Source of the DNA: Demequina silvatica
GTDB lineage: Bacteria; Actinomycetota; Actinomycetes; Actinomycetales; Demequinaceae
Assembly (NCBI RefSeq): GCF_000971215.1
Contig: NZ_BBMA01000003.1
Coordinates: 248,001 to 312,000 of the forward strand
Direction of reading: 5' to 3'
DNA: 64,000 nt
Shown here: in pieces, positions 1-64,000 of the stretch
Numbering within the stretch: position 1 is the first letter of the stretch
How the letters are laid out: each line of letters opens with the position of its first letter
Position numbers and translations under genes: made by a program
The notes under the pieces: model-generated
Database searches by the model: none
Told to the model about the DNA's origin: nothing
The model's input: the letters and a program-made list of their open reading frames with translations, nothing else

Positions 1-1
1 G

Positions 2-199
2 GTCCACGACGGCATGCAGGCGCTGGTCGACGGCAAGATCAACTACATCGTCGAGTGCAACCCGCTGCTGGGCGAGCTCGCCGCCGGGCTCGTGAAGGAC
101 GTGCTCGCGGGCAACGACGTCGAGCGCACCGTCTACGTCGAGGACCAGGCCTTCGACCAGGCGGCCGCCGAGGCCGCGCTGCCGGACCGCAAGTACTGA
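2..199 (+). CDS. Sugar ABC transporter substrate-binding protein, C-terminal end (partial)
   Basis: Only the last 65 codons are inside the window; the gene runs off the left edge in frame from base 2 and ends with TGA at 197-199. The tail contains INYIVECNPLLGE, which matches the C-terminal signature of YtfQ-like periplasmic or lipoprotein binding proteins of the galactofuranose/ribose class. It lies directly upstream of the matching ATPase and permeases, so it is the solute receptor of that importer. The substrate is inferred from family resemblance only. Confidence 0.85.
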   Translation, partial: VHDGMQALVDGKINYIVECNPLLGELAAGLVKDVLAGNDVERTVYVEDQAFDQAAAEAALPDRKY

Positions 200-233
200 T
201 CCGTCCGGCACGGACCTGGTAGGAGCGGGATCC

Positions 234-268
234 GCCCGCGGGGGTCGGCACGGCCGGCCCCCGCGGGC
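234..268 (+). terminator. Intercistronic GC hairpin after the binding-protein gene
   Basis: A 16-bp stem (234-249 with 253-268) contains one T.G wobble and a 3-nt loop, and no T-tract follows. It sits between the binding-protein gene and the ATPase gene of one operon. In ABC importer operons such hairpins commonly attenuate downstream expression or protect the abundant binding-protein mRNA. The role here is inferred. Confidence 0.65.
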
Positions 269-299
269 GACCCGCGGCAACGACAGAAAGCAGCCCCTC

Positions 300-1831
<1,532 letters not shown>

Positions 1832-1835
<4 letters not shown>

Positions 1836-2884
1836 ACGCCCTGTACAAGCATCGGCTGTTCTGGCCGATCGCCTCGCTGCTCGCGCTGATCGCGATCAAC
1901 GCGATCGCGCGGCCGCAGTTCATCAAGGTCACGGTGAGGGACGGCGAGCTCTACGGCGCGCTCGTCACCATCCTCAAGGACAGCGCGCCGCTCATGCTGG
2001 TCGCGCTCGGCATGACCATCGTCATCGCGACGCGCGGCATCGACCTGTCCGTCGGCGCGATCATGGCCGTGTCGGGCGCCGTGGCGCTCACCATCATCGA
2101 CGGGTCCGGCAGCCCCGACAACCTCGCCACCGTGCTGATCGCGGTGGTGGTGGCGCTGCTGGTCGCGCTCATCCTGGGCGCGTGGAACGGACTGCTGGTC
2201 ACGGTGCTCGGGATCCAGCCGATCGTCGCGACGCTGGTGCTCATGCTCGCGGGGCGCGGCGCCGCGCTGCTCATCACGGGCGGCGAGATCACCACGGTCA
2301 ACTCGGCGCCGTTCAAGTGGATGTCGGGCGGCTACCTGGTGGCGCTGCCGGTGGCGTTCCTCATCGGGCTGCTCGCCATCACCATCATGGGGCTGATCGA
2401 GCGGCGCACCGCGCTCGGCGTCCTCACCGAGGCCGTGGGCATCAACCCGGAGGCCAGCCGGCTCGCCGGGGTGCGCGCCCGCGGCATCATCTGGGGCGCG
2501 TACATGGTGAGCGGCATCCTCGCGGGCGTCGCCGGCCTCATCTACGCGTCGCGCATCAGCGCCGCGGACGCCAACGCCGCAGGCGTGTTCATCGAGCTCT
2601 ACGCGATCCTCGCGGTGGTGCTCGGCGGCACGTCCCTGAACGGCGGCAAGTTCTCCATCGCCGGCACCGTGGTCGGCGTGTTCATCATCCAGACGCTCGA
2701 CTCGACCATCCTGTTCCTCGGCATCCCGTCCGCGCAGAGCCCCGTGTTCTTCGGGTTCGTGGTCGCGATCGTGGTGGTGGTCCAGTCGCCCCGAGTCCGC
2801 ACCGCGCTGGGGTCCCTCGGAGGGCGGCGGCGATCGCGCGGCACCTCCGGCCCGAGCACCGACACCGTGGAGGTGGCCCGATGA
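1832..2884 (+). CDS. ytfT: Sugar ABC transporter permease, YtfT-like
   Basis: This 350-residue BPD_transp_2 permease starts at GTG 1832, overlapping the ATPase stop by 4 nt. It has about eight to ten hydrophobic segments and the family signature RGIDLSVGAIMAVSGA. Together with the following permease it should form the heterodimeric channel of the galactofuranose-type importer. The C-terminus is basic and serine-rich. The stop overlaps the next start (ATGA), so all four genes from 300 on are translationally coupled. Confidence 0.9.
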
Positions 2885-3906
2885 CCGCGACGATGGCACG
2901 CTCCGAGCGCCGCACCGGCGCAGGGCCTTCGGCCTTCCAGACGTTCCTCAGCCGTCACGGCGGTATGATGCCCACGTTCGCGGCCGTGCTGATCCTGCTG
3001 CTCCTGTTCGTGGGCGCCGAGGCCTTCCTGCGCGGCGACTTCATCAGCGGCGGCAACATCTCGGCGCTGCTGCTCGACAACGCGTACCTCATGGTGCTCG
3101 CCGTCGGCATGACGTTCGTGATCCTCACCGGCGGCATCGACCTCTCGGTCGGCTCCGTCATGGCGTTCACCGGCATCCTGGGGGCGAAGCTGCTGGCGGA
3201 CGGCCTCCCCGCCGCCATCGCGGTGCCCGCGATGCTGCTCGGCGGCGCCGCGATCGGCCTGTTCATCGGCATCCTGGTGCAGTACTTCGGGGTGCAGCCG
3301 TTCATCGCGTCGCTCGCGGGCCTGTTCCTGGGACGCGGACTCGCGTTCATCGTGAGCCTGTCCTCCATCCGCGTCGAGGACACGAGCCTGCTGTGGCTCC
3401 AGTCCGAGCGCATCTGGATGGGCGCCTGGTACATCACGCCCACCGGCATCATCGCGCTGTCGACGGTCGCGATCGCGGCGTTCGTGCTCCACCTCACTCG
3501 GTTCGGGCGCACCATCTACGCGATCGGCGGCAACGAGCAGTCCGCCCGGCTGATGGGGCTCAAGGTGGGGCGCGCGAAGGTGCTCGCGTACGTGATCTCG
3601 GGCTCCTGCGCCGGCCTCGCCGGGCTGATCCTCACCGCGTACTCCGGCGCCGGCTACCCCCGCAACGGCATCGGCACCGAGCTCGACGCGATCGCCGCCG
3701 TGGTCATCGGCGGCACGCTCCTCACCGGCGGCCGCGGGTACGTGGTCGGGTCGATGATCGGCGTGTTCGTCTACGGCACCATCAAGTCGGTCATCAACTT
3801 CATGGGCGCTGAGCAGTCGTGGATGCAGATCATCGTCGGCGCGCTGCTGCTGCTGTTCATCGTGGTCCAGCGTGCGATCGTGGCGCGCTCCGAGGGCCGC
3901 CGTTAG
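2881..3906 (+). CDS. yjfF: Sugar ABC transporter permease, YjfF-like
   Basis: Second permease subunit, 341 residues, starting at ATG 2881 inside an ATGA overlap. It has the family signature TGGIDLSVGSVMAFTG and conserved GGNEQSARLMGLKVGRAK and VVIGGTLLTGGRGYVVGS segments, like YjfF of Escherichia coli. With the preceding permease, the double ATPase and the partial binding protein it completes a ytfQRT-yjfF-type importer. The N-terminal 25 residues are an extra cytoplasmic tail. Confidence 0.9.
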   Translation: MTATMARSERRTGAGPSAFQTFLSRHGGMMPTFAAVLILLLLFVGAEAFLRGDFISGGNISALLLDNAYLMVLAVGMTFVILTGGIDLSVGSVMAFTGILGAKLLADGLPAAIAVPAMLLGGAAIGLFIGILVQYFGVQPFIASLAGLFLGRGLAFIVSLSSIRVEDTSLLWLQSERIWMGAWYITPTGIIALSTVAIAAFVLHLTRFGRTIYAIGGNEQSARLMGLKVGRAKVLAYVISGSCAGLAGLILTAYSGAGYPRNGIGTELDAIAAVVIGGTLLTGGRGYVVGSMIGVFVYGTIKSVINFMGAEQSWMQIIVGALLLLFIVVQRAIVARSEGRR

Positions 3907-3922
3907 CGGTCTGCCAGCCGCG

Positions 3923-3955
3923 TTGACCGCCGCACCTCGTCCCCGCCCCGATAAT
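3923..3955 (+). promoter_or_regulatory. Candidate promoter of the second ATPase gene
   Basis: TTGACC at 3923-3928 and GATAAT at 3950-3955 lie immediately upstream of the GTG at 3962. The GATAAT box ends 6 nt before the GTG, so transcription would start at or next to the start codon and give a leaderless mRNA. The 21-nt spacing between the boxes is long, so the -35 assignment is weak. Confidence 0.5.
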
Positions 3956-3961
3956 GGGCGC

Positions 3962-5479
3962 GTGGACGAGGTGCGGCCAGTGCTCGAGGTCACCGGCGCG
4001 ACGGTGCGGTTCGGTGCCGACGCCGCGCTGCGCCGCGTCGACTTCCGGCTGTTCCCCGGCGAGGTGCACTCGCTCATGGGCGAGAACGGCGCCGGCAAGT
4101 CCACGCTCATCAAGGCGATCACCGGAGCGCTCGCGCTCGACGAGGGCACCCTCACGCTCGCCGGGGAGACCGTGAGCTTCCGCGATCCTCACGCGGCGCA
4201 GGCGGCCGGCATCGGCACCGTCTACCAGGAGATCGAGCTCCTTCCCAACCTCTCCGTCGCGGAGAACATCTGCCTGGGACGCGAGCCGCGTCGCGGCGGC
4301 GTGATCAGCGCGCGCGCCATGAACGCGCGCGCCCACGAGTTCCTGCTCGACCTGGGCCTCGACGTGGACCCCGCGTCCACGCTGGGCACCCACTCGCTCG
4401 CCGTCCAGCAGCTGGTCGCGATCGCGCGCGCCATCTCCGCGGACGTCCGGGTGCTGGTGCTCGACGAGCCCACCTCGAGCCTCGACCTCGACGAGGTCGC
4501 CGAGCTGTTCCGCATCATCCGCGAGCTCAAGACGCGCGGCGTCGCGATCCTCTTCGTCTCTCACTTCCTCGACCAGGTTTACGAGATCTGCGACCGCGTC
4601 ACCGTGCTGCGCGACGGCGAGCTGGTGGGGGAGTACCTCACGCGCGAGCTGCTGCGCATCGACCTGGTGCAGAAGATGCTGGGGCGCGGCGCGTCCGAGC
4701 TCAAGTCGCGCGACCGGCTCGCGGACGACGAACCCGACGCCGCCGTGGTGCTGCGCGCCCGCGGGGTCTCCTCCGCGCGCGGCATCAACGACGCGGACGT
4801 CGACCTGGGGGAGGGCGAGGTGCTGGGCGTCGCCGGCCTGCTGGGCTCGGGCCGCACGTCGCTCGCCCGCGCCCTGACGGGGGTGAACCGCCTCGAGTCC
4901 GGCGTGATCCGCATCGAGAGCCAGGACGTGCGGCTGGACTCGCCCCGCCGGGCCATGTCGCTCGGCGTGGTCTACTCCTCGGAGGACCGGCGCCGCGACG
5001 GGATAGTCGCCGAGCTCTCCGTGCTCGACAACATCACGCTCGCGCTGCAGTCCGAGCGAGGGATCCTGCGTCAGATCCCCGCCGCACGGCGGCGCGAGCT
5101 GGCCGCGAGCTGGGTCGAGGCCCTCGACATCCGCCCGCCGGACCTCGACCGGCCCGCGGGCACGCTCTCAGGTGGCAACCAGCAGAAGGTGCTGCTCGCC
5201 CGGCTGCTCGCGCTGTCCCCGCGCGTCCTGGTGCTCGACGAGCCGACGCGCGGCATCGACGTGGGCGCCAAGGTCGAGATCCAGAACCTGGTGGGCGAGC
5301 TTGCCGACAACGGCATGTCGGTGGTGTTCATCTCCGCGGAGCTCGAGGAGGTGCTGCGCGTCGGCGACCGCGTCGCGGTGGTCCGCGACGGCCGCGTGGT
5401 GCGCACCGCCGCCGCGGTCGAGCTCACCGCGGACTCCCTGCTCGCCCTGGTCGCGCAGCCCGACGAGGACGAGGAGTAG
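3962..5479 (+). CDS. Second sugar ABC transporter ATP-binding protein (paralogue)
   Basis: This 505-residue double-NBD ATPase of the same RbsA/YtfR family is clearly paralogous to the one starting at 300. Walker A GENGAGKST is at about 40-48, and the C-terminal half has LSGGNQQKVLLARLL and LVLDEPTRGID. The stretch from FPGEVHSLMG through the Walker A is nearly identical to the first ATPase. No permease or binding protein follows it, so it probably serves the same permease pair under other conditions, or is the relic of a second transporter. GTG 3962 is chosen because a GATAAT box lies 6 nt upstream. Confidence 0.88.
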   Translation: MDEVRPVLEVTGATVRFGADAALRRVDFRLFPGEVHSLMGENGAGKSTLIKAITGALALDEGTLTLAGETVSFRDPHAAQAAGIGTVYQEIELLPNLSVAENICLGREPRRGGVISARAMNARAHEFLLDLGLDVDPASTLGTHSLAVQQLVAIARAISADVRVLVLDEPTSSLDLDEVAELFRIIRELKTRGVAILFVSHFLDQVYEICDRVTVLRDGELVGEYLTRELLRIDLVQKMLGRGASELKSRDRLADDEPDAAVVLRARGVSSARGINDADVDLGEGEVLGVAGLLGSGRTSLARALTGVNRLESGVIRIESQDVRLDSPRRAMSLGVVYSSEDRRRDGIVAELSVLDNITLALQSERGILRQIPAARRRELAASWVEALDIRPPDLDRPAGTLSGGNQQKVLLARLLALSPRVLVLDEPTRGIDVGAKVEIQNLVGELADNGMSVVFISAELEEVLRVGDRVAVVRDGRVVRTAAAVELTADSLLALVAQPDEDEE

Positions 5480-5482
5480 CGC

Positions 5483-6514
5483 GTGGCCGACGAGCAGGGC
5501 GCGCGCGCCGCCAACATCTTCGACGTCGCACGCCTGGCCGGCGTGTCGCACCAGACGGTGTCGCGCGTCATCAACGGCATGCCGAACGTGCGCCCCGCCA
5601 CCAAGGAGCGCGTCGAGAAGGCCATCGCGCAGCTCCACTACAGCCCGTCGCCCGCGGCCCGCGCCCTGGTGACGCGGCGCACCCGCACCATCGGCCTCAT
5701 CACGCCCAACGTGACGGACCACGGGCCCGCGTCCGTCGCGATGCACATCAACCTCGCGGCGCGCGAGGCGCGCTACAGCGTCGACGCCGTGGGCGTGCCG
5801 GGGGACGACCAGGCGGTGGTGCGCGGCGCCATCGAGGGGCTGCTGCGCCAGCGTGTCGACGCGATCGTCGTGGTGGTCGCGCAGGTCGCCGCCCTCGAGG
5901 TGGTGCAGGGGCTCGACCTCGGGGTGCCCATCGTGGCCGTGGCCTCGACCGCCCACGCCGGCCCGCGCATCGTCTCCATCGACCAGTACCGGGGCGCCCG
6001 CGCGGCCGTGCGCCACCTGGCCGAGCTGGGGCACACGCGCATCCTCCACATCGCAGGCCCGCCCGACGCGCCCGACGCCACCGAGCGCGTGCGCGGGTGG
6101 AGGGACGAGCTCGCCGCGCGCAGGCTCGAGGTGGTCGAGCCGCTGGTGGGCGACTGGAGCGCCGCGAGCGGGCACCGCCTCGGGATCGACCTCGACGTCG
6201 AGGCGGGCAGCGCGATCTTTGTGGGCAACGACCAGATGGCGGTGGGCCTGCTGTCCGCGCTGCGCGGGCGCGCGCTGCGCGTGCCCGAGGACGTCAGCGT
6301 GGTGGGGTTCGACGACATCCCGGAGGCGGCCTACCTCTACCCGCCCCTCACCACCGTGCACCAGGACTTCGAGGCGCTGGGCCGCATGGCGATGCAGAAG
6401 GTGCTGGTCGCGCTGGAGGAGGGCGCCGCCGAATCCTCGGCGACGCCCATCCCCACCACGCTCGTGGTGCGCGGCTCGACGCGCGCGGTGCCTGGCCCGG
6501 CGTCCGGGGCGTAG
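5483..6514 (+). CDS. LacI-family transcriptional regulator
   Basis: This 343-residue protein has an N-terminal LacI helix-turn-helix at about residues 11-31 (IFDVARLAGVSHQTVSRVIN), followed by the hinge helix and a periplasmic-binding-protein-like sugar-sensing core ending in the usual GFDDIPEAAYLYPPLTTV segment. The GTG start lies 3 nt after the second ATPase stop, so the two are co-transcribed. It is the likely sugar-responsive repressor of this transporter locus. No clear operator could be assigned by eye. Confidence 0.92.
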   Translation: MADEQGARAANIFDVARLAGVSHQTVSRVINGMPNVRPATKERVEKAIAQLHYSPSPAARALVTRRTRTIGLITPNVTDHGPASVAMHINLAAREARYSVDAVGVPGDDQAVVRGAIEGLLRQRVDAIVVVVAQVAALEVVQGLDLGVPIVAVASTAHAGPRIVSIDQYRGARAAVRHLAELGHTRILHIAGPPDAPDATERVRGWRDELAARRLEVVEPLVGDWSAASGHRLGIDLDVEAGSAIFVGNDQMAVGLLSALRGRALRVPEDVSVVGFDDIPEAAYLYPPLTTVHQDFEALGRMAMQKVLVALEEGAAESSATPIPTTLVVRGSTRAVPGPASGA

Positions 6515-6518
6515 GAGG

Positions 6519-7628
6519 TCAGTCCTCCTCGTGCACCACCGCGGGGCGCGAGGACCACGAGGCGCGTGTGTACTGCGCGGGCCAGTAGTCGATCTCGACG
6601 CCGAGCTCGTGCGCCGCACGCAGGGGCAGGTGAGGGTCGCGCATGAACTCGCGGCCCACGAACACGGCGTCCGCCTGGCCCGACGCGACCAGGCTCTCCG
6701 CCTGACGCGCGTCGACGATCATGCCGACCGCGGTCGCGGGGATGCCGGAGCGCTCGCGGATCGCGGCCGCGTGACGCACCTGGTAGCCGGGGCCCGTCGG
6801 GATGCGCACGCCGCCCACGAGGCCGCCGGTGGAGGTGTCGACCAGGTCCGCGCCGGCCTCGCGCAGCCACTGCGACACGGTCACCGTGTCGTCGAGCGTC
6901 CAGCCCTCGGGCTCGAGCCAGTCTGTCGCGGACACGCGCACGAAGACGGGCACGTCGGGGCCGGCGACCTCGCGGACGCGGCGCACCACGTGCAGCAGCA
7001 GCCGTGCGCGGCCCACGAGCGCGCCGCCCCAGCGGTCCTCGCGGTGGTTCGAGACGGGGGAGAGGAACTGGTGGAGCAGGTAGCCGTGCGCCGCGTGGAC
7101 CTCGAGCACGTCGAAGCCGGCGTCGAGCGAGAGTCGCGCGGCGTCCGCGAAGGCCTCGACGACCGCGGCGATGCCGTCCTCATCGAGTGCGGCGGGCTCG
7201 GCGTAGCCGTCGAAGGCGATCGCGCTCGGGGCGACCGTGGGCCAGCCGCCCTCGCTCGCGGGCACCGAGCCTACGCCGCTCCACTCGCGGTAGGTCGACG
7301 CCTTGCGGCCGGCGTGCGCGAGCTGGATCGCGGCGAGCGCGCCCTGGCCGTGGATGAAGTCCACGATCCGCGCCCACGCGTCCCGCTGCTCGTCGTTCCA
7401 GATGCCCGTGTCCCACGGCGAGATGCGCCCCTCGGGCACGATCGCGGTCGCCTCGGCCATCACCAGGCCGGCGCCGCCGCGCGCGAAGGAGCCCAGGTGG
7501 ACCAGGTGCCAGTCGGTCGGCACGCCGTCCTGCTCCTCGCACGAGTACTGGCACAACGGGCTCACCCAGAGGCGGTTGCGCGCCTCCACGGAGCGGAGGG
7601 GCAGGGGCGAGAACAGCGCTGACGTCAT
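6519..7628 (-). CDS. NADH:flavin oxidoreductase, Old Yellow Enzyme family (YqjM-like)
   Basis: This 369-residue FMN-dependent TIM-barrel ene-reductase has SPLCQYSC near the N-terminus, matching the redox-tuning cysteine of YqjM-class enzymes, plus QLAHAGRKAS and EVHAAHGYLLHQFLSP, which carry FMN- and substrate-binding residues. It is cytosolic and reduces activated C=C bonds with NAD(P)H; the physiological substrate is unknown. It lies immediately downstream of a TetR gene on the same strand, which is its plausible regulator. The ATG at 7628 gives the N-terminus expected for the family. Confidence 0.9.
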   Translation of the reverse strand: MTSALFSPLPLRSVEARNRLWVSPLCQYSCEEQDGVPTDWHLVHLGSFARGGAGLVMAEATAIVPEGRISPWDTGIWNDEQRDAWARIVDFIHGQGALAAIQLAHAGRKASTYREWSGVGSVPASEGGWPTVAPSAIAFDGYAEPAALDEDGIAAVVEAFADAARLSLDAGFDVLEVHAAHGYLLHQFLSPVSNHREDRWGGALVGRARLLLHVVRRVREVAGPDVPVFVRVSATDWLEPEGWTLDDTVTVSQWLREAGADLVDTSTGGLVGGVRIPTGPGYQVRHAAAIRERSGIPATAVGMIVDARQAESLVASGQADAVFVGREFMRDPHLPLRAAHELGVEIDYWPAQYTRASWSSRPAVVHEED

Positions 7629-7743
7629 GCGGATCCTTACTCGGTGGGACGGACTCATCATGGCCGAGCCCGGCGGGAGGCAGAACACCCCGAGGTCCCG
7701 GGTGATTCCTGCACCCTGTGCGCAGCGAATCTGGGACGCGTGC

Positions 7744-8343
7744 TCAGGCGCGCGCGACCGCGAACCACAGCGGCGGGATGAGCGAAAGCAGCACGTCGAC
7801 CGCGTCCTCGGCGCTGTGGGTGCCCGGGGTCGCGAGCCACGCGCGGATCGCGCCGGCCGTGCCCTGGCCCACGAACGCGGCCGCCATCGCGAGCCGCGTC
7901 GCGTCCGGCCCCTCGGTGGGGGCGCCGCGGTCGTGCGCGAACGCGACCAGGCTCGCCTCGACGTGACCGGCGAGCAGCGTCGCGAGCACGGAACCGTGCG
8001 CGTCGCTGCCGGTGCCCAGGCCCTGGCGGTACACGGCCTCGTGGCGCAGCACGTGGTCCACGAGCGTGAGCTCGGACTCGCGCCAGATGTGCTCGACGTC
8101 CGCGGGGTCACCGGCGACCCGCACCAGGAACTCGGCGCGGATGGTGTCGAGATCGCGCTCCAGCACGCGCGCGAGCAGCGCGGCGGGGGAGGTCGCGTGG
8201 TTGTAGAAGGTGGCGCGGGTGACGCGCGCGTGGCGTGCCACCTCGGTCACCGTCACCGACTCGATGGGTGCCTCGGAGGCGAGGGCGAGCACCGCCTCGG
8301 CGAGCGCGTCGGCGCTCCGGACGAACCGCGGATCCGTGGTCAC
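7744..8343 (-). CDS. TetR-family transcriptional regulator
   Basis: This 199-residue protein has an N-terminal TetR helix-turn-helix (VTEVARHARVTRATFYNHATSP, about residues 31-52) and an all-helical ligand-binding C-terminal half. It is followed by the oxidoreductase gene 115 bp downstream on the same strand, suggesting ligand-controlled regulation of that enzyme. The ligand cannot be predicted. Confidence 0.88.
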   Translation of the reverse strand: MTTDPRFVRSADALAEAVLALASEAPIESVTVTEVARHARVTRATFYNHATSPAALLARVLERDLDTIRAEFLVRVAGDPADVEHIWRESELTLVDHVLRHEAVYRQGLGTGSDAHGSVLATLLAGHVEASLVAFAHDRGAPTEGPDATRLAMAAAFVGQGTAGAIRAWLATPGTHSAEDAVDVLLSLIPPLWFAVARA

Positions 8344-8402
8344 GGGGCCCAGCCTACCGGCCCGGACCTGCGAGGACGCGAGGCCCGCGCGCGGGCGACC
8401 CG

Positions 8403-8412
8403 CGCATCGTCC
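8403..8412 (-). repeat. Dispersed GGACGATGCG word, intergenic copy
   Basis: The exact 10-mer lies on the minus strand, in the longer context CCCGCGCATCGTCCC, between the end of pntB and the start of the TetR gene. The upstream bases (GCGACCCGCGCATCGTCCC) match the copy at 26563 almost exactly. Confidence 0.8.
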
Positions 8413-8428
8413 CCCCGCGAGGCGGCCG

Positions 8429-9837
<1,409 letters not shown>

Positions 9838-9838
<1 letters not shown>

Positions 9839-11397
9839 CAGGCGTCCTTCCTGAACATGCCGAGCATCCGGTACGTCACCAGGAAGCCGCCGAAGATGTT
9901 GATGCTCGCGACCGCGGCCGCGATGAAGGAGAGGGTCGAGACCACCGGATCCGCGGAGCCGATCTGGAGGAGCGCGCCCACGAGGATGATGCCGGAGATG
10001 GCGTTGGTCTGGGCCATCAGCGGGGTGTGCAGCGAGTGCTTGACGTTGGAGATGACGTAGAAGCCCACGATCACCGCGAGCGCGAAGACCGTGAGGTGCT
10101 TGACGGTGTCCGTGTCGGCGAACGCGAGCAGCAGCAGCGCCGCGAGCGCGCCGGCGCCGTAGAGCCAGTTCCGACGCTTCGCCTTCGCGATGGCCGCCTC
10201 GCGCTCGAGGCGGGCCTTCTCCGCGAGCTCCTCCTCCGACGGGCCCTGCGCGGCGGCCGGGGCCGGCGCCGCGGAGACCGCGACCGGGGGCGGCGGCCAC
10301 ATCACCTCGCCGGCGTGCGCGACGGTCATGCCGCGCTGGACCGGGTCCTCGAGGTCGAGCGCGAGGATGCCGTCCTTGGCCGGGGTGAGCAGCGCCATGA
10401 AGTGGACGATGTTGGTGCCGAACAGCGTCGACGTGTGCCGCGGCATGCGGCTGGTGAGGTCCGTGTAGCCGACGATGGCGACGCCGTTGTCGGACGTGAC
10501 GGTCCTGCCGGGCACGGTGAGCTCGCAGTTGCCGCCGCCCGACGCCGCCAGGTCGACGATCACGGAGCCGGGCCGCATCACCGCGACCACGTCCGCCGTG
10601 ATGGTGGTGGGGGCGGTGCCGCGGACCAGCGCCGTGGTGATGATGACGTCCGCCTTCGCGGCCTCCGCGGCGTAGACGTCCATCGCGGCCGCCTGCTGCG
10701 CCTCCGTGAGGGGCTTCGCGTAGCCGTCGGCGCTGATCTCCTGCTGCGCCTCGGGGGCGGACACGAACGTGCCGCCCATCGACTCGATCTGCTCGGCGAC
10801 CTCGGGGCGTACGTCGAAGGCTCGCACCTGCGCGCCCAGGCTGGACGCGGCGCCGATCGCCGCGAGGCCCGCCACGCCCGCGCCGATGACGAACACGGTC
10901 GCCGGGGCGGTCTTGCCCGCGGCCGTCACCTGGCCGGTGAACATGCCGCCGTAGTGCTCGGCCGCCTCGATGACGGCGCGGTAGCCGGCGACGTTGGACA
11001 TGGTGGAGAGGACGTCGATGGCCTGCGCGCGGGAGATGCGCGGCACCGCGTCGAGCGCGAGGGCGGTGACGCCGCGCTTCGCGAGCGAGGCGACCAGCTT
11101 CTCGTTGGAGTGCGGCGCCATGGTCGCGACCAGGGTGGCTCCGGGCGTGAGGAGGCGGATCTGGCCCGGCTTGGGCGCGTTGACGCAGGTCACGATGTCC
11201 GCGCCCCACGCCTCCTGCGCCGTCACCAGGGTGGCGCCGGCGTCCTGGTACTGCGCGTCGAGGAAGCTCGCCTGGGTGCCGGCTCCGGCCTCGACCACCA
11301 CCTCGTAGCCGAGCTTGACGAGCTGCGCGACCGAGGCGGGGCTCGCCGCGACCAGCCGCTCGCCCTGGCGCGTCTCCGCGGGGACTCCTATGCGCAT
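9838..11397 (-). CDS. pntA: NAD(P) transhydrogenase alpha subunit
   Basis: This 519-residue protein has an N-terminal NAD(H)-binding alanine-dehydrogenase-like domain ([42 protein letters not shown]), then an Ala/Pro/Glu linker and C-terminal membrane helices with [16 protein letters not shown]. The fused alpha arrangement matches the E. coli type rather than the split PntAA/PntAB form. The first gene of a pntA-pntB operon, it starts at ATG 11397, which lies inside a GGACGATGCG word. A CAGGAT box 5 nt upstream suggests a leaderless start. Confidence 0.95.
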
Positions 11398-11542
11398 CGT
11401 CCATCCTGTCCCGCGCGCTCTCGGCGCTCCGGGGCGCGCTGATCGGGGTCGTACCTGCCTGCTTCGAAGGCTAGTGGGCGATCGCGTCGCGCACCCGGGA
11501 CCTGGGGGCGAACGGGGTCCCGGTTTCGGGGTGGGCATCGCG

Positions 11543-11552
11543 GGACGATGCG
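11543..11552 (+). repeat. Dispersed GGACGATGCG word next to attL
   Basis: The exact word in the context GGGACGATGCGCGGG ends 3 bp before the displaced tRNA 3' fragment. Before the element inserted, this copy would have lain just downstream of the tRNA-Arg gene. Confidence 0.8.
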
Positions 11553-11554
11553 CG

Positions 11555-11599
11555 GGTGCCCCCGGCTGGATTCGAACCAGCGACCAACGGATTAGAAGT
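11555..11599 (-). other. attL: displaced 3' fragment of tRNA-Arg
   Basis: This 45-bp sequence is identical to 26435-26479 and covers the anticodon loop to the 3' end of the tRNA on the minus strand. It lacks the 5' half, so it is not a functional tRNA. It is the original chromosomal 3' end, pushed away when the element recombined into the gene. Confidence 0.93.
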
Positions 11600-11716
11600 A
11601 AGGCGAGGCCCGTCCCGCCCCGTCTCGGCCAATCCCTCTCTGTCTCATCCTGCCTGCTTGATCGGCCACCGCGGGGGCCGCCCGTCCCTGGCCATCCCTC
11701 TCGATCTCTGCCAGTC

Positions 11717-11738
11717 CGTGCACACATTCGTGCACACA
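11717..11738. other. Candidate integrase arm-type sites, left end
   Basis: Two direct copies of CGTGCACACA lie at 11717-11726 and 11729-11738, 118 bp inside attL. The same 10-mer occurs twice near the other end (26356-26365 and 26367-26376). Paired direct repeats flanking both att cores are the expected layout of arm-type sites for a tyrosine integrase. Confidence 0.65.
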
Positions 11739-11762
11739 CCGATCAAGCAACCAGGAGACACC

Positions 11763-11972
11763 ATGGCTGACAACGCCACCCCCAACCCCAGCAGGCTCGC
11801 TGATCTGCAGCGCGAAGCGATGCGGACTCAGCTCGAGCGCGACCCCATCACCGCCGCCCGCGCAGCGCAGCGCGACGGCAAGCCCCTCGCCCACTTCGTC
11901 CGAGTCCAGTGCGACCGGCGCGGCATCGACCCCACCCCGTACCTCGAGCAGATTGCGGGGGAAGACGCATGA
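11763..11972 (+). CDS. Hypothetical protein, 69 aa, first gene of left-end operon
   Basis: I do not recognise this protein. It is charged and rich in Arg/Asp/Gln, with SRLADLQREAMRTQLERDP suggesting an amphipathic helix, and no membrane segment. The ATG at 11763 follows an AGGAGA-type ribosome-binding site (CAGGAGACACC). Its stop overlaps the next start by ATGA. As the gene closest to attL it is probably element cargo or a regulator. Confidence 0.6.
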   Translation: MADNATPNPSRLADLQREAMRTQLERDPITAARAAQRDGKPLAHFVRVQCDRRGIDPTPYLEQIAGEDA

Positions 11973-12442
11973 ACTCGGCAATCATCCCCGGACGCCGCCA
12001 CTATCGCGTCGCGGTCCGTCCGCTTGCCGGACCGGACCAGGTCGCGGCGCTCGCGGCTGACGTGCTCGTCCAGCCAAGCAAGCACTACGCCTCGACATTC
12101 ACCAACGTCCTCGACCCGAAGCGCCGGCCCATGAGGCGCATCGGCGCGATCGCGTACCGCTCCGACCGCGAGCCGTCGCCATACGTCGTGTACCAGTACG
12201 GCGGAACCACCAGTGCGGACCTCGCGACGCTGCAGGCACTGGCGGTGCGTCTCAGCGCCGGGGAAGCTGTCGACCCCGAGACGTGGTTCGCGTTGAAGTA
12301 TCCGGACGGCACCGCGCCCGCCTCCGCGCCCGCGATCTGGGTCGCCCGGCCGCTCGACGACTACGACGACCATGAGCTCAGCACCGTCGCAGCTGTGCCC
12401 GACACGATCCCCGCCTTCGTGTTCGACTCGGTCGGTGCATGA
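11969..12442 (+). CDS. Hypothetical protein, 157 aa, element cargo
   Basis: I do not recognise a family. The start ATG 11969 lies within the ATGA overlap with the preceding gene. The protein looks globular and soluble, with HYRVAVRPLAGPDQVAALAADVLVQPSKHYAS at the N-terminus and an acidic DDYDDHE stretch near the C-terminus. Its stop again overlaps the next start, so three small genes form one translationally coupled rightward operon at the left edge of the element. Confidence 0.6.
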   Translation: MNSAIIPGRRHYRVAVRPLAGPDQVAALAADVLVQPSKHYASTFTNVLDPKRRPMRRIGAIAYRSDREPSPYVVYQYGGTTSADLATLQALAVRLSAGEAVDPETWFALKYPDGTAPASAPAIWVARPLDDYDDHELSTVAAVPDTIPAFVFDSVGA

Positions 12443-12663
12443 TGGCGAGCATCTACGACAACGGAGACGGGTCGTTCATCGCAGGCGACCCACCCACCAG
12501 CCTGCAGGCAGGCGAGCACTGGTGCCCCGAGTGCGGCGGCGAAGGGGTAGAGCCGTCGATGCAGCTCGATCGCGACCTCGATATCTGCGGCGGCTGCCAC
12601 GGTGCATGCGTCATCGACTGTCCGGACGGCGGATGCGAGGAATGCGTCCCGCAACGGACCTGA
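12439..12663 (+). CDS. Small cysteine-rich zinc-finger-like protein, 74 aa
   Basis: The protein holds three CxxC-type pairs, CPECGG, CGGCHGAC and CPDGGCEEC, typical of DnaJ-like or rubredoxin-like zinc-binding knuckles. ATG 12439 overlaps the previous stop (ATGATG), so 12442 is an alternative start. Such mini zinc-ribbon proteins are common in actinobacterial phages and elements, usually without known function. A strong hairpin follows. Confidence 0.6.
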   Translation: MMASIYDNGDGSFIAGDPPTSLQAGEHWCPECGGEGVEPSMQLDRDLDICGGCHGACVIDCPDGGCEECVPQRT

Positions 12664-12686
12664 CGACCCGCCTGACGCGCGAAACA

Positions 12687-12716
12687 CCCCATCCGACCAT
12701 CACAGGTCGGATGGGG
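12687..12716. terminator. Bidirectional terminator between convergent genes
   Basis: A perfect 12-bp stem (12687-12698 with 12705-12716) has a 6-nt loop. It sits between the rightward small-gene operon and the leftward HIRAN gene. There is no T-tract, as usual for high-GC actinobacteria. Confidence 0.75.
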
Positions 12717-12739
12717 CGTCTCGCCGTTCTAGGCGCGCC

Positions 12740-13984
12740 CTACTCCGTGTCATCCCACTCGTACGCCGGGCGTGCCACGCGAGGCGCCCCGGGCACTTCC
12801 GGTCCAAGCGCAGCGAGCCAGTCCGAGTCGACTTCCTGGGCCTTCGCGACGTCTAGCGTCACGTCGGCCTTGAGGGCGTTTCCGGCAAGCGTCGCCCGCG
12901 AAACGGCGACCTTGCCGCGAGCCTCGATGTACTTCACGAGCGGGAGCAGGTTCCCGGCGCTGGCTGCAGACAGGATTCCGACGCGTTCCCCGCCCACACG
13001 GACTTCGACAGTCTCGACCGACGATCGAGCCCGAATCTCATGGATCGCATGAAGGGTTACCGCGAGCGTGACCCCGGACGGCTTGGCCAGCGGGGTCAAC
13101 ACATCCATGTGTTGCTCCTCCTTGGTCACCTGCACCTTTGAACCTCGAGGAAGAACGACGTAAGGCTCCGCCGGCAGGCGGTTGGCCGGCTTGATCTCGT
13201 GCAGCTGCGGCATCGTGATGGTGACGCGGCCGTTCACGCGGCCCGGACGCTCAGCAGCCCAAATCCGGGCTGGCACGCGGAGATGCTCGCGGGATTGTGC
13301 GAGGCGTCGCACGGTCGGCGCCCATTCGCGTGCTGTGTCGCGGTCGAGGTAGCCGACATGGAACCCGTTCACCCAGATCGATACTGCATTCCCATCGTGC
13401 GGGTTCGTGAAGTCAGCCACGACCTCCGCGACATGCTGCAGCTCGGCGCCGTCGCTGATGTCGAGTCCCGCCTCGTCGAAGAGGCCTCGAAGGTCGTCCT
13501 CGCGATACGCCTCGCCGACGACCTCGACGCGGGTCCTGGTCGAGCCCCACGGTTCGACCGCCGTCCCCGACGGGGGGAACGCGAGGTGGTCGCCTATGGG
13601 TGATTCAGCGACACGGAGCGGGGTGACTGGCTGCGGGGGCACTGTCGTCATGGGAGTCGGGGATTGGTTGTTGCGGGCGCGTCTGGGGGCCACGATCTTG
13701 CGCCACACAACGAGCCCGATTGTGCCGAGGAACAGGACCCAGCCTGTGACTTGCGTGCCCACACTGTCTGAGCCAGCCATGGCGATCCCGACGAGGACGA
13801 GGATCGCGACCGCGATCCAGCCGAGCGACGGAAGGCAGCCCGACCCGCTGTTGCTCGCCGCGGGTCGCACTATGTCGAACACGAGCGTGTTCTTGGTCCA
13901 TGCCTGTCCGTCCCAGAAGCTGAGCCGCGTTTCGTCCTTCGGATTACGGGCGTACCAGCCAGCCGGGCCCTGCATCTCGCTCAT
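12740..13984 (-). CDS. Membrane protein with DUF2510 and HIRAN domains
   Basis: This 414-residue protein begins with a DUF2510 motif (GPAGWYARNPKDETRLSFWDGQAWT, residues 6-30), followed by two predicted membrane helices (about 54-70 and 79-95), a Pro-rich linker and a HIRAN domain (about 152-230). The HIRAN part has VVGEAYREDDLRGLF and the hallmark FTNPHDGNAVSIWVNG..VGYL. The C-terminal 180 residues are unassigned. HIRAN domains recognise DNA ends or damaged DNA, so membrane anchoring is unusual. ATG 13984 is preceded by a GGGGGG Shine-Dalgarno and opens directly onto the DUF2510 motif. It may act in exclusion or defence (inference). Confidence 0.75.
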   Translation of the reverse strand: MSEMQGPAGWYARNPKDETRLSFWDGQAWTKNTLVFDIVRPAASNSGSGCLPSLGWIAVAILVLVGIAMAGSDSVGTQVTGWVLFLGTIGLVVWRKIVAPRRARNNQSPTPMTTVPPQPVTPLRVAESPIGDHLAFPPSGTAVEPWGSTRTRVEVVGEAYREDDLRGLFDEAGLDISDGAELQHVAEVVADFTNPHDGNAVSIWVNGFHVGYLDRDTAREWAPTVRRLAQSREHLRVPARIWAAERPGRVNGRVTITMPQLHEIKPANRLPAEPYVVLPRGSKVQVTKEEQHMDVLTPLAKPSGVTLAVTLHAIHEIRARSSVETVEVRVGGERVGILSAASAGNLLPLVKYIEARGKVAVSRATLAGNALKADVTLDVAKAQEVDSDWLAALGPEVPGAPRVARPAYEWDDTE

Positions 13985-14048
13985 GAATCCCCCCAGAAGT
14001 AGCGATGCCAGGCACGATAGCGCGCGCCAGCGCGAGAGGCGAGCCGCG

Positions 14049-14285
14049 ATGTCAGACAGGTTCGAGACGGTAAGCGGCATGTCGATCACGATGACTGCGG
14101 GTGAGCTGGTGGCGGAACTCCGCGGCCGCCAGTGGGTGGTGCGTGACGTCGAGGGTGCGACGGTCGGTTGGATCTCGCCGGCTGGCGAGTACTGGTCGCT
14201 GTCGCTGCTGTCGGGTGGTGCCGGCGCGGGGAGGTTCTTCACGGCCCGCGGTGCGCTCGAGGCGCTGGCCAGCGGGCGGATGTGA
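14049..14285 (+). CDS. Hypothetical protein, 78 aa
   Basis: A small protein divergent from the HIRAN gene. The segment LRGRQWVVRDVEGATVGWISPAGEYWSL looks like a compact beta-rich fold, and the C-terminus (FFTARGALEALASGRM) is helical. Such sequences occur as small hypothetical proteins in actinobacterial phages. ATG 14049 is preferred, with 14079 as an alternative. A 12-bp hairpin follows the stop. Confidence 0.5.
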   Translation: MSDRFETVSGMSITMTAGELVAELRGRQWVVRDVEGATVGWISPAGEYWSLSLLSGGAGAGRFFTARGALEALASGRM

Positions 14286-14287
14286 TT

Positions 14288-14329
14288 ACGGCCCGCGGAG
14301 ATGCTGGGGGGCTAATTTCCGCGGGCCGT
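14288..14329. terminator. Terminator between convergent genes
   Basis: ACGGCCCGCGGA (14288-14299) and TCCGCGGGCCGT (14318-14329) form a perfect 12-bp stem with an 18-nt loop. It lies between the 78-residue gene and the NTase-partner gene, so it can end transcription from both sides. Confidence 0.7.
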
Positions 14330-14410
14330 CACCGTCGATCGTAGGGCGTCCTCCCTCGTATAGCCGTCGATTCTCGTGACGGATATGTCACACGACGCCG
14401 CTTCACTGCG

Positions 14411-15370
14411 TCACGCGTCGAGCATTCCTTGCTCCTCGAGCTCCAGGGGGTCGATGCGCTCGAGCGTGTAGGCGCGACGAACCACTGAATCGCTTCCGGC
14501 GGCGATCACTTCGTCAACGGAGAAGTGGGCGAGCACCTTGCCTTCGGGCGCGTCAAGCTCCACGACGCGTTCGTAGAGTTCGGCGTTGGGTACGGCGGCG
14601 GCGAACGGCCTGCCGCTGTCGGGCTCGAAGTACATGACCAGGAGCGATCGTCGACTGCCATCGATGCGGCCGGAGACGCGAAGCGGATGCGTTTCGCGAT
14701 ACGCGGATCCCAGCGCGTCGGCCAGTCGCCGTGCCGATGCGGCGGTGAAGTGCACCGGCTCGCGGGCGCTGCCCGGGCGCTGGAACGTGCCCGTGAACTC
14801 CCAGTCGTTGGCGATGATCTGCGATGAAGCGCGGCGAAGGCCGGCGCGAGCACGCACAGGAAGTTGCGCGGCGAACGCGTCGATCGCCGAGTCGTCGTCG
14901 CCCGCGAGCATCGCCGCGACCTTTGCAAGGCTGCCAGCGTCAACGTCCTCCGCAAGGGACGACAGGGGAGCCATGTCCTCCCGGGTACGTACCGGCGGCG
15001 TGACGAGCGTGACGCGCACGGATCCCAGCGCAAAGCCAGTTACCAGCAGCCGGTTCGAGTAGCGCTTCTTGCGCAGTGTTGCCTTGGACGTCTCCTTCAC
15101 GGCGTCCATCAGTCCGCGCAGGAAGGCGGTGAGCGTGTCGACGGCGACGGTGTGCTCTGGGGTGTGGGCGTCGTTGAGATGGAGATCGAGGACACCGCTG
15201 AACGCAGCGCCCTCATCGGCGAGCGCTGCATGGGTCTGCGGGTCGTCATGCGCCATCGCTCGCATCGACTGGCGCATGATGTCGCCGAGCGGTCCCGCCG
15301 GCGCGTGGCGCCAGGCTTCGCGTGCTAACTCGCGGGCGTCGCCGACGTGGAGCTCCATGTCATTCGTCAT
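14411..15370 (-). CDS. Hypothetical partner of NTase-like protein, 319 aa
   Basis: I do not recognise a characterised family. The start ATG 15370 lies in an ATGA overlap with the upstream NTase-like gene, so the two are translated as a unit. The protein is soluble, with a helical N-terminal half (LAREAWRHAPAGPLGDIMRQSM) and a beta-rich C-terminal half with RYSNRLLVTGFALGSVRVTLVTPP and SLLVMYFEPDSGRPFAAAVP. A REAWRH hexad superficially fits the HEPN R-x4-H pattern, but this may be chance. With its partner it looks like a two-gene toxin-antitoxin or defence module carried as cargo. Confidence 0.6.
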   Translation of the reverse strand: MTNDMELHVGDARELAREAWRHAPAGPLGDIMRQSMRAMAHDDPQTHAALADEGAAFSGVLDLHLNDAHTPEHTVAVDTLTAFLRGLMDAVKETSKATLRKKRYSNRLLVTGFALGSVRVTLVTPPVRTREDMAPLSSLAEDVDAGSLAKVAAMLAGDDDSAIDAFAAQLPVRARAGLRRASSQIIANDWEFTGTFQRPGSAREPVHFTAASARRLADALGSAYRETHPLRVSGRIDGSRRSLLVMYFEPDSGRPFAAAVPNAELYERVVELDAPEGKVLAHFSVDEVIAAGSDSVVRRAYTLERIDPLELEEQGMLDA

Positions 15371-15858
15371 GCGCGCACCACCTCCACGAACCCCTTCGCA
15401 TGGCCGATCACTTCTCGGCCGTCTTCGCCCCGCACTCTCGACCACTGGTTCTTCCAGTATGGCGATGCGTGCGGGTCGCCGCTGATGAACCAGTACGCGT
15501 CAACGAGACCACCCATCGGCTTAGTCCCGTCAGCACCATTCAAGAGGCTTGCTAGCACCTTATGCTCCGCCTCTGACCACGCTTCTGCGACGTCTTGGGT
15601 GTGGTGGGCAACGATGTCGACGTCCTTCGGCGGCGCCCACGGCTTGTGTGTAACGAACCCACCGTCGAGCCACAGTCGCGCCCCGGGGAGAGCGGCGTCA
15701 AAGTTCGCGACCCATCCACGTAGGGCGTTGAACAGATGCTCGCGCTCTGCCGCGAACGGCGCGTCGCGCACGAACAGCTGCTCAACCTCATCGAGCGTCG
15801 CCCGATGAATCCTCGGCTCGAGCGTGCCGTAGTCCCCCCTTGGTGTCCCCAGCGCCAT
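15367..15858 (-). CDS. Nucleotidyltransferase-like protein (DUF6932-type), 163 aa
   Basis: The N-terminus RGDYGTLEPRIHRATLDEVEQLFV and the core LWLDGGFVTHKPWAPPKDVDIVAHH match the pattern of DUF6932 proteins. The GG..T.K...P.DvDvv arrangement resembles the metal-binding GS/G-x-D-x-D site of minimal nucleotidyltransferases. ATG 15858 is chosen because it opens directly onto the conserved N-terminus. It overlaps the partner gene by 4 nt. The function is unproven; nucleotidyltransferases of this size often act in toxin-antitoxin or anti-phage pairs. Confidence 0.65.
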   Translation of the reverse strand: MALGTPRGDYGTLEPRIHRATLDEVEQLFVRDAPFAAEREHLFNALRGWVANFDAALPGARLWLDGGFVTHKPWAPPKDVDIVAHHTQDVAEAWSEAEHKVLASLLNGADGTKPMGGLVDAYWFISGDPHASPYWKNQWSRVRGEDGREVIGHAKGFVEVVRA

Positions 15859-15960
15859 GGCGGGGAGCCTAGCGCGGCTCATCATCGCTGGAAAGGTGCT
15901 GTCCCATATCTCACAAGGACGGCCGCGCAAGGGCGAGCGACGTCCGGGCTCGCACGTGAC

Positions 15961-16011
15961 TCGTCCCGCGGCTGCTGCTAGGGGGGGGCGGGTAGCGCTG
16001 CCGCGGGACGA
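15961..16011. terminator. Large hairpin downstream of the 44-aa membrane-protein gene
   Basis: TCGTCCCGCGG (15961-15971) pairs with CCGCGGGACGA (16001-16011) as a perfect 11-bp stem, and further partial pairing continues inside. The loop contains a run of eight G. It is well placed to terminate the leftward transcript that ends at 16077. The rest of 15859-16076 contains no gene I can support. Confidence 0.6.
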
Positions 16012-16076
16012 ACGAGACCACCGTAGTCGCGCACCGGTGGGGTGCGGCGCGGGTCGAACGTCCCGGGTTCGTGCCT

Positions 16077-16211
16077 CTATTCGGCGAGCGGGGCGAGGAA
16101 CATGTTCCCGATCCATTCGCCCGCGGCGAAGACCCAGTCCATGTGGAAGGTGACGACGTAGGCAAAAGCGGCGAACAACAACACGCCGGGAACTAGACCC
16201 TTGAGACTCAT
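16077..16211 (-). CDS. Small single-pass membrane protein, 44 aa
   Basis: The reading frame starts at ATG 16211 (MSLKGLVPGVLLFAAFAYVV) and ends at TAG 16077. One hydrophobic helix spans about residues 6-20, followed by an amphipathic tail (WVFAAGEWIGNMFLAPLAE). It points the same way as the tape-measure gene that ends 389 bp upstream, and a strong hairpin follows. Small membrane proteins are common downstream of phage tail genes, where some are holin-like; that role here is a guess. Confidence 0.5.
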   Translation of the reverse strand: MSLKGLVPGVLLFAAFAYVVTFHMDWVFAAGEWIGNMFLAPLAE

Positions 16212-16339
16212 GGCCGCACCCTATGGGGGTGCTCTGACAGCGCTCGCCCCTGAAACCCGAGGTTGTTCAGCAGATCCGTGCGCTGTCCGACCTTCGTGCG
16301 ATGGTCATGGCACCACAACCCAAAGGTGAGGAGGCCATC

Positions 16340-16519
16340 GTGGCTGAGAGCGGTACAGATCATGTCGGTGTGTCGGAAGCCAAGTCCGCGGTGCTGAAGG
16401 CGCTGGTGAAGGCGATCGATGATGGCTATCAGGGCGAGGAGATCAAGCAGTACGCGCTCGCGTACCGGCTGCTCCACGGCGGGCCGCAGCCCGGGGCGTC
16501 CGTCCTGACCAAGGAGTAG
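16340..16519 (+). CDS. Hypothetical protein, 59 aa
   Basis: GTG 16340 is chosen because an excellent Shine-Dalgarno (GGTGAGGAGG) ends 5 nt upstream; an in-frame ATG further up lacks one. The protein is helical (SEAKSAVLKALVKAIDDGYQGEEIKQYALAYRLLHG) and resembles small helical proteins of actinophages. It runs opposite to the tape-measure gene and converges on its end. Function unknown. Confidence 0.6.
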   Translation: MAESGTDHVGVSEAKSAVLKALVKAIDDGYQGEEIKQYALAYRLLHGGPQPGASVLTKE

Positions 16520-16599
16520 GCCGCCGCCCGTTTCGCTGACACGTGCGACGTCTCGGCACCCTGCCCCTCCCAGAGTGTGCCGGGACGTCGCTCGTGCGG

Positions 16600-19152
16600 T
16601 CAGTTGCGGCGGCCGCCAGTGGAGTCCTCGCGTGCCTGCATCTCACGCTCGAAGTCGTCGATGGTGCCGTGGAAGTGCTCGACGTGGATCCGGCTGTCGC
16701 GCTGGTGTGTGACGGACTGGGGGATGATCGTCGGCTGACCGTGGATACCGCCGTCGGCCATGCCCCGGAAGTTCGGCATCCGTCGGATCGTCTCGAGCAG
16801 GATCGCGATCGACCGTGGGGACCCGTCGAGCGGGATGAAGGCCTCTTCCACGTCCAGACGATCCCCGACGACACGCATCGTCCCGGGGGCGACGGTCTGT
16901 GCGATGGGGGACAGGACGCCACCGAGCGCCATACGGTGCACGTCGATCGCGCCGGCCGCACGGCCGACCACCAGACCGCCGGAACCTCCCTGCCCCATCG
17001 CAACATGCACGGCCGGATCGATCGCCTTAACCTGCTCAGCGATCGCGGCAAGCTGCTCGTACGTCTCGGCGTAGTTGTCGAGAGTCACCTTTGTCACGAC
17101 GTCCTCGGGGATGAGGCCGTACGCGTCGGCGAGGTTCTCGGCTTCCTTGGTGGTCAGGCCGAGCGCCTCGAGCTGATCGACCAGGTTGCCCCGCATCTCC
17201 TCGAGCGACTCCGCTGCCTCGTCGGCACCCTCACCCGCCTTGAGGGACGCCTCGGCCTGCGCCTCCATGCCGGCGGCGATCCCGTCGAGCTGTTCCGCGA
17301 GCGCCTGGCCCGCATCCGTCTTCGTGTTGACCTTGCCGGCGTCGGTGAACAGCGCCGACGCCTTCTCCTTCGCACCGTCAGCGGCGATGCCGACCGCGTC
17401 GATATCCTTCGCGAGCGCGAACGTCCGGTCATGCAGGGCGGCGTCAGCGAGCAGGCCGTCCCCGAAGTCGTTGAGCTTGCGCTGCGCCACGTCGAGGCCG
17501 TTCGTGATGAGCTTCTCGCGGATCGTCGCGCCGGCGGCCGCTGCCGCCTCATCCGCGCCACGCATCGCATCTGCCGTCTCACGGAGGCCTTCGATCGAGC
17601 CGGACAGCTGCTGGTCGCCCGGGAGTCGATCGAACCCGTCAAGCGCGCCCGCGATGCCGTCGACCAGATCGGCGAGCGGGCCAGCAACGAAGTCGCCCAC
17701 GGCCTCCCCGCCTGTGGCGATGCCGTCGACGATCGCGCGACCCATGTCGAGTGCCCCGTTCGCGACATCGAGGAGGAAGCCCACGACGGCCTCACGGTTC
17801 TCCGTCACGAAGTTCGCTGCACCTTCGATCTGGGGTGAGAATGCGCCCGCGAGGGCACCCTTGATGCCGTCCGCTGCGAGCTCGATGTTGCGCACTGCGG
17901 TGTCGATGGCGTTCTGGTCGTTGTCGGTCAGGGTCGCGAGGGCGTCGCTTGCGGCACCCTCGACGTCCCCCAGCTGCTTGACGGCGTTGGACAGGTCCAT
18001 GGCGTACAGGGCGTCGCCCATGTCCTCGGCCTTGGTACCGAACAGCTCGACCGCGATCGCGTCACGCTTCGCCGGATCTTCGATGGCGCGAAGCCGGTCC
18101 AGGGTGACGTCGAGTGCGGACGCTGCAGCGTCGCCGCCGCCGGCGATGTCGTCACGCATATCACGCACGGACAGGCCGAGCGCCTCGAATCCGTGGCGGG
18201 TCGTGTCGGATCCGTCGATGGCACGGATCGCGAATTCCTTGAGGGCGTCCGCGGCGGTGTCGGTGTCGCGTGCGCCGGCGGCGATCGCCTGACGCAACAG
18301 GCCGAGGGTCTGCGGACCGGTCAGTCCCAGGTCACGGAACTTCGTGGAGTATTCGTCGAGCGTGTCGAGCCAGTCCTCGGACACGTTGAGGCCTGCCTGC
18401 TGGCCCTTCACGATGATGTCGAATGCCTCGTCCGCGTTGGCGGCGACGCCGGTCTTGATGAGCTGCGCGCTTGAGCGGGCGATGCGTGACGTCTCCTCAC
18501 CGATGAGGTCGGAAATCCCGGCGAGGTCGCTGATGATCGTCTGCGCGTCACGCTTGGTGGCGTCCGGGTCGAGGAGGCTGGTCTGCACGGCGATCCGTGC
18601 GGTGTCGAAGTTCTCCTCGATCGACGCACCCCAGTTGTCCGCGTACGCCTCGCCAGCTGCACGGCCGAGACGGCCGACGGTGACCGGGTCCAGACCGGAG
18701 GTTGCGGCGAGACGGTCGGAGCGGACCTCCACGGCGAGGCCGTCCTGGAACGCCTGCACGAGTCCGTCGGCGACGGCCTTGCCGGCGAGTGCGACGGCAC
18801 CGGCGATGGGGATGGTCGCGAGTGCGCCCACGATGCCCGCTGAGAGGCCAGAACCTGCAGCGTCACCCGCACTGCGGCCCGCCTTGTCTGCGTCGTTCTC
18901 AAGGCTGTTGAGCGCACCCTCCGCCTGTGTCGTGTCGGCGGTCACGGTGATATCGGAGTCGGGCAGCGACCGGGCGGTGGATTCGACCTGATCCATCGTG
19001 CGGAGTGCGGACGCGCCGTCCGCGTTGACGGCGATGTCGACGCTGCTGCCGTCGAGAGCCTTCTGGCGGGCCTCGACGCGCTGCGCGCCCTGCTCGAACG
19101 GGGTGATGTTGGCGGTGAAGAGGGATTCGAGTTCTGCGACTCGGAGAGTCAT
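16600..19152 (-). CDS. Phage tail tape-measure protein
   Basis: This 850-residue protein starts with short repeats typical of tape-measure N-termini (FEQGAQRVEARQKALDGSSV, then ADTTQAEGALNSLENDADKAG). A Gly/Ala-rich hydrophobic segment follows at about residues 100-130, then a PhageMin_Tail/TP901-type core at about 130-400 with ALGLSVRDMRDDIAGGG and AIEDPAKRDAIAVELFGTKAEDMGDALYAMD. The C-terminal part is alanine-rich with coiled coils. Family members set siphophage tail length at roughly 0.15 nm per residue, which would give about 130 nm. It is the last gene of the long leftward operon, yet no other tail or head gene is recognisable. Confidence 0.85.
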   Translation of the reverse strand: MTLRVAELESLFTANITPFEQGAQRVEARQKALDGSSVDIAVNADGASALRTMDQVESTARSLPDSDITVTADTTQAEGALNSLENDADKAGRSAGDAAGSGLSAGIVGALATIPIAGAVALAGKAVADGLVQAFQDGLAVEVRSDRLAATSGLDPVTVGRLGRAAGEAYADNWGASIEENFDTARIAVQTSLLDPDATKRDAQTIISDLAGISDLIGEETSRIARSSAQLIKTGVAANADEAFDIIVKGQQAGLNVSEDWLDTLDEYSTKFRDLGLTGPQTLGLLRQAIAAGARDTDTAADALKEFAIRAIDGSDTTRHGFEALGLSVRDMRDDIAGGGDAAASALDVTLDRLRAIEDPAKRDAIAVELFGTKAEDMGDALYAMDLSNAVKQLGDVEGAASDALATLTDNDQNAIDTAVRNIELAADGIKGALAGAFSPQIEGAANFVTENREAVVGFLLDVANGALDMGRAIVDGIATGGEAVGDFVAGPLADLVDGIAGALDGFDRLPGDQQLSGSIEGLRETADAMRGADEAAAAAGATIREKLITNGLDVAQRKLNDFGDGLLADAALHDRTFALAKDIDAVGIAADGAKEKASALFTDAGKVNTKTDAGQALAEQLDGIAAGMEAQAEASLKAGEGADEAAESLEEMRGNLVDQLEALGLTTKEAENLADAYGLIPEDVVTKVTLDNYAETYEQLAAIAEQVKAIDPAVHVAMGQGGSGGLVVGRAAGAIDVHRMALGGVLSPIAQTVAPGTMRVVGDRLDVEEAFIPLDGSPRSIAILLETIRRMPNFRGMADGGIHGQPTIIPQSVTHQRDSRIHVEHFHGTIDDFEREMQAREDSTGGRRN

Positions 19153-19189
19153 GGCGGGGGTCCTTCCGGGCGGATCAGTTGGGGGTGTC

Positions 19190-19318
19190 CGTGGGGGCCG
19201 GCCATGGCCATACCGGCCCCCACGGGTGGACCGTCACGTAGATCCCGATCACCGGTGACGGTCCAGCGTCACCGCGAAGGTGGGGCGGGCGAAGATCACG
19301 GACGCGGTCGCCCCACCT
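19190..19318. other. Three consecutive hairpins upstream of the tape-measure gene
   Basis: Three perfect inverted repeats follow one another: 19190-19201 with 19213-19224 (12 bp), 19228-19238 with 19255-19265 (11 bp), and 19278-19287 with 19309-19318 (10 bp). They fill most of the 180-bp gap between the coiled-coil gene and the tape-measure gene, the largest gap in the leftward operon. They could terminate or tune transcription into the tape-measure gene. Confidence 0.7.
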
Positions 19319-19332
19319 GTCGCGGTGCGCGG

Positions 19333-20049
19333 CTACGCGGCGTCCTCCCCACCTGTCGGGACGGCCGCGTTACCGGCCTGTGCGGCGGCGTAGTGGCTGT
19401 CGACAGCCGCCTGCAGTCCACCGGCGGTCGCCTGTCCGGCGAGGACGTTCCGCGTGTGTCGGAGCGCGGGGCCGGCACCGGCGTGGACGACAGCTGCAGC
19501 GTGGGACGCGTCGAGCAGGTCGGCCTCCGCCGTCTTGCCCGCCTGGCGCAACGCCTTCGAAAGGCGCTGGTCCACGGCCCGCTCGAGCGGGCTGGCGTCG
19601 AACGGCTCGTAAGTGCCGGCGGCGACGCCCTTCGAGGCGTGGGCCTTGTACGCCTGCGCGTCGAGCATCGCGGGCGCGTTCGTGCGGATCGCGATGGCCT
19701 CCTCGATGGTCGCGTTCGCGAGGACCGTCTGCAGGGGCATGCCCTGGTCGAGGCGGGTCTTCACGTGCGCCCATGCGCGGTCGACGGTCGCGGCGTCGAC
19801 CTTCGGGCGAGCACCCTGGCCGAGCCGCGCGACGGTCGCGGATTCGGCGTCGAGGACCGACTCGAGACGGTCGATCTGCGGACCGTACTTCGCGGCGACC
19901 TCCTTCGCGAGCTCGTTGCGCTTCGCGTTGAGGCCCTCATCGGTCAGGTGCTCGTCCTGGTGGGACAGCGCCTTGGCGCGCTCCTGCTGGGCCTCGCGGA
20001 GGAGGTCCTTGAGGGCCGTCGCGGTCTTCTTCATCGCTTCAATGGTCAT
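19333..20049 (-). CDS. Hypothetical coiled-coil protein, 238 aa, upstream of the tape measure
   Basis: Residues 1-70 are strongly helical and charged (KKTATALKDLLREAQQERAKALSHQDEHLTDEGLNAKRNELAKEV), consistent with a coiled coil. The rest is Ala-rich and helical with no recognised domain. In phages a gene at this position can encode a structural, scaffold or tail-assembly protein, but the sequence gives no proof. It follows the repeat-containing gene after 6 bp. Confidence 0.6.
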   Translation of the reverse strand: MTIEAMKKTATALKDLLREAQQERAKALSHQDEHLTDEGLNAKRNELAKEVAAKYGPQIDRLESVLDAESATVARLGQGARPKVDAATVDRAWAHVKTRLDQGMPLQTVLANATIEEAIAIRTNAPAMLDAQAYKAHASKGVAAGTYEPFDASPLERAVDQRLSKALRQAGKTAEADLLDASHAAAVVHAGAGPALRHTRNVLAGQATAGGLQAAVDSHYAAAQAGNAAVPTGGEDAA

Positions 20050-20055
20050 GGTGGT

Positions 20056-20793
20056 TCAGCTCCTTCGGCCGGGGCCGTAGTTGACGTAGGGGGTGCCGTT
20101 CGCGTCCTGCATTGCGACTGCGGGACGAATACCTGTCTCATCGATCTCGGTGTAGATGGCTGCGAGACGGTCGATGTAGGCCGAGTCGAGGGTGTCGCCG
20201 CCGGCGTCCTCGATCGTGAACCCCTTGCGGCCGAAGTAGGCGAGCAGGATTGCGTCGTCGGCGTTGGCGGAGTCGAGGTAGGCGACGCCGTCGACGAAGT
20301 ACGCGCTGTGCGCGTTCGGGTTGGTGTTGTGGCGACCGTTGGCGAGAGTCCCCGCGGGTGCGATGACACGCTTCGCAGTTGCGGGCAGGGTCTCGTCTTC
20401 CGGAGCTGCGATGCCGGGTCGGGTGTAGTCGCGGTAGGGGATGACCCGGCGGTCGTCCGGCCGCGAGGGCGCGGACGAGGGGTCGCCGTCCCAGTCCTCG
20501 GCCGGGGTGTCCAGATGCGAGGTGCCGACTGCGCCGGTGTCCGCGTACGTGTCCGCGAACTGTGCGACGAGCGTCGCGTGCTCTTCGGGGATCTCGGCAG
20601 CATCCTCGACGACGAATGCCGCCGCTTCAGCGCCGTAGGGCCCGATCTGGGACATCTTCCGCTCGAAGTACGAGATGAGGACGGCGTCGTCCGTGTAGGC
20701 GACGCCGTTCACGAAGTAGACGACGTTCTCGCCGTTGCCGGACGGGCCGTTTGCGGCCTCGCCCGCGTGGGCGGTGATCTTCTTCAGGGGCAT
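20056..20793 (-). CDS. Hypothetical protein with an internal duplication, 245 aa
   Basis: I do not recognise the family. Two halves share a motif: VVYFVNGVAYTDDAVLISYFERK (about residues 24-46) and YFVDGVAYLDSANADDAILLAYFGRKGF (about 164-191). The duplicated unit reads YFV[ND]GVAY...DDA[VI]L..YF.RK. The linker is acidic and Pro-rich, and the C-terminus ends YVNYGPGRRS. Preceded by a GGGG/GGAACC region and ATG 20793. It belongs to the leftward operon just before the coiled-coil and tape-measure genes, so it may be a structural or DNA-associated protein. Confidence 0.6.
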   Translation of the reverse strand: MPLKKITAHAGEAANGPSGNGENVVYFVNGVAYTDDAVLISYFERKMSQIGPYGAEAAAFVVEDAAEIPEEHATLVAQFADTYADTGAVGTSHLDTPAEDWDGDPSSAPSRPDDRRVIPYRDYTRPGIAAPEDETLPATAKRVIAPAGTLANGRHNTNPNAHSAYFVDGVAYLDSANADDAILLAYFGRKGFTIEDAGGDTLDSAYIDRLAAIYTEIDETGIRPAVAMQDANGTPYVNYGPGRRS

Positions 20794-20804
20794 GGTGGGG
20801 TTCC

Positions 20805-21164
20805 TTACTCGTTGCGCCCGGGATAGGGCTGGTTGATCCGGCTCTGTCGGGGGAACCGGACGATCGGGACGTCACCGGCACGCAGGCTGCGGCCGGTGAC
20901 GGGGGCGGGATTGCTCGGGCGGCTGAGGGCGGGAGCATCGGATTCGGTATCCACAGCCGCACGATCTGCCTGGGGAAACACGCGTGTGAGCACCATGTGT
21001 GCACTCGTCTCGCGGACTTTGCGCGGGTGGTGCTTCGGGTTCCGTGGCTTCGCACGCATGCCGGGGCCGCGTCCGTCGCGAGCGATGTCCGCTTCGGCGG
21101 CCTGACAGCGGGCCTTCCGCACTCCCAGGTCGTGCGACTGCCCCCGCTTGCTCGACTTCCTCAC
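20805..21164 (-). CDS. Hypothetical basic protein, 119 aa
   Basis: A strongly basic, low-complexity protein (MRKSSKRGQSHDLGVRKARC; MRAKPRNPKHHPRKVRE) ending in PRQSRINQPYPGRNE. No domain is recognised. Its ATG overlaps the upstream stop by 4 nt, so it is part of the coupled leftward chain. The basic, disordered composition suggests nucleic-acid or scaffold binding, but this is weak. Confidence 0.5.
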   Translation of the reverse strand: MRKSSKRGQSHDLGVRKARCQAAEADIARDGRGPGMRAKPRNPKHHPRKVRETSAHMVLTRVFPQADRAAVDTESDAPALSRPSNPAPVTGRSLRAGDVPIVRFPRQSRINQPYPGRNE

Positions 21165-21610
21165 TCTGCTGCTCCATTCGTACGCTCGGCGAAGTACTTC
21201 TCCGTGGCTTCCGCGACTGCCGCGCCGGCGGTGCCGATCCGCTTCGCGAGCTCGTCCTCGCCCATGTCGCGTAGCCGGTGTGCGAGGCGTGTGAAGTCGG
21301 CCCGCTGCGGCACCCCATCCGCTGGCAGCGGGAGACGTGCGACGGTGAAGGCGTGCTCGATGTCGGCAAGGAACGCGGCCTGCATGTCTTGCAGCTGCAC
21401 TGCTGTCGGGTCCATCGGGACGCCTGGCATGACCTCGTCGGGGTTGCGGGTGAGGGCGACGAGACGGTCGGCACGCTCGTACTCGCCCCGCTGGTGGAAG
21501 ACGCCGACGGCGGCACGGATCTCGGCTGCGGTCGGCGGCGTGCTCGAGGTGATGCCGGCGGCGTCGAGCATCGCGCGGATCATGGCTGCGGTGTCGTGGC
21601 TGTCACTCAT
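21161..21610 (-). CDS. Hypothetical protein, 149 aa
   Basis: A mostly helical soluble protein (AAMIRAMLDAAGI; AAVGVFHQRGEYERADRLVALTRNP; FTRLAHRLRDMGEDELAKRIGTAGAAVAEATEKYF). No family recognised. It overlaps both neighbours within the leftward coupled chain. A Pro/Thr-rich region separates two helical bundles. Confidence 0.55.
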   Translation of the reverse strand: MSDSHDTAAMIRAMLDAAGITSSTPPTAAEIRAAVGVFHQRGEYERADRLVALTRNPDEVMPGVPMDPTAVQLQDMQAAFLADIEHAFTVARLPLPADGVPQRADFTRLAHRLRDMGEDELAKRIGTAGAAVAEATEKYFAERTNGAAE

Positions 21611-22010
21611 TGCGGGTCCCGTCCTCGCGCGCGTGCGGCTGCGCGTGTATGGAAGTTCGGGAATGTTCCCGTTCCGCTTCTCTCGGGGTGTCTGTGGGGA
21701 TGACGTAGACGGTGACGTCGTAGCCGGCCTTTGCGAGTCGTGCGGCTCGTGAGTAGGCGGTGCGGGGGTCGATGGTGATGCGGCCGCGTGCAGGCTCTTG
21801 GGGGACGTGGACGCTGTAGCTGACGGGTGTGTCTTTGCGGATGCGGCGGCGCATGAGGTCGGTCAATTCGATCGGGGTCCATGCCGCGGGGACGCGGGTG
21901 AACTCGTCGGCGGGGATGCCGTGGCGCTTGAGGAGGCATGCCATGCGGGATGCGCGTTCCCCGTCGGGCGGGATCGTGATGTTGTGGCGTGCGCTCGAGG
22001 CGGTGGTCAT
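21603..22010 (-). CDS. Hypothetical protein, 135 aa
   Basis: The start ATG 22010 is set by a 4-nt overlap with the upstream gene. The N-terminus (ITIPPDGERASRMACLLKRHGIPADEFTRVPAAWTPIELTDLMRRRIRK) looks like a small helical or winged-helix-like fold. A beta/alpha segment (YSVHVPQEPARGRITIDPRTAYSRAARLAKAGYDVTVYVIP) and a charged tail follow. Function unknown; part of the leftward operon. Confidence 0.55.
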   Translation of the reverse strand: MTTASSARHNITIPPDGERASRMACLLKRHGIPADEFTRVPAAWTPIELTDLMRRRIRKDTPVSYSVHVPQEPARGRITIDPRTAYSRAARLAKAGYDVTVYVIPTDTPREAEREHSRTSIHAQPHAREDGTRNE

Positions 22011-22357
22011 CGTCGGACCCCCTGCATGCGGTCGAGGTCGGGCAGCTCGACACGCATGTGCCACGAACAGAGTCCGATGAGGAGCTCGAGGCGAGTGCCG
22101 GCGACCGCGGCGGTGAGCTGCGCGGTCTGGATAGCGGGGTTGAAGGCGGGCCGGCAGCGGTCGCACGTGCGGATCGTGAGGGCGGCGTGATCGAGTGCGC
22201 CGATGGTGAGGGGCGCGATAACCGTCGCGCGTCCGTGTCGGACGGTTGCGCGGCGCGTGGTGCCGATGAGGGCACGGACGCGAGCGGTCGCGATTCGGCG
22301 GAGCCACGGTGAGGGTGTCGTGATCGCGAGGTGCTGTACGGCCGTGGTGGTGGTCAT
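22007..22357 (-). CDS. Hypothetical protein with CxxC and CxxH pairs, 116 aa
   Basis: An Arg/Thr-rich N-terminus is followed by TIRTCDRCRPAFNPAIQTAQLTAA and IGLCSWHMRVELP, a CxxC...CxxH arrangement that could bind zinc. No known domain is recognised. It is coupled to the ATPase gene by an ATGA overlap and may assist it in replication or DNA binding (inference). Confidence 0.55.
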   Translation of the reverse strand: MTTTTAVQHLAITTPSPWLRRIATARVRALIGTTRRATVRHGRATVIAPLTIGALDHAALTIRTCDRCRPAFNPAIQTAQLTAAVAGTRLELLIGLCSWHMRVELPDLDRMQGVRR

Positions 22358-23679
22358 GGGTGCGGCCGTCCGGGGAGGTTGAGGGTGATCTGGTCCCCGG
22401 TGACCTCCCCGCTCCCTATAGGGGAGCGCGGGGAGGACAGGTCAGGTCCCTCCGGGAAGGTTGCGGGAATCTCGGGAACGTAGGCGATTGAGTAGTGATT
22501 CGCGGCATGCGGACCACGTGCGCAGGTGTAGTAGCCGCGTGCGACGCCGAGCTTGAGGGCTTTGCCCTCCTCGCCCTTCGAGAACGACAAGCCGGCCTCG
22601 CGGAGACGCTCGGTGACCTGCTTGCCCGTCGAGCCCGGGTGCTTGCGGAGGATCTCGGTGATGGGCTCGATGAGGGCTTCCTGGCGGCGGTGCGCTGCCG
22701 CGACCTTGCGCGATCCCGTCCCGGCGAGGGAGAGCGTGCGCGTGACGTCGTCGTAGTGCAGCTCGTCCTCGTCGACCAGGACGTCGCGTCCTTCGGCGCG
22801 GAGGAATCGGCGGCCTTCGTCGTCGCGGGTGAGGTAGATGATCGAGTCGGCCCAGTCCTCGAGCGCGGACGATCCGCGTGACCGGTCGGCGTTCCATCCG
22901 GCGTGCGTGGTCAGGACGAGGTCCTTCGCGCCGACTTCAGCGCGTGCGAACGTGTCGAGCTCTGCGAGCCATGCGGCGACCTCGCCGGCATCGTTTTGGG
23001 ACTGGCCGGTGTACGCGCGCCCGAAGGGGTCGACGATGAGTGTCTCGATCTCGAGCTCGCGGAGGCGGGCAGCGAGCTGGTCGCGTGTGCGTCCGGGCTT
23101 GAGGGGACTGGCGACGCCGCGGAGGTTCGCGATCACGAGGAGGTCTTCGATGTCGTCGTCGAAGCCGGCGTCGGCGGCCCATCGTGCGATCTGGTGTCCG
23201 GACACCTCGAAGTTCAGCAGGCCCACGGGTCCGGAGGTGAGGGTGGTTTCGAAGCGGCCGAGGAGGTGCTCGCCGGTCGCGAAGGCTCGCGCCATGTTGA
23301 GGGTGAGGGTGGTCTTTCCGGTCTTGCGCTGCGCAACGATGAGGGTGCCTCCGTTGGCGGGCATGAGGCCCGCCGCGCGCCATGGCGGTTCGGTCGAGTT
23401 CTCGAGGTGCTCGCCGACGGTGGCGATGTCGAGGATGGGCTGCGGGTTGCGGGCGGCTTGGAAGTCGGCGTACGCGCGGCGTGCGTCATCGCGGGTCTTG
23501 AGCTTCATCGCCTCTTCGGCGACTTCAAAGGGGTACTGCTCGGGCTGGCGGAGCTTGTAGCCGGCGACGCTGGCCGGGATTCCCAGGCTCGCGGCGTGCA
23601 TCTGCAGTGTCACGAGGTCGTCGGCCCGCTGCACGGCCGGGGACTGTGTTGCTTGAGGGCTGTCGGGGGCGGCGTTCAC
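22354..23679 (-). CDS. RepA/RecA-like AAA ATPase
   Basis: This 441-residue protein has Walker A AQRKTGKTT at about 117-124 and Walker B TLIVDPFGRAY at about 213-217 (AAA_25 fold). The downstream TTHAGWNADRSRGSSALEDWADSIIYL is the typical sensor segment of RepA-like hexameric helicase-type ATPases. The C-terminal region (RQEALIEPITEILRKHPGSTGKQVTERLREAGLSFSKGEEGKALKLGV) is a winged-helix-like DNA-binding module. Proteins of this class occur in actinobacterial phages and plasmids and probably aid element replication. It is the fourth gene of the leftward operon. Confidence 0.8.
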   Translation of the reverse strand: MNAAPDSPQATQSPAVQRADDLVTLQMHAASLGIPASVAGYKLRQPEQYPFEVAEEAMKLKTRDDARRAYADFQAARNPQPILDIATVGEHLENSTEPPWRAAGLMPANGGTLIVAQRKTGKTTLTLNMARAFATGEHLLGRFETTLTSGPVGLLNFEVSGHQIARWAADAGFDDDIEDLLVIANLRGVASPLKPGRTRDQLAARLRELEIETLIVDPFGRAYTGQSQNDAGEVAAWLAELDTFARAEVGAKDLVLTTHAGWNADRSRGSSALEDWADSIIYLTRDDEGRRFLRAEGRDVLVDEDELHYDDVTRTLSLAGTGSRKVAAAHRRQEALIEPITEILRKHPGSTGKQVTERLREAGLSFSKGEEGKALKLGVARGYYTCARGPHAANHYSIAYVPEIPATFPEGPDLSSPRSPIGSGEVTGDQITLNLPGRPHP

Positions 23680-23960
23680 GTGGCCTCCACGACGATGTCG
23701 TAGGAGCCCCAGAGTTCAGGCTTGACGCAGTGGGAGAGGCGGTTGCCGGGGTGTTCGCCGGCGTACTCGCGGGGCCAGCCGTGGACGTGGAGTCGGCGGC
23801 AGTATGGGCAGCGGACGGTCACGGTGCGATTGCCGGGACCCTTCGACACGCGAAGGGCCTTCACGACGATCGCCTTCTCGTCAGGCTCTGCAAGGGGCGG
23901 GCGGTCTTTGCTCTCCGTGGTCGACGGTGCGGGGTTCGATGTCGTACGTCGCTCGCTCAA
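23676..23960 (-). CDS. Small zinc-ribbon protein, 94 aa
   Basis: The centre contains VRCPYCRRLHVHGWP followed by GNRLSHC, a CxxC..HxH..C set likely to bind zinc. The N-terminal 30 residues are disordered. It overlaps both neighbours by 4 nt. Similar small zinc-ribbon proteins are frequent next to excisionase genes in actinobacterial integrative elements. Confidence 0.6.
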   Translation of the reverse strand: MSERRTTSNPAPSTTESKDRPPLAEPDEKAIVVKALRVSKGPGNRTVTVRCPYCRRLHVHGWPREYAGEHPGNRLSHCVKPELWGSYDIVVEAT

Positions 23961-24175
23961 GCCGCTTCACCGCCGGCCTGCTCGCCGAGCATGGCGAGGA
24001 GCTTGGGGACGGGGACGAGGATGCGGCGTCCGAGCCGGACGGTCGGGATCTCGCCGGCGGCGGCGGCGGCGTAGATGCCGGTCTTGCCGACGCCCATGAT
24101 CTTCGCGGCGTCGGGCCACAGCGGGATCGTGGCCTTGTCACGGATCGCAGTGAGTGCGGGTGCGATGGCGTTCAC
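23957..24175 (-). CDS. Small HTH DNA-binding protein, 72 aa
   Basis: GTG 24175 overlaps the excisionase stop by GTGA, which fixes the start. PLWPDAAKIMGVGKTGIYAAAAAGEIPTVRLGRRILVPVPKLLAML is a MerR/excisionase-like winged helix (HTH_17 type). It follows a second, similar HTH gene. One of the two is probably the excisionase and the other a regulator. Confidence 0.65.
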   Translation of the reverse strand: MNAIAPALTAIRDKATIPLWPDAAKIMGVGKTGIYAAAAAGEIPTVRLGRRILVPVPKLLAMLGEQAGGEAA

Positions 24176-24396
24176 GATGCGACCGCTTCGCGTCGCTCGT
24201 CGGCCCATCGGGCGACGTCGCTTGCGGCGTACAGCACGCGACGGCCGATCTTGGTGGCGCGGGGTCCGATGCCTCGGTGTCGCCAGTAGCGCACGGTGTC
24301 GATGTTGGTGCGGAACTTCGCGGCGAGCTCCTCGGTGGTGAGGTACGTCTCTCCGGTACTTGCTGCGTCCATGGTGTCCTCCAGGTTCACTGCCAA
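24172..24396 (-). CDS. Excisionase-like HTH protein, 74 aa
   Basis: YLTTEELAAKFRTNIDTVRYWRHRGIGPRATKIGRRVLYAASDVARWADE is a classic MerR-like/HTH_17 fold of excisionases. A strong Shine-Dalgarno (GGAGGA) precedes ATG 24396. It is the first gene of the leftward operon and diverges from the repressor gene across 53 bp, the usual early lysogeny switch position. Confidence 0.75.
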   Translation of the reverse strand: MAVNLEDTMDAASTGETYLTTEELAAKFRTNIDTVRYWRHRGIGPRATKIGRRVLYAASDVARWADERREAVAS

Positions 24397-24449
24397 TCAA
24401 ATCCATCCAGCCGTTGCGCAAGCAAGGCACTAGTGGTTGACTTCATGGC

Positions 24450-25100
24450 ATGACGCAACAACGTAAGTTCGAGGTCTCACCCGTCGAGCGGAACATCGGC
24501 CTCAACGCCGGACGCATCCGCAAGGAGAAGCAAGCCGATGGCCGAGGCTGGTCCCTCGCGGACGTGTGCCGGCAGCTCGAGAAGCGCGACAGGACCATCA
24601 ATCTCGACGCGGCGTCCCTCAAGCGCATCGAGGAAGGCAAGCAGCGCATCCGCTACTCGGAAGCAATCGCACTGTCGAAGGTCTTCGGTGTCGATCTCGA
24701 GGTCATGCGCTTGCCGCCCGAGCTCGCGGCAGTCGACGGGATTCGCGCGCTCGTAAGGCAGTGGGGTGACGCGACGCGCGCGTGGAATGCCCACGTCAAG
24801 GGCGAGCGCGCTCTCTACGCGAAAGTCGAGGAGGCCGAGGCCCGCATGGTGGAGGCGTTGCCTGACGACGAAGCGTCGCGCGAGCACGTGATTGCGGAAC
24901 TCGCCTCCGTGCGCCGCGCGCTCTACGGCACCGACCACGACGACAACAAGCAATGGGCGCGCAACTTCTACAGCTGGAAGAAGGGCGTCGTCGACGACGC
25001 ATGGATGGACCGCCTCGACCGCGACGAAGGAACGCCCAGGGACATTGCCCTGCGCGACTACATCAACGAGGGCGGTGAGTTTCCCGATGTCGACGCGTGA
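24450..25100 (+). CDS. XRE-type HTH regulator (putative element repressor)
   Basis: In this 216-residue protein, residues about 15-80 form a lambda-repressor-like helix-turn-helix (GRIRKEKQADGRGWSLADVC, then LDAASLKRIEEGKQRIRYSEAIALSKVFGVDLEVM). The C-terminal part is charged and helical, and no peptidase motif is seen. It overlaps the integrase gene by 14 nt and diverges from the excisionase operon, so it is the likely maintenance regulator. TTGAC lies just upstream of ATG 24450. Confidence 0.75.
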   Translation: MTQQRKFEVSPVERNIGLNAGRIRKEKQADGRGWSLADVCRQLEKRDRTINLDAASLKRIEEGKQRIRYSEAIALSKVFGVDLEVMRLPPELAAVDGIRALVRQWGDATRAWNAHVKGERALYAKVEEAEARMVEALPDDEASREHVIAELASVRRALYGTDHDDNKQWARNFYSWKKGVVDDAWMDRLDRDEGTPRDIALRDYINEGGEFPDVDA

Positions 25101-26337
25101 GAAGCCTGGTGTCGCCTGGCGGTGCGGCTGCCGCGACGAGGCGGGCAAGCTGCGCTGGAAGACGTGCGAGCGGTTCGGCGAGGCCGCGCACGGATCCTGG
25201 GGTTACCGGACGTCCGTGACGGACCCCGGCACCGGACGCCGGCGGTGGATCACGAAGTTCGGATTCCCGACCCAGGCGAAGGCCGTGACCGCGCTGAACA
25301 AGGTGCTGCGCGCGAAGGATGACGGCGCGCTGCGACACGACGAGGGCATGACGCTCGCCGCGTACCTCGAGCGGTGGCTCGAGCGGGCGATCGCCGCCGG
25401 TGACATCCGCCCGACCACGGCACGCTCGTACCGGGGGCACATCGACCACACGATCGTCCCCACGATCGGTGCGGTGCGACTGCGGGATCTGCGGAAGGTC
25501 CACGTGAACCAGATGCTGCACGCGGCGACCACGAAGACGGACCCGAAGGGCAAGCGGCGTGCGCCGGCGACCGTACGCCGCATCCACGCGACCTTGCGCG
25601 CCGCGCTGTCCGACGCGGTCGGTGAGGAGCTCATCGCGACGAACCCGGCAGCTGGTGCGGGACTCGCGCTGCCGAAGGCGACCCGTCCGGACCTTGCACC
25701 GTGGGAGCCGGCCGAGGTCGCGACGTTCCTCGACTCCGTCGCCGAGCATCGTCTCGGTCCGCTGTTCGAGGTTGCCGCGTTCACCGGTTTGCGTCGTGGA
25801 GAGGTGTGCGGCCTGGCGTGGGAGGACGTCGACCTTGAGGCCGGTGTCATCACGGTCCGCCGGCAGCTCGTCGCGATCTCGTGGGACGTTGAGGAGCGGG
25901 CCCCGAAGACGTCGAAGGGTGTGCGCCGCGTCGACCTCGCTGACCGTGCGGTCGACGCGCTCAAGGCTCAGCAGGTGCAGCAGGCGGAGGACGCGAAGGC
26001 GTGGGGCACCGCGTGGCACAAGACGGGCCGCGTTTTCACCCGCGAGGACGGCACCGACCTTCACCCCGAGCGGGTGTCGAAGACGTTCGAGAGCCTCACG
26101 AAGCGGGCGGAGCTGCGCGTCATCCGGTTCCACGATCTGCGGCACACGGCGGCGTCGCTACTCATAGCCGCCGGGACGCCTATCGCGGTTGTGTCGAAGA
26201 TGCTCGGGCACTCGTCGATCGCGGTCACCGTCGACGTGTACGGACACCTGCTCGAGGGCGTCGGTACGGCGGCCGCGAACAAGGCTGCCGACCTGGTGCC
26301 GGCACCGTCGAAGCGTCGTCACCTCAAGGCGGTGTGA
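25087..26337 (+). CDS. Tyrosine-family site-specific integrase
   Basis: This 416-residue protein has an N-terminal arm-binding region with CGCRDEAGKLRWKTC and GYRTSVTDPGTGRRRWITKFGFPTQAKA, and a core-binding SAM-like domain at about 88-185. The catalytic domain has Arg236 (TGLRRGE), His349 and Arg352 (HDLRHT), His375 (LGHSS) and Tyr385 (VDVYGH), so the full active set is present. ATG 25087 overlaps the repressor. It lies 98 bp from attR, as expected for an integrase that inserts the element into the adjacent tRNA-Arg gene. Confidence 0.95.
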   Translation: MSTREKPGVAWRCGCRDEAGKLRWKTCERFGEAAHGSWGYRTSVTDPGTGRRRWITKFGFPTQAKAVTALNKVLRAKDDGALRHDEGMTLAAYLERWLERAIAAGDIRPTTARSYRGHIDHTIVPTIGAVRLRDLRKVHVNQMLHAATTKTDPKGKRRAPATVRRIHATLRAALSDAVGEELIATNPAAGAGLALPKATRPDLAPWEPAEVATFLDSVAEHRLGPLFEVAAFTGLRRGEVCGLAWEDVDLEAGVITVRRQLVAISWDVEERAPKTSKGVRRVDLADRAVDALKAQQVQQAEDAKAWGTAWHKTGRVFTREDGTDLHPERVSKTFESLTKRAELRVIRFHDLRHTAASLLIAAGTPIAVVSKMLGHSSIAVTVDVYGHLLEGVGTAAANKAADLVPAPSKRRHLKAV

Positions 26338-26355
26338 CGTGCTCACGGGGGCTCG

Positions 26356-26376
26356 CGTGCACACATCGTGCACACA
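26356..26376. other. Candidate integrase arm-type sites, right end
   Basis: CGTGCACACA occurs at 26356-26365 and again at 26367-26376, between the integrase stop and attR. The same pair occurs near attL (11717-11738) in the same orientation. Confidence 0.65.
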
Positions 26377-26434
26377 TGGGGATTTTCAGGGGGTGTCGCA
26401 CCTGGTCAGGTTGGCGTCATGCCTGGTAATTCTC

Positions 26435-26479
26435 GGTGCCCCCGGCTGGATTCGAACCAGCGACCAACGGATTAGAAGT
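26435..26479 (-). other. attR within the tRNA-Arg gene
   Basis: This is the second copy of the perfect 45-bp repeat. It supplies the 3' half of the intact tRNA plus two flanking bases. The element side of the gene is therefore element-derived, restoring the tRNA after integration. Confidence 0.93.
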
Positions 26480-26509
26480 CCGACGCTCTATCCACTGAGC
26501 TACGGGGGC
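26437..26509 (-). tRNA. tRNA-Arg (anticodon UCU)
   Basis: The minus strand reads GCCCCCG at the 5' end and CGGGGGC plus discriminator A at the 3' end, forming a 7-bp acceptor stem. The D arm (GCTC...GAGC), an anticodon loop CTTCTAA with anticodon TCT, and a T arm with GGTTCGAATCC are all present. The first anticodon-stem pair is a T-T mismatch. The CCA end is not encoded. It is the integration target of the adjacent element. Confidence 0.95.
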
Positions 26510-26562
26510 CGGCGGCGCTCGCACGCCGGGACCAGGGTACCTGCGCGTGCCCGCGCGACCCG

Positions 26563-26572
26563 CGCATCGTCC
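26563..26572 (-). repeat. Dispersed GGACGATGCG word, intergenic copy
   Basis: Exact copy in the context GCGACCCGCGCATCGTCCC, upstream of the tRNA 5' end and before the glyoxalase gene. Its left flank matches the copy at 8403. Confidence 0.8.
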
Positions 26573-26629
26573 CGTTGCCGCACCCGACTCCGCGTCCTAC
26601 CGTCGAAGGGGCGACGCGAGGAGGCCGTC

Positions 26630-27016
26630 ATGGACTGGAAGCTCGAGGTGGTGGTGGTGCCGGTGAGCGACGTCGAGGCGTCGCGCGACTGGTACCGGGA
26701 CCGCATGGGGTTCGTGCTCGACTTCGATCAGGAGGTGGGGCCGGGCATGAGGATCGTGCAGCTGACGCCGCCGGGCTCGGCGTGCTCGATCGTGATGGGT
26801 CACGGGATCGGCCAGGGAGAGCCCGGGTCGCTCCAGGGCGTGCAGCTGGTGGTGCATGACGTCGAGGCGGCGCGCGAGGAGCTGCTGGGTCGCGGCCTCG
26901 ATCCCGGGGAGCCGCAGGTGATGGCGCCGGGGGACGGCGGCACGTTCCTGTTCTTCGCCGATCCGGACGGCAACGGCTGGGCCGTGCAGCAGTACCGCGG
27001 CGGCGAGGGCGGGTGA
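26630..27016 (+). CDS. Glyoxalase/bleomycin-resistance/dioxygenase-fold protein
   Basis: This 128-residue VOC-fold protein shows paired beta-alpha-beta-beta-beta modules: KLEVVVVPVSDVEASRDWYRDRMGFVLDFD at the N-terminus and VQLVVHDVEAAREELLGRGLDPGEPQ with FFADPDGNGWAVQQ at the C-terminus. It is cytosolic; the substrate is unknown. The ATG at 26630 follows a GAGGAGG ribosome-binding site, and TACCGT about 28 bp upstream is a possible -10 box. Confidence 0.85.
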   Translation: MDWKLEVVVVPVSDVEASRDWYRDRMGFVLDFDQEVGPGMRIVQLTPPGSACSIVMGHGIGQGEPGSLQGVQLVVHDVEAAREELLGRGLDPGEPQVMAPGDGGTFLFFADPDGNGWAVQQYRGGEGG

Positions 27017-27057
27017 GCGCGACACGCGCCCGTGCCGCCTGGTAAAGACCTCCGCGC

Positions 27058-27063
27058 TACCCT
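27058..27063 (+). promoter_or_regulatory. -10 box of a leaderless transcript (GTPase operon)
   Basis: TACCCT ends 7 nt before ATG 27071, which opens a 9-codon reading frame coupled to the GTPase gene. The spacing places the transcription start at the ATG. Confidence 0.5.
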
Positions 27064-27070
27064 GGGACGC

Positions 27071-27100
27071 ATGTTCCGGAACGGGTGCGTCGTCGCATGA
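27071..27100 (+). CDS. Nine-codon upstream ORF (MFRNGCVVA)
   Basis: ATG TTC CGG AAC GGG TGC GTC GTC GCA TGA ends in an ATGA overlap with the GTPase start at 27097. With the -10 box 7 nt before its ATG, the transcript would be leaderless, and the ribosome would reach the GTPase by termination-reinitiation. This looks like a translational on-ramp or attenuator rather than a functional peptide. Confidence 0.5.
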   Translation: MFRNGCVVA

Positions 27101-28689
27101 GCCTGCGACCCATCAAGACGTGGTCGTACCCCGGCAACCTGCTCGATGCCCTGGTCGACACCCGCAAGGTCGTCGCCGGCGTCCAGCTGCCCCTCCCCGT
27201 CGCCGGCGTGGAGGACGCACGCGTCACCATCCGGCGCATGCTCGACCAGCTGGACCACCACCTCATCCCGCGCGTGCGCGAGGAGGCGTCGCCGGCGATC
27301 GTGGTGGTCGCCGGGTCCACCGGCGCGGGCAAGTCGACCGTGGTGAACGCGCTGGTGGGGGAGGACCTCACCCCATCGGGCGTGCTGCGTCCCACCACCC
27401 GCGTGCCGCATCTGTTCCACCACCCGCTCGACACGTCGGTGCTGTCCGACGTCGCGCAGCGGTGCAAGGTGATCGCCACGGAGGCCGTGCCGCGCGGCCT
27501 CGCGCTCGTGGACTCGCCGGACCTGGACTCCATCAGCGGCGAGAACCGCGACATCGCGCACACGATGCTCGAGGCCGCGGACCTGTGGATCTTCGTCACC
27601 ACCGCCGCCCGCTACGGCGACGCGGTGCCGTGGGAGGCGCTGCGCGCCGGCGCGGACCGCGGCGCCTCGATCGCGGTGGTGCTCAACCGTGTCACCGTCG
27701 ACGTCGCCGCGCAGGTGCGCCGCGAGCTGGTCTCCCGCCTCGCGAGCGAGCACCTCGAGGCGCTGCCGCTCTTCGTGATCCCGGAGGCGCCCAACCGCCA
27801 GGCGATCGTGCCGCGCGACGTGGTCGGCGGCCTGGGCCGCTGGCTCGACTCGGTCGCGGCAGCCTCCGCGACCACCATCGTCGAGCGCACGCTGCACGGC
27901 GCCGCCGAGTCGCTCAAGGAGTGGCTCGAGACCCTCGCCGAGGCGATGGACGACCAGTCCGCCGCCGCCAAGGACGTCCGCTCCGAGGTGCGCCGCGCCG
28001 CCGCGCAGGTCGCGCACGAGGGCGGCGACCGCTGGTGGGAGACCATCCCCACGGGCGCGCTCACCGCGCGCTGGCAGCAGGCCGCCGCGGACGGCGGCGC
28101 GCTGTTCAAGCTCCGCAACAGCATGTGGGTGCGCCGCGGACACGCCCGCGAGCAGCGCGACGAGGTCCTCCACGCGATCTACCGCGACCTGCTGGAAGCG
28201 GTGGAATCGCGCCTGGTCTTCGCCGCATCGTCCGTCGCGGACGCGATGGAGGACGCGCTCCGGCGCGCCGAGACCGGCGTGGGGCCGTGGCTCGCCGAAC
28301 GGCGCGACCCGCGCGACGCGCGCCAGGCGCGCGAGCGGCAGGCCGCCGACGCGTCGCGCCGTTGGGCGCACCGCTGCCAGGAGATCGTGCTCCAGCTGCC
28401 CGGCGTCGAGACCGGCATCCAGGTGATCGGGGAGCCGGGCCTCACCACGGCCCTCGCGAGCGCCGCGCTCGGCATCGAGGAGGCGCGCACCGCGCTCATG
28501 ATCCTCACGTCGCCGCAGGCGGTGGGGGCGGCGGTGGACGAGGCGCGCGTCGCGCTCGACGCCGCGCGCCGGCACTGCGTCAACCGCGAGTCGCTCGACA
28601 TGATGCGCCCCACCGACATCCCGTCGCTCATGCCCGACTCGTCCGCGAAGATCCGCCTGCGTCGCGCCGAGCTGAGGGGGCTGCTGTGA
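27097..28689 (+). CDS. Dynamin-like P-loop GTPase, first of a pair
   Basis: This 530-residue protein has G1 GSTGAGKS (about 73-80), a G2 threonine in RPTT, G3 DSPD (139-142) and a G4-like NRVT (about 197-200). Long helical stretches with charged repeats follow, as in bacterial dynamin-like or YfjP-type GTPases acting at membranes. ATG 27097 is chosen because of the ATGA coupling to the short uORF; GTG 27085 is an alternative. The stop overlaps the second GTPase start (GTGA). Function is probably membrane remodelling or stress response (inference). Confidence 0.8.
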   Translation: MSLRPIKTWSYPGNLLDALVDTRKVVAGVQLPLPVAGVEDARVTIRRMLDQLDHHLIPRVREEASPAIVVVAGSTGAGKSTVVNALVGEDLTPSGVLRPTTRVPHLFHHPLDTSVLSDVAQRCKVIATEAVPRGLALVDSPDLDSISGENRDIAHTMLEAADLWIFVTTAARYGDAVPWEALRAGADRGASIAVVLNRVTVDVAAQVRRELVSRLASEHLEALPLFVIPEAPNRQAIVPRDVVGGLGRWLDSVAAASATTIVERTLHGAAESLKEWLETLAEAMDDQSAAAKDVRSEVRRAAAQVAHEGGDRWWETIPTGALTARWQQAAADGGALFKLRNSMWVRRGHAREQRDEVLHAIYRDLLEAVESRLVFAASSVADAMEDALRRAETGVGPWLAERRDPRDARQARERQAADASRRWAHRCQEIVLQLPGVETGIQVIGEPGLTTALASAALGIEEARTALMILTSPQAVGAAVDEARVALDAARRHCVNRESLDMMRPTDIPSLMPDSSAKIRLRRAELRGLL

Positions 28690-30173
28690 GCGTGAGCTTC
28701 GACGCCGTCCCGCCGCACGACGAGACCACGGTGCTGCGCGAGCGCGTGGACCGGCTCCGGTCCTCGCTCGACTGGGCGCGGGAGGCCATCCCCGCTCCCA
28801 TCCGCGACGAGCTCCACGCCGCCGTCGACCGGTGCGACGAGCGCATGCGCCTGGGCATCGACTGGACCGTGGTGGCGCTCGCGGGCGGCACCGGCTCGGG
28901 CAAGTCCACCTTGTTCAACGCGCTCGCGGGCGTCGACTTCGCGGTGCCCGGCGTCGCGCGTCCCACCACCGCCGACGCGAGCGCCGCCGTGTGGGGGCCC
29001 GACAGCGCGGACGCGCTGCTCGACTGGATCGGGGTGCTGCCCGAGCGTCGCCTGCGACGCGACGACGCTCCCGGCGCGGCACCCGCCCCTGCCTTCGCGG
29101 GCCTGGTGCTGCTCGACCTGCCCGACCACGACTCCGTCAACCCCGAGCACCGCGCCGTGGTCGACAGGATCGTGCCGCAGGTGGACCTGCTGCTGTGGGT
29201 CGTGGACCCCCAGAAGTACGCCGACAACGCCATCCACGAGGGCTACCTGCGCCAGGCGTCCGCGTCCGGCCAGCCGTCGCTGGTGGTGCTCAACCACGTG
29301 GACCGGCTGTCGACCGAGGACGGCTGGGAGGTCGCGCGCGACCTGCAGCGCCTGCTCGCCGAGGACGGCATGCATGCCGTTCCCGTCATGCCGCTGAGCG
29401 CGCGCACCGGTCAGGGCGTCGACGTGCTGCGCGCCGAGCTCGAGGGCGCCGTGCAGGCGCGGTCCGTCGCGGCCGACGCCGTCGCCGCGGACCTGGTCGA
29501 CGCGGGCCGCACGCTCGAGCGGGCGCTCGCGCGCGACGCCGAGCCCGTGCTTCCGGACGTCGCAGAGATCGCGGCGGCGCTCGCGAAGGCCGCCGGCGTG
29601 GACGCGCGTGCCGATGCCGCCGCCGCGGTGGTCTCGGGGCGCGGCGCGAGCGTGCCCGTGCAGGAGCCCCTGCGCCTCGAGGTGGTCGACCGCGAGCGGC
29701 TCGACTGGATCGATGCCGCCTCGGAGGGCCTGCCGGTGCAGTGGCGGATCGTGATCGGCGAGGCCGTCGCCCCCGCGGACGAGCTCACCACGCTGCTCGA
29801 CCGTGCGCTCGGCGGCGTCGCGTGGCCCGAGGCCAGGCATGCCCCGTTCGGGCGCCGGCGTGCGCGTGCCGGCGCGGTGCGCGCGGACATGCTGCGCCTC
29901 GGGCGCGAGGCCATCGCCGCGGCGCTCGAGCCGGGGATGGTGCGCCCGACGCAGCTCATCCACCAGGCGTACCGCAACCTCGACGAGCTCACCGTGATCG
30001 CGCGCGCCGCCGCGCCCGCCGGGGTGCCCGAGCGGGGGGACGATGCGGTGGCCGGGTCCGCGGCCGGCGTCGCCGGGGTGCCGGAGGCGGTGGAGGTTCC
30101 CGAGGAGCCGCTGCCCGCCGACATCTGGGCGCCCGTGGAGCGCGAGCAGGAGCGCAGGCACCGCGACGGTTGA
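28686..30173 (+). CDS. Dynamin-like P-loop GTPase, second of a pair
   Basis: This 495-residue protein has G1 GGTGSGKS (about 67-74), G2 threonines in RPTT, G3 DLPD (144-147) and G4 NHVD (203-206), so it is closer to a canonical GTPase than its partner. The C-terminal region is helical and ends in an acidic Pro-rich tail with a linker (ERGDDAVAGSAAG) that contains a dispersed GGACGATGCG word at 30038. Bacterial dynamin-like proteins often act as side-by-side heteromeric pairs, which fits this coupled arrangement. Confidence 0.8.
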   Translation: MSVSFDAVPPHDETTVLRERVDRLRSSLDWAREAIPAPIRDELHAAVDRCDERMRLGIDWTVVALAGGTGSGKSTLFNALAGVDFAVPGVARPTTADASAAVWGPDSADALLDWIGVLPERRLRRDDAPGAAPAPAFAGLVLLDLPDHDSVNPEHRAVVDRIVPQVDLLLWVVDPQKYADNAIHEGYLRQASASGQPSLVVLNHVDRLSTEDGWEVARDLQRLLAEDGMHAVPVMPLSARTGQGVDVLRAELEGAVQARSVAADAVAADLVDAGRTLERALARDAEPVLPDVAEIAAALAKAAGVDARADAAAAVVSGRGASVPVQEPLRLEVVDRERLDWIDAASEGLPVQWRIVIGEAVAPADELTTLLDRALGGVAWPEARHAPFGRRRARAGAVRADMLRLGREAIAAALEPGMVRPTQLIHQAYRNLDELTVIARAAAPAGVPERGDDAVAGSAAGVAGVPEAVEVPEEPLPADIWAPVEREQERRHRDG

Positions 30174-30242
30174 GGGCCCGGGACCACCGATGTCCCCAGC
30201 CCCTCCGCACGTGCCGGTTGTCCACGGATCTCAGCCGGCCCG

Positions 30243-30252
30243 CGCATCGTCC
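30243..30252 (-). repeat. Dispersed GGACGATGCG word, intergenic copy
   Basis: Exact copy in the context CCCGCGCATCGTCCC between the second GTPase gene and ssb, both rightward. It lies just upstream of the ssb leader. Confidence 0.8.
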
Positions 30253-30307
30253 CTCCCTCCCGTCCCACCCTGGGAGGAGCCGCACCGTGCGGCGCAGGGA
30301 GGAGAGC

Positions 30308-30856
30308 ATGAACGAGCTGATCATCACCGTGTCGGGGTGGGCCGCGTCGGACGCCAAGCTGTTCGTGGGGCAGGGCGACCTCGCGCTCACGTCATTCCGG
30401 CTCGCGTCGACGCCGCGGTACTTCGACCGCGACAAGAACGCGTGGGTCGACGGGGTCACCGAGTGGTTCACCGTGAGGACGTTCCGCTCCGCGGCCGTCA
30501 CCGTGGAGAAGTCCATCAAGAAGGGCATGCCGGTGGTCGTGACCGGCCGCCTGCGGACCAGCACCTGGGAGGCCAAGGACGGTCCGCGCGTCGACCACAT
30601 CATCGACGCGAGCGCGGTCGGACCCGACTGCACCCGCGGCATGGTCAAGGAGTTCGCGCGCGCGACGGGCGACGCGACGCTCACCGAGGCGGACGTCAGC
30701 CCCGCCGCGAGCGCCATCGCGGCCTCGCACGGCGGCGAGGCGGACTCCTCGGACGCCTCCGGGATCGACGCGTCCGCGTTCGAGACCGCGCCGCCGGACG
30801 AGGACGGGTCGCCCGGCGCGTACGCGGACGAGGAGGAGCCGGCCACCGTGGCCTGA
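30308..30856 (+). CDS. ssb: Single-stranded DNA-binding protein
   Basis: This 182-residue protein has an N-terminal OB fold (ELIITVSGWAASDAKLFVGQG, TPRYFDRDKNAWVDGVTEWFTV, GMPVVVTGRLRTSTWE). The C-terminal half is an acidic Ser/Ala-rich tail, but it lacks the canonical DDDIPF terminus, so it is more likely an accessory actinobacterial SSB than the primary one. GGAGAG upstream of ATG 30308 serves as ribosome-binding site. Confidence 0.85.
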   Translation: MNELIITVSGWAASDAKLFVGQGDLALTSFRLASTPRYFDRDKNAWVDGVTEWFTVRTFRSAAVTVEKSIKKGMPVVVTGRLRTSTWEAKDGPRVDHIIDASAVGPDCTRGMVKEFARATGDATLTEADVSPAASAIAASHGGEADSSDASGIDASAFETAPPDEDGSPGAYADEEEPATVA

Positions 30857-30964
30857 GCCGGCCGCGCGGGGCCGCCCGACCGCGCCGCCCCATGGTCCTC
30901 CCGTAGGCTAGGGGGCGGCATCCGGGCGCCCGCGCGCCCGCACAGGACAAGTGACGGAGCAGCA

Positions 30965-32647
<1,683 letters not shown>

Positions 32648-32716
32648 CACCCGCCGCGCAGTTGGCAGATCATCGCCGCTTTCCCGAGTTCTCCGACTCG
32701 CAGTGGTAGTTGAATG

Positions 32717-32750
32717 TCGCCCCCGTACCTCGGTCGAGGTGCGGGGGCGA
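32717..32750. terminator. Terminator after ettA
   Basis: A 15-bp stem with one G.T wobble and a four-base GGTC loop follows the ettA stop by 69 bp and precedes the thioesterase promoter. Confidence 0.75.
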
Positions 32751-32784
32751 TGTCGTCCCACCCGACCGCGCTAGCGTGAGAGGC

Positions 32785-33264
32785 ATGACCCGCATCCACG
32801 TCCCGATCACGCTGCGGTGGTCGGACCTCGACGCCTACGGCCACGTCAACAACGCGGAGATGCTCCGCCTGCTCGAGGAGGCCCGCATCCGGGTGTTCTG
32901 GGCGGACCGGTCCGCCGCCGAGGAGCACGACGTCCCCCACACCGCCCTCATCGCGGGCGGCCCCGACGCGGAGACGATCACGCTGATCGCCGCGCAGCAG
33001 ATCGAGTACCTCGAGCCCATCCCGTACCTGCGCCGGCCGCTGGACGTGCAGCTGTGGATCGGCAGGCTCGGGGGAGCGAGCATCGAGATCTGCTACGAGG
33101 TGTGGTCCCCGACGGGCGACCCGGCGCCGGTGCTGTACGCGCGCGCCGCCACCACGCTGGTGCTCATCGATTCGCAGAGCCAGCGCCCGCGCCGCCTCAC
33201 CGACGCCGAGCGCGAGGCGTGGAGCCCGCACCTCGACGAGCCGGTGGTGTTCCGCAGGCGCTGA
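32785..33264 (+). CDS. 4-hydroxybenzoyl-CoA thioesterase-type hotdog protein
   Basis: This 159-residue protein carries the hotdog-fold motif LRWSDLDAYGHVNNAEMLRLLEEAR with the catalytic Asp, as in FcbC/YbgC acyl-CoA thioesterases. The second half has IEYLEPIPYLRRPLDVQLWIGRLGGASIEICYEV. It is cytosolic and likely hydrolyses acyl-CoA esters. TAGCGT 7 nt before ATG 32785 suggests a leaderless transcript. Confidence 0.85.
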   Translation: MTRIHVPITLRWSDLDAYGHVNNAEMLRLLEEARIRVFWADRSAAEEHDVPHTALIAGGPDAETITLIAAQQIEYLEPIPYLRRPLDVQLWIGRLGGASIEICYEVWSPTGDPAPVLYARAATTLVLIDSQSQRPRRLTDAEREAWSPHLDEPVVFRRR

Positions 33265-33397
33265 CCGACAACCACGTACCACTGGCGCGCACCAACCTCT
33301 CAGAACCGACCAAGTCCTACCAACTCTGGTGGGCGGCGGTACGCGCGAGCGCCGGCCACCCCGACGGGGCGACCGGCGCTCGCGCGGCGACCAGCGT

Positions 33398-34297
33398 CTA
33401 CGCCGTGAGCGAGTCCACCCACTCCTGGTTCTCGGCGACCCACGCGTGGACCACGGACTCGTAGTCCGACTCGGACCCCGCGGCCAGGAGCTGGTTCTCG
33501 AGGTCGTAGAGCAGCTCGGCGTCCATGGTGAAGTCCGCCAGCCACTGCGCGACCTCGGGGAAGTCCTCGCCGAGCCCCGCGCGGGAGTACGTGGAGATCG
33601 ACTCCGCGTCGCCCAGGGTGCCCTCGGGGTCCTCGAGGTTCTTGAGGTCGTACGCGCCGTAGGCCCAGTGCGGCTCCCACAGCGTCACGATGATGTTCTC
33701 GCCGTCCGCCATCGCCGAGTCGAGCTCGGCGAGCATCGCCGGCGTCGACGAGGTCACGAAGTCCATGCCCTCCAGGCCGTACACCGGGATCGCGCCCTCG
33801 ACCGCGCCGGTGAGGCCGGCGCCGGGCTCGATCCCCACGATGGTGTTGTCGAACTCGTCGGCGTGCTCCGCGAGGTCCGCGAGCGAGTCGATGGGGGCGT
33901 CCGCGTTCACGGCGACGGTGAGGGCCGCGCTGTCGAACCAGGCGCCCAGCTCCTCGATGTCGTCGCCGAACTTCTCGAGGTAGTCGGCGTGGGTGGCGGG
34001 CAGCCACACGTCGGTGACCAGGTCGTAGTCGCCGTCGGCGAGCGCCTGGAAGGTGGGTGCGGGGTCCGCGTACTCGAGGGTGACGTCGTAGCCCTGGTCC
34101 TCGAGGATCGCCTGCCACAGCAGCGACGAGGCGACCGACTCGTCCCAGCCGTTGAACACGCCGAGCGTGAGCTCGCCGCCGGTCGCGGCGTCACCCGACG
34201 CGGCCGCGTCGGAGTCGGCCTCGGAGGAGGAGCAGCCCGCGAGCACGAGGCCCGCGCCGGCCGCCAGGGCGAAGGGCGCGAAGGAGCGCATCTTCAT
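33398..34297 (-). CDS. proX: Glycine betaine/proline ABC transporter substrate-binding lipoprotein
   Basis: This 299-residue protein has a lipoprotein signal (LVLAGCSSSEAD, lipobox cysteine at about residue 21) followed by an OpuAC-type fold: LGVFNGWDESVASSLLWQAILEDQGYDVTLEY and DVWLPATHADYLEKFGDDIEEL. It captures quaternary amines outside the membrane. It is separated from the permease gene by a 108-bp gap with hairpins. ATG 34297 opens directly on a K/R n-region. Confidence 0.9.
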   Translation of the reverse strand: MKMRSFAPFALAAGAGLVLAGCSSSEADSDAAASGDAATGGELTLGVFNGWDESVASSLLWQAILEDQGYDVTLEYADPAPTFQALADGDYDLVTDVWLPATHADYLEKFGDDIEELGAWFDSAALTVAVNADAPIDSLADLAEHADEFDNTIVGIEPGAGLTGAVEGAIPVYGLEGMDFVTSSTPAMLAELDSAMADGENIIVTLWEPHWAYGAYDLKNLEDPEGTLGDAESISTYSRAGLGEDFPEVAQWLADFTMDAELLYDLENQLLAAGSESDYESVVHAWVAENQEWVDSLTA

Positions 34298-34377
34298 GAT
34301 GGGTGTTTCCTTTCCCGACGCGGGGAGTCTCCCCACGCCGTGAGCACCGGCCGCCCATCGGTCGGGGCGGGGTGCGT

Positions 34378-34397
34378 GCGGCTTCCGCGGAAGCCGC
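34378..34397. other. Intercistronic hairpin between permease and binding-protein genes
   Basis: A perfect 9-bp stem (34378-34386 with 34389-34397) lies in the 108-bp gap. Like the hairpin at 234-268, it separates the binding-protein gene from the other subunits and may allow differential expression. Confidence 0.6.
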
Positions 34398-34405
34398 CAG
34401 GTCTG

Positions 34406-35344
34406 TCAGGCCGCGACGGCCTCGCGGTCCGCGGTGGGCGAGGAGGCGCCGGGGGACGATGCGGCGGTCGCCGCCGCGTCCGAGGTCCCGCGGGCGCGCA
34501 GTCGCCGGAACAGGTGCAGGCCGCGCTTCGTGCCGAACGCGCCGGTGAAGCGGTCGAGGATGATCGCGAGGATCACCACGGACAGGCCGGCCTCGAAGCC
34601 CAGCGCGGTGTCGAGCGCGGACAGCGACTTGGTGACGTCGCCGCCCAGGCCGCCCGCACCCACCATGCCGGCGATGACCACCATCGACAGCGAGAGCATG
34701 ATCACCTGGTTGACGCCGGCCATGATCGACGGCATCGCGAGCGGCAGCTGGATCTGGCGCAGGATGCGGCCCGGCGTGGAGCCGAAGGCCTGGCCCGCCT
34801 CGACCACCTCGCGGTCGACGCCGCGGATGCCCAGCTCGGTGAGCCGCACGCCGGGCGCGAGCGCGAACAGCACGGTGGCGAAGATGCCGGGGGCGACACC
34901 GATGCCGAACAGCCCGATGGCGGGGATGAGGTAGACGAACGCCGGCATGGTCTGCAGGAAGTCCATGACGGGCTTGATGACCGCGGAGACGCGGTCGCTG
35001 CGCGCGGCCCAGATGCCCAGCGGCACCGCGACCACGATGGCGAGGAACGCGGCGACCACCACGAGCGCGAGCGTCTCCATGGCGTTGTCCCACTGGTCGA
35101 CGCCCACGATGAACAGCAGGCCCAGCGCGGTGCCGAGACCGAACCTCCAGCCGCGCACGGCGAGCGCGAGCAGGGCGAGGACCGTGATCACGACGATGGC
35201 GGGCGGCGTGCCGACCACCCACACCACCGCGTCGTACAGCGCCACGTAGACGGCGGCGAGCAGGTCGAACAGCCACTCGAGGTTGTGCTCGATCCAGTCC
35301 AGGCCGGACTCGACCCAACTGCCGAAGGGGATGCGGACGTCCAT
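34406..35344 (-). CDS. proW: Glycine betaine/proline ABC transporter permease
   Basis: This 312-residue OpuAB/ProW permease has about seven transmembrane helices and an EAA-like loop (GVDREVVEAGQAFGSTPGRILRQIQLPLAMPSIMAGVNQ). The C-terminal 40 residues are Ala/Ser-rich and carry one GGACGATGCG word (34454-34463). Its ATG 35344 overlaps the ATPase stop by 1 nt. Confidence 0.92.
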   Translation of the reverse strand: MDVRIPFGSWVESGLDWIEHNLEWLFDLLAAVYVALYDAVVWVVGTPPAIVVITVLALLALAVRGWRFGLGTALGLLFIVGVDQWDNAMETLALVVVAAFLAIVVAVPLGIWAARSDRVSAVIKPVMDFLQTMPAFVYLIPAIGLFGIGVAPGIFATVLFALAPGVRLTELGIRGVDREVVEAGQAFGSTPGRILRQIQLPLAMPSIMAGVNQVIMLSLSMVVIAGMVGAGGLGGDVTKSLSALDTALGFEAGLSVVILAIILDRFTGAFGTKRGLHLFRRLRARGTSDAAATAASSPGASSPTADREAVAA

Positions 35345-36642
35345 CAGATGGCCTCCTCGGCGTCGAGGGCGCCCGAGTCGACGGCGGCCTCCAGGGCGCG
35401 GTCGACCACGGCGGCCGGTAGCGGGTCGGGGCGGGGGGAGGCCTGGGCGTCGGCCCCGGGCTCGCCGCCGAGCGTGGCGAGCAGCGTGACGCGGGGCACC
35501 ACGCCCACCAGCCGGCCGCGCGAGTCGGTGACGCCCAGCGGGAGCTGCGCCTCGAGCGCGGGGATGAACAGCTCGGCGAGCGGGGTGTCGTGCGCGACGG
35601 CGCCGTGGTCGGGCCGCACGATCCCGTCGAGCGAACGCTCGCCTCGCCGGACGGCGTCGAGCGCGTCGCGGTCCGACACCCAGCCCACCAACGTGCGGTC
35701 GCGCTGGGTGACGTAGACGGCGGAGAGCTGCTCGTCGCGCATCGCCTGGAGCGCGCCATGCGCGCCGGCCGCCGGATGGACCACCGCGCGGGGCTTGCGC
35801 ATCACCGACTCGGCGGTGAGGACGCGCGTGCGGTCGACGTCCTGCACGAACTGCTCGACGTACTCGTTCGCGGGATCCGTGAGGATCTCCTCGGGCGTGC
35901 CCACCTGGACGATCCGCCCGTCGCGCATGACCGCGATCCTGTCGCCAAGGAACATGGCCTCGTTGAGGTCGTGCGTGATGAAGACGATGGTCTTGCCCAG
36001 CGTCGCCTGCAGCTCGAGCAGCTGCTCCTGCATCTCACGGCGGATCAGCGGGTCGAGCGCGGAGAAGGCCTCGTCCATGAGGAGCACGTCGGTGTCGGCG
36101 GCGAGGGCGCGGGCGAGGCCCACGCGCTGCTGCATGCCGCCCGACAGCTGGCCGGGGAGCTTGTCCTCCCAGCCGGCGAGCCCCACGATCTGGGTGACCT
36201 CGCGGGCCCGCGCGTCGCGTTCGGGCCTTGCGACGCCCTGGATCTCGAGCCCGTACGCGACGTTGTCGAGGACGGTGCGGTGGGGCAGCAGGGCGAAGTG
36301 CTGGAACACCATCGACACCCGCTGGCGGCGGATCTCGCGCAGCCGCTTGGGGGCGATGCCGGTGATGCGCTCGCCGCCGATCTCGACGGTCCCGGCGGTG
36401 GCCTCGTGCAGGCCGTTGAGCATGCGGATCAGGGTCGACTTGCCCGAACCGGACAGCCCCATCACCACGAAGATCTCGCCGCGGCGCACCTCGAAGGAGG
36501 CGTCGATGACGGCCGCGGTGGTGCCGTGGCCCAGCTGGTCGCGCGGGGTGCCCTGGTGCAGCCTGATCACCGCCTCGTCGGCGTGGCGCCCGAACACCTT
36601 GTACAGGCCGTCGGCGCGCAGGGCGGTCGTGTGGTCGTTCAT
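35344..36642 (-). CDS. proV: Glycine betaine/proline ABC transporter ATPase with CBS domains
   Basis: This 432-residue protein is an OpuAA/ProV-type ATPase: Walker A GLSGSGKST, signature LSGGMQQRVGLARAL and Walker B VLLMDEAFSALDP. It is followed by a tandem CBS region (residues about 290-410, RAVVHPAAGAHGALQAMRDEQLSAVYV...LVGVVPRVTLLATL) that senses ionic strength or nucleotides in OpuA-type systems. It is the first gene of the proV-proW-proX operon, energising compatible-solute uptake under osmotic stress. Confidence 0.93.
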   Translation of the reverse strand: MNDHTTALRADGLYKVFGRHADEAVIRLHQGTPRDQLGHGTTAAVIDASFEVRRGEIFVVMGLSGSGKSTLIRMLNGLHEATAGTVEIGGERITGIAPKRLREIRRQRVSMVFQHFALLPHRTVLDNVAYGLEIQGVARPERDARAREVTQIVGLAGWEDKLPGQLSGGMQQRVGLARALAADTDVLLMDEAFSALDPLIRREMQEQLLELQATLGKTIVFITHDLNEAMFLGDRIAVMRDGRIVQVGTPEEILTDPANEYVEQFVQDVDRTRVLTAESVMRKPRAVVHPAAGAHGALQAMRDEQLSAVYVTQRDRTLVGWVSDRDALDAVRRGERSLDGIVRPDHGAVAHDTPLAELFIPALEAQLPLGVTDSRGRLVGVVPRVTLLATLGGEPGADAQASPRPDPLPAAVVDRALEAAVDSGALDAEEAI

Positions 36643-36863
36643 GGTCCTCAGCTCCTGGGTCTTCTCAGGTGCGCAAGGGCCTCGGCTAGCGAGGGGACTC
36701 GCAGCCGTCGGACGGCAATCACGGGCCCGCCGGGCAGCGCCGGAGCGCCGCTACTAACACTCCGGCGCGGCACCCCCGGGGAGGGGCGCGCCAGGAGGCC
36801 TTTGGCTGGTCATTGGCGTTCCCTTGACCGGCGCTTGCCAGTGGGAACGGCCCTGCGACCGTA
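36643..36863 (-). promoter_or_regulatory. Structured leader upstream of proV
   Basis: The gap upstream of proV contains a possible -10 box TACGGT (minus strand, 36858-36863), then a hairpin 36817-36823/36843-36849 and a 9-bp stem 36737-36745/36760-36768. No reading frame is supported. I could not match it to a known riboswitch consensus. It may control the osmolyte transporter by attenuation. Confidence 0.4.
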
Positions 36864-36934
36864 ACAACCGGGACCCACGTCCTGTCCAATCGGGACGCGC
36901 TTCGTTACCGAATCGAAATAATTGCCCGCATGCA

Positions 36935-36965
36935 AGGGACGATGCGCAACCCGCGCATCGTCCCT
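36935..36965. terminator. Inverted pair of GGACGATGCG words (13-bp stem)
   Basis: AGGGACGATGCGC (36935-36947) and its exact inverse (36953-36965) flank a 5-nt loop. It lies after the end of the mscS-globin-tesB operon and can act as its terminator. Confidence 0.8.
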
Positions 36966-36981
36966 GGTACCGCAGGTGCGG

Positions 36982-37854
36982 CTACAGCCGGATCATGCCC
37001 TCCTGGGCCGCCGACGCGACCAGCCGGCCGTCCTCGGAGAAGATCCACGTGCCCGTGAGGCCCCGGCCGCCCTGGGCGGTGGGGGAGTCCTGGACAAAGA
37101 GGAGCCACTCGTCGGCGCGCGCCGGACGGTGCCACCACATGGCGTGGTCGAGGCTCGCGAAGGAGATGTCGGGCGTCACCCAGGAGGCTCCGTGGCGGCG
37201 CAGCAGGGGCTCGAGCATCACCTGGTCGGAGCCGAACGCGAGCAGCGCGCGGTGCATGAGGTCCGAGCCGTCGATGGGGCCGCGGAGCTTCATCCACGCC
37301 GTCTGGTACTGCTTGGGGCGCTTGTCGGGGCCCAGGAACAGCGAGCCCTCGACGTGGCGCACGTCGAACGGCGCCTTGGTCAGCCAGAAGTCCGCGGCCG
37401 GGTGGCCGGCGAACGGGGCGAGCACGTCGATGCCGGAGACCACGGTGTCGGGGCCGGGGACCTCGGGCATGGTGACGGCGTGCTCGGGACCCTCCTGCTC
37501 GATCTGGAAGGACGTGATCATCGACAGGATGGGCCGGCCGTCCTGCAGCGCATGCGTGCGGCGCGCGGAGAACGAGCGGCCGTCGCGCAGGACCTCGACC
37601 TCGAACTGGATGGGGTGCGCGGCGTCGCCGGCGCGCAGGAAGTAGCCGTGGAGCGAGTGCGCGAAGCGGTCCTCGGGGACCGTCGCGCCCGCCGCGAGCA
37701 GGGCCTGGGCGAGCACCTGGCCGCCGAACACGCGGCCGCCGGGCATGGGCAGCGAGTCGCCCTCGAAGCTCGTGTCGCCGGAGCGGCGCAGGTCCAGGCA
37801 GGCGAGGCCCTCGCGCAGGGCGGACTCCGCCCATGTGTCCTCGATCGCGGGCAT
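36982..37854 (-). CDS. tesB: Acyl-CoA thioesterase II (TesB-like)
   Basis: This 290-residue double-hotdog protein has FGGQVLAQALLAAGATV and HSLHGYFLRAGDAAHPIQFEVEVLRDGRSFSARRTHALQDGRPI in the N-terminal half, and SLDHAMWWHRPARADEWLLFVQDSPTAQGGRGLTGTWIFSEDGRLVASAAQEGMIR at the C-terminus. This is the TesB signature with the conserved Asp/Gln catalytic positions. It hydrolyses medium to long acyl-CoAs. ATG 37854 overlaps the globin stop by 1 nt. Confidence 0.92.
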   Translation of the reverse strand: MPAIEDTWAESALREGLACLDLRRSGDTSFEGDSLPMPGGRVFGGQVLAQALLAAGATVPEDRFAHSLHGYFLRAGDAAHPIQFEVEVLRDGRSFSARRTHALQDGRPILSMITSFQIEQEGPEHAVTMPEVPGPDTVVSGIDVLAPFAGHPAADFWLTKAPFDVRHVEGSLFLGPDKRPKQYQTAWMKLRGPIDGSDLMHRALLAFGSDQVMLEPLLRRHGASWVTPDISFASLDHAMWWHRPARADEWLLFVQDSPTAQGGRGLTGTWIFSEDGRLVASAAQEGMIRL

Positions 37855-38291
37855 CAGGCCTCCTCGGTGGCGTCGAACGTGTTGACCATCGAATGCGCCG
37901 CGCGCTCGAGGTAGTCCATCAGGGTCACGGCGTGCAGCGGCGCCAGGTTCTGGCGCGCGACGGCCTCGCGCATGTGGGCGATCCACCGGTCGCGCGCGTC
38001 GGGGTTGACCGTGAACGGCATGTGCCGCATGCGCAGCCGCGGGTGCCCGCGCTGCTCGGAGTACGTGGTGGGCCCGCCCCAGTACTGCTCGAGGAACAGC
38101 GTGAGGCGCTCGATCGCGCCCTCCATGTCCTGCTCCGGGTACATGGGTCGCAGCACCGGGTCCGCCGCGACGCCCTCGTAGAACGCCCGCACGATCGCGT
38201 CGAACGTCGCGTGGCCTCCCACCGCGTCGAAGAAGGACTGGCCCTGCTCCTGCGCGGGTCCGGCGCCCACGTTCATGCCGGGGGTGCTCAC
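37854..38291 (-). CDS. Truncated hemoglobin, group II (GlbO type)
   Basis: This 145-residue protein has [69 protein letters not shown] and [11 protein letters not shown]. The proximal His in [10 protein letters not shown] and the overall length match trHbO proteins, which bind oxygen or detoxify nitric oxide. GTG 38291 overlaps the mscS stop by GTGA and is preferred; ATG 38276 is an alternative. Confidence 0.92.
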
Positions 38292-39379
38292 TCGTCCTCC
38301 GCGTCGTTGGCCGGGGGCAGCGGGCGGCCGTCCTGGTCGACGGGCTGCTCGTCGCCTGCGGGGCGCGGCGTGTCGTGCAGCGCGCGACGCCCGGATCCGG
38401 AGTCCACCACCATGGCCTCGCCGGGGACCGCGAGCTCGATGCCGCGCTCGGCGAAGATCCGGCGCATCTCGTGACGGACCTCGCGCTGGACGTCCCACTG
38501 CGCGGAGGGGTTGGTCTGCACCAGCAGGCGCAGCATCACCGCGTTGTACTCGAGCGACTCGATGCCGGCGACCTCGGCCTCGCCCAGGATCGCGGCGGCG
38601 ACCTTCTTGTGCTTCTCCTGCGCGGCCTTGACCGCGTCGATCATGGCCTCGCGCGCCGCCTCGATGTCGGTGTCGTACGCGAAGCGCACCTCGACCAGGG
38701 CGCGCGACCACATGCGGGTCATGTTGCCCACGCGGGTGATCTCCCCGTTGGGCACGTACCAGACGGTGCCGTCGAGCGACCGGAGCCTGGTGCAGCGCAG
38801 CCCGACCTCCTCGACCGAGCCGGTCGCCTCCCCCAGGTTGACCACGTCGCCCACGCCGTACTGGTCCTCCAGCAGCATGAACACGCCGCTGAGCACGTCC
38901 TTGACCAGCGACTGCGCGCCGAAGCCGAGCGCCACGCCCACCACACCGGCCGAGGCGAGCAGCGGCGCGACCGGCACGCCGATCATCGACAGCAACGTGG
39001 TGACGCCGATGGCGATCAGCACCACGAGCAGCGTGGAGTTGAGCACCCGGCCGATGGTCTTGGCGCGCTGGCGCCGCCGCTCGCCCTCGAGACGGAGCTC
39101 CATGGTGTCGGGCTCCGCGACCTTGATCTTCGCCTTGCGCAGCGCGCGGCGGGCGCGGCCGTCGAGCGGCGTGCCCTTCTCGATGCCGAGCACGATGCCC
39201 CGGATGACGGCCCGGCCCACGAACCACGCGATCACGAGCAGCAGGATCGCGATGCCGAGCCCCAGGAACTGTCCGCTGGTGTCGGAGGTGAGGTCCTCCC
39301 AGAGATTCTGGACGTCGCCGGCCGGCCCTTCGAGCGTCGGCGAGGGGGAGGGCTCGGGCGAGGTCGCGAGGTTCAGCAC
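38288..39379 (-). CDS. MscS-family small-conductance mechanosensitive channel
   Basis: This 363-residue protein has N-terminal membrane helices ([39 protein letters not shown]). The MscS pore helix and beta domain follow: [35 protein letters not shown] and [18 protein letters not shown]. It releases osmolytes under hypo-osmotic shock, complementing the adjacent osmolyte importer. GTG 39379 is chosen because TACTCT lies 6 nt upstream, giving a leaderless transcript divergent from malQ. Confidence 0.92.
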
Positions 39380-39443
39380 TCCAACAGAGTAGCGAGCGCG
39401 CGGCGCTCGCCCTATCCACCCTCGCATCTGGCAGGATGACGGT

Positions 39444-41588
39444 GTGATCGATGCGCCGGAGGTCGACCGCGAGACCCCGTCCGAGGCCCTCGTCGCACTC
39501 GCGCGCGCGTGCGGCGTCTCGGTCGAGTACTTCGCCATCGACGGAACCCAGGTCCACTGCTCCGCCGCGGCCATCCGCGCCGCGCTCACCGCGATGGGGC
39601 TCGACGCCTCCTCCGACCGCGCCTGCGAGGACGCGCTCGCCGATCTCGAGGATCAGGAGTGGTCGCGCCTGGTGCCGCCCGTCACCGTGGTGCGCGCGGG
39701 CCAGCCGCGCGAGATCCCCGCCCACGTGGTGGACGGCGACCCCGTGTCCGTGACCCTCCGCCTCGAGTCCGGGGCGACGCGCGACCTCGCGCAGCTGGAC
39801 CGCTGGGTGCCGCCGCGCGAGGTGGGCGGCCGCACCCTGGGCCGCGCGACGTTCGAGGTCCCGGGCGACCTGCCGCTCGGCTGGCACGTGGTCGAGGGCG
39901 AGACCACCGGACGCAAGGCCCGCGGCTACGTGGTGGTGACCCCGCCGCGCGTGACGCTGCCCGAGGACGTGACCGCGCGCCGTCCATGGGGCCTCACGCT
40001 CCAGCTGTACTCGCTGCGCTCCGAGCGCTCGTGGGGGATCGGCGACCTCGCCGACCTTGCGGACCTGTGCGCGCTGGGCAAGGCGCGCGGCGACGCCGAC
40101 TTCGTGCTCATCAACCCGCTCCACGCCACCGAGCCGGTCGCCCCGATCGCCAACTCGCCCTACCTGCCCACCTCGAAGCGCTACATGTCCCCGCTGTACA
40201 TCCGCGTGGAGGACATCCCCGAGGTGGCCTACCTGCCGTCGCAGCAGCGCGCCGTGCTCGCCTGGGAGGCCGAGCGCCCGCAGCGCACCAACGACACCGA
40301 CGAGCTGCTCGACCGCAACGCGATCTGGCGCCTCAAGTCCGCCGCGCTCGAGGAGGTGTTCCGCGCGCCGCGCTCCGCCGGCCGCGAGGCGCTGTTCGAG
40401 GCGTTCTGCCTGCGCGAGGGCGCGGCGCTCGAGGACTTCGCGACGTGGTGCGCGATCGCGGAGGCGCACCGCGGCCTGCCCTGGCCCGCCGAGCTCGAGT
40501 CGCCCGCCGCCCCCGCGGTCGCGCGCTGGCGCGACGAGCACGCCGACCGCGTCCTCTACTACGCGTGGCTGCAGTGGATCTGCGAGGAGCAGCTGGCCCA
40601 CGCGCAGTCCACCGCCACCCGTGCCGGCATGAGCATCGGCGTGATGATGGACCTCGCGGTGGGCGTCCACCCCGAGGGCGCCGACGCCTGGTCCTACCAG
40701 CGCGTCCTCGCGCAGGGCATGAGCATGGGCGCCCCGCCGGACTTCTACAACGCGCTCGGCCAGGACTGGTCGATCCCGCCGTGGCAGCCCCGAGCGCTCG
40801 AGGCCGCCGCGTACCTGCCGTTCCGCGACATGGTCCGCGCCGCCGTCCGCAACGCCGGCGCGCTGCGCATCGACCACGTGCTCGGCATGTTCCGCCAGTG
40901 GTGGGTCCCGCAGGGCCACATCCCCGTCGACGGCGTCTACGTCTACGTGGACCACGAGGCGCTCATCGGGATCATCGCGCTCGAGGCCGAGCGCGCCGGC
41001 GCGATCGTGATCGGCGAGGACCTGGGCACCGTCGAGCCGTGGGTGCGCGACTACCTCCACGAGCGTGGCCTGCTCGGCACCTCCATCACGTGGTTCGAGC
41101 GCCACGACGACGGCTCGCCGCGCCTGCCCGAGCACTACCGCCCGGACACGCTCGCCGCCGTCACCACGCACGACCTCCCGCCCACCGGCGCCTACCTCGC
41201 CGGCGAGCACGTGCGCCTGCGCGCGGAGCTGGGGATGCTCGGCGGCGGCAGCGTCGAGGACGCCCAGGCCGAGGCGGAGCGCGAGCGCCAGGCCTTCATC
41301 GACGTCATGCTCGAGCGCGGCTGGATCCTCGAGGACTACAACGAGGAGGACCTCATCGCGGGACTCCACCGCTGGGTGCTCGACAGCCCCGCGCTGCTCA
41401 CCGGCATCTCCGTGACGGACGCGGTGGGCGAGCGGCGCGCGCAGAACATGCCCGGCACCGACACCGAGTACCCGAACTGGTGCATCCCGGTCACCGACGG
41501 CAACGGGGTCCCCGTCCTGCTCGACGACCTGTTCGAGCACCCGCGCGTGCGGCGCCTGTTCCGCGCGATCAAGAGCGCGCGCTCCTAG
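39444..41588 (+). CDS. malQ: 4-alpha-glucanotransferase (amylomaltase)
   Basis: This 714-residue GH77 enzyme has [44 protein letters not shown] with the nucleophile aspartate, [15 protein letters not shown] with the acid/base, and [12 protein letters not shown]. An N-terminal beta-sandwich extension (about 1-160) is typical of actinobacterial MalQ. It disproportionates malto-oligosaccharides. GTG 39444 lies 6 nt after a CAGGAT box, suggesting a leaderless mRNA. A bidirectional hairpin follows. Confidence 0.95.
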
Positions 41589-41607
41589 CCACCCGCCCGG
41601 GTGACGG

Positions 41608-41637
41608 GGGACGATGCGGCGGCCGCCGCATCGTCCC
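41608..41637. terminator. Perfect 30-bp palindrome of two GGACGATGCG words
   Basis: GGGACGATGCGGCGG (41608-41622) is followed immediately by its exact inverse (41623-41637). It lies between the convergent malQ and aminopeptidase genes and can terminate both. Confidence 0.85.
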
Positions 41638-41645
41638 GTCCCACC

Positions 41646-44213
<2,568 letters not shown>

Positions 44214-44259
44214 GACTCAAGTCTGGCAGTCCGCTCGCCCCTCGCGCGCGCTCGCCCCC

Positions 44260-44447
44260 CGCGCGCTATGGGGTGATGAGCGTCGCTTCCGCATAGTCCC
44301 GGCGCGCCATGGGGAGCTGAGCGACGCGGCGCGGGCCCTGACGCAGAACGTCCGCCGCGGATCTCTCCGCGACGGCCGTCCGTCGATCAGTTCCCCATGG
44401 GAGACCCGGATCTATCAGAAGCGTCGGTCGCTTCCCCATAGCGCGCG
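44260..44447. repeat. Foldback sequence between the two aminopeptidase genes
   Basis: CGCGCGCTATGGGG (44260-44273) pairs with its exact inverse at 44434-44447. Nested inside, 44308-44327 and 44381-44400 form an 18/20 inverted repeat containing CCATGGGGAG. The whole 188-bp block can fold back on itself. It lies between the end of one M1 gene and the start of the other and contains no supported reading frame. It could be a MITE-like insertion or a structured RNA/terminator. Confidence 0.7.
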
Positions 44448-44491
44448 TGTGGTGGGGCGCGCGTAGGGAGGCCGCTCGGGGCGCGCCCCGC

Positions 44492-47092
44492 TCAGCCCCG
44501 GTAGGCCAGGTCCGCCGCCTGCGCGCGCAGCGCACGCCGCACGCCGTCCGAGCCCTCGCGCACCAGGCGCTTGAGCGCGTCGTGCGCGTCAGGGTTGGCC
44601 TCGAGCCACGCGAAGGCCTTGTCCTGCAGGTCCGGCACGCGGCCCGCGAGCTCGACCGGGTACAGGCCCTCGATGAGGTTCGCGGCGATCTCGTTGGTCT
44701 TGGTCGAGTAGATGCGGCGCAGGGCGTCGAAGTACTCGTCCACGAACGGCACGAGGAGGCCGAGGTCGTGGGCGTGGTTGAAGCCTGCGATGGTCTCGTA
44801 CTGGAGGGCGTTCGGCAGGTCCTTCTCCGCGTTGATGAGCGCGTCGAAGGCGGCCCGCTTGGCCTCGGCGGTCGCGATCGCGGCGCGGGCGTGCGCGGCG
44901 CGGCGCTCGCCCGACGCGGTCGCGTCGTTGCTCAGCTGGAGCTCGATCGCGACGTCTCCGGCGCGGCCGCCGGCGACGAGCGAGATGATGAGGTCCCACG
45001 TGAGGTCGGTGTCGATGGCGAGGCCCTCGAGCTGGAGCTTGCCGTCGACCAGCGCCTGGACGGTGTCGAACATCGAGTCCACGCACGCCAGCGACGCGAA
45101 CGCCTTGACGAACTGGAGCTGGCTGTCCGAGCCGGGCTCGGCCGCCATGACGAGCTGCCAGATCTCGCGCGCGGCCGCGGCCTGCACCTCGTCGGTGTGC
45201 GACGGGTGCACGTACACCGCGAGGGTGGTCGCGAGCTGGCGCAGGAGCACCAGCACCGTGGTCGACTCGGTCTCGTGGCCGATGTTCTTCAGCACGAGGT
45301 CGACGTACTGGCGTGCGGGCATCTCCGAGTCGCGGGCCATGTCCCACGCCGCGGCGAGCACCATGGAGCGGGCCAGCGGGTCGGTGAACTTCGACACGTG
45401 CTCGACCGCGGTCGCGAGCGACGCCTCGTCGAGGCGCACCTTCGCGTAGGCGAGGTCGCCGTCGTTGACCAGGATGAGCGCGGGACGCCGGCGCCCGACG
45501 AGCGCGTCGATCGGCGTCAGCGCGCCGTCGATGTCGACCTCGACGGAGAAGGTCTGCGCGAGCACCTCGTCGCCCTCGGCGTCGACCGCGAGGTCGTAGC
45601 CGCCGATGCGGAGGCGGTGCGGACGCTGGGTCGGCCACTCGGCCGGGACCTCCTGGGCGACCGCGAACGAGGTGATGACCCCCGCATCGTCCGTCTCGAC
45701 GACCGGACGGAGCGTGGTGACGCCCGCCTTCTGGAGCCACACGTCGGACCAGCCGGACAGGTCGCGGCCCGAGGCCTTCTCGAGCTCGGCGAGCAGGTCG
45801 GCGAGCGTCGCGTTGGAGTGGTGGTGCTTGCGCATGTACTCGGCGACGCCGGTGAAGAACTCGTCCTGGCCCACCCACGCGACCAGCTGGCGCAGCACGG
45901 ACGCGCCCTTGGCGTACGTGATGCCGTCGAAGTTGACCTCGACGTCCTCGAGGTCGCGGATGTCGGCCATGATCGGGTGCGTCGAGGGCAGCTGGTCCTG
46001 GCGGTAGGCCCACGACTTCTCGAGCGCGTTGAACGTGACCCAGCTGTTCTTGTACCGGGTGACCTCCGCGGTCGCGAGGGTCGACGCGAACTCGGCGAAC
46101 GACTCGTTCAGCCACAGGTCGTTCCACCACTTCATGGTGACGAGGTCGCCGAACCACATGTGGGCGAGCTCGTGCAGCACGGTGACGGTGCGGCGCTCGA
46201 CGCGCGCCTGCGCGGTCTTGGAGCGGAACACGTAGTCCTCGAGGAACGTGACGCAGCCCGCGTTCTCCATGGCGCCCGCGTTGAACTCGGGCACGAAGAT
46301 CTGGTCGTACTTCTCGAACGGGTAGTCCGTCTCGAACTTCTCCTCGTAGAAGGCGAAGCCCTTCTGGGTGTCGTCGAGGATGACGTCCGCGTCGAGGAAC
46401 GGCGCGAGGCCCTTGCGGCAGTACACGTTGGCCTGCAGCGTGCCCTTGCGCGACTCCACGGTGCCCTCGACCTCGTGGTACGGGCCCGCGACGATCGCGG
46501 TGACGTAGCAGGGGATGCGCGTGGTGGGGGAGAACGTCCAGGTGGCCGTGCCGCGCACGGTGCCGGCGATCTCGATCGAGCCCTCGGCGGCCTCCTTGGA
46601 GGAGGGCGAGTTCGACAGCACGTGCCAGTGCTCGGGCGCGGTCACCGTGAAGGAGAACGAGGCCTTGAGGTCGGGCTGCTCGAACACCGCGTAGACGCGG
46701 CGGGTGTCGGCGACCTCGAACTGCGAGTACAGGTACACCTCGCCGTCCTCGGGGTCCACGAACCGGTGGAGGCCCTCACCCGTGTTCATGTAGGCGCAGT
46801 CGGCGACGACGGTGAGCTCGTTGTCGGCCGCGAGGTTCGGCAGTGTCACGCGGGAGTCCGCGAAGTGCGTGGCCGGGTCGAGCTCCTCGCCGTTGAGGGT
46901 GATGCTCAGCACCTCGGGGGCGATGAGGTCGATGAACGTGCTCTCACCAGGGGTGGCGGTGAAGCGCACGGTCGAGATCGAACGGAACGTGGTGTCCGAT
47001 GAGGTGAGGTCGAGGTTGACCGTGTAGGTGTCGACGTCGACGATGGCGGCGCGGGCCTGGGCCTCGACGCGCGTGAGGTTGGTACCTGGCAT
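44492..47092 (-). CDS. pepN: Aminopeptidase N (M1 family), second tandem copy
   Basis: This 866-residue protein is closely similar in layout to the 855-residue neighbour: GAMENAGCVT, HELAHMWFGDLVTMKWWNDLWLNESFAEF and a C-terminal helical domain. A GGACGATGCG word at 45683 encodes DDA at the equivalent position (ETDDAGVITS), so the word predates or was copied with the duplication. CACAAT 6 nt before ATG 47092 suggests a leaderless start. Two M1 peptidases in tandem probably differ in specificity. Confidence 0.94.
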   Translation of the reverse strand: MPGTNLTRVEAQARAAIVDVDTYTVNLDLTSSDTTFRSISTVRFTATPGESTFIDLIAPEVLSITLNGEELDPATHFADSRVTLPNLAADNELTVVADCAYMNTGEGLHRFVDPEDGEVYLYSQFEVADTRRVYAVFEQPDLKASFSFTVTAPEHWHVLSNSPSSKEAAEGSIEIAGTVRGTATWTFSPTTRIPCYVTAIVAGPYHEVEGTVESRKGTLQANVYCRKGLAPFLDADVILDDTQKGFAFYEEKFETDYPFEKYDQIFVPEFNAGAMENAGCVTFLEDYVFRSKTAQARVERRTVTVLHELAHMWFGDLVTMKWWNDLWLNESFAEFASTLATAEVTRYKNSWVTFNALEKSWAYRQDQLPSTHPIMADIRDLEDVEVNFDGITYAKGASVLRQLVAWVGQDEFFTGVAEYMRKHHHSNATLADLLAELEKASGRDLSGWSDVWLQKAGVTTLRPVVETDDAGVITSFAVAQEVPAEWPTQRPHRLRIGGYDLAVDAEGDEVLAQTFSVEVDIDGALTPIDALVGRRRPALILVNDGDLAYAKVRLDEASLATAVEHVSKFTDPLARSMVLAAAWDMARDSEMPARQYVDLVLKNIGHETESTTVLVLLRQLATTLAVYVHPSHTDEVQAAAAREIWQLVMAAEPGSDSQLQFVKAFASLACVDSMFDTVQALVDGKLQLEGLAIDTDLTWDLIISLVAGGRAGDVAIELQLSNDATASGERRAAHARAAIATAEAKRAAFDALINAEKDLPNALQYETIAGFNHAHDLGLLVPFVDEYFDALRRIYSTKTNEIAANLIEGLYPVELAGRVPDLQDKAFAWLEANPDAHDALKRLVREGSDGVRRALRAQAADLAYRG

Positions 47093-47146
47093 GGCGCGAT
47101 TGTGTCACGCCCCTCCGACGCACGGCGCGCGCGCCGGCACGCGCGA

Positions 47147-47188
47147 ACGGGACGATGCGCGGGTCACCCGACCCGCGCATCGTCCCGT
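47147..47188. terminator. Inverted pair of GGACGATGCG words with a 19-bp stem
   Basis: A perfect 19-bp stem (47147-47165 with 47170-47188) has a 4-nt loop and contains two extended words GGGACGATGCGCGGG. It follows metQ by 10 bp and precedes the second aminopeptidase gene, so it is a likely terminator of the metNIQ operon. Confidence 0.85.
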
Positions 47189-47198
47189 GGCGTACGGC

Positions 47199-48044
47199 TC
47201 AGGCGCCCGGGAGGACGTCCCCGGACGGCCAGGTCTCGCGGATGAAGTCCGCAACCTCGGGGGAGTGGAGGAGCTCCTCGAGCACCTCGACGCCGGTGTT
47301 GGTGTTGTCCGAGCGCCACACCAGGATGTTCGCGTTCGGGTTGCCCTCGACCTCCTCGACCAGGAGCGCGTCGTCGGTGGACAGGCCGGCCTGGAGGATG
47401 AAGTTGCCGTTGACGAACGCGAGGTCGATCGCGGGGTCCTCGATCTGCTGCACGATCACCTCGGGCTGGTTCTCCACGAAGGTGAAGCCGTGCGGGTTCT
47501 GCTCGTCGGTGAGGTTGATCACGGAGGAGTCGTCCGCGACGTCGACCAGCAGGCCGGCGGACTCGAGCAGGCGCAGGCCGCGCAGCTGGTTCGCGACGTC
47601 GTTGGTGATGGCGATGGTCGCGCCGTCGGGCAGCTCGTCGAGCGAGGCGTAGGTGTTCGAGAACGCCGCGTAGGGCTCGATGTGGACGCCCGCGCCGTGC
47701 TCGAATTCGTAGCCCTTGTCCGCGATCTGCGAGTCGAGGTACGGCACGTGCTGGAAGTAGTTGGCGTCGAGCTCGCCCGAGGCGAGGGCCTCGTTGGGCA
47801 GGACGTAGTCGTCGAACTCGACGATCTCGAGGTCGATCCCGGCATCCGCCGCGAGCTCGGAGTCGATGAACTCGAGGATCTGCGCGTGCGGGATGGGGCT
47901 CGCGCCCACGGTGACGGTGGTGACGTCGCCCTCGGCGGCCGCCGACGACGCGGAGTCGGACGCGTCCGCGCTGCACGCGGCGAGGGTGAGGGTCGCGAGG
48001 CCGGCGAACGCGGCGGTGGCGAGGGGGGTGCGGGTGAGTCGCAT
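47199..48044 (-). CDS. metQ: D-/L-methionine ABC transporter substrate-binding lipoprotein
   Basis: This 281-residue NlpA-family protein has signal peptide and lipobox LTLAACSADAS (Cys at about 24), then VTVGASPIPHAQILEFI, VEFDDYVLPNEALASGELDANYFQHVPYL and AAFSNTYASLDELPDGATIAITND, the MetQ fold. AAGGAGA precedes ATG 48044. Third gene of metN-metI-metQ; it captures methionine at the outer face of the membrane. Confidence 0.93.
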   Translation of the reverse strand: MRLTRTPLATAAFAGLATLTLAACSADASDSASSAAAEGDVTTVTVGASPIPHAQILEFIDSELAADAGIDLEIVEFDDYVLPNEALASGELDANYFQHVPYLDSQIADKGYEFEHGAGVHIEPYAAFSNTYASLDELPDGATIAITNDVANQLRGLRLLESAGLLVDVADDSSVINLTDEQNPHGFTFVENQPEVIVQQIEDPAIDLAFVNGNFILQAGLSTDDALLVEEVEGNPNANILVWRSDNTNTGVEVLEELLHSPEVADFIRETWPSGDVLPGA

Positions 48045-48080
48045 GGGTTTCTCCTTGTGATGGGTGGGAAAGGAAGGGAG

Positions 48081-48761
48081 TCAGCGGTGGTCGGTGCGAC
48101 GCACCAGGGCGTCGCCGATGGCCTGCACCGCCTGGACCAGCAGCACCAGCACCACGAGGACGACGATCATCACCTCGGGCTGATACCGCTGGTAGCCGTA
48201 GTTGTAGGCGAGCCGGCCCAGGCCGCCGCCGCCCACCAGGCCCGCCATCGCGCTGTAGCCGATGAGCGTGACCACGGTGGTGGTGGCGCCCGCGATGAGC
48301 GACGGGAGCGCCTCGGGCAGCAGGACGCGCGTGATGGTCTGGCGGCGGGTCGAGCCCATCGCGTGCGCGGCGTCGGCCTTGCCCGAGTCGACCTCGCGCA
48401 GCGACGCCTCGACCAGGCGGGCGAAGAACGGCACGGCCGCGACGGTGAGCGACACGGAGGCGGCGATCGGCCCGATCGACGTGCCCACGAGCGCGCGGGT
48501 CACGGGGATGAGCGCGAGCATGAGGATCGCGTACGGGATGGACCGGGTGATGTTGACGATGACGCCGGACAGCACCACGTTGACCGCGCGGTTCTCGGCC
48601 ATGCCGCCGCGCTGCGTGACGAACATCGCGACGCCGAGCGGCAGGCCCAGCACCACCGTGAACACGGCGGAGATGCCCACCATCTGGGCGGTCTCGAGGG
48701 CGGCGGGGCCCAGCGCCTCCGTGATGGCGGGGTTGGACAGCAGGGAGTCGATCCAGCTCAT
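48081..48761 (-). CDS. metI: Methionine ABC transporter permease
   Basis: This 226-residue MetI-type permease has five or more membrane helices and the EAA loop VDSGKADAAHAMGSTRRQTITRVLLPEALPSLIAG. Its ATG overlaps the metN stop by ATGA. It forms the homodimeric channel for methionine and related sulfur compounds. Confidence 0.93.
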   Translation of the reverse strand: MSWIDSLLSNPAITEALGPAALETAQMVGISAVFTVVLGLPLGVAMFVTQRGGMAENRAVNVVLSGVIVNITRSIPYAILMLALIPVTRALVGTSIGPIAASVSLTVAAVPFFARLVEASLREVDSGKADAAHAMGSTRRQTITRVLLPEALPSLIAGATTTVVTLIGYSAMAGLVGGGGLGRLAYNYGYQRYQPEVMIVVLVVLVLLVQAVQAIGDALVRRTDHR

Positions 48762-49732
48762 CGGGCCACCTCCTGCGCGCGGGCGCCGGCGTCGGTGAGC
48801 GCGCGCACCAGCGCGTCAGGCGCCACCCCGGGCGGCGCGGCGAGCCGCAGCCGATGGAACGTCACCCCTCCGAACGCCTCGACGGTCCCGGAGACGATGC
48901 GCGGGGCGGCTCCCAGCGCCGCGGCGGCCTGGTCGAGGGCCGGGACCCGCGCATCGTCCACCGCGTCGAGGACGTCGACGTCGCCGCCGGCGGCGTCGCC
49001 CGGCAGGGCGAGCAGGGCCTCGCTGAGCCGGCTGCCGAAGTCCGCGACCACGTCCGCGATCGCGCCGGACTCGACTATCCGGCCGGAGTCCAGGAGGGAC
49101 ACGGAGTCGCAGATGCGGGTGACCACGGACATCTCGTGGGTGATGACCAGCACGGCGAGGCCCAGGCGCTCCTTGAGGCCCAGGATGAGGTCGAGGATCT
49201 CCTCGGTGGTGCGGGGGTCGAGCGCGCTGGTGGGCTCGTCGCACAGGAGCACGTCGGGGTCCGTGGCGAGCGCGCGGGCGATCCCGACGCGCTGGCGCTG
49301 GCCGCCCGACAGCTGCGCCGGGTGCGCGCCCGCCGCCTCCGCGAGGCCCACCAGGCCCAGCAGCTCGAGCGCCCGCTCGCGGCGCTCGCGGCGGCCCACG
49401 CCCGCGATCTCGAGCGGGTAGGCCACATTGTCGAGCACGGTGCGCGAGTCGAACAGGTTCGCATGCTGGAACACCACGCCCAGGCGGCGGCGCGCCTGGC
49501 GCAGCTCCGCGGCGGGGACCGAGGCGAGGTCGACGCCGTCGATCTCGACCGTGCCGGACGTCGGGTGGTCGAGCAGCGCGAGGCATCGCACCAGCGTGGA
49601 CTTGCCCGCGCCGGAGGGGCCGATCACGCCGTGGACCGTGCCGGCCGGGACGTCGAGGCTCACGCCGGCGAGGGCGTGGATGTCGCGGCCGGCCTGGCGG
49701 TAGACCTTGGCGAGGTGGGTGACGGTGATCAA
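48758..49732 (-). CDS. metN: Methionine ABC transporter ATP-binding protein
   Basis: This 324-residue protein has Walker A GPSGAGKST (38-46), signature LSGGQRQRVGIARAL and Walker B VLLCDEPTSALDP. The C-terminal region corresponds to a NIL-type regulatory domain; its linker VDVLDAVDDARVPALDQ carries an extended copy of the dispersed word (48950-48959). The start is TTG 49732 with GAAAGG upstream. First gene of metNIQ, behind a Met/Cys-ended leader peptide. Confidence 0.92.
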   Translation of the reverse strand: MITVTHLAKVYRQAGRDIHALAGVSLDVPAGTVHGVIGPSGAGKSTLVRCLALLDHPTSGTVEIDGVDLASVPAAELRQARRRLGVVFQHANLFDSRTVLDNVAYPLEIAGVGRRERRERALELLGLVGLAEAAGAHPAQLSGGQRQRVGIARALATDPDVLLCDEPTSALDPRTTEEILDLILGLKERLGLAVLVITHEMSVVTRICDSVSLLDSGRIVESGAIADVVADFGSRLSEALLALPGDAAGGDVDVLDAVDDARVPALDQAAAALGAAPRIVSGTVEAFGGVTFHRLRLAAPPGVAPDALVRALTDAGARAQEVAR

Positions 49733-49922
49733 CGCGTGCCTTTCGAGCGGGATCCGCGGTGGATCCGTGGGGATGCGAGCGAGGGTGCGCGCGGGCGTCG
49801 CCGGGCAGGGGGCGGCGGCCCGCGGCGGGAGAGCGAAGGGGGTGCGGGGCGGCCGTCAGCTACCGGGTCGGGGCCCGGGGTCAGGGAAGGCGCGGCGTCG
49901 CGAGGGGTTCAGCTCTGGTGCG

Positions 49923-49997
49923 TCAACACATTCGCATGCACATGCGCGCCGGGGCAGCGAAGTTCGCGCGGGCGGTCGTCATGAGCGAGGTGAACAC
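49923..49997 (-). CDS. Met/Cys-ended leader peptide upstream of metNIQ
   Basis: A 24-codon frame starts at GTG 49997 and ends MCMRMC-stop at 49923; an in-frame ATG at 49982 would give 19 codons. The last six residues alternate Met and Cys (MCMRMC), the amino acids supplied by the downstream transporter. A TACCGT box (minus strand, 50005-50010) ends 7 nt before the GTG, so the mRNA would be leaderless and begin with the leader peptide. About 190 nt of GC-rich, hairpin-capable leader follows before metN. This arrangement fits ribosome-mediated attenuation by sulfur amino acids. Confidence 0.65.
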   Translation of the reverse strand: MFTSLMTTARANFAAPARMCMRMC

Positions 49998-50004
49998 GGG
50001 AGGG

Positions 50005-50010
50005 ACGGTA
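50005..50010 (-). promoter_or_regulatory. -10 box of the metNIQ leader transcript
   Basis: TACCGT on the minus strand, 7 nt before the GTG of the leader peptide. It is back to back with the leaderless promoter of the MFS gene (TAGACT at 50056-50061, plus strand). Confidence 0.5.
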
Positions 50011-50055
50011 GCGCGCGCAGGTCCCGGTCGCCAAATCGGTGTCGGCGCTCGCCAT

Positions 50056-50061
50056 TAGACT
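50056..50061 (+). promoter_or_regulatory. -10 box of the leaderless MFS transcript
   Basis: TAGACT ends 6 nt before GTG 50068. There is no ribosome-binding site, so the mRNA should be leaderless. Confidence 0.55.
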
Positions 50062-50067
50062 CCACCG

Positions 50068-51465
50068 GTGACCGAGCAGATCGACCCCGAGCAGGGCACC
50101 ACCGACCCCGCGACCGCGCCCGCCGAGCCCGAGGTCGCCCGCCGCCGCCTGTCGCGCCACCTGGTGGACATCACCCCGCTCAAGGCGAGCCCCGCGTTCG
50201 CGCGCCTGTGGATCGGCGGCGCGGTGTCCGGCATCGGCGCGTTCATGACCCAGGTCGCGGTGGGCCTCCAGATCCACGAGATCACGGGCTCCACGTTCAT
50301 GGTGGGCCTGGTGGGAGGCATCTCGCTGCTGCCCATGATCGTGGCCGGCCTGTGGGGCGGCATGATCGCGGACGTCTTCGACCGTCGGAAGGTGCTCATC
50401 GCATCGTCCCTGGTGTCCTGGGCCTCGACGCTGGCCCTGGTCGCCCTCGCCTTCTGGGACGTGCACCTCCAGGGCGGCGGCGAGCACGCGCCGGTGTGGC
50501 CGTTCTACCTGGTCACCACCGTCAACGCCGTCGCGACCACGGTGGGCAGCGCGGCGCGCGGCTCGGTGGTGGGGCGCATCCTGCCCGAGCACCTCATCAG
50601 TCGCGCCACCGCCCTCAACGGCATCAGCTTCGGCGCGATGGTCACCGTGGGCCCCGCGCTCGCGGGCGTGCTCGCGGCGGGCGTGGGCCTGCCGTGGACG
50701 TTCGTGGTCGACGCGGTGCTGTTCAGCGCCGGATTCCTCGGGATCTGGATGCTTCCGCCGCTGCCGCGGCTGGGGGAGAAGGTCGACGCGGGCTGGCACG
50801 TGGTCAAGGAGGGGCTCACCTTCCTGCGGCACGCGCCGAACATCCGCATGAGCTTCATCGTCGACATCATCGCGATGACGTTCGGCCGCCCCTATGTGCT
50901 CTTCCCGGCGCTCGGCGCGACCGTGGTCGGCGGCGAGTCCCTTACGGTGGGCGCGCTCACCGCGGCCGGCGCGATCGGCACGCTGCTCACCAGCCTGTTC
51001 TCCGGCCGCATCTCGCACGTCCACCGTCACGGCATCGCGATCTCGCGCGCCATCCAGGTGTTCGGCGCGTTCGCCCTGATGTTCGGCGTGGTCACGCTGT
51101 TCGCCGTGAACGGCGACCACGCGGCCGGACCCGGCTGGTCCGGCACCGACCTGTCGATGCTCGCCCTCATGGCGCTCGCGATGGCGGGCATGGGCGCGTC
51201 CGACGAGGTCAGCGCGATCTTCCGCCAGACCATGATCATCACCGCGGCGCCCGACCAGATGCGCGGCCGCCTCCAGGGCGTGTTCATGGTGGTGGTCACC
51301 GGTGGGCCGCGCATCGGCGACATGTACGCGGGGATCCTCGCGACCGCGGTCGCGCTGTGGTTCCCGCCGCTCCTGGGCGGGATCGTCATCATCGCCCTCA
51401 TCGCGATCCTCACCCGCGCGCAGCGGGCGTGGCGCGAGTACGACGCGCAGTCGCCCACGCCGTAG
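50068..51465 (+). CDS. MFS transporter (MFS_3-type exporter)
   Basis: This 465-residue protein has about 10-12 membrane helices. The motif GLWGGMIADVFDRRKVLIASSLVSW is the loop 2-3 signature of the MFS superfamily, and FAFLRHAPN-like and PDQMRGRLQGVFMVVVTGGPRIGD segments match enterobactin-exporter-like (MFS_3) proteins. The substrate is unknown; export of a small molecule is likely. A GGACGATGCG word lies at 50400 within SSL. It diverges from metNIQ. Confidence 0.88.
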   Translation: MTEQIDPEQGTTDPATAPAEPEVARRRLSRHLVDITPLKASPAFARLWIGGAVSGIGAFMTQVAVGLQIHEITGSTFMVGLVGGISLLPMIVAGLWGGMIADVFDRRKVLIASSLVSWASTLALVALAFWDVHLQGGGEHAPVWPFYLVTTVNAVATTVGSAARGSVVGRILPEHLISRATALNGISFGAMVTVGPALAGVLAAGVGLPWTFVVDAVLFSAGFLGIWMLPPLPRLGEKVDAGWHVVKEGLTFLRHAPNIRMSFIVDIIAMTFGRPYVLFPALGATVVGGESLTVGALTAAGAIGTLLTSLFSGRISHVHRHGIAISRAIQVFGAFALMFGVVTLFAVNGDHAAGPGWSGTDLSMLALMALAMAGMGASDEVSAIFRQTMIITAAPDQMRGRLQGVFMVVVTGGPRIGDMYAGILATAVALWFPPLLGGIVIIALIAILTRAQRAWREYDAQSPTP

Positions 51466-51473
51466 GGGCGCGG

Positions 51474-51483
51474 GGACGATGCG
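51474..51483 (+). repeat. Dispersed GGACGATGCG word between convergent genes
   Basis: Exact copy in the extended form GGGGACGATGCGCGGG, in the 41-bp gap between the convergent MFS and lipoprotein genes. Confidence 0.8.
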
Positions 51484-51506
51484 CGGGCCGGGTCGGGTGG
51501 GGCGGC

Positions 51507-52094
51507 TCAGCCCTCCGCGGGCTGGGGGTTGAGGCTCGCGGCGACCTCGCGCGCGAGCTCGAGGGTGATGTCCTTGCCCTCCTTGCGGCCGGGCTGGATG
51601 TAGGACACCTTGACGAAGCTCCCGTCGACCTCCATGCCGATGGTGCGGCGGCTGGGGTGCGTGTACGCGTTCTCGGCGCCGGGGATGTTCTTCTTGACGG
51701 TGTACGTCTTGCCCAGCTGCGCCTCCGCGAGCTCGCGGTGGCGGGCGGCGTCCGGGTACTCCCAGTTGATCTCGACGACCACGCGCGGCTCGGTGCGCTC
51801 GTCGTTCTGGGGGTGCCACTCGCAGATGTTGCGGCCGTCGTAGGACAGGCTCGAGTTGAACTCGCCGTCGACCATCTTGAGCCCCGCGAGCTTGTTGAGC
51901 CGCTTGAGCGTGAGGGTGTCGCACGGGTCGGGGGTGCCCGCCGGCGCCTCCGCGATGGCCGAGACGGTCGGGTTCGCCGCCGCCGAGGGGTCCGCCGAGG
52001 GCTCCGTGTCCGAGTCGAGCGGCGTGCAGCCGGCGAGCGTGACGGCTGCGCCGACGGCGGCTGCCGTCCAGGCGGGCAGGAGGCGAGGCATCAT
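51507..52094 (-). CDS. DUF3558 lipoprotein
   Basis: This 195-residue protein has a signal peptide and lipobox (AAVTLAGCTPLDS, Cys at about 23). The mature part has PCDTLTLKRLNKLAGLK, DGRNICEWHP and ISYIQPGRKEG-like strands typical of actinobacterial DUF3558 cell-surface proteins, including the two conserved cysteines. Function unknown. Two adjacent ATGs (52094 and 52091) are possible starts. Confidence 0.82.
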   Translation of the reverse strand: MMPRLLPAWTAAAVGAAVTLAGCTPLDSDTEPSADPSAAANPTVSAIAEAPAGTPDPCDTLTLKRLNKLAGLKMVDGEFNSSLSYDGRNICEWHPQNDERTEPRVVVEINWEYPDAARHRELAEAQLGKTYTVKKNIPGAENAYTHPSRRTIGMEVDGSFVKVSYIQPGRKEGKDITLELAREVAASLNPQPAEG

Positions 52095-52197
52095 GCGGGG
52101 GTCCCTTTCGTCACGGAGACGCTAGCATCCGCGGCGCGCGCCGCCACGTCGTGCCTGGTTCTCACGGGCGCGGTCGCCGCGGCGCTACGGTGGGACC

Positions 52198-52653
52198 GTG
52201 CACGATGACGCCACCACCGCGACCCTGGTCGCCTCGCGAGCCCTCCTCGGGATCGTCGCCCGCTCGCTCGCGCCCGCCCTCTCCGAGGTGACGGTGCCTC
52301 AGTTCCGCGTGCTCGTGGTGCTGTCGGGCGAGGGATCGCTGCGCATGGGCGACCTCGCGGAGCGCATCGGCATCCACCCGTCCACGCTGACGCGCACCGT
52401 CGAGCGCCTCCAGCACGGCGGTTGGATCACGCGCGCCGAGTCGCCCGAGAGCCGCCGCGAGGTCCGCGTCAGCCTGTCCGAGTCCGGCGCGGAGCTGGTG
52501 ACCACGGTGACCGAGCGGCGCCGCGCGCTCCTGCGCGAGGTGCTCGCCGAGGTCGCGCCCGAGGACCGCGAGGCGGTGCGCCTCGGGATGGAGGCCTTCG
52601 CGCGCGCGGCGGGGGAGCCGGACCCGCGCGACCTCCTCGAGCTGGGGATCTGA
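52198..52653 (+). CDS. MarR-family transcriptional regulator
   Basis: This 151-residue protein has a winged helix with RMGDLAERIGIHPSTLTRTVERLQHGGWITRAESPESRREVRVSLSESG, the MarR DNA-binding core. The flanking helices serve dimerisation. GTG 52198 is preceded by TACGGT with 6 nt spacing, indicating a leaderless transcript. It lies next to the MFS exporter region but on its own unit; it may control an exporter. Confidence 0.9.
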   Translation: MHDDATTATLVASRALLGIVARSLAPALSEVTVPQFRVLVVLSGEGSLRMGDLAERIGIHPSTLTRTVERLQHGGWITRAESPESRREVRVSLSESGAELVTTVTERRRALLREVLAEVAPEDREAVRLGMEAFARAAGEPDPRDLLELGI

Positions 52654-52660
52654 CCCCCGC

Positions 52661-53137
52661 TCACTCCATGTCGGTGAAGCCCAGCTGGCGAGCCGCCTCG
52701 TAGATGACGATCGACGCCGCATTCGACAGGTTGAGCGACCGCCGGCCCGGCAGCATCGGGATCCGCACCCACTCGGTCACGCGCGGGTGGTCGAGCGCCT
52801 CCTCGGGCAGCCCCGTGGGCTCGGGGCCGAACATGAGGATGTCCTCGGCGCGGTACTCGACCTCCGTGTAGGTGGTGCCGGCGCGCGCCGTGAACGCGAA
52901 GACGCGGGACTCCGGCAGCTCGTCGAGCATCGCGTCGAGGCTCGGGTGCACGGTCACCGTCGCGAGGTCGTGATAGTCGAGTCCGGCGCGGCGCAGCTTG
53001 GAGTCCTCGAGCTCGAACCCCAGCGGCTCGATCAGGCGCAGGGGCGCGCCGGTGACGGCGGACAGCCGGATCGCGCTGCCGGTGTTCTCAGGGATGCGGG
53101 GCTCGTAGAAGGCGATCGACGGGAGGGCGACGGGCAT
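52661..53137 (-). CDS. trmL: tRNA (cytidine34/uridine34-2'-O)-methyltransferase TrmL
   Basis: This 158-residue SPOUT methyltransferase has IAFYEPRIPENTGSAIRLSAVTGAPLRLIEPLGF, MFGPEPTGLPEEAL and IPMLPGRRSLNLSNAASIVIYEAARQLGF, the knot motifs that bind SAM. It methylates the wobble base of leucine tRNAs. CAGACT 6 nt before ATG 53137 suggests a leaderless mRNA. Confidence 0.93.
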   Translation of the reverse strand: MPVALPSIAFYEPRIPENTGSAIRLSAVTGAPLRLIEPLGFELEDSKLRRAGLDYHDLATVTVHPSLDAMLDELPESRVFAFTARAGTTYTEVEYRAEDILMFGPEPTGLPEEALDHPRVTEWVRIPMLPGRRSLNLSNAASIVIYEAARQLGFTDME

Positions 53138-53164
53138 GCCGCCAGTCTGGCACGCGCCGCCCGC

Positions 53165-53200
53165 GGGACGATGCGACGGCCGGGACCGCCGCATCGTCCC
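53165..53200. repeat. Inverted pair of GGACGATGCG words between divergent genes
   Basis: GGGACGATGCG (53165-53175) and its inverse (53190-53200) form a 15-bp stem with one mismatch and a 6-nt loop. It lies between the divergent leaderless starts of trmL (53137) and the ABC exporter (53246), so it cannot be a simple terminator. Confidence 0.8.
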
Positions 53201-53245
53201 CTCGCGCGGGGGTCGGGTGTCGTAGGGCGGCCCTAGGCTCTCCCC

Positions 53246-55132
53246 ATGAGCCATCCCGCACCCGCCGGCAGCCGCCGCGCCGCCATGGGCGGCGGCAAGA
53301 ACGGGATGCGGCTCGCGAGCTTCGACGAGGAGGCGCAGCGCGCCCTCAACGCGGAGGCGCCCGACATCCCCGACCTGTGGCCGCGCGTGGTCGCCCTGTT
53401 CCGGCCCTACCGCGGCGCGCTGATCACCACCGCGGTGCTGGTGGTCGCGGCGGCGGCCGCGACGGTGGTGCCGCCGCTGATAGTCGAGCGGATCTTCGAC
53501 AACGCCCTGTTCCCGGCCTCGGGCACCGTGCAGGTGGGGCTGCTCGCGGAGCTGGTGGCCGTGATGATCGTCATCTACGTGGTCGCGGCGGGGCTGCAGG
53601 TGTGGCAGACGTATCTCACCTCCTCGGTGGGCAACCGGGTCACGGGCGACCTGCGCGAGCGGCTGTTCGCGCGCCTGCAGTCGATGGAGCTGGCGTTCTT
53701 CACCCGCACCAAGACCGGCGTCATCCAGTCGCGCCTGCAGAACGACGTGGGCGGGGTCTCCGGGGTTCTCACCACGTTCGTGTCCAGCATCGTGGGCAAC
53801 ACGGTGACGGTCGCCGCCTCGCTGGTCGCGATGATCCTGCTCGACTGGCGGCTCACGGTGCTCGCGGTGATCCTCATGCCCGCGCTGGTGATGGTGCAGC
53901 GGCGGGTGGGACGGGTGCGCGCGCGCATCGCCGCCCGCACCCAGGAGTCGCTGTCCGAGCTCACCGCCATCACGCAGGAGACGCTGTCCGTCAGCGGCAT
54001 CCTCCTGTCCAAGGTCTACAACCGTCAGCGCCTCGAGACCGACCGCTTCCGCGCGGAGAACGCCACCCAGATCCGGCTGCAGGTGCAGCAGGCCATGACG
54101 GGGCAGTGGTTCTTCGGGCTGGTGACCGTGGTGATGTCCTCCGTGCCGGCGGTCATCTACCTCGCGGCGGGGCTGCTCATCTCGCAGGGGTCGACGGTGC
54201 TCACCGCGGGCACCATCGTCGCGTTCACGGCGGTTCAGTCGCGCCTGCTGTTCCCGCTGATGGCGCTCATGCGGGTCGCCCTCGAGGTGCAGACCTCGCG
54301 CGCCCTGTTCGCGCGGATCTTCGAGTACCTGGACCTCGAGCCCGCCATCCGCGACGCGCCGGACGCCGTGGGGGTCGAGGACGCGCCGGGCCCCCTGGGC
54401 GCGGTCGAGTTCCGCGACGTGGTGTTCCGGTATCCCGGCGCGCGCGAGGATGCCGCGCCCACCCTGGACGGCGTGACGTTCCGGATCGAGCCGGGCACGT
54501 CGCACGCCTTCGTGGGTCCGTCCGGGGCGGGCAAGACCACCGTGGTGTACCTCGCGGCGCGGCTGCACGAGGCGAGCGGGGGAGCGGTGCTGTTCGCGGG
54601 CGAGGACGTGCGCCGCCTGCGCCACGAGTCCGTCGTCGAGCACGTGGGCGTCGTGAGCCAGGAGACCTACCTGTTCCACGCGACCATCGCGGAGAACCTG
54701 CGCTACGCCAAGCCCGACGCCACCGACGCCGAGCTCGAGGACGCGTGCCGGCGGGCGAACATCCATGACGCGATCATGGGGTTCGAGCACGGCTACGCGA
54801 CGGTGGTGGGCGAGCGCGGCTACCGCCTGTCGGGCGGGGAGAAGCAGCGCATCGCGATCGCGCGCGTCCTGCTCAAGGACCCGCCGGTGCTGCTGCTCGA
54901 CGAGGCCACCAGCGCGCTCGACACCGTCTCCGAGCGGGTGGTGCAGGCCGCGCTCGACCGCGCGGCCGAGGGACGGACCACGCTGGTGGTCGCGCACCGG
55001 CTGTCCACCGTCCGCGGCGCGGACGTCATCCACGTGGTCGAACGCGGGCGCATCGTCGAGTCGGGCACCCACGCCGAGCTGCTCGCGAGCGGGGGACTCT
55101 ACGCCCGGCTCGCCCTCGAGCAGTCGGACTAG
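53246..55132 (+). CDS. ABC transporter, fused permease-ATPase (exporter type)
   Basis: This 628-residue half-transporter has a six-helix ABC_membrane domain (about 55-340) and a C-terminal NBD with Walker A GPSGAGKTT, signature LSGGEKQRIAIARVL and Walker B VLLLDEATSALD. It is of the MsbA/LmrA exporter class, so it exports lipids or drugs as a homodimer; the substrate is unknown. TAGGCT 6 nt before ATG 53246 suggests a leaderless mRNA. Confidence 0.92.
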   Translation: MSHPAPAGSRRAAMGGGKNGMRLASFDEEAQRALNAEAPDIPDLWPRVVALFRPYRGALITTAVLVVAAAAATVVPPLIVERIFDNALFPASGTVQVGLLAELVAVMIVIYVVAAGLQVWQTYLTSSVGNRVTGDLRERLFARLQSMELAFFTRTKTGVIQSRLQNDVGGVSGVLTTFVSSIVGNTVTVAASLVAMILLDWRLTVLAVILMPALVMVQRRVGRVRARIAARTQESLSELTAITQETLSVSGILLSKVYNRQRLETDRFRAENATQIRLQVQQAMTGQWFFGLVTVVMSSVPAVIYLAAGLLISQGSTVLTAGTIVAFTAVQSRLLFPLMALMRVALEVQTSRALFARIFEYLDLEPAIRDAPDAVGVEDAPGPLGAVEFRDVVFRYPGAREDAAPTLDGVTFRIEPGTSHAFVGPSGAGKTTVVYLAARLHEASGGAVLFAGEDVRRLRHESVVEHVGVVSQETYLFHATIAENLRYAKPDATDAELEDACRRANIHDAIMGFEHGYATVVGERGYRLSGGEKQRIAIARVLLKDPPVLLLDEATSALDTVSERVVQAALDRAAEGRTTLVVAHRLSTVRGADVIHVVERGRIVESGTHAELLASGGLYARLALEQSD

Positions 55133-55165
55133 GGTGGACAGGGCGACGATGCGAGAGGAGCGCCC

Positions 55166-56866
55166 GTGAGCGACGACTGGTGGAAGTCCGCGGTGGTGTA
55201 CCAGGTGTACCCGCGAAGCTTCCAGGATTCCAACGGCGACGGGATCGGGGACCTCCAGGGGATCCGGTCGCGGCTCGATCACCTCGAGTGGCTCGGTGTC
55301 GACGTCATCTGGCTGTCGCCCATCTACGCCTCGCCGCAGGCCGACAACGGCTACGACATCTCCGACTACCAGGCGATCGACCCGACGTTCGGCGACCTCG
55401 ACGACTTCGACGCGCTGCTCACGGCGGCGCACGCGCGCGGCATGAAGGTCGTGATGGACCTGGTGGTCAACCACACGTCCGACGAGCACCCGTGGTTCCT
55501 GGAGTCGCGCGCGTCCAAGCGCAGCCCCAAGCGCGACTGGTACTGGTGGCGTCCGCCGCGCGACGGCTTCGAGCCCGGCGCGCCCGGCGCGGAGCCCACC
55601 AACTGGCGCGCGTTCTTCTCGGGACCCGCGTGGGCGCTCGACGAGGAGTCCGGCGAGTACTACCTCCACCTGTTCCACCAGAAGCAGCCCGACCTCAACT
55701 GGGAGAACCCCGAGGTCCGCCAGGCCGTCTACGCGATGATGAACTGGTGGCTCGACCGGGGGGTCGACGGCTTCCGCATGGACGTCATCAACCTCATCTC
55801 GAAGGTGCTGCCGCTGCGCGACGGCGAGCCGCTCCCCGGCGGGCTGGGCAACGGCTTCCCGCTGTACGCATGCGGGCCCCGCAACCACGAGTTCCTGCAG
55901 GAGATGCACCGCGAGGTGTTCGCCGGGCGCACCGGTCGCTACCTCACGGTGGGCGAGACGCCCGGCGCGACCGTCGACGACGCGATCCTGTTCACCGACC
56001 CCGACCGCGCCGAGGTCGACATGGTCTTCCAGTTCGAGCACGTCGACGTGGACCACGGACCGCTGGGCAAGTTCGACCCGCAGCCGCTCGACCTGGTGCG
56101 GCTCAAGGCGATCCTCGGGCGCTGGCAGGCCGCGCTCGCGGAGCGCGGCTGGAACTCGCTGTACTGGGACAACCACGACCAGCCGCGTGTGGTCTCCCGC
56201 TTCGGGGACGACCGCGACCACTGGGCCGCCTCCGCCAAGGCGCTGGCCGCCGTCCTCCACCTCATGCGCGGCACGCCGTACATCTACCAGGGTGAGGAGC
56301 TGGGCATGACGAACGCCGGCCTCACCTCGATCGATCAGTACCGCGACGTCGAGTCGCTCAACGCCTACGACGAGCTGCGCGAGATGGACGTGCCGGAGCA
56401 GCGGATCCTCGACGGCCTCGCCGCCATGAGCCGCGACAACGCGCGCACGCCGGTGCAGTGGGACGGGTCCGCTCACGGCGGCTTCACCACGGGCGCGCCG
56501 TGGCTGCGGGTGACGCCCAACCACACGTGGCTGAACGCTGAGGCGCAGCGGGAGGACCCGGACTCGGTGTCCGCGTTCTACAAGGCGCTGATCGCGCTGC
56601 GCCACGCCGAGCCCGTGGTCGCCCACGGCTCCTTCGAGATGCTGCTCGCGGAGGACCCGCAGGTGTTCGCGTACCGGAGGGTGCTCGACGGGACGGTGCT
56701 CACCGTGGTCGCGAACATCTCCGGCGCCGAGGTCACCGCGGCGGTCGACGTCGCGCACGGCGGGCTGGTGCTGCACAACCTCGGGGTGTCCGCCACGCCC
56801 TACCCGGCCGGTGCCGGCGAGGTGCCGTTGGGTCCGTGGGAGGCGCGGGTCTACCTGCACCGCTGA
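55166..56866 (+). CDS. Alpha-glucosidase / oligo-1,6-glucosidase (GH13)
   Basis: This 566-residue GH13 enzyme has VIWLSPIYASPQADNGYDISDY, nucleophile region DGFRMDVINLISK, acid region LTVGETPGA and WDNHDQPRVVSRFGDD. The length and the QPDLNWENPEVR motif fit MalL/trehalose-6-phosphate-hydrolase-like alpha-glucosidases. It hydrolyses maltose or isomalto-oligosaccharides inside the cell, which fits with malQ elsewhere in the window. GTG 55166 follows a GAGAGGAG ribosome-binding site. Confidence 0.92.
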   Translation: MSDDWWKSAVVYQVYPRSFQDSNGDGIGDLQGIRSRLDHLEWLGVDVIWLSPIYASPQADNGYDISDYQAIDPTFGDLDDFDALLTAAHARGMKVVMDLVVNHTSDEHPWFLESRASKRSPKRDWYWWRPPRDGFEPGAPGAEPTNWRAFFSGPAWALDEESGEYYLHLFHQKQPDLNWENPEVRQAVYAMMNWWLDRGVDGFRMDVINLISKVLPLRDGEPLPGGLGNGFPLYACGPRNHEFLQEMHREVFAGRTGRYLTVGETPGATVDDAILFTDPDRAEVDMVFQFEHVDVDHGPLGKFDPQPLDLVRLKAILGRWQAALAERGWNSLYWDNHDQPRVVSRFGDDRDHWAASAKALAAVLHLMRGTPYIYQGEELGMTNAGLTSIDQYRDVESLNAYDELREMDVPEQRILDGLAAMSRDNARTPVQWDGSAHGGFTTGAPWLRVTPNHTWLNAEAQREDPDSVSAFYKALIALRHAEPVVAHGSFEMLLAEDPQVFAYRRVLDGTVLTVVANISGAEVTAAVDVAHGGLVLHNLGVSATPYPAGAGEVPLGPWEARVYLHR

Positions 56867-56910
56867 GGCGTGGGCTGGTGCGCGCTGCGGGGCGCCGACC
56901 TGCGCGTCCC

Positions 56911-56990
56911 GGTGACACATGAGTGCTCGCCGCTTCCTGGTGACACCACGGTGCTCGCACATGCCGCTGTGCGGGCACCCAGGTGTCACG
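56911..56990. repeat. Three copies of a 20-bp GTGACAC...GTGCYCGC repeat
   Basis: GGTGACACATGAGTGCTCGC (56911-56930) and GGTGACACCACGGTGCTCGC (56939-56958) are direct copies (16/20). An inverted copy (56971-56990) matches the second at 16/20. The arrangement could be an operator cluster or an insertion-sequence end remnant. Confidence 0.65.
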
Positions 56991-57030
56991 GGGAGACGTC
57001 AGCCCGCACCCGGGGCGCCCGTGGTCTCAC

Positions 57031-57078
57031 TGATCATCCGGCGCAGAAAAGGCGTGGTGGATCTGCAAGATCCGATCA
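57031..57078. repeat. Hairpin with GCAGA/TCTGC core, copy 1
   Basis: GCAGA (57043-57047) and TCTGC (57062-57066) flank a purine- and GG-rich loop; outside, TGATC at 57031 pairs with GATCA at 57074. A related hairpin lies at 57350-57407. Confidence 0.5.
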
Positions 57079-57159
57079 ACTGAACCGGTGGCCCTCCTCG
57101 TGCGCACCGGACCGCCGCCCGCGTGCTCCGGCTTCTGTGCGTGCGCCGCGGAGGGTGAA

Positions 57160-57230
57160 CGGAGCCAGTCGAGATTCCTTGTCACGGCAATCGGGAGGAA
57201 TGCCATGACAAGGAATCTCAACTGACTCCG
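57160..57230. repeat. Near-perfect 30-bp inverted repeat with an 11-nt loop
   Basis: The arms 57160-57189 and 57201-57230 match at 27/30. All three differences are transitions that become G.U wobbles in a minus-strand transcript, so the minus-strand RNA would be fully paired. The arm core is GAGATTCCTTGTCA. It has no T-tract, and it lies between convergent genes. Confidence 0.8.
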
Positions 57231-57349
57231 CTCGACCTGCCGCAGCGTCTTGCCTGGTAGATGTCTTAATCGGCTGAGGAGCGTCCGAGACGAGCTCGAG
57301 CGGCGCGAACCGGCGAGCGTGCCGATCGCACGCTCGTATGCTCAGGCGC

Positions 57350-57407
57350 CCCGGTGATAGCCCGGTGCAGAGAAATGGCCGCGGATCTGCTCCGGCGTAT
57401 CACTGGG
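57350..57407. repeat. Hairpin with GCAGA/TCTGC core, copy 2
   Basis: CCCGGTGATA (57350-57359) pairs with TATCACTGGG (57398-57407), and GCAGA (57367-57371) with TCTGC (57386-57390). The loop resembles that of copy 1 at 57031-57078, indicating a repeated palindromic unit. Confidence 0.6.
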
Positions 57408-57512
57408 CGCGGCGAACAGGGGCGAGCAGCGCTGAGCAGCGGCGAACCCTGACCAACCCCGGCGAACCGTGGAGAACCGCAGCGGGGCCGGGCCATTCTC
57501 GTGCCACCCACC

Positions 57513-59450
57513 TCACCAGATGGAGACGCGCTCCTCGGGCTCGAGCCACAGCGCGTCCTCGGCATCGACCGAGAAGGCCGAGTACCACGCGTCCATGTTG
57601 CGCACGATCCCGTTGACGCGGAACTCGGACGGCGAGTGCGGGTCCGTCGCCAGCCGCGTCACCAGCGCCTCGGACCGCACCTTCATGCGCTCGGTCAGCG
57701 CGTAGCCGATGAAGAACCGCTGGACCGCGGTGAGGCCGTCGAGCTCGGGCGCCTCCGCGATGGGGTGGCCCAGCGCGATCTCGTAGGCCTTGAGGGAGAT
57801 CTCCACGCCCGCGAGGTCGCCGATGTTCTCGCCCACCGTGAGCGCGCCGTTGACGTGGTGCGAGCCGGCGAGCTGCAGCGGCGAGTAGCCGTTGTACTGC
57901 TCGATGAGCTTCTTCGCGCGCTCCATGAACGCGGCGCGGTCGGCCTCGGTCCACCAGTCCTCGAGGGCGCCGGTGCCGGAGTACTTGGAGCCCTGGTCGT
58001 CGAAGCCGTGCCCGATCTCGTGGCCGATCACGGATCCGATGCCGCCGTAGTTGATCGCGTCGTCCGCCTCGGGGTGGAAGAACGGCGGCTGCAGGATCGC
58101 CGCGGGGAACACGATCTCGTTCGCGACGGGCAGGTAGTAGGCGTTCACCGTCTGCGGCGTCATGAGCCACTCGGAGCGGTCGACCGGCTTGCCGATCTTG
58201 GCCCACTCCCAGTCCTCCTCGAACGCGCTCGCCGCGCGCACGTTGCCCACGAGGTCCTCGGGCGACAGCTCGAGGCCGTCGAAGGAGCGCCACTTCTCCG
58301 GGTAGCCGATCTTGGGCGTGAACTGGCGCAGCTTCTCGAGCGCGCGCTCCTTGGTCTCCGGCGTCATCCAGTCCAGCGCCTCGATCGACACGCGGTACGC
58401 CTCGATGAGGTTCGCGACCAGCGCGTCCATCTGCACCTTGTACGCCGGCGGGAAGTGCCGCGACACGTACTCCTGGCCCACCAGCTCGCCCGCGACGCCC
58501 TCGACCAGGCTCACGGCGCGCTTCCAGCGCTCGCGCTGCTCGGTGGCGCCCGACAGCACCGTGCCGTAGAAGTCGAAGTTCGCCTTCGACAGGTCCTCGG
58601 TGAGGTAGGCCGCGCGCGAGTTGGCGATGCGCCAGCGCAGGTACGCCTTCCACGTGGCGAGGTCCGTCTCCTCCCAGATCTTCGCGAACGCCGTGAAGTA
58701 CGAGGGCTCGCCCACCACCATCAGCGCGTGCGCCGCCGCCGGCATGCGGATCGCGTCCGCCCACGCGGCCCACTCGAAGCCCGGCGCGTCCGCGGCCAGG
58801 CCCTCGAGCGTGGTGGGGTTGTGGGTGAGCTCCGCCTCGCGGGTCTTCACCACGTCCCAGTGCTCGCGCGCGATCGCGGTCTCGAGGCCCACCACCGTCG
58901 ACGAGTCGAACTCCAGGCCGGTGAGCCCCGCCATGCGGTCCACGTGCGCCACGTACTTCTCTCGCGTCTCCGCGTGCGCGTCGTCGCGGTAGTACGCCTC
59001 GTCCGGCAGCCCGATGCCCGACTGCCCCAGGTAGACCACGTTGCGGGCGGGGTCCAGACGGTCGGCGAACACGTAGTAGCCCACCGTGCCGGACACGCCG
59101 TCGCGCTGGAGCTCGCCCATCGCGCGCGCCAGCTCCTCGTGCGAGGAGGCGGCCTCGACCTTCGCCAGGTCGGGCAGCAGCGGCTCCACCCCGAGGGCGT
59201 TCACGCGTTCCACGTCCATGAAGGACGCGTACAGGGCGCCGATCTGCGACTCCCGCGACGCCTCCTCGATGATGACCCGCACCTGCTTCTCGGCCTCGTC
59301 GCGCAGCGTGTAGAACGAGCCGTCCGCGGAGCGGTCGCCCGGGATCACGTGGGACTCCTCCCACGGCCCGGAGACGTACCGGAAGAAGTCGTCCTGCGCG
59401 CGGACGGTGGGCGAGAACTCGGACTGGTCGATGCCGGAGTGGAGCGTCAT
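57513..59450 (-). CDS. M13-family zinc metallopeptidase (neprilysin/PepO-like)
   Basis: This 645-residue protein has the zinc site SVIGHEIGHGFDDQGSKY and third ligand region VGENIGDLAGVEISL. The N-terminal M13 domain (DDFFRYVSGPWEE) and C-terminal NGIVRNMDAWYSAFSVD...LEPEERVSIW are complete. No signal peptide is present, so it is probably cytosolic like bacterial PepO. TAGGGT 7 nt before ATG 59450 suggests a leaderless mRNA. Confidence 0.94.
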   Translation of the reverse strand: MTLHSGIDQSEFSPTVRAQDDFFRYVSGPWEESHVIPGDRSADGSFYTLRDEAEKQVRVIIEEASRESQIGALYASFMDVERVNALGVEPLLPDLAKVEAASSHEELARAMGELQRDGVSGTVGYYVFADRLDPARNVVYLGQSGIGLPDEAYYRDDAHAETREKYVAHVDRMAGLTGLEFDSSTVVGLETAIAREHWDVVKTREAELTHNPTTLEGLAADAPGFEWAAWADAIRMPAAAHALMVVGEPSYFTAFAKIWEETDLATWKAYLRWRIANSRAAYLTEDLSKANFDFYGTVLSGATEQRERWKRAVSLVEGVAGELVGQEYVSRHFPPAYKVQMDALVANLIEAYRVSIEALDWMTPETKERALEKLRQFTPKIGYPEKWRSFDGLELSPEDLVGNVRAASAFEEDWEWAKIGKPVDRSEWLMTPQTVNAYYLPVANEIVFPAAILQPPFFHPEADDAINYGGIGSVIGHEIGHGFDDQGSKYSGTGALEDWWTEADRAAFMERAKKLIEQYNGYSPLQLAGSHHVNGALTVGENIGDLAGVEISLKAYEIALGHPIAEAPELDGLTAVQRFFIGYALTERMKVRSEALVTRLATDPHSPSEFRVNGIVRNMDAWYSAFSVDAEDALWLEPEERVSIW

Positions 59451-59506
59451 GCCTCTCACCCTAGGGGCGACCACCGACGCCCGGGCGAGGTTTCGCTCAC
59501 GGCGAG

Positions 59507-59547
59507 CCCGCGCATCGTCCCTCCACCGCCGGGGGACGATGCGCGGG
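59507..59547. repeat. Inverted pair of GGACGATGCG words between divergent genes
   Basis: CCCGCGCATCGTCCC (59507-59521) and its exact inverse (59533-59547) make a 15-bp stem with an 11-nt loop. The pair lies between the divergent starts of the M13 peptidase (59450) and rpiB (59606), so a terminator role is unlikely. Confidence 0.82.
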
Positions 59548-59605
59548 TCGCCCGCGCGCGGACGTCCGGGCGCCCGCCCTCCCGCACGCTGGCACAATGG
59601 GCGGC

Positions 59606-60058
59606 ATGCGCATCCACATCGCCGCGGACCACGCCGGCTTCGAGCTCAAGCAGCACCTCATCGCCCACTTCACCGAGGCCGGCCATGACGTGGTCGACCA
59701 CGGCGCGCACGAGTACGACGCGCTCGACGACTACCCGCCGATGTGCATCGCCGCCGCGGAGGCCGTCGCGGCGAGCGAGGGCGCGGACCTCGGGATCGTC
59801 ATCGGCGGCTCGGGCAACGGCGAGCAGCTCGCGGCGAACCGCGTCACCGGCATCCGCGCCGCGCTGATCTGGTCCGTCGAGACCGCGAAGCTGGCGCGTC
59901 AGCACAACGACGCGCAGGTGGGCTCGCTGGGCGGGCGCATGCACTCGCTCGAGGAGGCCACCGCGATCGCGGACGCCTTCATCGCCGAGCCGTTCTCCGG
60001 CGACGAGCGCCACCAGCGCCGCATCGACCTCATGAAGGACTACGAGGCGCGACGCTAG
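59606..60058 (+). CDS. rpiB: Ribose-5-phosphate isomerase B
   Basis: This 150-residue protein has MRIHIAADHAGFELKQHL and GIVIGGSGNGEQLAANRV; the GNGEQ motif with catalytic Glu is the mycobacterial/actinobacterial variant that lacks the E. coli active-site Cys. It interconverts ribose- and ribulose-5-phosphate in the pentose pathway. ATG 59606 is preferred over the in-frame ATG 59597 because CACAAT lies 7 nt upstream. Confidence 0.94.
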   Translation: MRIHIAADHAGFELKQHLIAHFTEAGHDVVDHGAHEYDALDDYPPMCIAAAEAVAASEGADLGIVIGGSGNGEQLAANRVTGIRAALIWSVETAKLARQHNDAQVGSLGGRMHSLEEATAIADAFIAEPFSGDERHQRRIDLMKDYEARR

Positions 60059-60083
60059 GCCCCGACGCGCGTGCGCGACCTGC

Positions 60084-61352
60084 TCAGAAGAACAGGTTGC
60101 ACACCGGCGCGGAGGTCGACTCGAACGCCGCGGCGAGCGCGTGGACCGCGCCCGGCGTGCGCTCCTCGACCAGGCCGGCGGCCGCGAGCGCGCCCAGGCT
60201 GACCCCGCCCAGGTAGGCCGCCGAGAGCTCCTGCACCCCGATCACCAGGTCCGGCGTCGCGCCCGGCGCCGCCTCGACGTGTCCCTCGCCGTCGCGCGAG
60301 GTCACGCGCCACGGGCCGTGGTTGTCGTGGAACAGCGGGTCCGTGACCTCGATCACCGCGTCGACGGGGCACAGGTACTCGCGCGCGGTGAGCGCCGCCG
60401 GCACGTCGACGATCCGCAGCCAGATGTTGTCGCGGATGCGGGCGCGTGCGGCGCGCGGGTCCTTGAGGAGCCACAGCAGGGCGTCGTCGGTCGCGAGCGG
60501 CATCGCCTCGACGGAGCCCATGAGGTCGAGGTCGAGCAGCACCGACCACAGCCGGTGGGTCGCGGCGGCGTCGACCGCGCCGAACGACCACGTGTGCACC
60601 TTGCCGCCGGGAACGCCGTCCTCGTCCCACTTGCCCTCGCGACGGAAGAACGCGTACGCCACCGGGACGCCGTCCGCGTCCTCGACCAGCAGGATCCTCA
60701 TGCGCTCGCTGTCGCGCCGGTGCGCGATCGGGTCGCCGAACCGCGCCCGGAGCGTCTCCTCGTGGTCGAGGGTGGGCGTGCCGGGCCTCTCGATGCGCCG
60801 CTGGATGCGGGCGACCGCGGCGCCGTGGCGCTCGAGGCTCGCGTCCTCGATGCGCACGCGCAGCGCGTCGGAACCCGGCACGTCGCGCAGCTCGGCGCCC
60901 CGCGGCAGCCGCGCGTCGACCTGCCGCGCCGCGAGCCCGTAGCCGAACCGCTGGTAGATCTCCGTCTCCGCCGCGTACAGCGCGGACGCGACCTCGCCGC
61001 GCGCACGCGCGTCCGCGAGGTGGTCGCCCATCATGGCGCGCAGCAGGCCGCGACGGCGGTGGCCGGGGTGGACGCCCACCCAGGTGAGGCCCGCGACCGG
61101 CACCAGGGAGCCGCCGGGCACCCGCAGGCGGAACGTGTAGGAGGCCGCGACGCCCGCGAGCCCGCCCACCTCGCCGAACGCGGGGTCCTGGATCTCCATC
61201 GCGCGGGTGCGCGAGAACGGGATCTCGGAGGCGTACGCGTCGAGGTCCTCGGGGCGCATGTCGCCGGTGAAGGCCCAGCGGTTGACGTCGAGCATGTCGC
61301 CCGCGCGGTCGGAGGCGAGCGAGATCAGGCGATAACCGGGCGTGACGGACAT
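60084..61352 (-). CDS. Eis-like GNAT acetyltransferase
   Basis: This 422-residue protein has a GNAT domain with VAGLTWVGVHPGHRRRGLLRAMM (acetyl-CoA pyrophosphate loop), a second GNAT-like region, and a C-terminal sterol-carrier-like domain. It ends VCNLFF, matching the C-terminal carboxylate on Phe used as catalytic base in Eis proteins. It probably N-acetylates amines or aminoglycosides. Converges on rpiB with a 25-bp gap. Confidence 0.88.
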   Translation of the reverse strand: MSVTPGYRLISLASDRAGDMLDVNRWAFTGDMRPEDLDAYASEIPFSRTRAMEIQDPAFGEVGGLAGVAASYTFRLRVPGGSLVPVAGLTWVGVHPGHRRRGLLRAMMGDHLADARARGEVASALYAAETEIYQRFGYGLAARQVDARLPRGAELRDVPGSDALRVRIEDASLERHGAAVARIQRRIERPGTPTLDHEETLRARFGDPIAHRRDSERMRILLVEDADGVPVAYAFFRREGKWDEDGVPGGKVHTWSFGAVDAAATHRLWSVLLDLDLMGSVEAMPLATDDALLWLLKDPRAARARIRDNIWLRIVDVPAALTAREYLCPVDAVIEVTDPLFHDNHGPWRVTSRDGEGHVEAAPGATPDLVIGVQELSAAYLGGVSLGALAAAGLVEERTPGAVHALAAAFESTSAPVCNLFF

Positions 61353-61371
61353 ATCGCCATGGTGGCATCGA

Positions 61372-61381
61372 GGACGATGCG
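61372..61381 (+). repeat. Dispersed GGACGATGCG word upstream of the Eis-like gene
   Basis: Exact copy in AGGACGATGCGCGGG, 20 bp upstream of the acetyltransferase start, between two leftward genes. Confidence 0.75.
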
Positions 61382-61446
61382 CGGGCTGGCACGGTCGCGG
61401 CGCGTCGCCGCCCGAGCGGGTCTGGAAGCGGCCCGGGGAAGGGGCG

Positions 61447-61956
61447 TCAGAGGGCGCGGAAGGACGCGATGCGGTCCTCGAGCCGGCGGTACTCGACCTT
61501 GATGCAGCGGTTCTGCACCGCGACCAGGCCGGCGCAGCGCGCGGTTGACATCGCGTCGGGGTGGCTGATGCCCAGCTGCAGCCACAGCGCCTTCGCGCCG
61601 ATCCCGACGGTGTCCGCCGCGATCGACGGGGTGAACTCGGCGCGACGGAACACGTCGACCATGTCCACCGGAACCGGCAGGTCCGCGAGCGAGGCGTAGA
61701 AGCCGTGGCCGCGGATCTCCTCGCCGGCGGCGGCGGGGTTGACCAGGTACAGCTCGTAGGGGGTGTTCTCCATGAGCCAGACCGCGATCTGGTAGCTGGT
61801 GCGCGAGGGGTTGGGCGACGCCCCGACGATCGCCACGCGGTGGGTGCGGGCGAGCGCGAGCGCGAGCTCGTCGTCGCCGGGCACGTCGGTGAGGACCGGC
61901 GCGGGGCAGGTCTCGGCGTGGGCCTTGCGGGTGGGGTCGAGGCGCATGTGCTCCAT
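61447..61956 (-). CDS. CoA-binding domain protein (YccU-like)
   Basis: This 169-residue Rossmann-like CoA-binding protein has VAIVGASPNPSRTSYQIAVWLMENTPYELYLVNP and ADTVGIGAKALWLQLGISHPDA, a family with unclear function. The C-terminus contains VVAVQNRCIKVEYRRL, as in YccU/YneT. TACGTT lies 8 nt before ATG 61956, so the transcript may start at the gene. Confidence 0.88.
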   Translation of the reverse strand: MEHMRLDPTRKAHAETCPAPVLTDVPGDDELALALARTHRVAIVGASPNPSRTSYQIAVWLMENTPYELYLVNPAAAGEEIRGHGFYASLADLPVPVDMVDVFRRAEFTPSIAADTVGIGAKALWLQLGISHPDAMSTARCAGLVAVQNRCIKVEYRRLEDRIASFRAL

Positions 61957-62108
61957 GGTCCGGGAACGTATCAGTCAAAGTGGGCATTCCGTGCCAGGGG
62001 TGTGACGGTGATCACCCGCGGCCGGGAATGCTCGCGGCCCTCGGTCGGTTGCCGCGTGTGGACGGCGCCGACACCCGAGGCGCCGCACACCGACACCGAG
62101 GAGGAACC

Positions 62109-62609
62109 ATGGCTGCCACCACGCCCGTGAAGACCACCGAGTCGACCCCGAAGATCGGCATCAAGGCCGAGGACCTCAAGGCGATCAACGCCGGCCTCGC
62201 GCAGGTGGTCTCCGACACCTTCACGCTGTACGTGAAGACCCACGGCTACCACTGGAACGTCACCGGCCCCCACTTCCGCTCGCTGCACCTGCTGTTCGAG
62301 GAGCAGTACCAGGAGCTGTGGGCCGCGGTCGACGTGGTCGCGGAGCGCATGCGCGCGCTCGGCTCCGGCGCACCCGGATCCTTCGCCGAGTTCCTCGAGC
62401 ACGCGTCCATCAAGGACAACGAGCGCACCGCGGACGCGATGACGATGGTGGAGAACCTCGCCCGCGACCACGAGACCCTCGCGCGACTCATCCGCCCGCT
62501 CGTCGAGGTCGCCGAGGACGCCGGCGACGGCGCCACCGCGGACCTGTTCAACGCGCGCCTCGCGGCGCACGAGCAGGCCGCGTGGATGCTGCGGTCGTTC
62601 GCCGCGTAA
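62109..62609 (+). CDS. dps: DNA-protecting ferritin-like protein Dps
   Basis: This 166-residue protein carries the Dps ferroxidase segment YVKTHGYHWNVTGPHFRSLHLLFEEQYQELWAAVDVVAERMRALG with His, Asp and Glu iron ligands. A basic, Lys/Thr-rich N-terminal tail may bind DNA. GAGGAGGAACC precedes ATG 62109. It stores iron and protects DNA from peroxide. Confidence 0.93.
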   Translation: MAATTPVKTTESTPKIGIKAEDLKAINAGLAQVVSDTFTLYVKTHGYHWNVTGPHFRSLHLLFEEQYQELWAAVDVVAERMRALGSGAPGSFAEFLEHASIKDNERTADAMTMVENLARDHETLARLIRPLVEVAEDAGDGATADLFNARLAAHEQAAWMLRSFAA

Positions 62610-62613
62610 CCCC

Positions 62614-62623
62614 CGCATCGTCC
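62614..62623 (-). repeat. Dispersed GGACGATGCG word after dps
   Basis: Exact copy directly after the dps stop, preceding a separate strong terminator hairpin, so the word itself is not the terminator here. Confidence 0.75.
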
Positions 62624-62640
62624 CTCCCCAGGGACACGCA

Positions 62641-62683
62641 CGAGGTCCCCGCCGCCCGGTGAACCCGGGCGACGGGGACCTCG
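62641..62683. terminator. Bidirectional terminator between dps and aldo/keto reductase gene
   Basis: An 18-bp stem (62641-62658 with 62666-62683) has one mismatch and a 7-nt loop. It lies between the convergent dps and aldo/keto reductase genes. Confidence 0.85.
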
Positions 62684-62699
62684 TCGCATGACGCGCAGG

Positions 62700-63632
62700 T
62701 CAGGGGACGGTGTGGCCCGCCGCGCGGAACATCTCGTACCACTCGGCGCGGGAGAGGTGCACGTCGGCACCCTTCGCCGCGGCCTCCACGCGCGCGGGCG
62801 TGGTGGTGCCCAGGACCACCTGCATCTGCGCGGGGTGGCGCGTGAGCCACGCGACGGCGATGGCCTCCGCGGGGACCTCGTACTTCCACGCGAGCCGGTC
62901 GATCACGGCGTTGAGCTCCTGGTAGTGCGGGTTGCCCAGGAACGGGCCGTCGAAGAACCGCGACTGGAACGGCGACCACGCCTGGAGCGTGATGTCGTGC
63001 AGGCGGCAGTAGTCGACCACGCCGTTGTCGCGGTCGATCGACTGGTCCAGGTCGCCCATGTTCATCGCGATGCCGCTCGCGATCGCGGGCGCGTGCGTGA
63101 CGGACAGCTGGATCTGGTTGGCGACCAGCGGCTGGCGGACGCTGCGCTTGAGCAGCTCGATCTGGCCGGGCGTGTGGTTGGAGACGCCGAAGTGCCGCAC
63201 CTTGCCGGCCGCGTGGAGCTCGTCGAAGGCGCGCGCGACCTCGTCGGGCTCGACCAGGGCGTCGGGACGGTGGAGCAGCAGGATGTCGATGTAGTCCGTG
63301 CCGAGCGCCTCGAGCGAGCCGTCGACGGACTCGAGGATGTGCTCGTAGGAGAAGTCGAAGTACGGCCCGGGCTGGCGGATGCCGCACTTGGTCTGGATGG
63401 TGAGCGCCTCGCGCTCGGACGGCGTGAGGCGCATGGCCTCCGCGAAGCGCCGCTCGCAGCCGTGGTACGGCGGGCCGTACAGGTCGGCGTGATCGACGAA
63501 GTCGATGCCCGCGTCGAGGGCGGTGCGCACCAGTGCGCGGACCTCCTCGTCGGACTTCTCGACGATGCGCATGAGGCCGAGCACCACGGCGGGCGCGGTG
63601 ATCTCGGTACCGGGAAGGGTGAAGGTCTTCAT
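62700..63632 (-). CDS. Aldo/keto reductase
   Basis: This 310-residue TIM-barrel NADPH-dependent reductase has GIDFVDHADLYGPPYHGCERRFAEAM with the catalytic Asp/Tyr, the Lys in TIQTKCGIR, and DYIDILLLHRPDALV. This resembles the E. coli YdhF branch. It reduces aldehydes or ketones; the substrate is unknown. It diverges from the LysR gene, which is its likely regulator. ATG 63632 follows a GGAAGATGGA stretch; ATG 63647 is an in-frame alternative. Confidence 0.92.
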   Translation of the reverse strand: MKTFTLPGTEITAPAVVLGLMRIVEKSDEEVRALVRTALDAGIDFVDHADLYGPPYHGCERRFAEAMRLTPSEREALTIQTKCGIRQPGPYFDFSYEHILESVDGSLEALGTDYIDILLLHRPDALVEPDEVARAFDELHAAGKVRHFGVSNHTPGQIELLKRSVRQPLVANQIQLSVTHAPAIASGIAMNMGDLDQSIDRDNGVVDYCRLHDITLQAWSPFQSRFFDGPFLGNPHYQELNAVIDRLAWKYEVPAEAIAVAWLTRHPAQMQVVLGTTTPARVEAAAKGADVHLSRAEWYEMFRAAGHTVP

Positions 63633-63762
63633 GGGTCCATCTTCCATTCAGGCGACGTCTTGCGTCGCGGTCTCGTCATCGAGGGTCGCGGCGAGTCTAG
63701 GAAGGTCGTAACCTAGAAGTCCAACGCATGCAAGTCATGAGTTTCATCACCGGAGGCGATGA

Positions 63763-64000
63763 ATGGATCTGCGCCAGATGGAGTACGTGGTCGCCGTCGC
63801 GGACGAGCGCCACTTCACGCGCGCCGCCTCGCTCGTCGGGGTGTCGCAGTCGGGGCTGTCGGCGTCGGTGCGCGCGCTCGAGGAGGAGCTGGGCGCGCCG
63901 CTGTTCGACCGCACCACGCGCCGCGTCGAGCTCACCGAGGCCGGCCGCGCCTTCGTGCCGTACGCGCGCACGCTGCTCGCGCACGCGACCCGGGCGCGGG
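63763..64000 (+). CDS. LysR-family transcriptional regulator (partial, 5' part)
   Basis: Only the first 79 codons are present; the gene runs off the right edge. MDLRQMEYVVAVADERHFTRAASLVGVSQSGLSASVRALEEELGAPLFDRTTRRVELTEAG is the LysR winged helix. GGAGG precedes ATG 63763. It diverges from the aldo/keto reductase across 130 bp, where a LysR operator would be expected; AAGTC half-sites at 63717 and 63733 are possible contacts. Confidence 0.9.
   Translation, partial: MDLRQMEYVVAVADERHFTRAASLVGVSQSGLSASVRALEEELGAPLFDRTTRRVELTEAGRAFVPYARTLLAHATRAR

Follow-up and report, generated by a model that had tools for sequence, protein, structure and literature searches.

Upstream of the methionine transporter operon of Demequina silvatica lies a short open reading frame that ends in alternating methionine and cysteine codons. 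The question raised by this locus is whether the frame is a leader peptide through which the supply of sulfur amino acids controls the operon, or whether it has another function or none. The analyses were performed on a stretch of 64,000 nucleotides, referred to below as the window, and on related actinobacterial genomes.

The leader frame and the metNIQ operon

The leader frame is located on the minus strand at 49997-49923 and consists of 24 codons followed by a TGA stop, with GTG as the start codon and (M)FTSLMTTARANFAAPARMCMRMC as the predicted peptide. It reads GTG TTC ACC TCG CTC ATG ACG ACC GCC CGC GCG AAC and then TTC GCT GCC CCG GCG CGC ATG TGC ATG CGA ATG TGT TGA, so that the putative sensor codons ATG TGC ATG CGA ATG TGT (M-C-M-R-M-C, 49926-49943) stand immediately 5' of the stop. 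A -10-like box, TACCGT, is present at 50005-50010 on the same strand, 7 nt 5' of the GTG. The minus-strand reading thus confirmed the 24-codon frame with its MCMRMC end, the box (50010-50005) and the interval 49923-50010 that the initial annotation had given for the leader; the box, the 7-nt spacer and the GTG also support the leaderless-type start proposed there. A scan with the sigma-70 consensus returned no site, and an NCBIfam search with the leader peptide gave no family.

The genes that come next on the minus strand are metN (48758-49732), metI (48081-48761) and metQ (47199-48044), which agrees with the proposed position of the leader 5' of metNIQ. The TTG start of metN at 49732, preceded by GAAAGG at 49744-49739, is our own reading. 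The best NCBIfam models for the three genes are MetN, MetI and MetQ; MetI alone passes the curated cut-off (215.2 vs. 212 bits), while MetN and MetQ remain below theirs (298 vs. 499.7 and 138.6 vs. 374, respectively). A divergent MFS gene begins at 50068 and, when inspected by eye, looks leaderless as well, with TAGACT, 6 nt and the GTG at 50068 (50056-50068, plus strand).

Conservation of the leader within the genus

The metN type of the window (84-100% identity) was found in four of the 44 genomes of the genus, hereafter the window clade, and all four carry the box, the 7-nt spacer, the GTG and the MCMRMC end followed by the stop. The box reads TACCGT, TACGGT, TACCTT and TAGTTT in the four species, the sensor codons are identical apart from TGT or TGC at the last position, and the alignment contains no indel within the frame. 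The sequence 5' of the box differs in one species (L004, by eye). The six congeners with a more distant metN (45-53% identity, L005-L010) have no such leader, and the remaining 34 genomes were screened by the exact-end pattern alone.

Conservation of the MCxMC end in relatives, named in the initial annotation as the check on its reading, held in all four close orthologues but not far beyond them. Searches for the exact leader end among 47 genomes of the family and 396 of the order each recovered only these four congeners, and none of 23 named close MetI relatives was flagged with a leader in a screen that has known misses and was complemented by reading five of them by eye (L125, L127, L128, L132 and L138).

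Four of the six loci with the genus's other metN type (L006, L008, L009 and L010, by eye) share a palindrome-like stretch, GATGCC-CCGCC-GGTATC with close variants, approximately 90-115 nt 5' of metN. This stretch is perhaps an operator, and the two metN types may therefore differ in their control.

Within the leader frame, 0-1 of the 25 third codon positions differ between species, while in metN 28-36% of third positions differ in five of the six species pairs and 13% in the closest pair; the difference between leader and metN gave Fisher p values of 0.0017, 0.0003 and 0.0004 for three pairs. Between the two species pairs, the leader shows 6-7 changes that alter an amino acid against one silent change. 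The replacements are confined to the first 18 codons, and the sole silent change is TGT/TGC at the last cysteine codon, so the constraint acts on the nucleotides and the end of the frame and not on the whole peptide. Such a constraint suits an attenuator, although it is not in itself proof of translation.

Chance frame or operator

A chance frame without function would fit the abundance of short frames in general and the lack of protein-level conservation in the first 18 codons. However, in 6.4 Mb of first-order Markov sequence of window composition, read on both strands, 560 leaderless-type frames of 8-50 amino acids were found and none had at least three Met or Cys among its last six residues. 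The real window holds three such frames, one of them with five of six. As the box, spacer, start and end are also kept in all four congeners, and the same form recurs at the same operon in other actinobacteria, a chance origin is very unlikely, and the leader is real, conserved and probably functional. The 17-nt core of the leader end is present in a single copy in the genome. A genome-wide search with a Cys-triplet pattern was uninformative (363 matches vs. 384 for the control).

The frame also contains a near-perfect inverted repeat, GCATG-TG-CATGC, kept in four of four congeners, which could serve as a DNA operator bound by a repressor. This candidate was rejected, as it shows no genome-wide enrichment over control: the exact sequence occurs once in the genome, and allowing at most one mismatch yields 23 matches against 70 for the reversed control. 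The palindrome is missing from Streptomyces leaders and can be explained by the codons themselves, which makes the operator highly improbable.

The untranslated leader

Between the leader stop and metN lies an untranslated leader of 190 nt (49733-49922, minus strand), which is C-rich and G-poor and, by composition alone, a candidate Rho-loading stretch. Its C-over-G excess of 0.253 is reached by 0.06% of the 190-nt segments of the window, and it overlaps the segment with the highest excess of all (49706-49895). The leader has the highest value of its own locus in three of the four species; in the fourth, 1.4% of the segments attain its value. The mean excess of 20 Streptomyces leaders is 0.184, reached by 1.8% of the background. 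A stretch of the kind expected of a Rho-dependent attenuator is thus present between leader and metN, but composition taken alone is weak evidence for Rho. Other segments of the window with a high C-over-G excess, 21751-21940 (minus, 0.253), 22176-22365 (minus, 0.247), 47911-48100 (minus, 0.242) and 11611-11800 (plus, 0.232), are possible Rho sites too.

Two parts of the untranslated leader are conserved in the four-species alignment: a stretch directly 3' of the leader stop, CGCACC-GAGC-GAACCC (49904-49922, minus), and a block at 49779-49829 (minus) that ends in GCGCACCCTCGC (49790-49779). The end of this block, approximately 46 nt before metN, shows weak complementarity to GCGAATGTGT (49935-49926). 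It takes part in the best predicted duplex in two of the four species, and the duplex energies of the four window-clade leaders were no better than those of shuffled sequences (p 0.32-0.42).

No terminator-like site with a GC-rich hairpin and T-run was found in 49600-50200. The Rfam search detected no riboswitch in the window, where its single match was a tRNA (26437-26509), and gave no match at 16 metN loci or at 20 loci from relatives in which no leader had been flagged. Nothing of these kinds, therefore, offers another explanation of the control. The predicted fold of the window leader was no more stable than that of shuffled sequences (z -0.19), and simulated ribosome blocking of the sensor codons raised the accessibility of the metN start in just 5 of 30 leaders, including one of the four window-clade ones. 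These negative results from blocking and folding, together with the excess of amino acid replacements in the frame and the small number of relatives in which the leader was seen, count against an attenuator. The proposal of a Met/Cys attenuator is upheld as regards start, codons, position and conserved end, but no attenuating structure was detected and, as described below, the form is not new.

Met/Cys leaders in other actinobacteria

A class-wide search of 296 genomes gave a MetN-like match in 91 of them, at 95 places, 90 of which were examined. In 26 Streptomyces-type genomes, metN is preceded by TTTACT, a spacer of 6-7 nt and a frame that opens with ATG, for example MTTTSSRTLATEATMTPGARCMCRMCAF; the leader is present in 10 of 10 named Streptomyces loci. 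The alignment of these frames contains three length changes (3, 9 and 27 nt), all of which keep the frame. Shortly 3' of the leader stop an invariant hairpin, CTCGCG-CCCCGAA-GCGAG, was observed (L041-L063, alignment columns ~74-93), which is not in Rfam. A covariance model (R1) built on the Streptomyces leader end and the following hairpin gave a single match, just 5' of metN, in each of 28 of the 296 genomes, 27 of them Streptomyces-type and the remaining one f35. At metN in the four window-clade genomes it gave no match, and its best hits elsewhere in them had E 0.19 or worse.

Other forms of the leader, RVMCR..RMCG, CRRMCGC, GRCRMCR, CCRMRMGRM and MCRRMR, occur in f35 genomes and Nonomuraea, whose leader (L187) reads VNEMCRRMRATGCRAR, while weaker or cysteine-type forms were found in f47 and f36. 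In one f36 genome (L047), a cysteine-type leader, MSRNFGFTRRLAIDLRRHSSALCRWAALTN, lies approximately 145 nt 5' of metN of this operon too, which suggests that a switch between the Cys and the Met/Cys type of leader may occur at metN. The peptides of L047, L077 and L092 were translated by us from the DNA. The f35-type genomes and Nonomuraea also contain a second short ORF between the Met/Cys leader and metN, with a conserved peptide such as MIVPSFVLRRLSHLPFHPGTH or MNCPADTIVLRRLSHLPFPPGTR at seven loci (L187:1890 and L064:1370, both on the plus strand, L069, L070, L072, L074 and L092). Its P-P-G end might pause ribosomes. Two of the seven matched no NCBIfam family, and no family was obtained with three short peptides related to the leader.

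The codon pair CGA-ATG is present in all four window-clade leaders, in all 26 Streptomyces leaders and in three leaders of f35-type genomes or Nonomuraea (L072, L077 and L187), and it is followed by TGY in 4/4, 20/26 and 2/3 of them, respectively; the other f35 leaders have CGC-ATG instead. CGA is otherwise rare: six genes of the window use it for 3 of their 175 arginine codons, and ten Streptomyces metN genes for 9 of 234.

Structured RNA or masking of the metN start

The nucleotide-level constraint with few silent changes, as well as the invariant hairpin and blocks of the Streptomyces leaders, could indicate a structured, riboswitch-like RNA that merely happens to hold a short frame whose codons are not a sensor. 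However, neither Rfam nor the folding of the window leader lends support to such an RNA, the in-frame length changes in Streptomyces speak against it, and stop-adjacent Met/Cys codons recur in sequences that otherwise differ. We regard this explanation as quite unlikely.

A further alternative concerns only the last step of control. In translational attenuation, a model described for mycobacterial polycysteine leaders and also suggested for the LEU element of actinobacteria, the metN start would be hidden by pairing of the sensor codons with nearby leader sequence and released by a stalled ribosome. The Arg-Met-Cys codons of the 26 Streptomyces-type leaders are complementary to a conserved block approximately 15 nt before metN, with 94.6% of cells paired against 3.4-60% in slid controls, and 18 of the 26 have that block as the best duplex site. 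A conserved block is also present in the window clade, with the weaker complementarity described above. On the other hand, covariation in Streptomyces was no better than in shuffles (77 of 500 were as high), the duplex energy was better than that of 95% of shuffles in only 2 of 26 Streptomyces and none of the four window-clade leaders, the start site stayed closed on codon blocking in 25 of 30 leaders, and the window-clade block is at a distance from the ribosome-binding site. This masking model is rather improbable, though less so than the alternatives considered above.

Proposed mechanism

The best explanation of the locus, to which we assign a probability of about two in three, is attenuation of metNIQ by a leaderless sensor uORF. 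Transcription would start at or beside the GTG, and the ribosome would translate the 24 leader codons. Under a shortage of charged Met- or Cys-tRNA, it would stall on M-C-M-R-M-C, next to the stop, and alter the fate of the 190-nt leader in such a way that metNIQ is expressed, at a higher level on starvation. When both charged tRNAs are plentiful, it would terminate and depart, and metNIQ expression would stay low. For the last step, we lean towards Rho-dependent premature termination in the C-rich leader, hindered by the stalled ribosome, over masking of the metN start. This preference is weakened by the geometry of the leader, because the stalled ribosome would cover just the edge of the C-rich stretch. 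If the proposal is true, methionine import is set by the speed of ribosomes on Met/Cys codons, with neither a repressor nor a riboswitch.

Origin of the leader

In the MetI tree, the four window-clade sequences group with four Propionibacteriaceae (fork 97/91) and then with 20 Micrococcaceae-side rows (fork 96/96), none of which was flagged with a leader, and they are separate both from the Streptomyces sequences and from the other MetI found in the genus. As there is no detectable homology to the Streptomyces element and no leader was flagged in the 23 relatives, the form may have more than one origin; independent origin of the window leader is the simpler reading, the alternative being loss in many lines. 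The placement of the window clade on the tree stands, but the four label changes are not a sound count, since the leader screens miss cases (L187 was scored negative, L067 was unflagged though it is in a leader alignment, and L076, L077 and L092 were unflagged and then read by eye) and L038 and L137 were labelled as negative though their upstream sequence is lacking.

A wider scenario is put forward only tentatively. Alternating Met/Cys leaders on metNIQ may have arisen at least twice independently in Actinobacteria, in the window clade and in the Streptomyces and Streptosporangiales-type genomes, and converged on a sensor near the stop with the rare CGA-ATG. A dual Met and Cys sensor with a slow arginine codon would then be preferred, and Rho would act through the C-rich 190-nt leader in the window clade.

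Comparison with known systems

In E. coli, the leader peptide TnaC acts through Rho-dependent termination next to the stop, and it stalls on free tryptophan via the nascent peptide. The window leader would share with tnaC the combination of leader peptide and Rho-dependent termination, while its proposed signal differs, being scarce charged tRNA.

According to PMC1262725, the cysteine leaders of Mycobacterium, P. acnes and B. longum have no terminator hairpin, and Rho was suggested for them; the same paper states that no conserved RNA structure was observed at methionine operons. The window leader resembles them in being short, in having codons for sulfur amino acids close to its stop and in lacking a terminator, but the leaders described there are of cysteine only and precede cys or cbs genes. 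The leaderless polycysteine attenuators of mycobacteria (Canestrari 2020, as presented in PMC9031893 and PMC13236596) likewise have uORF codons that sense amino acid supply and set the expression of a sulfur operon. Those uORFs carry runs of Cys codons, whereas the window leader has two Cys codons alternating with Met. Translational control has been shown for them, as far as these sources describe it, while folding gives no support for such control in the window leader.

The closest counterpart is metL of S. lividans TK24, MSTTSDRTPATEATTTPGARCMCRRMCAF (...GARCMCRRMCAF), published in 2021 as a leaderless frame before metNIQ (PMC8079986). In that report, the leaderless start was mapped and attenuation was proposed, and termination was described as unclear, a typical Rho-independent structure being absent. 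The initial annotation had taken the Met/Cys form on metNIQ to be undescribed; with metL in print, it is not new. By titles and abstracts, no second report of a Met/Cys leader on metNIQ was recognised in the open-access library searched. So far as metL is described in its report, it and the putatively leaderless window frame are both short, have Met/Cys codons near the stop, lie directly 5' of metNIQ and lack a typical Rho-independent terminator. They differ in that the rest of the window peptide is unlike metL, the Streptomyces covariance model misses the window leader, and the MetI lineages are far apart. We consider the window leader to be of the same kind as metL by function and not a demonstrated homologue. 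If it works as proposed, it extends the described kind to a distant metNIQ lineage, and comparing the two dissimilar leaders of this operon would reveal which of Met, Cys and the rare CGA provides the signal, and if Rho serves as the platform.
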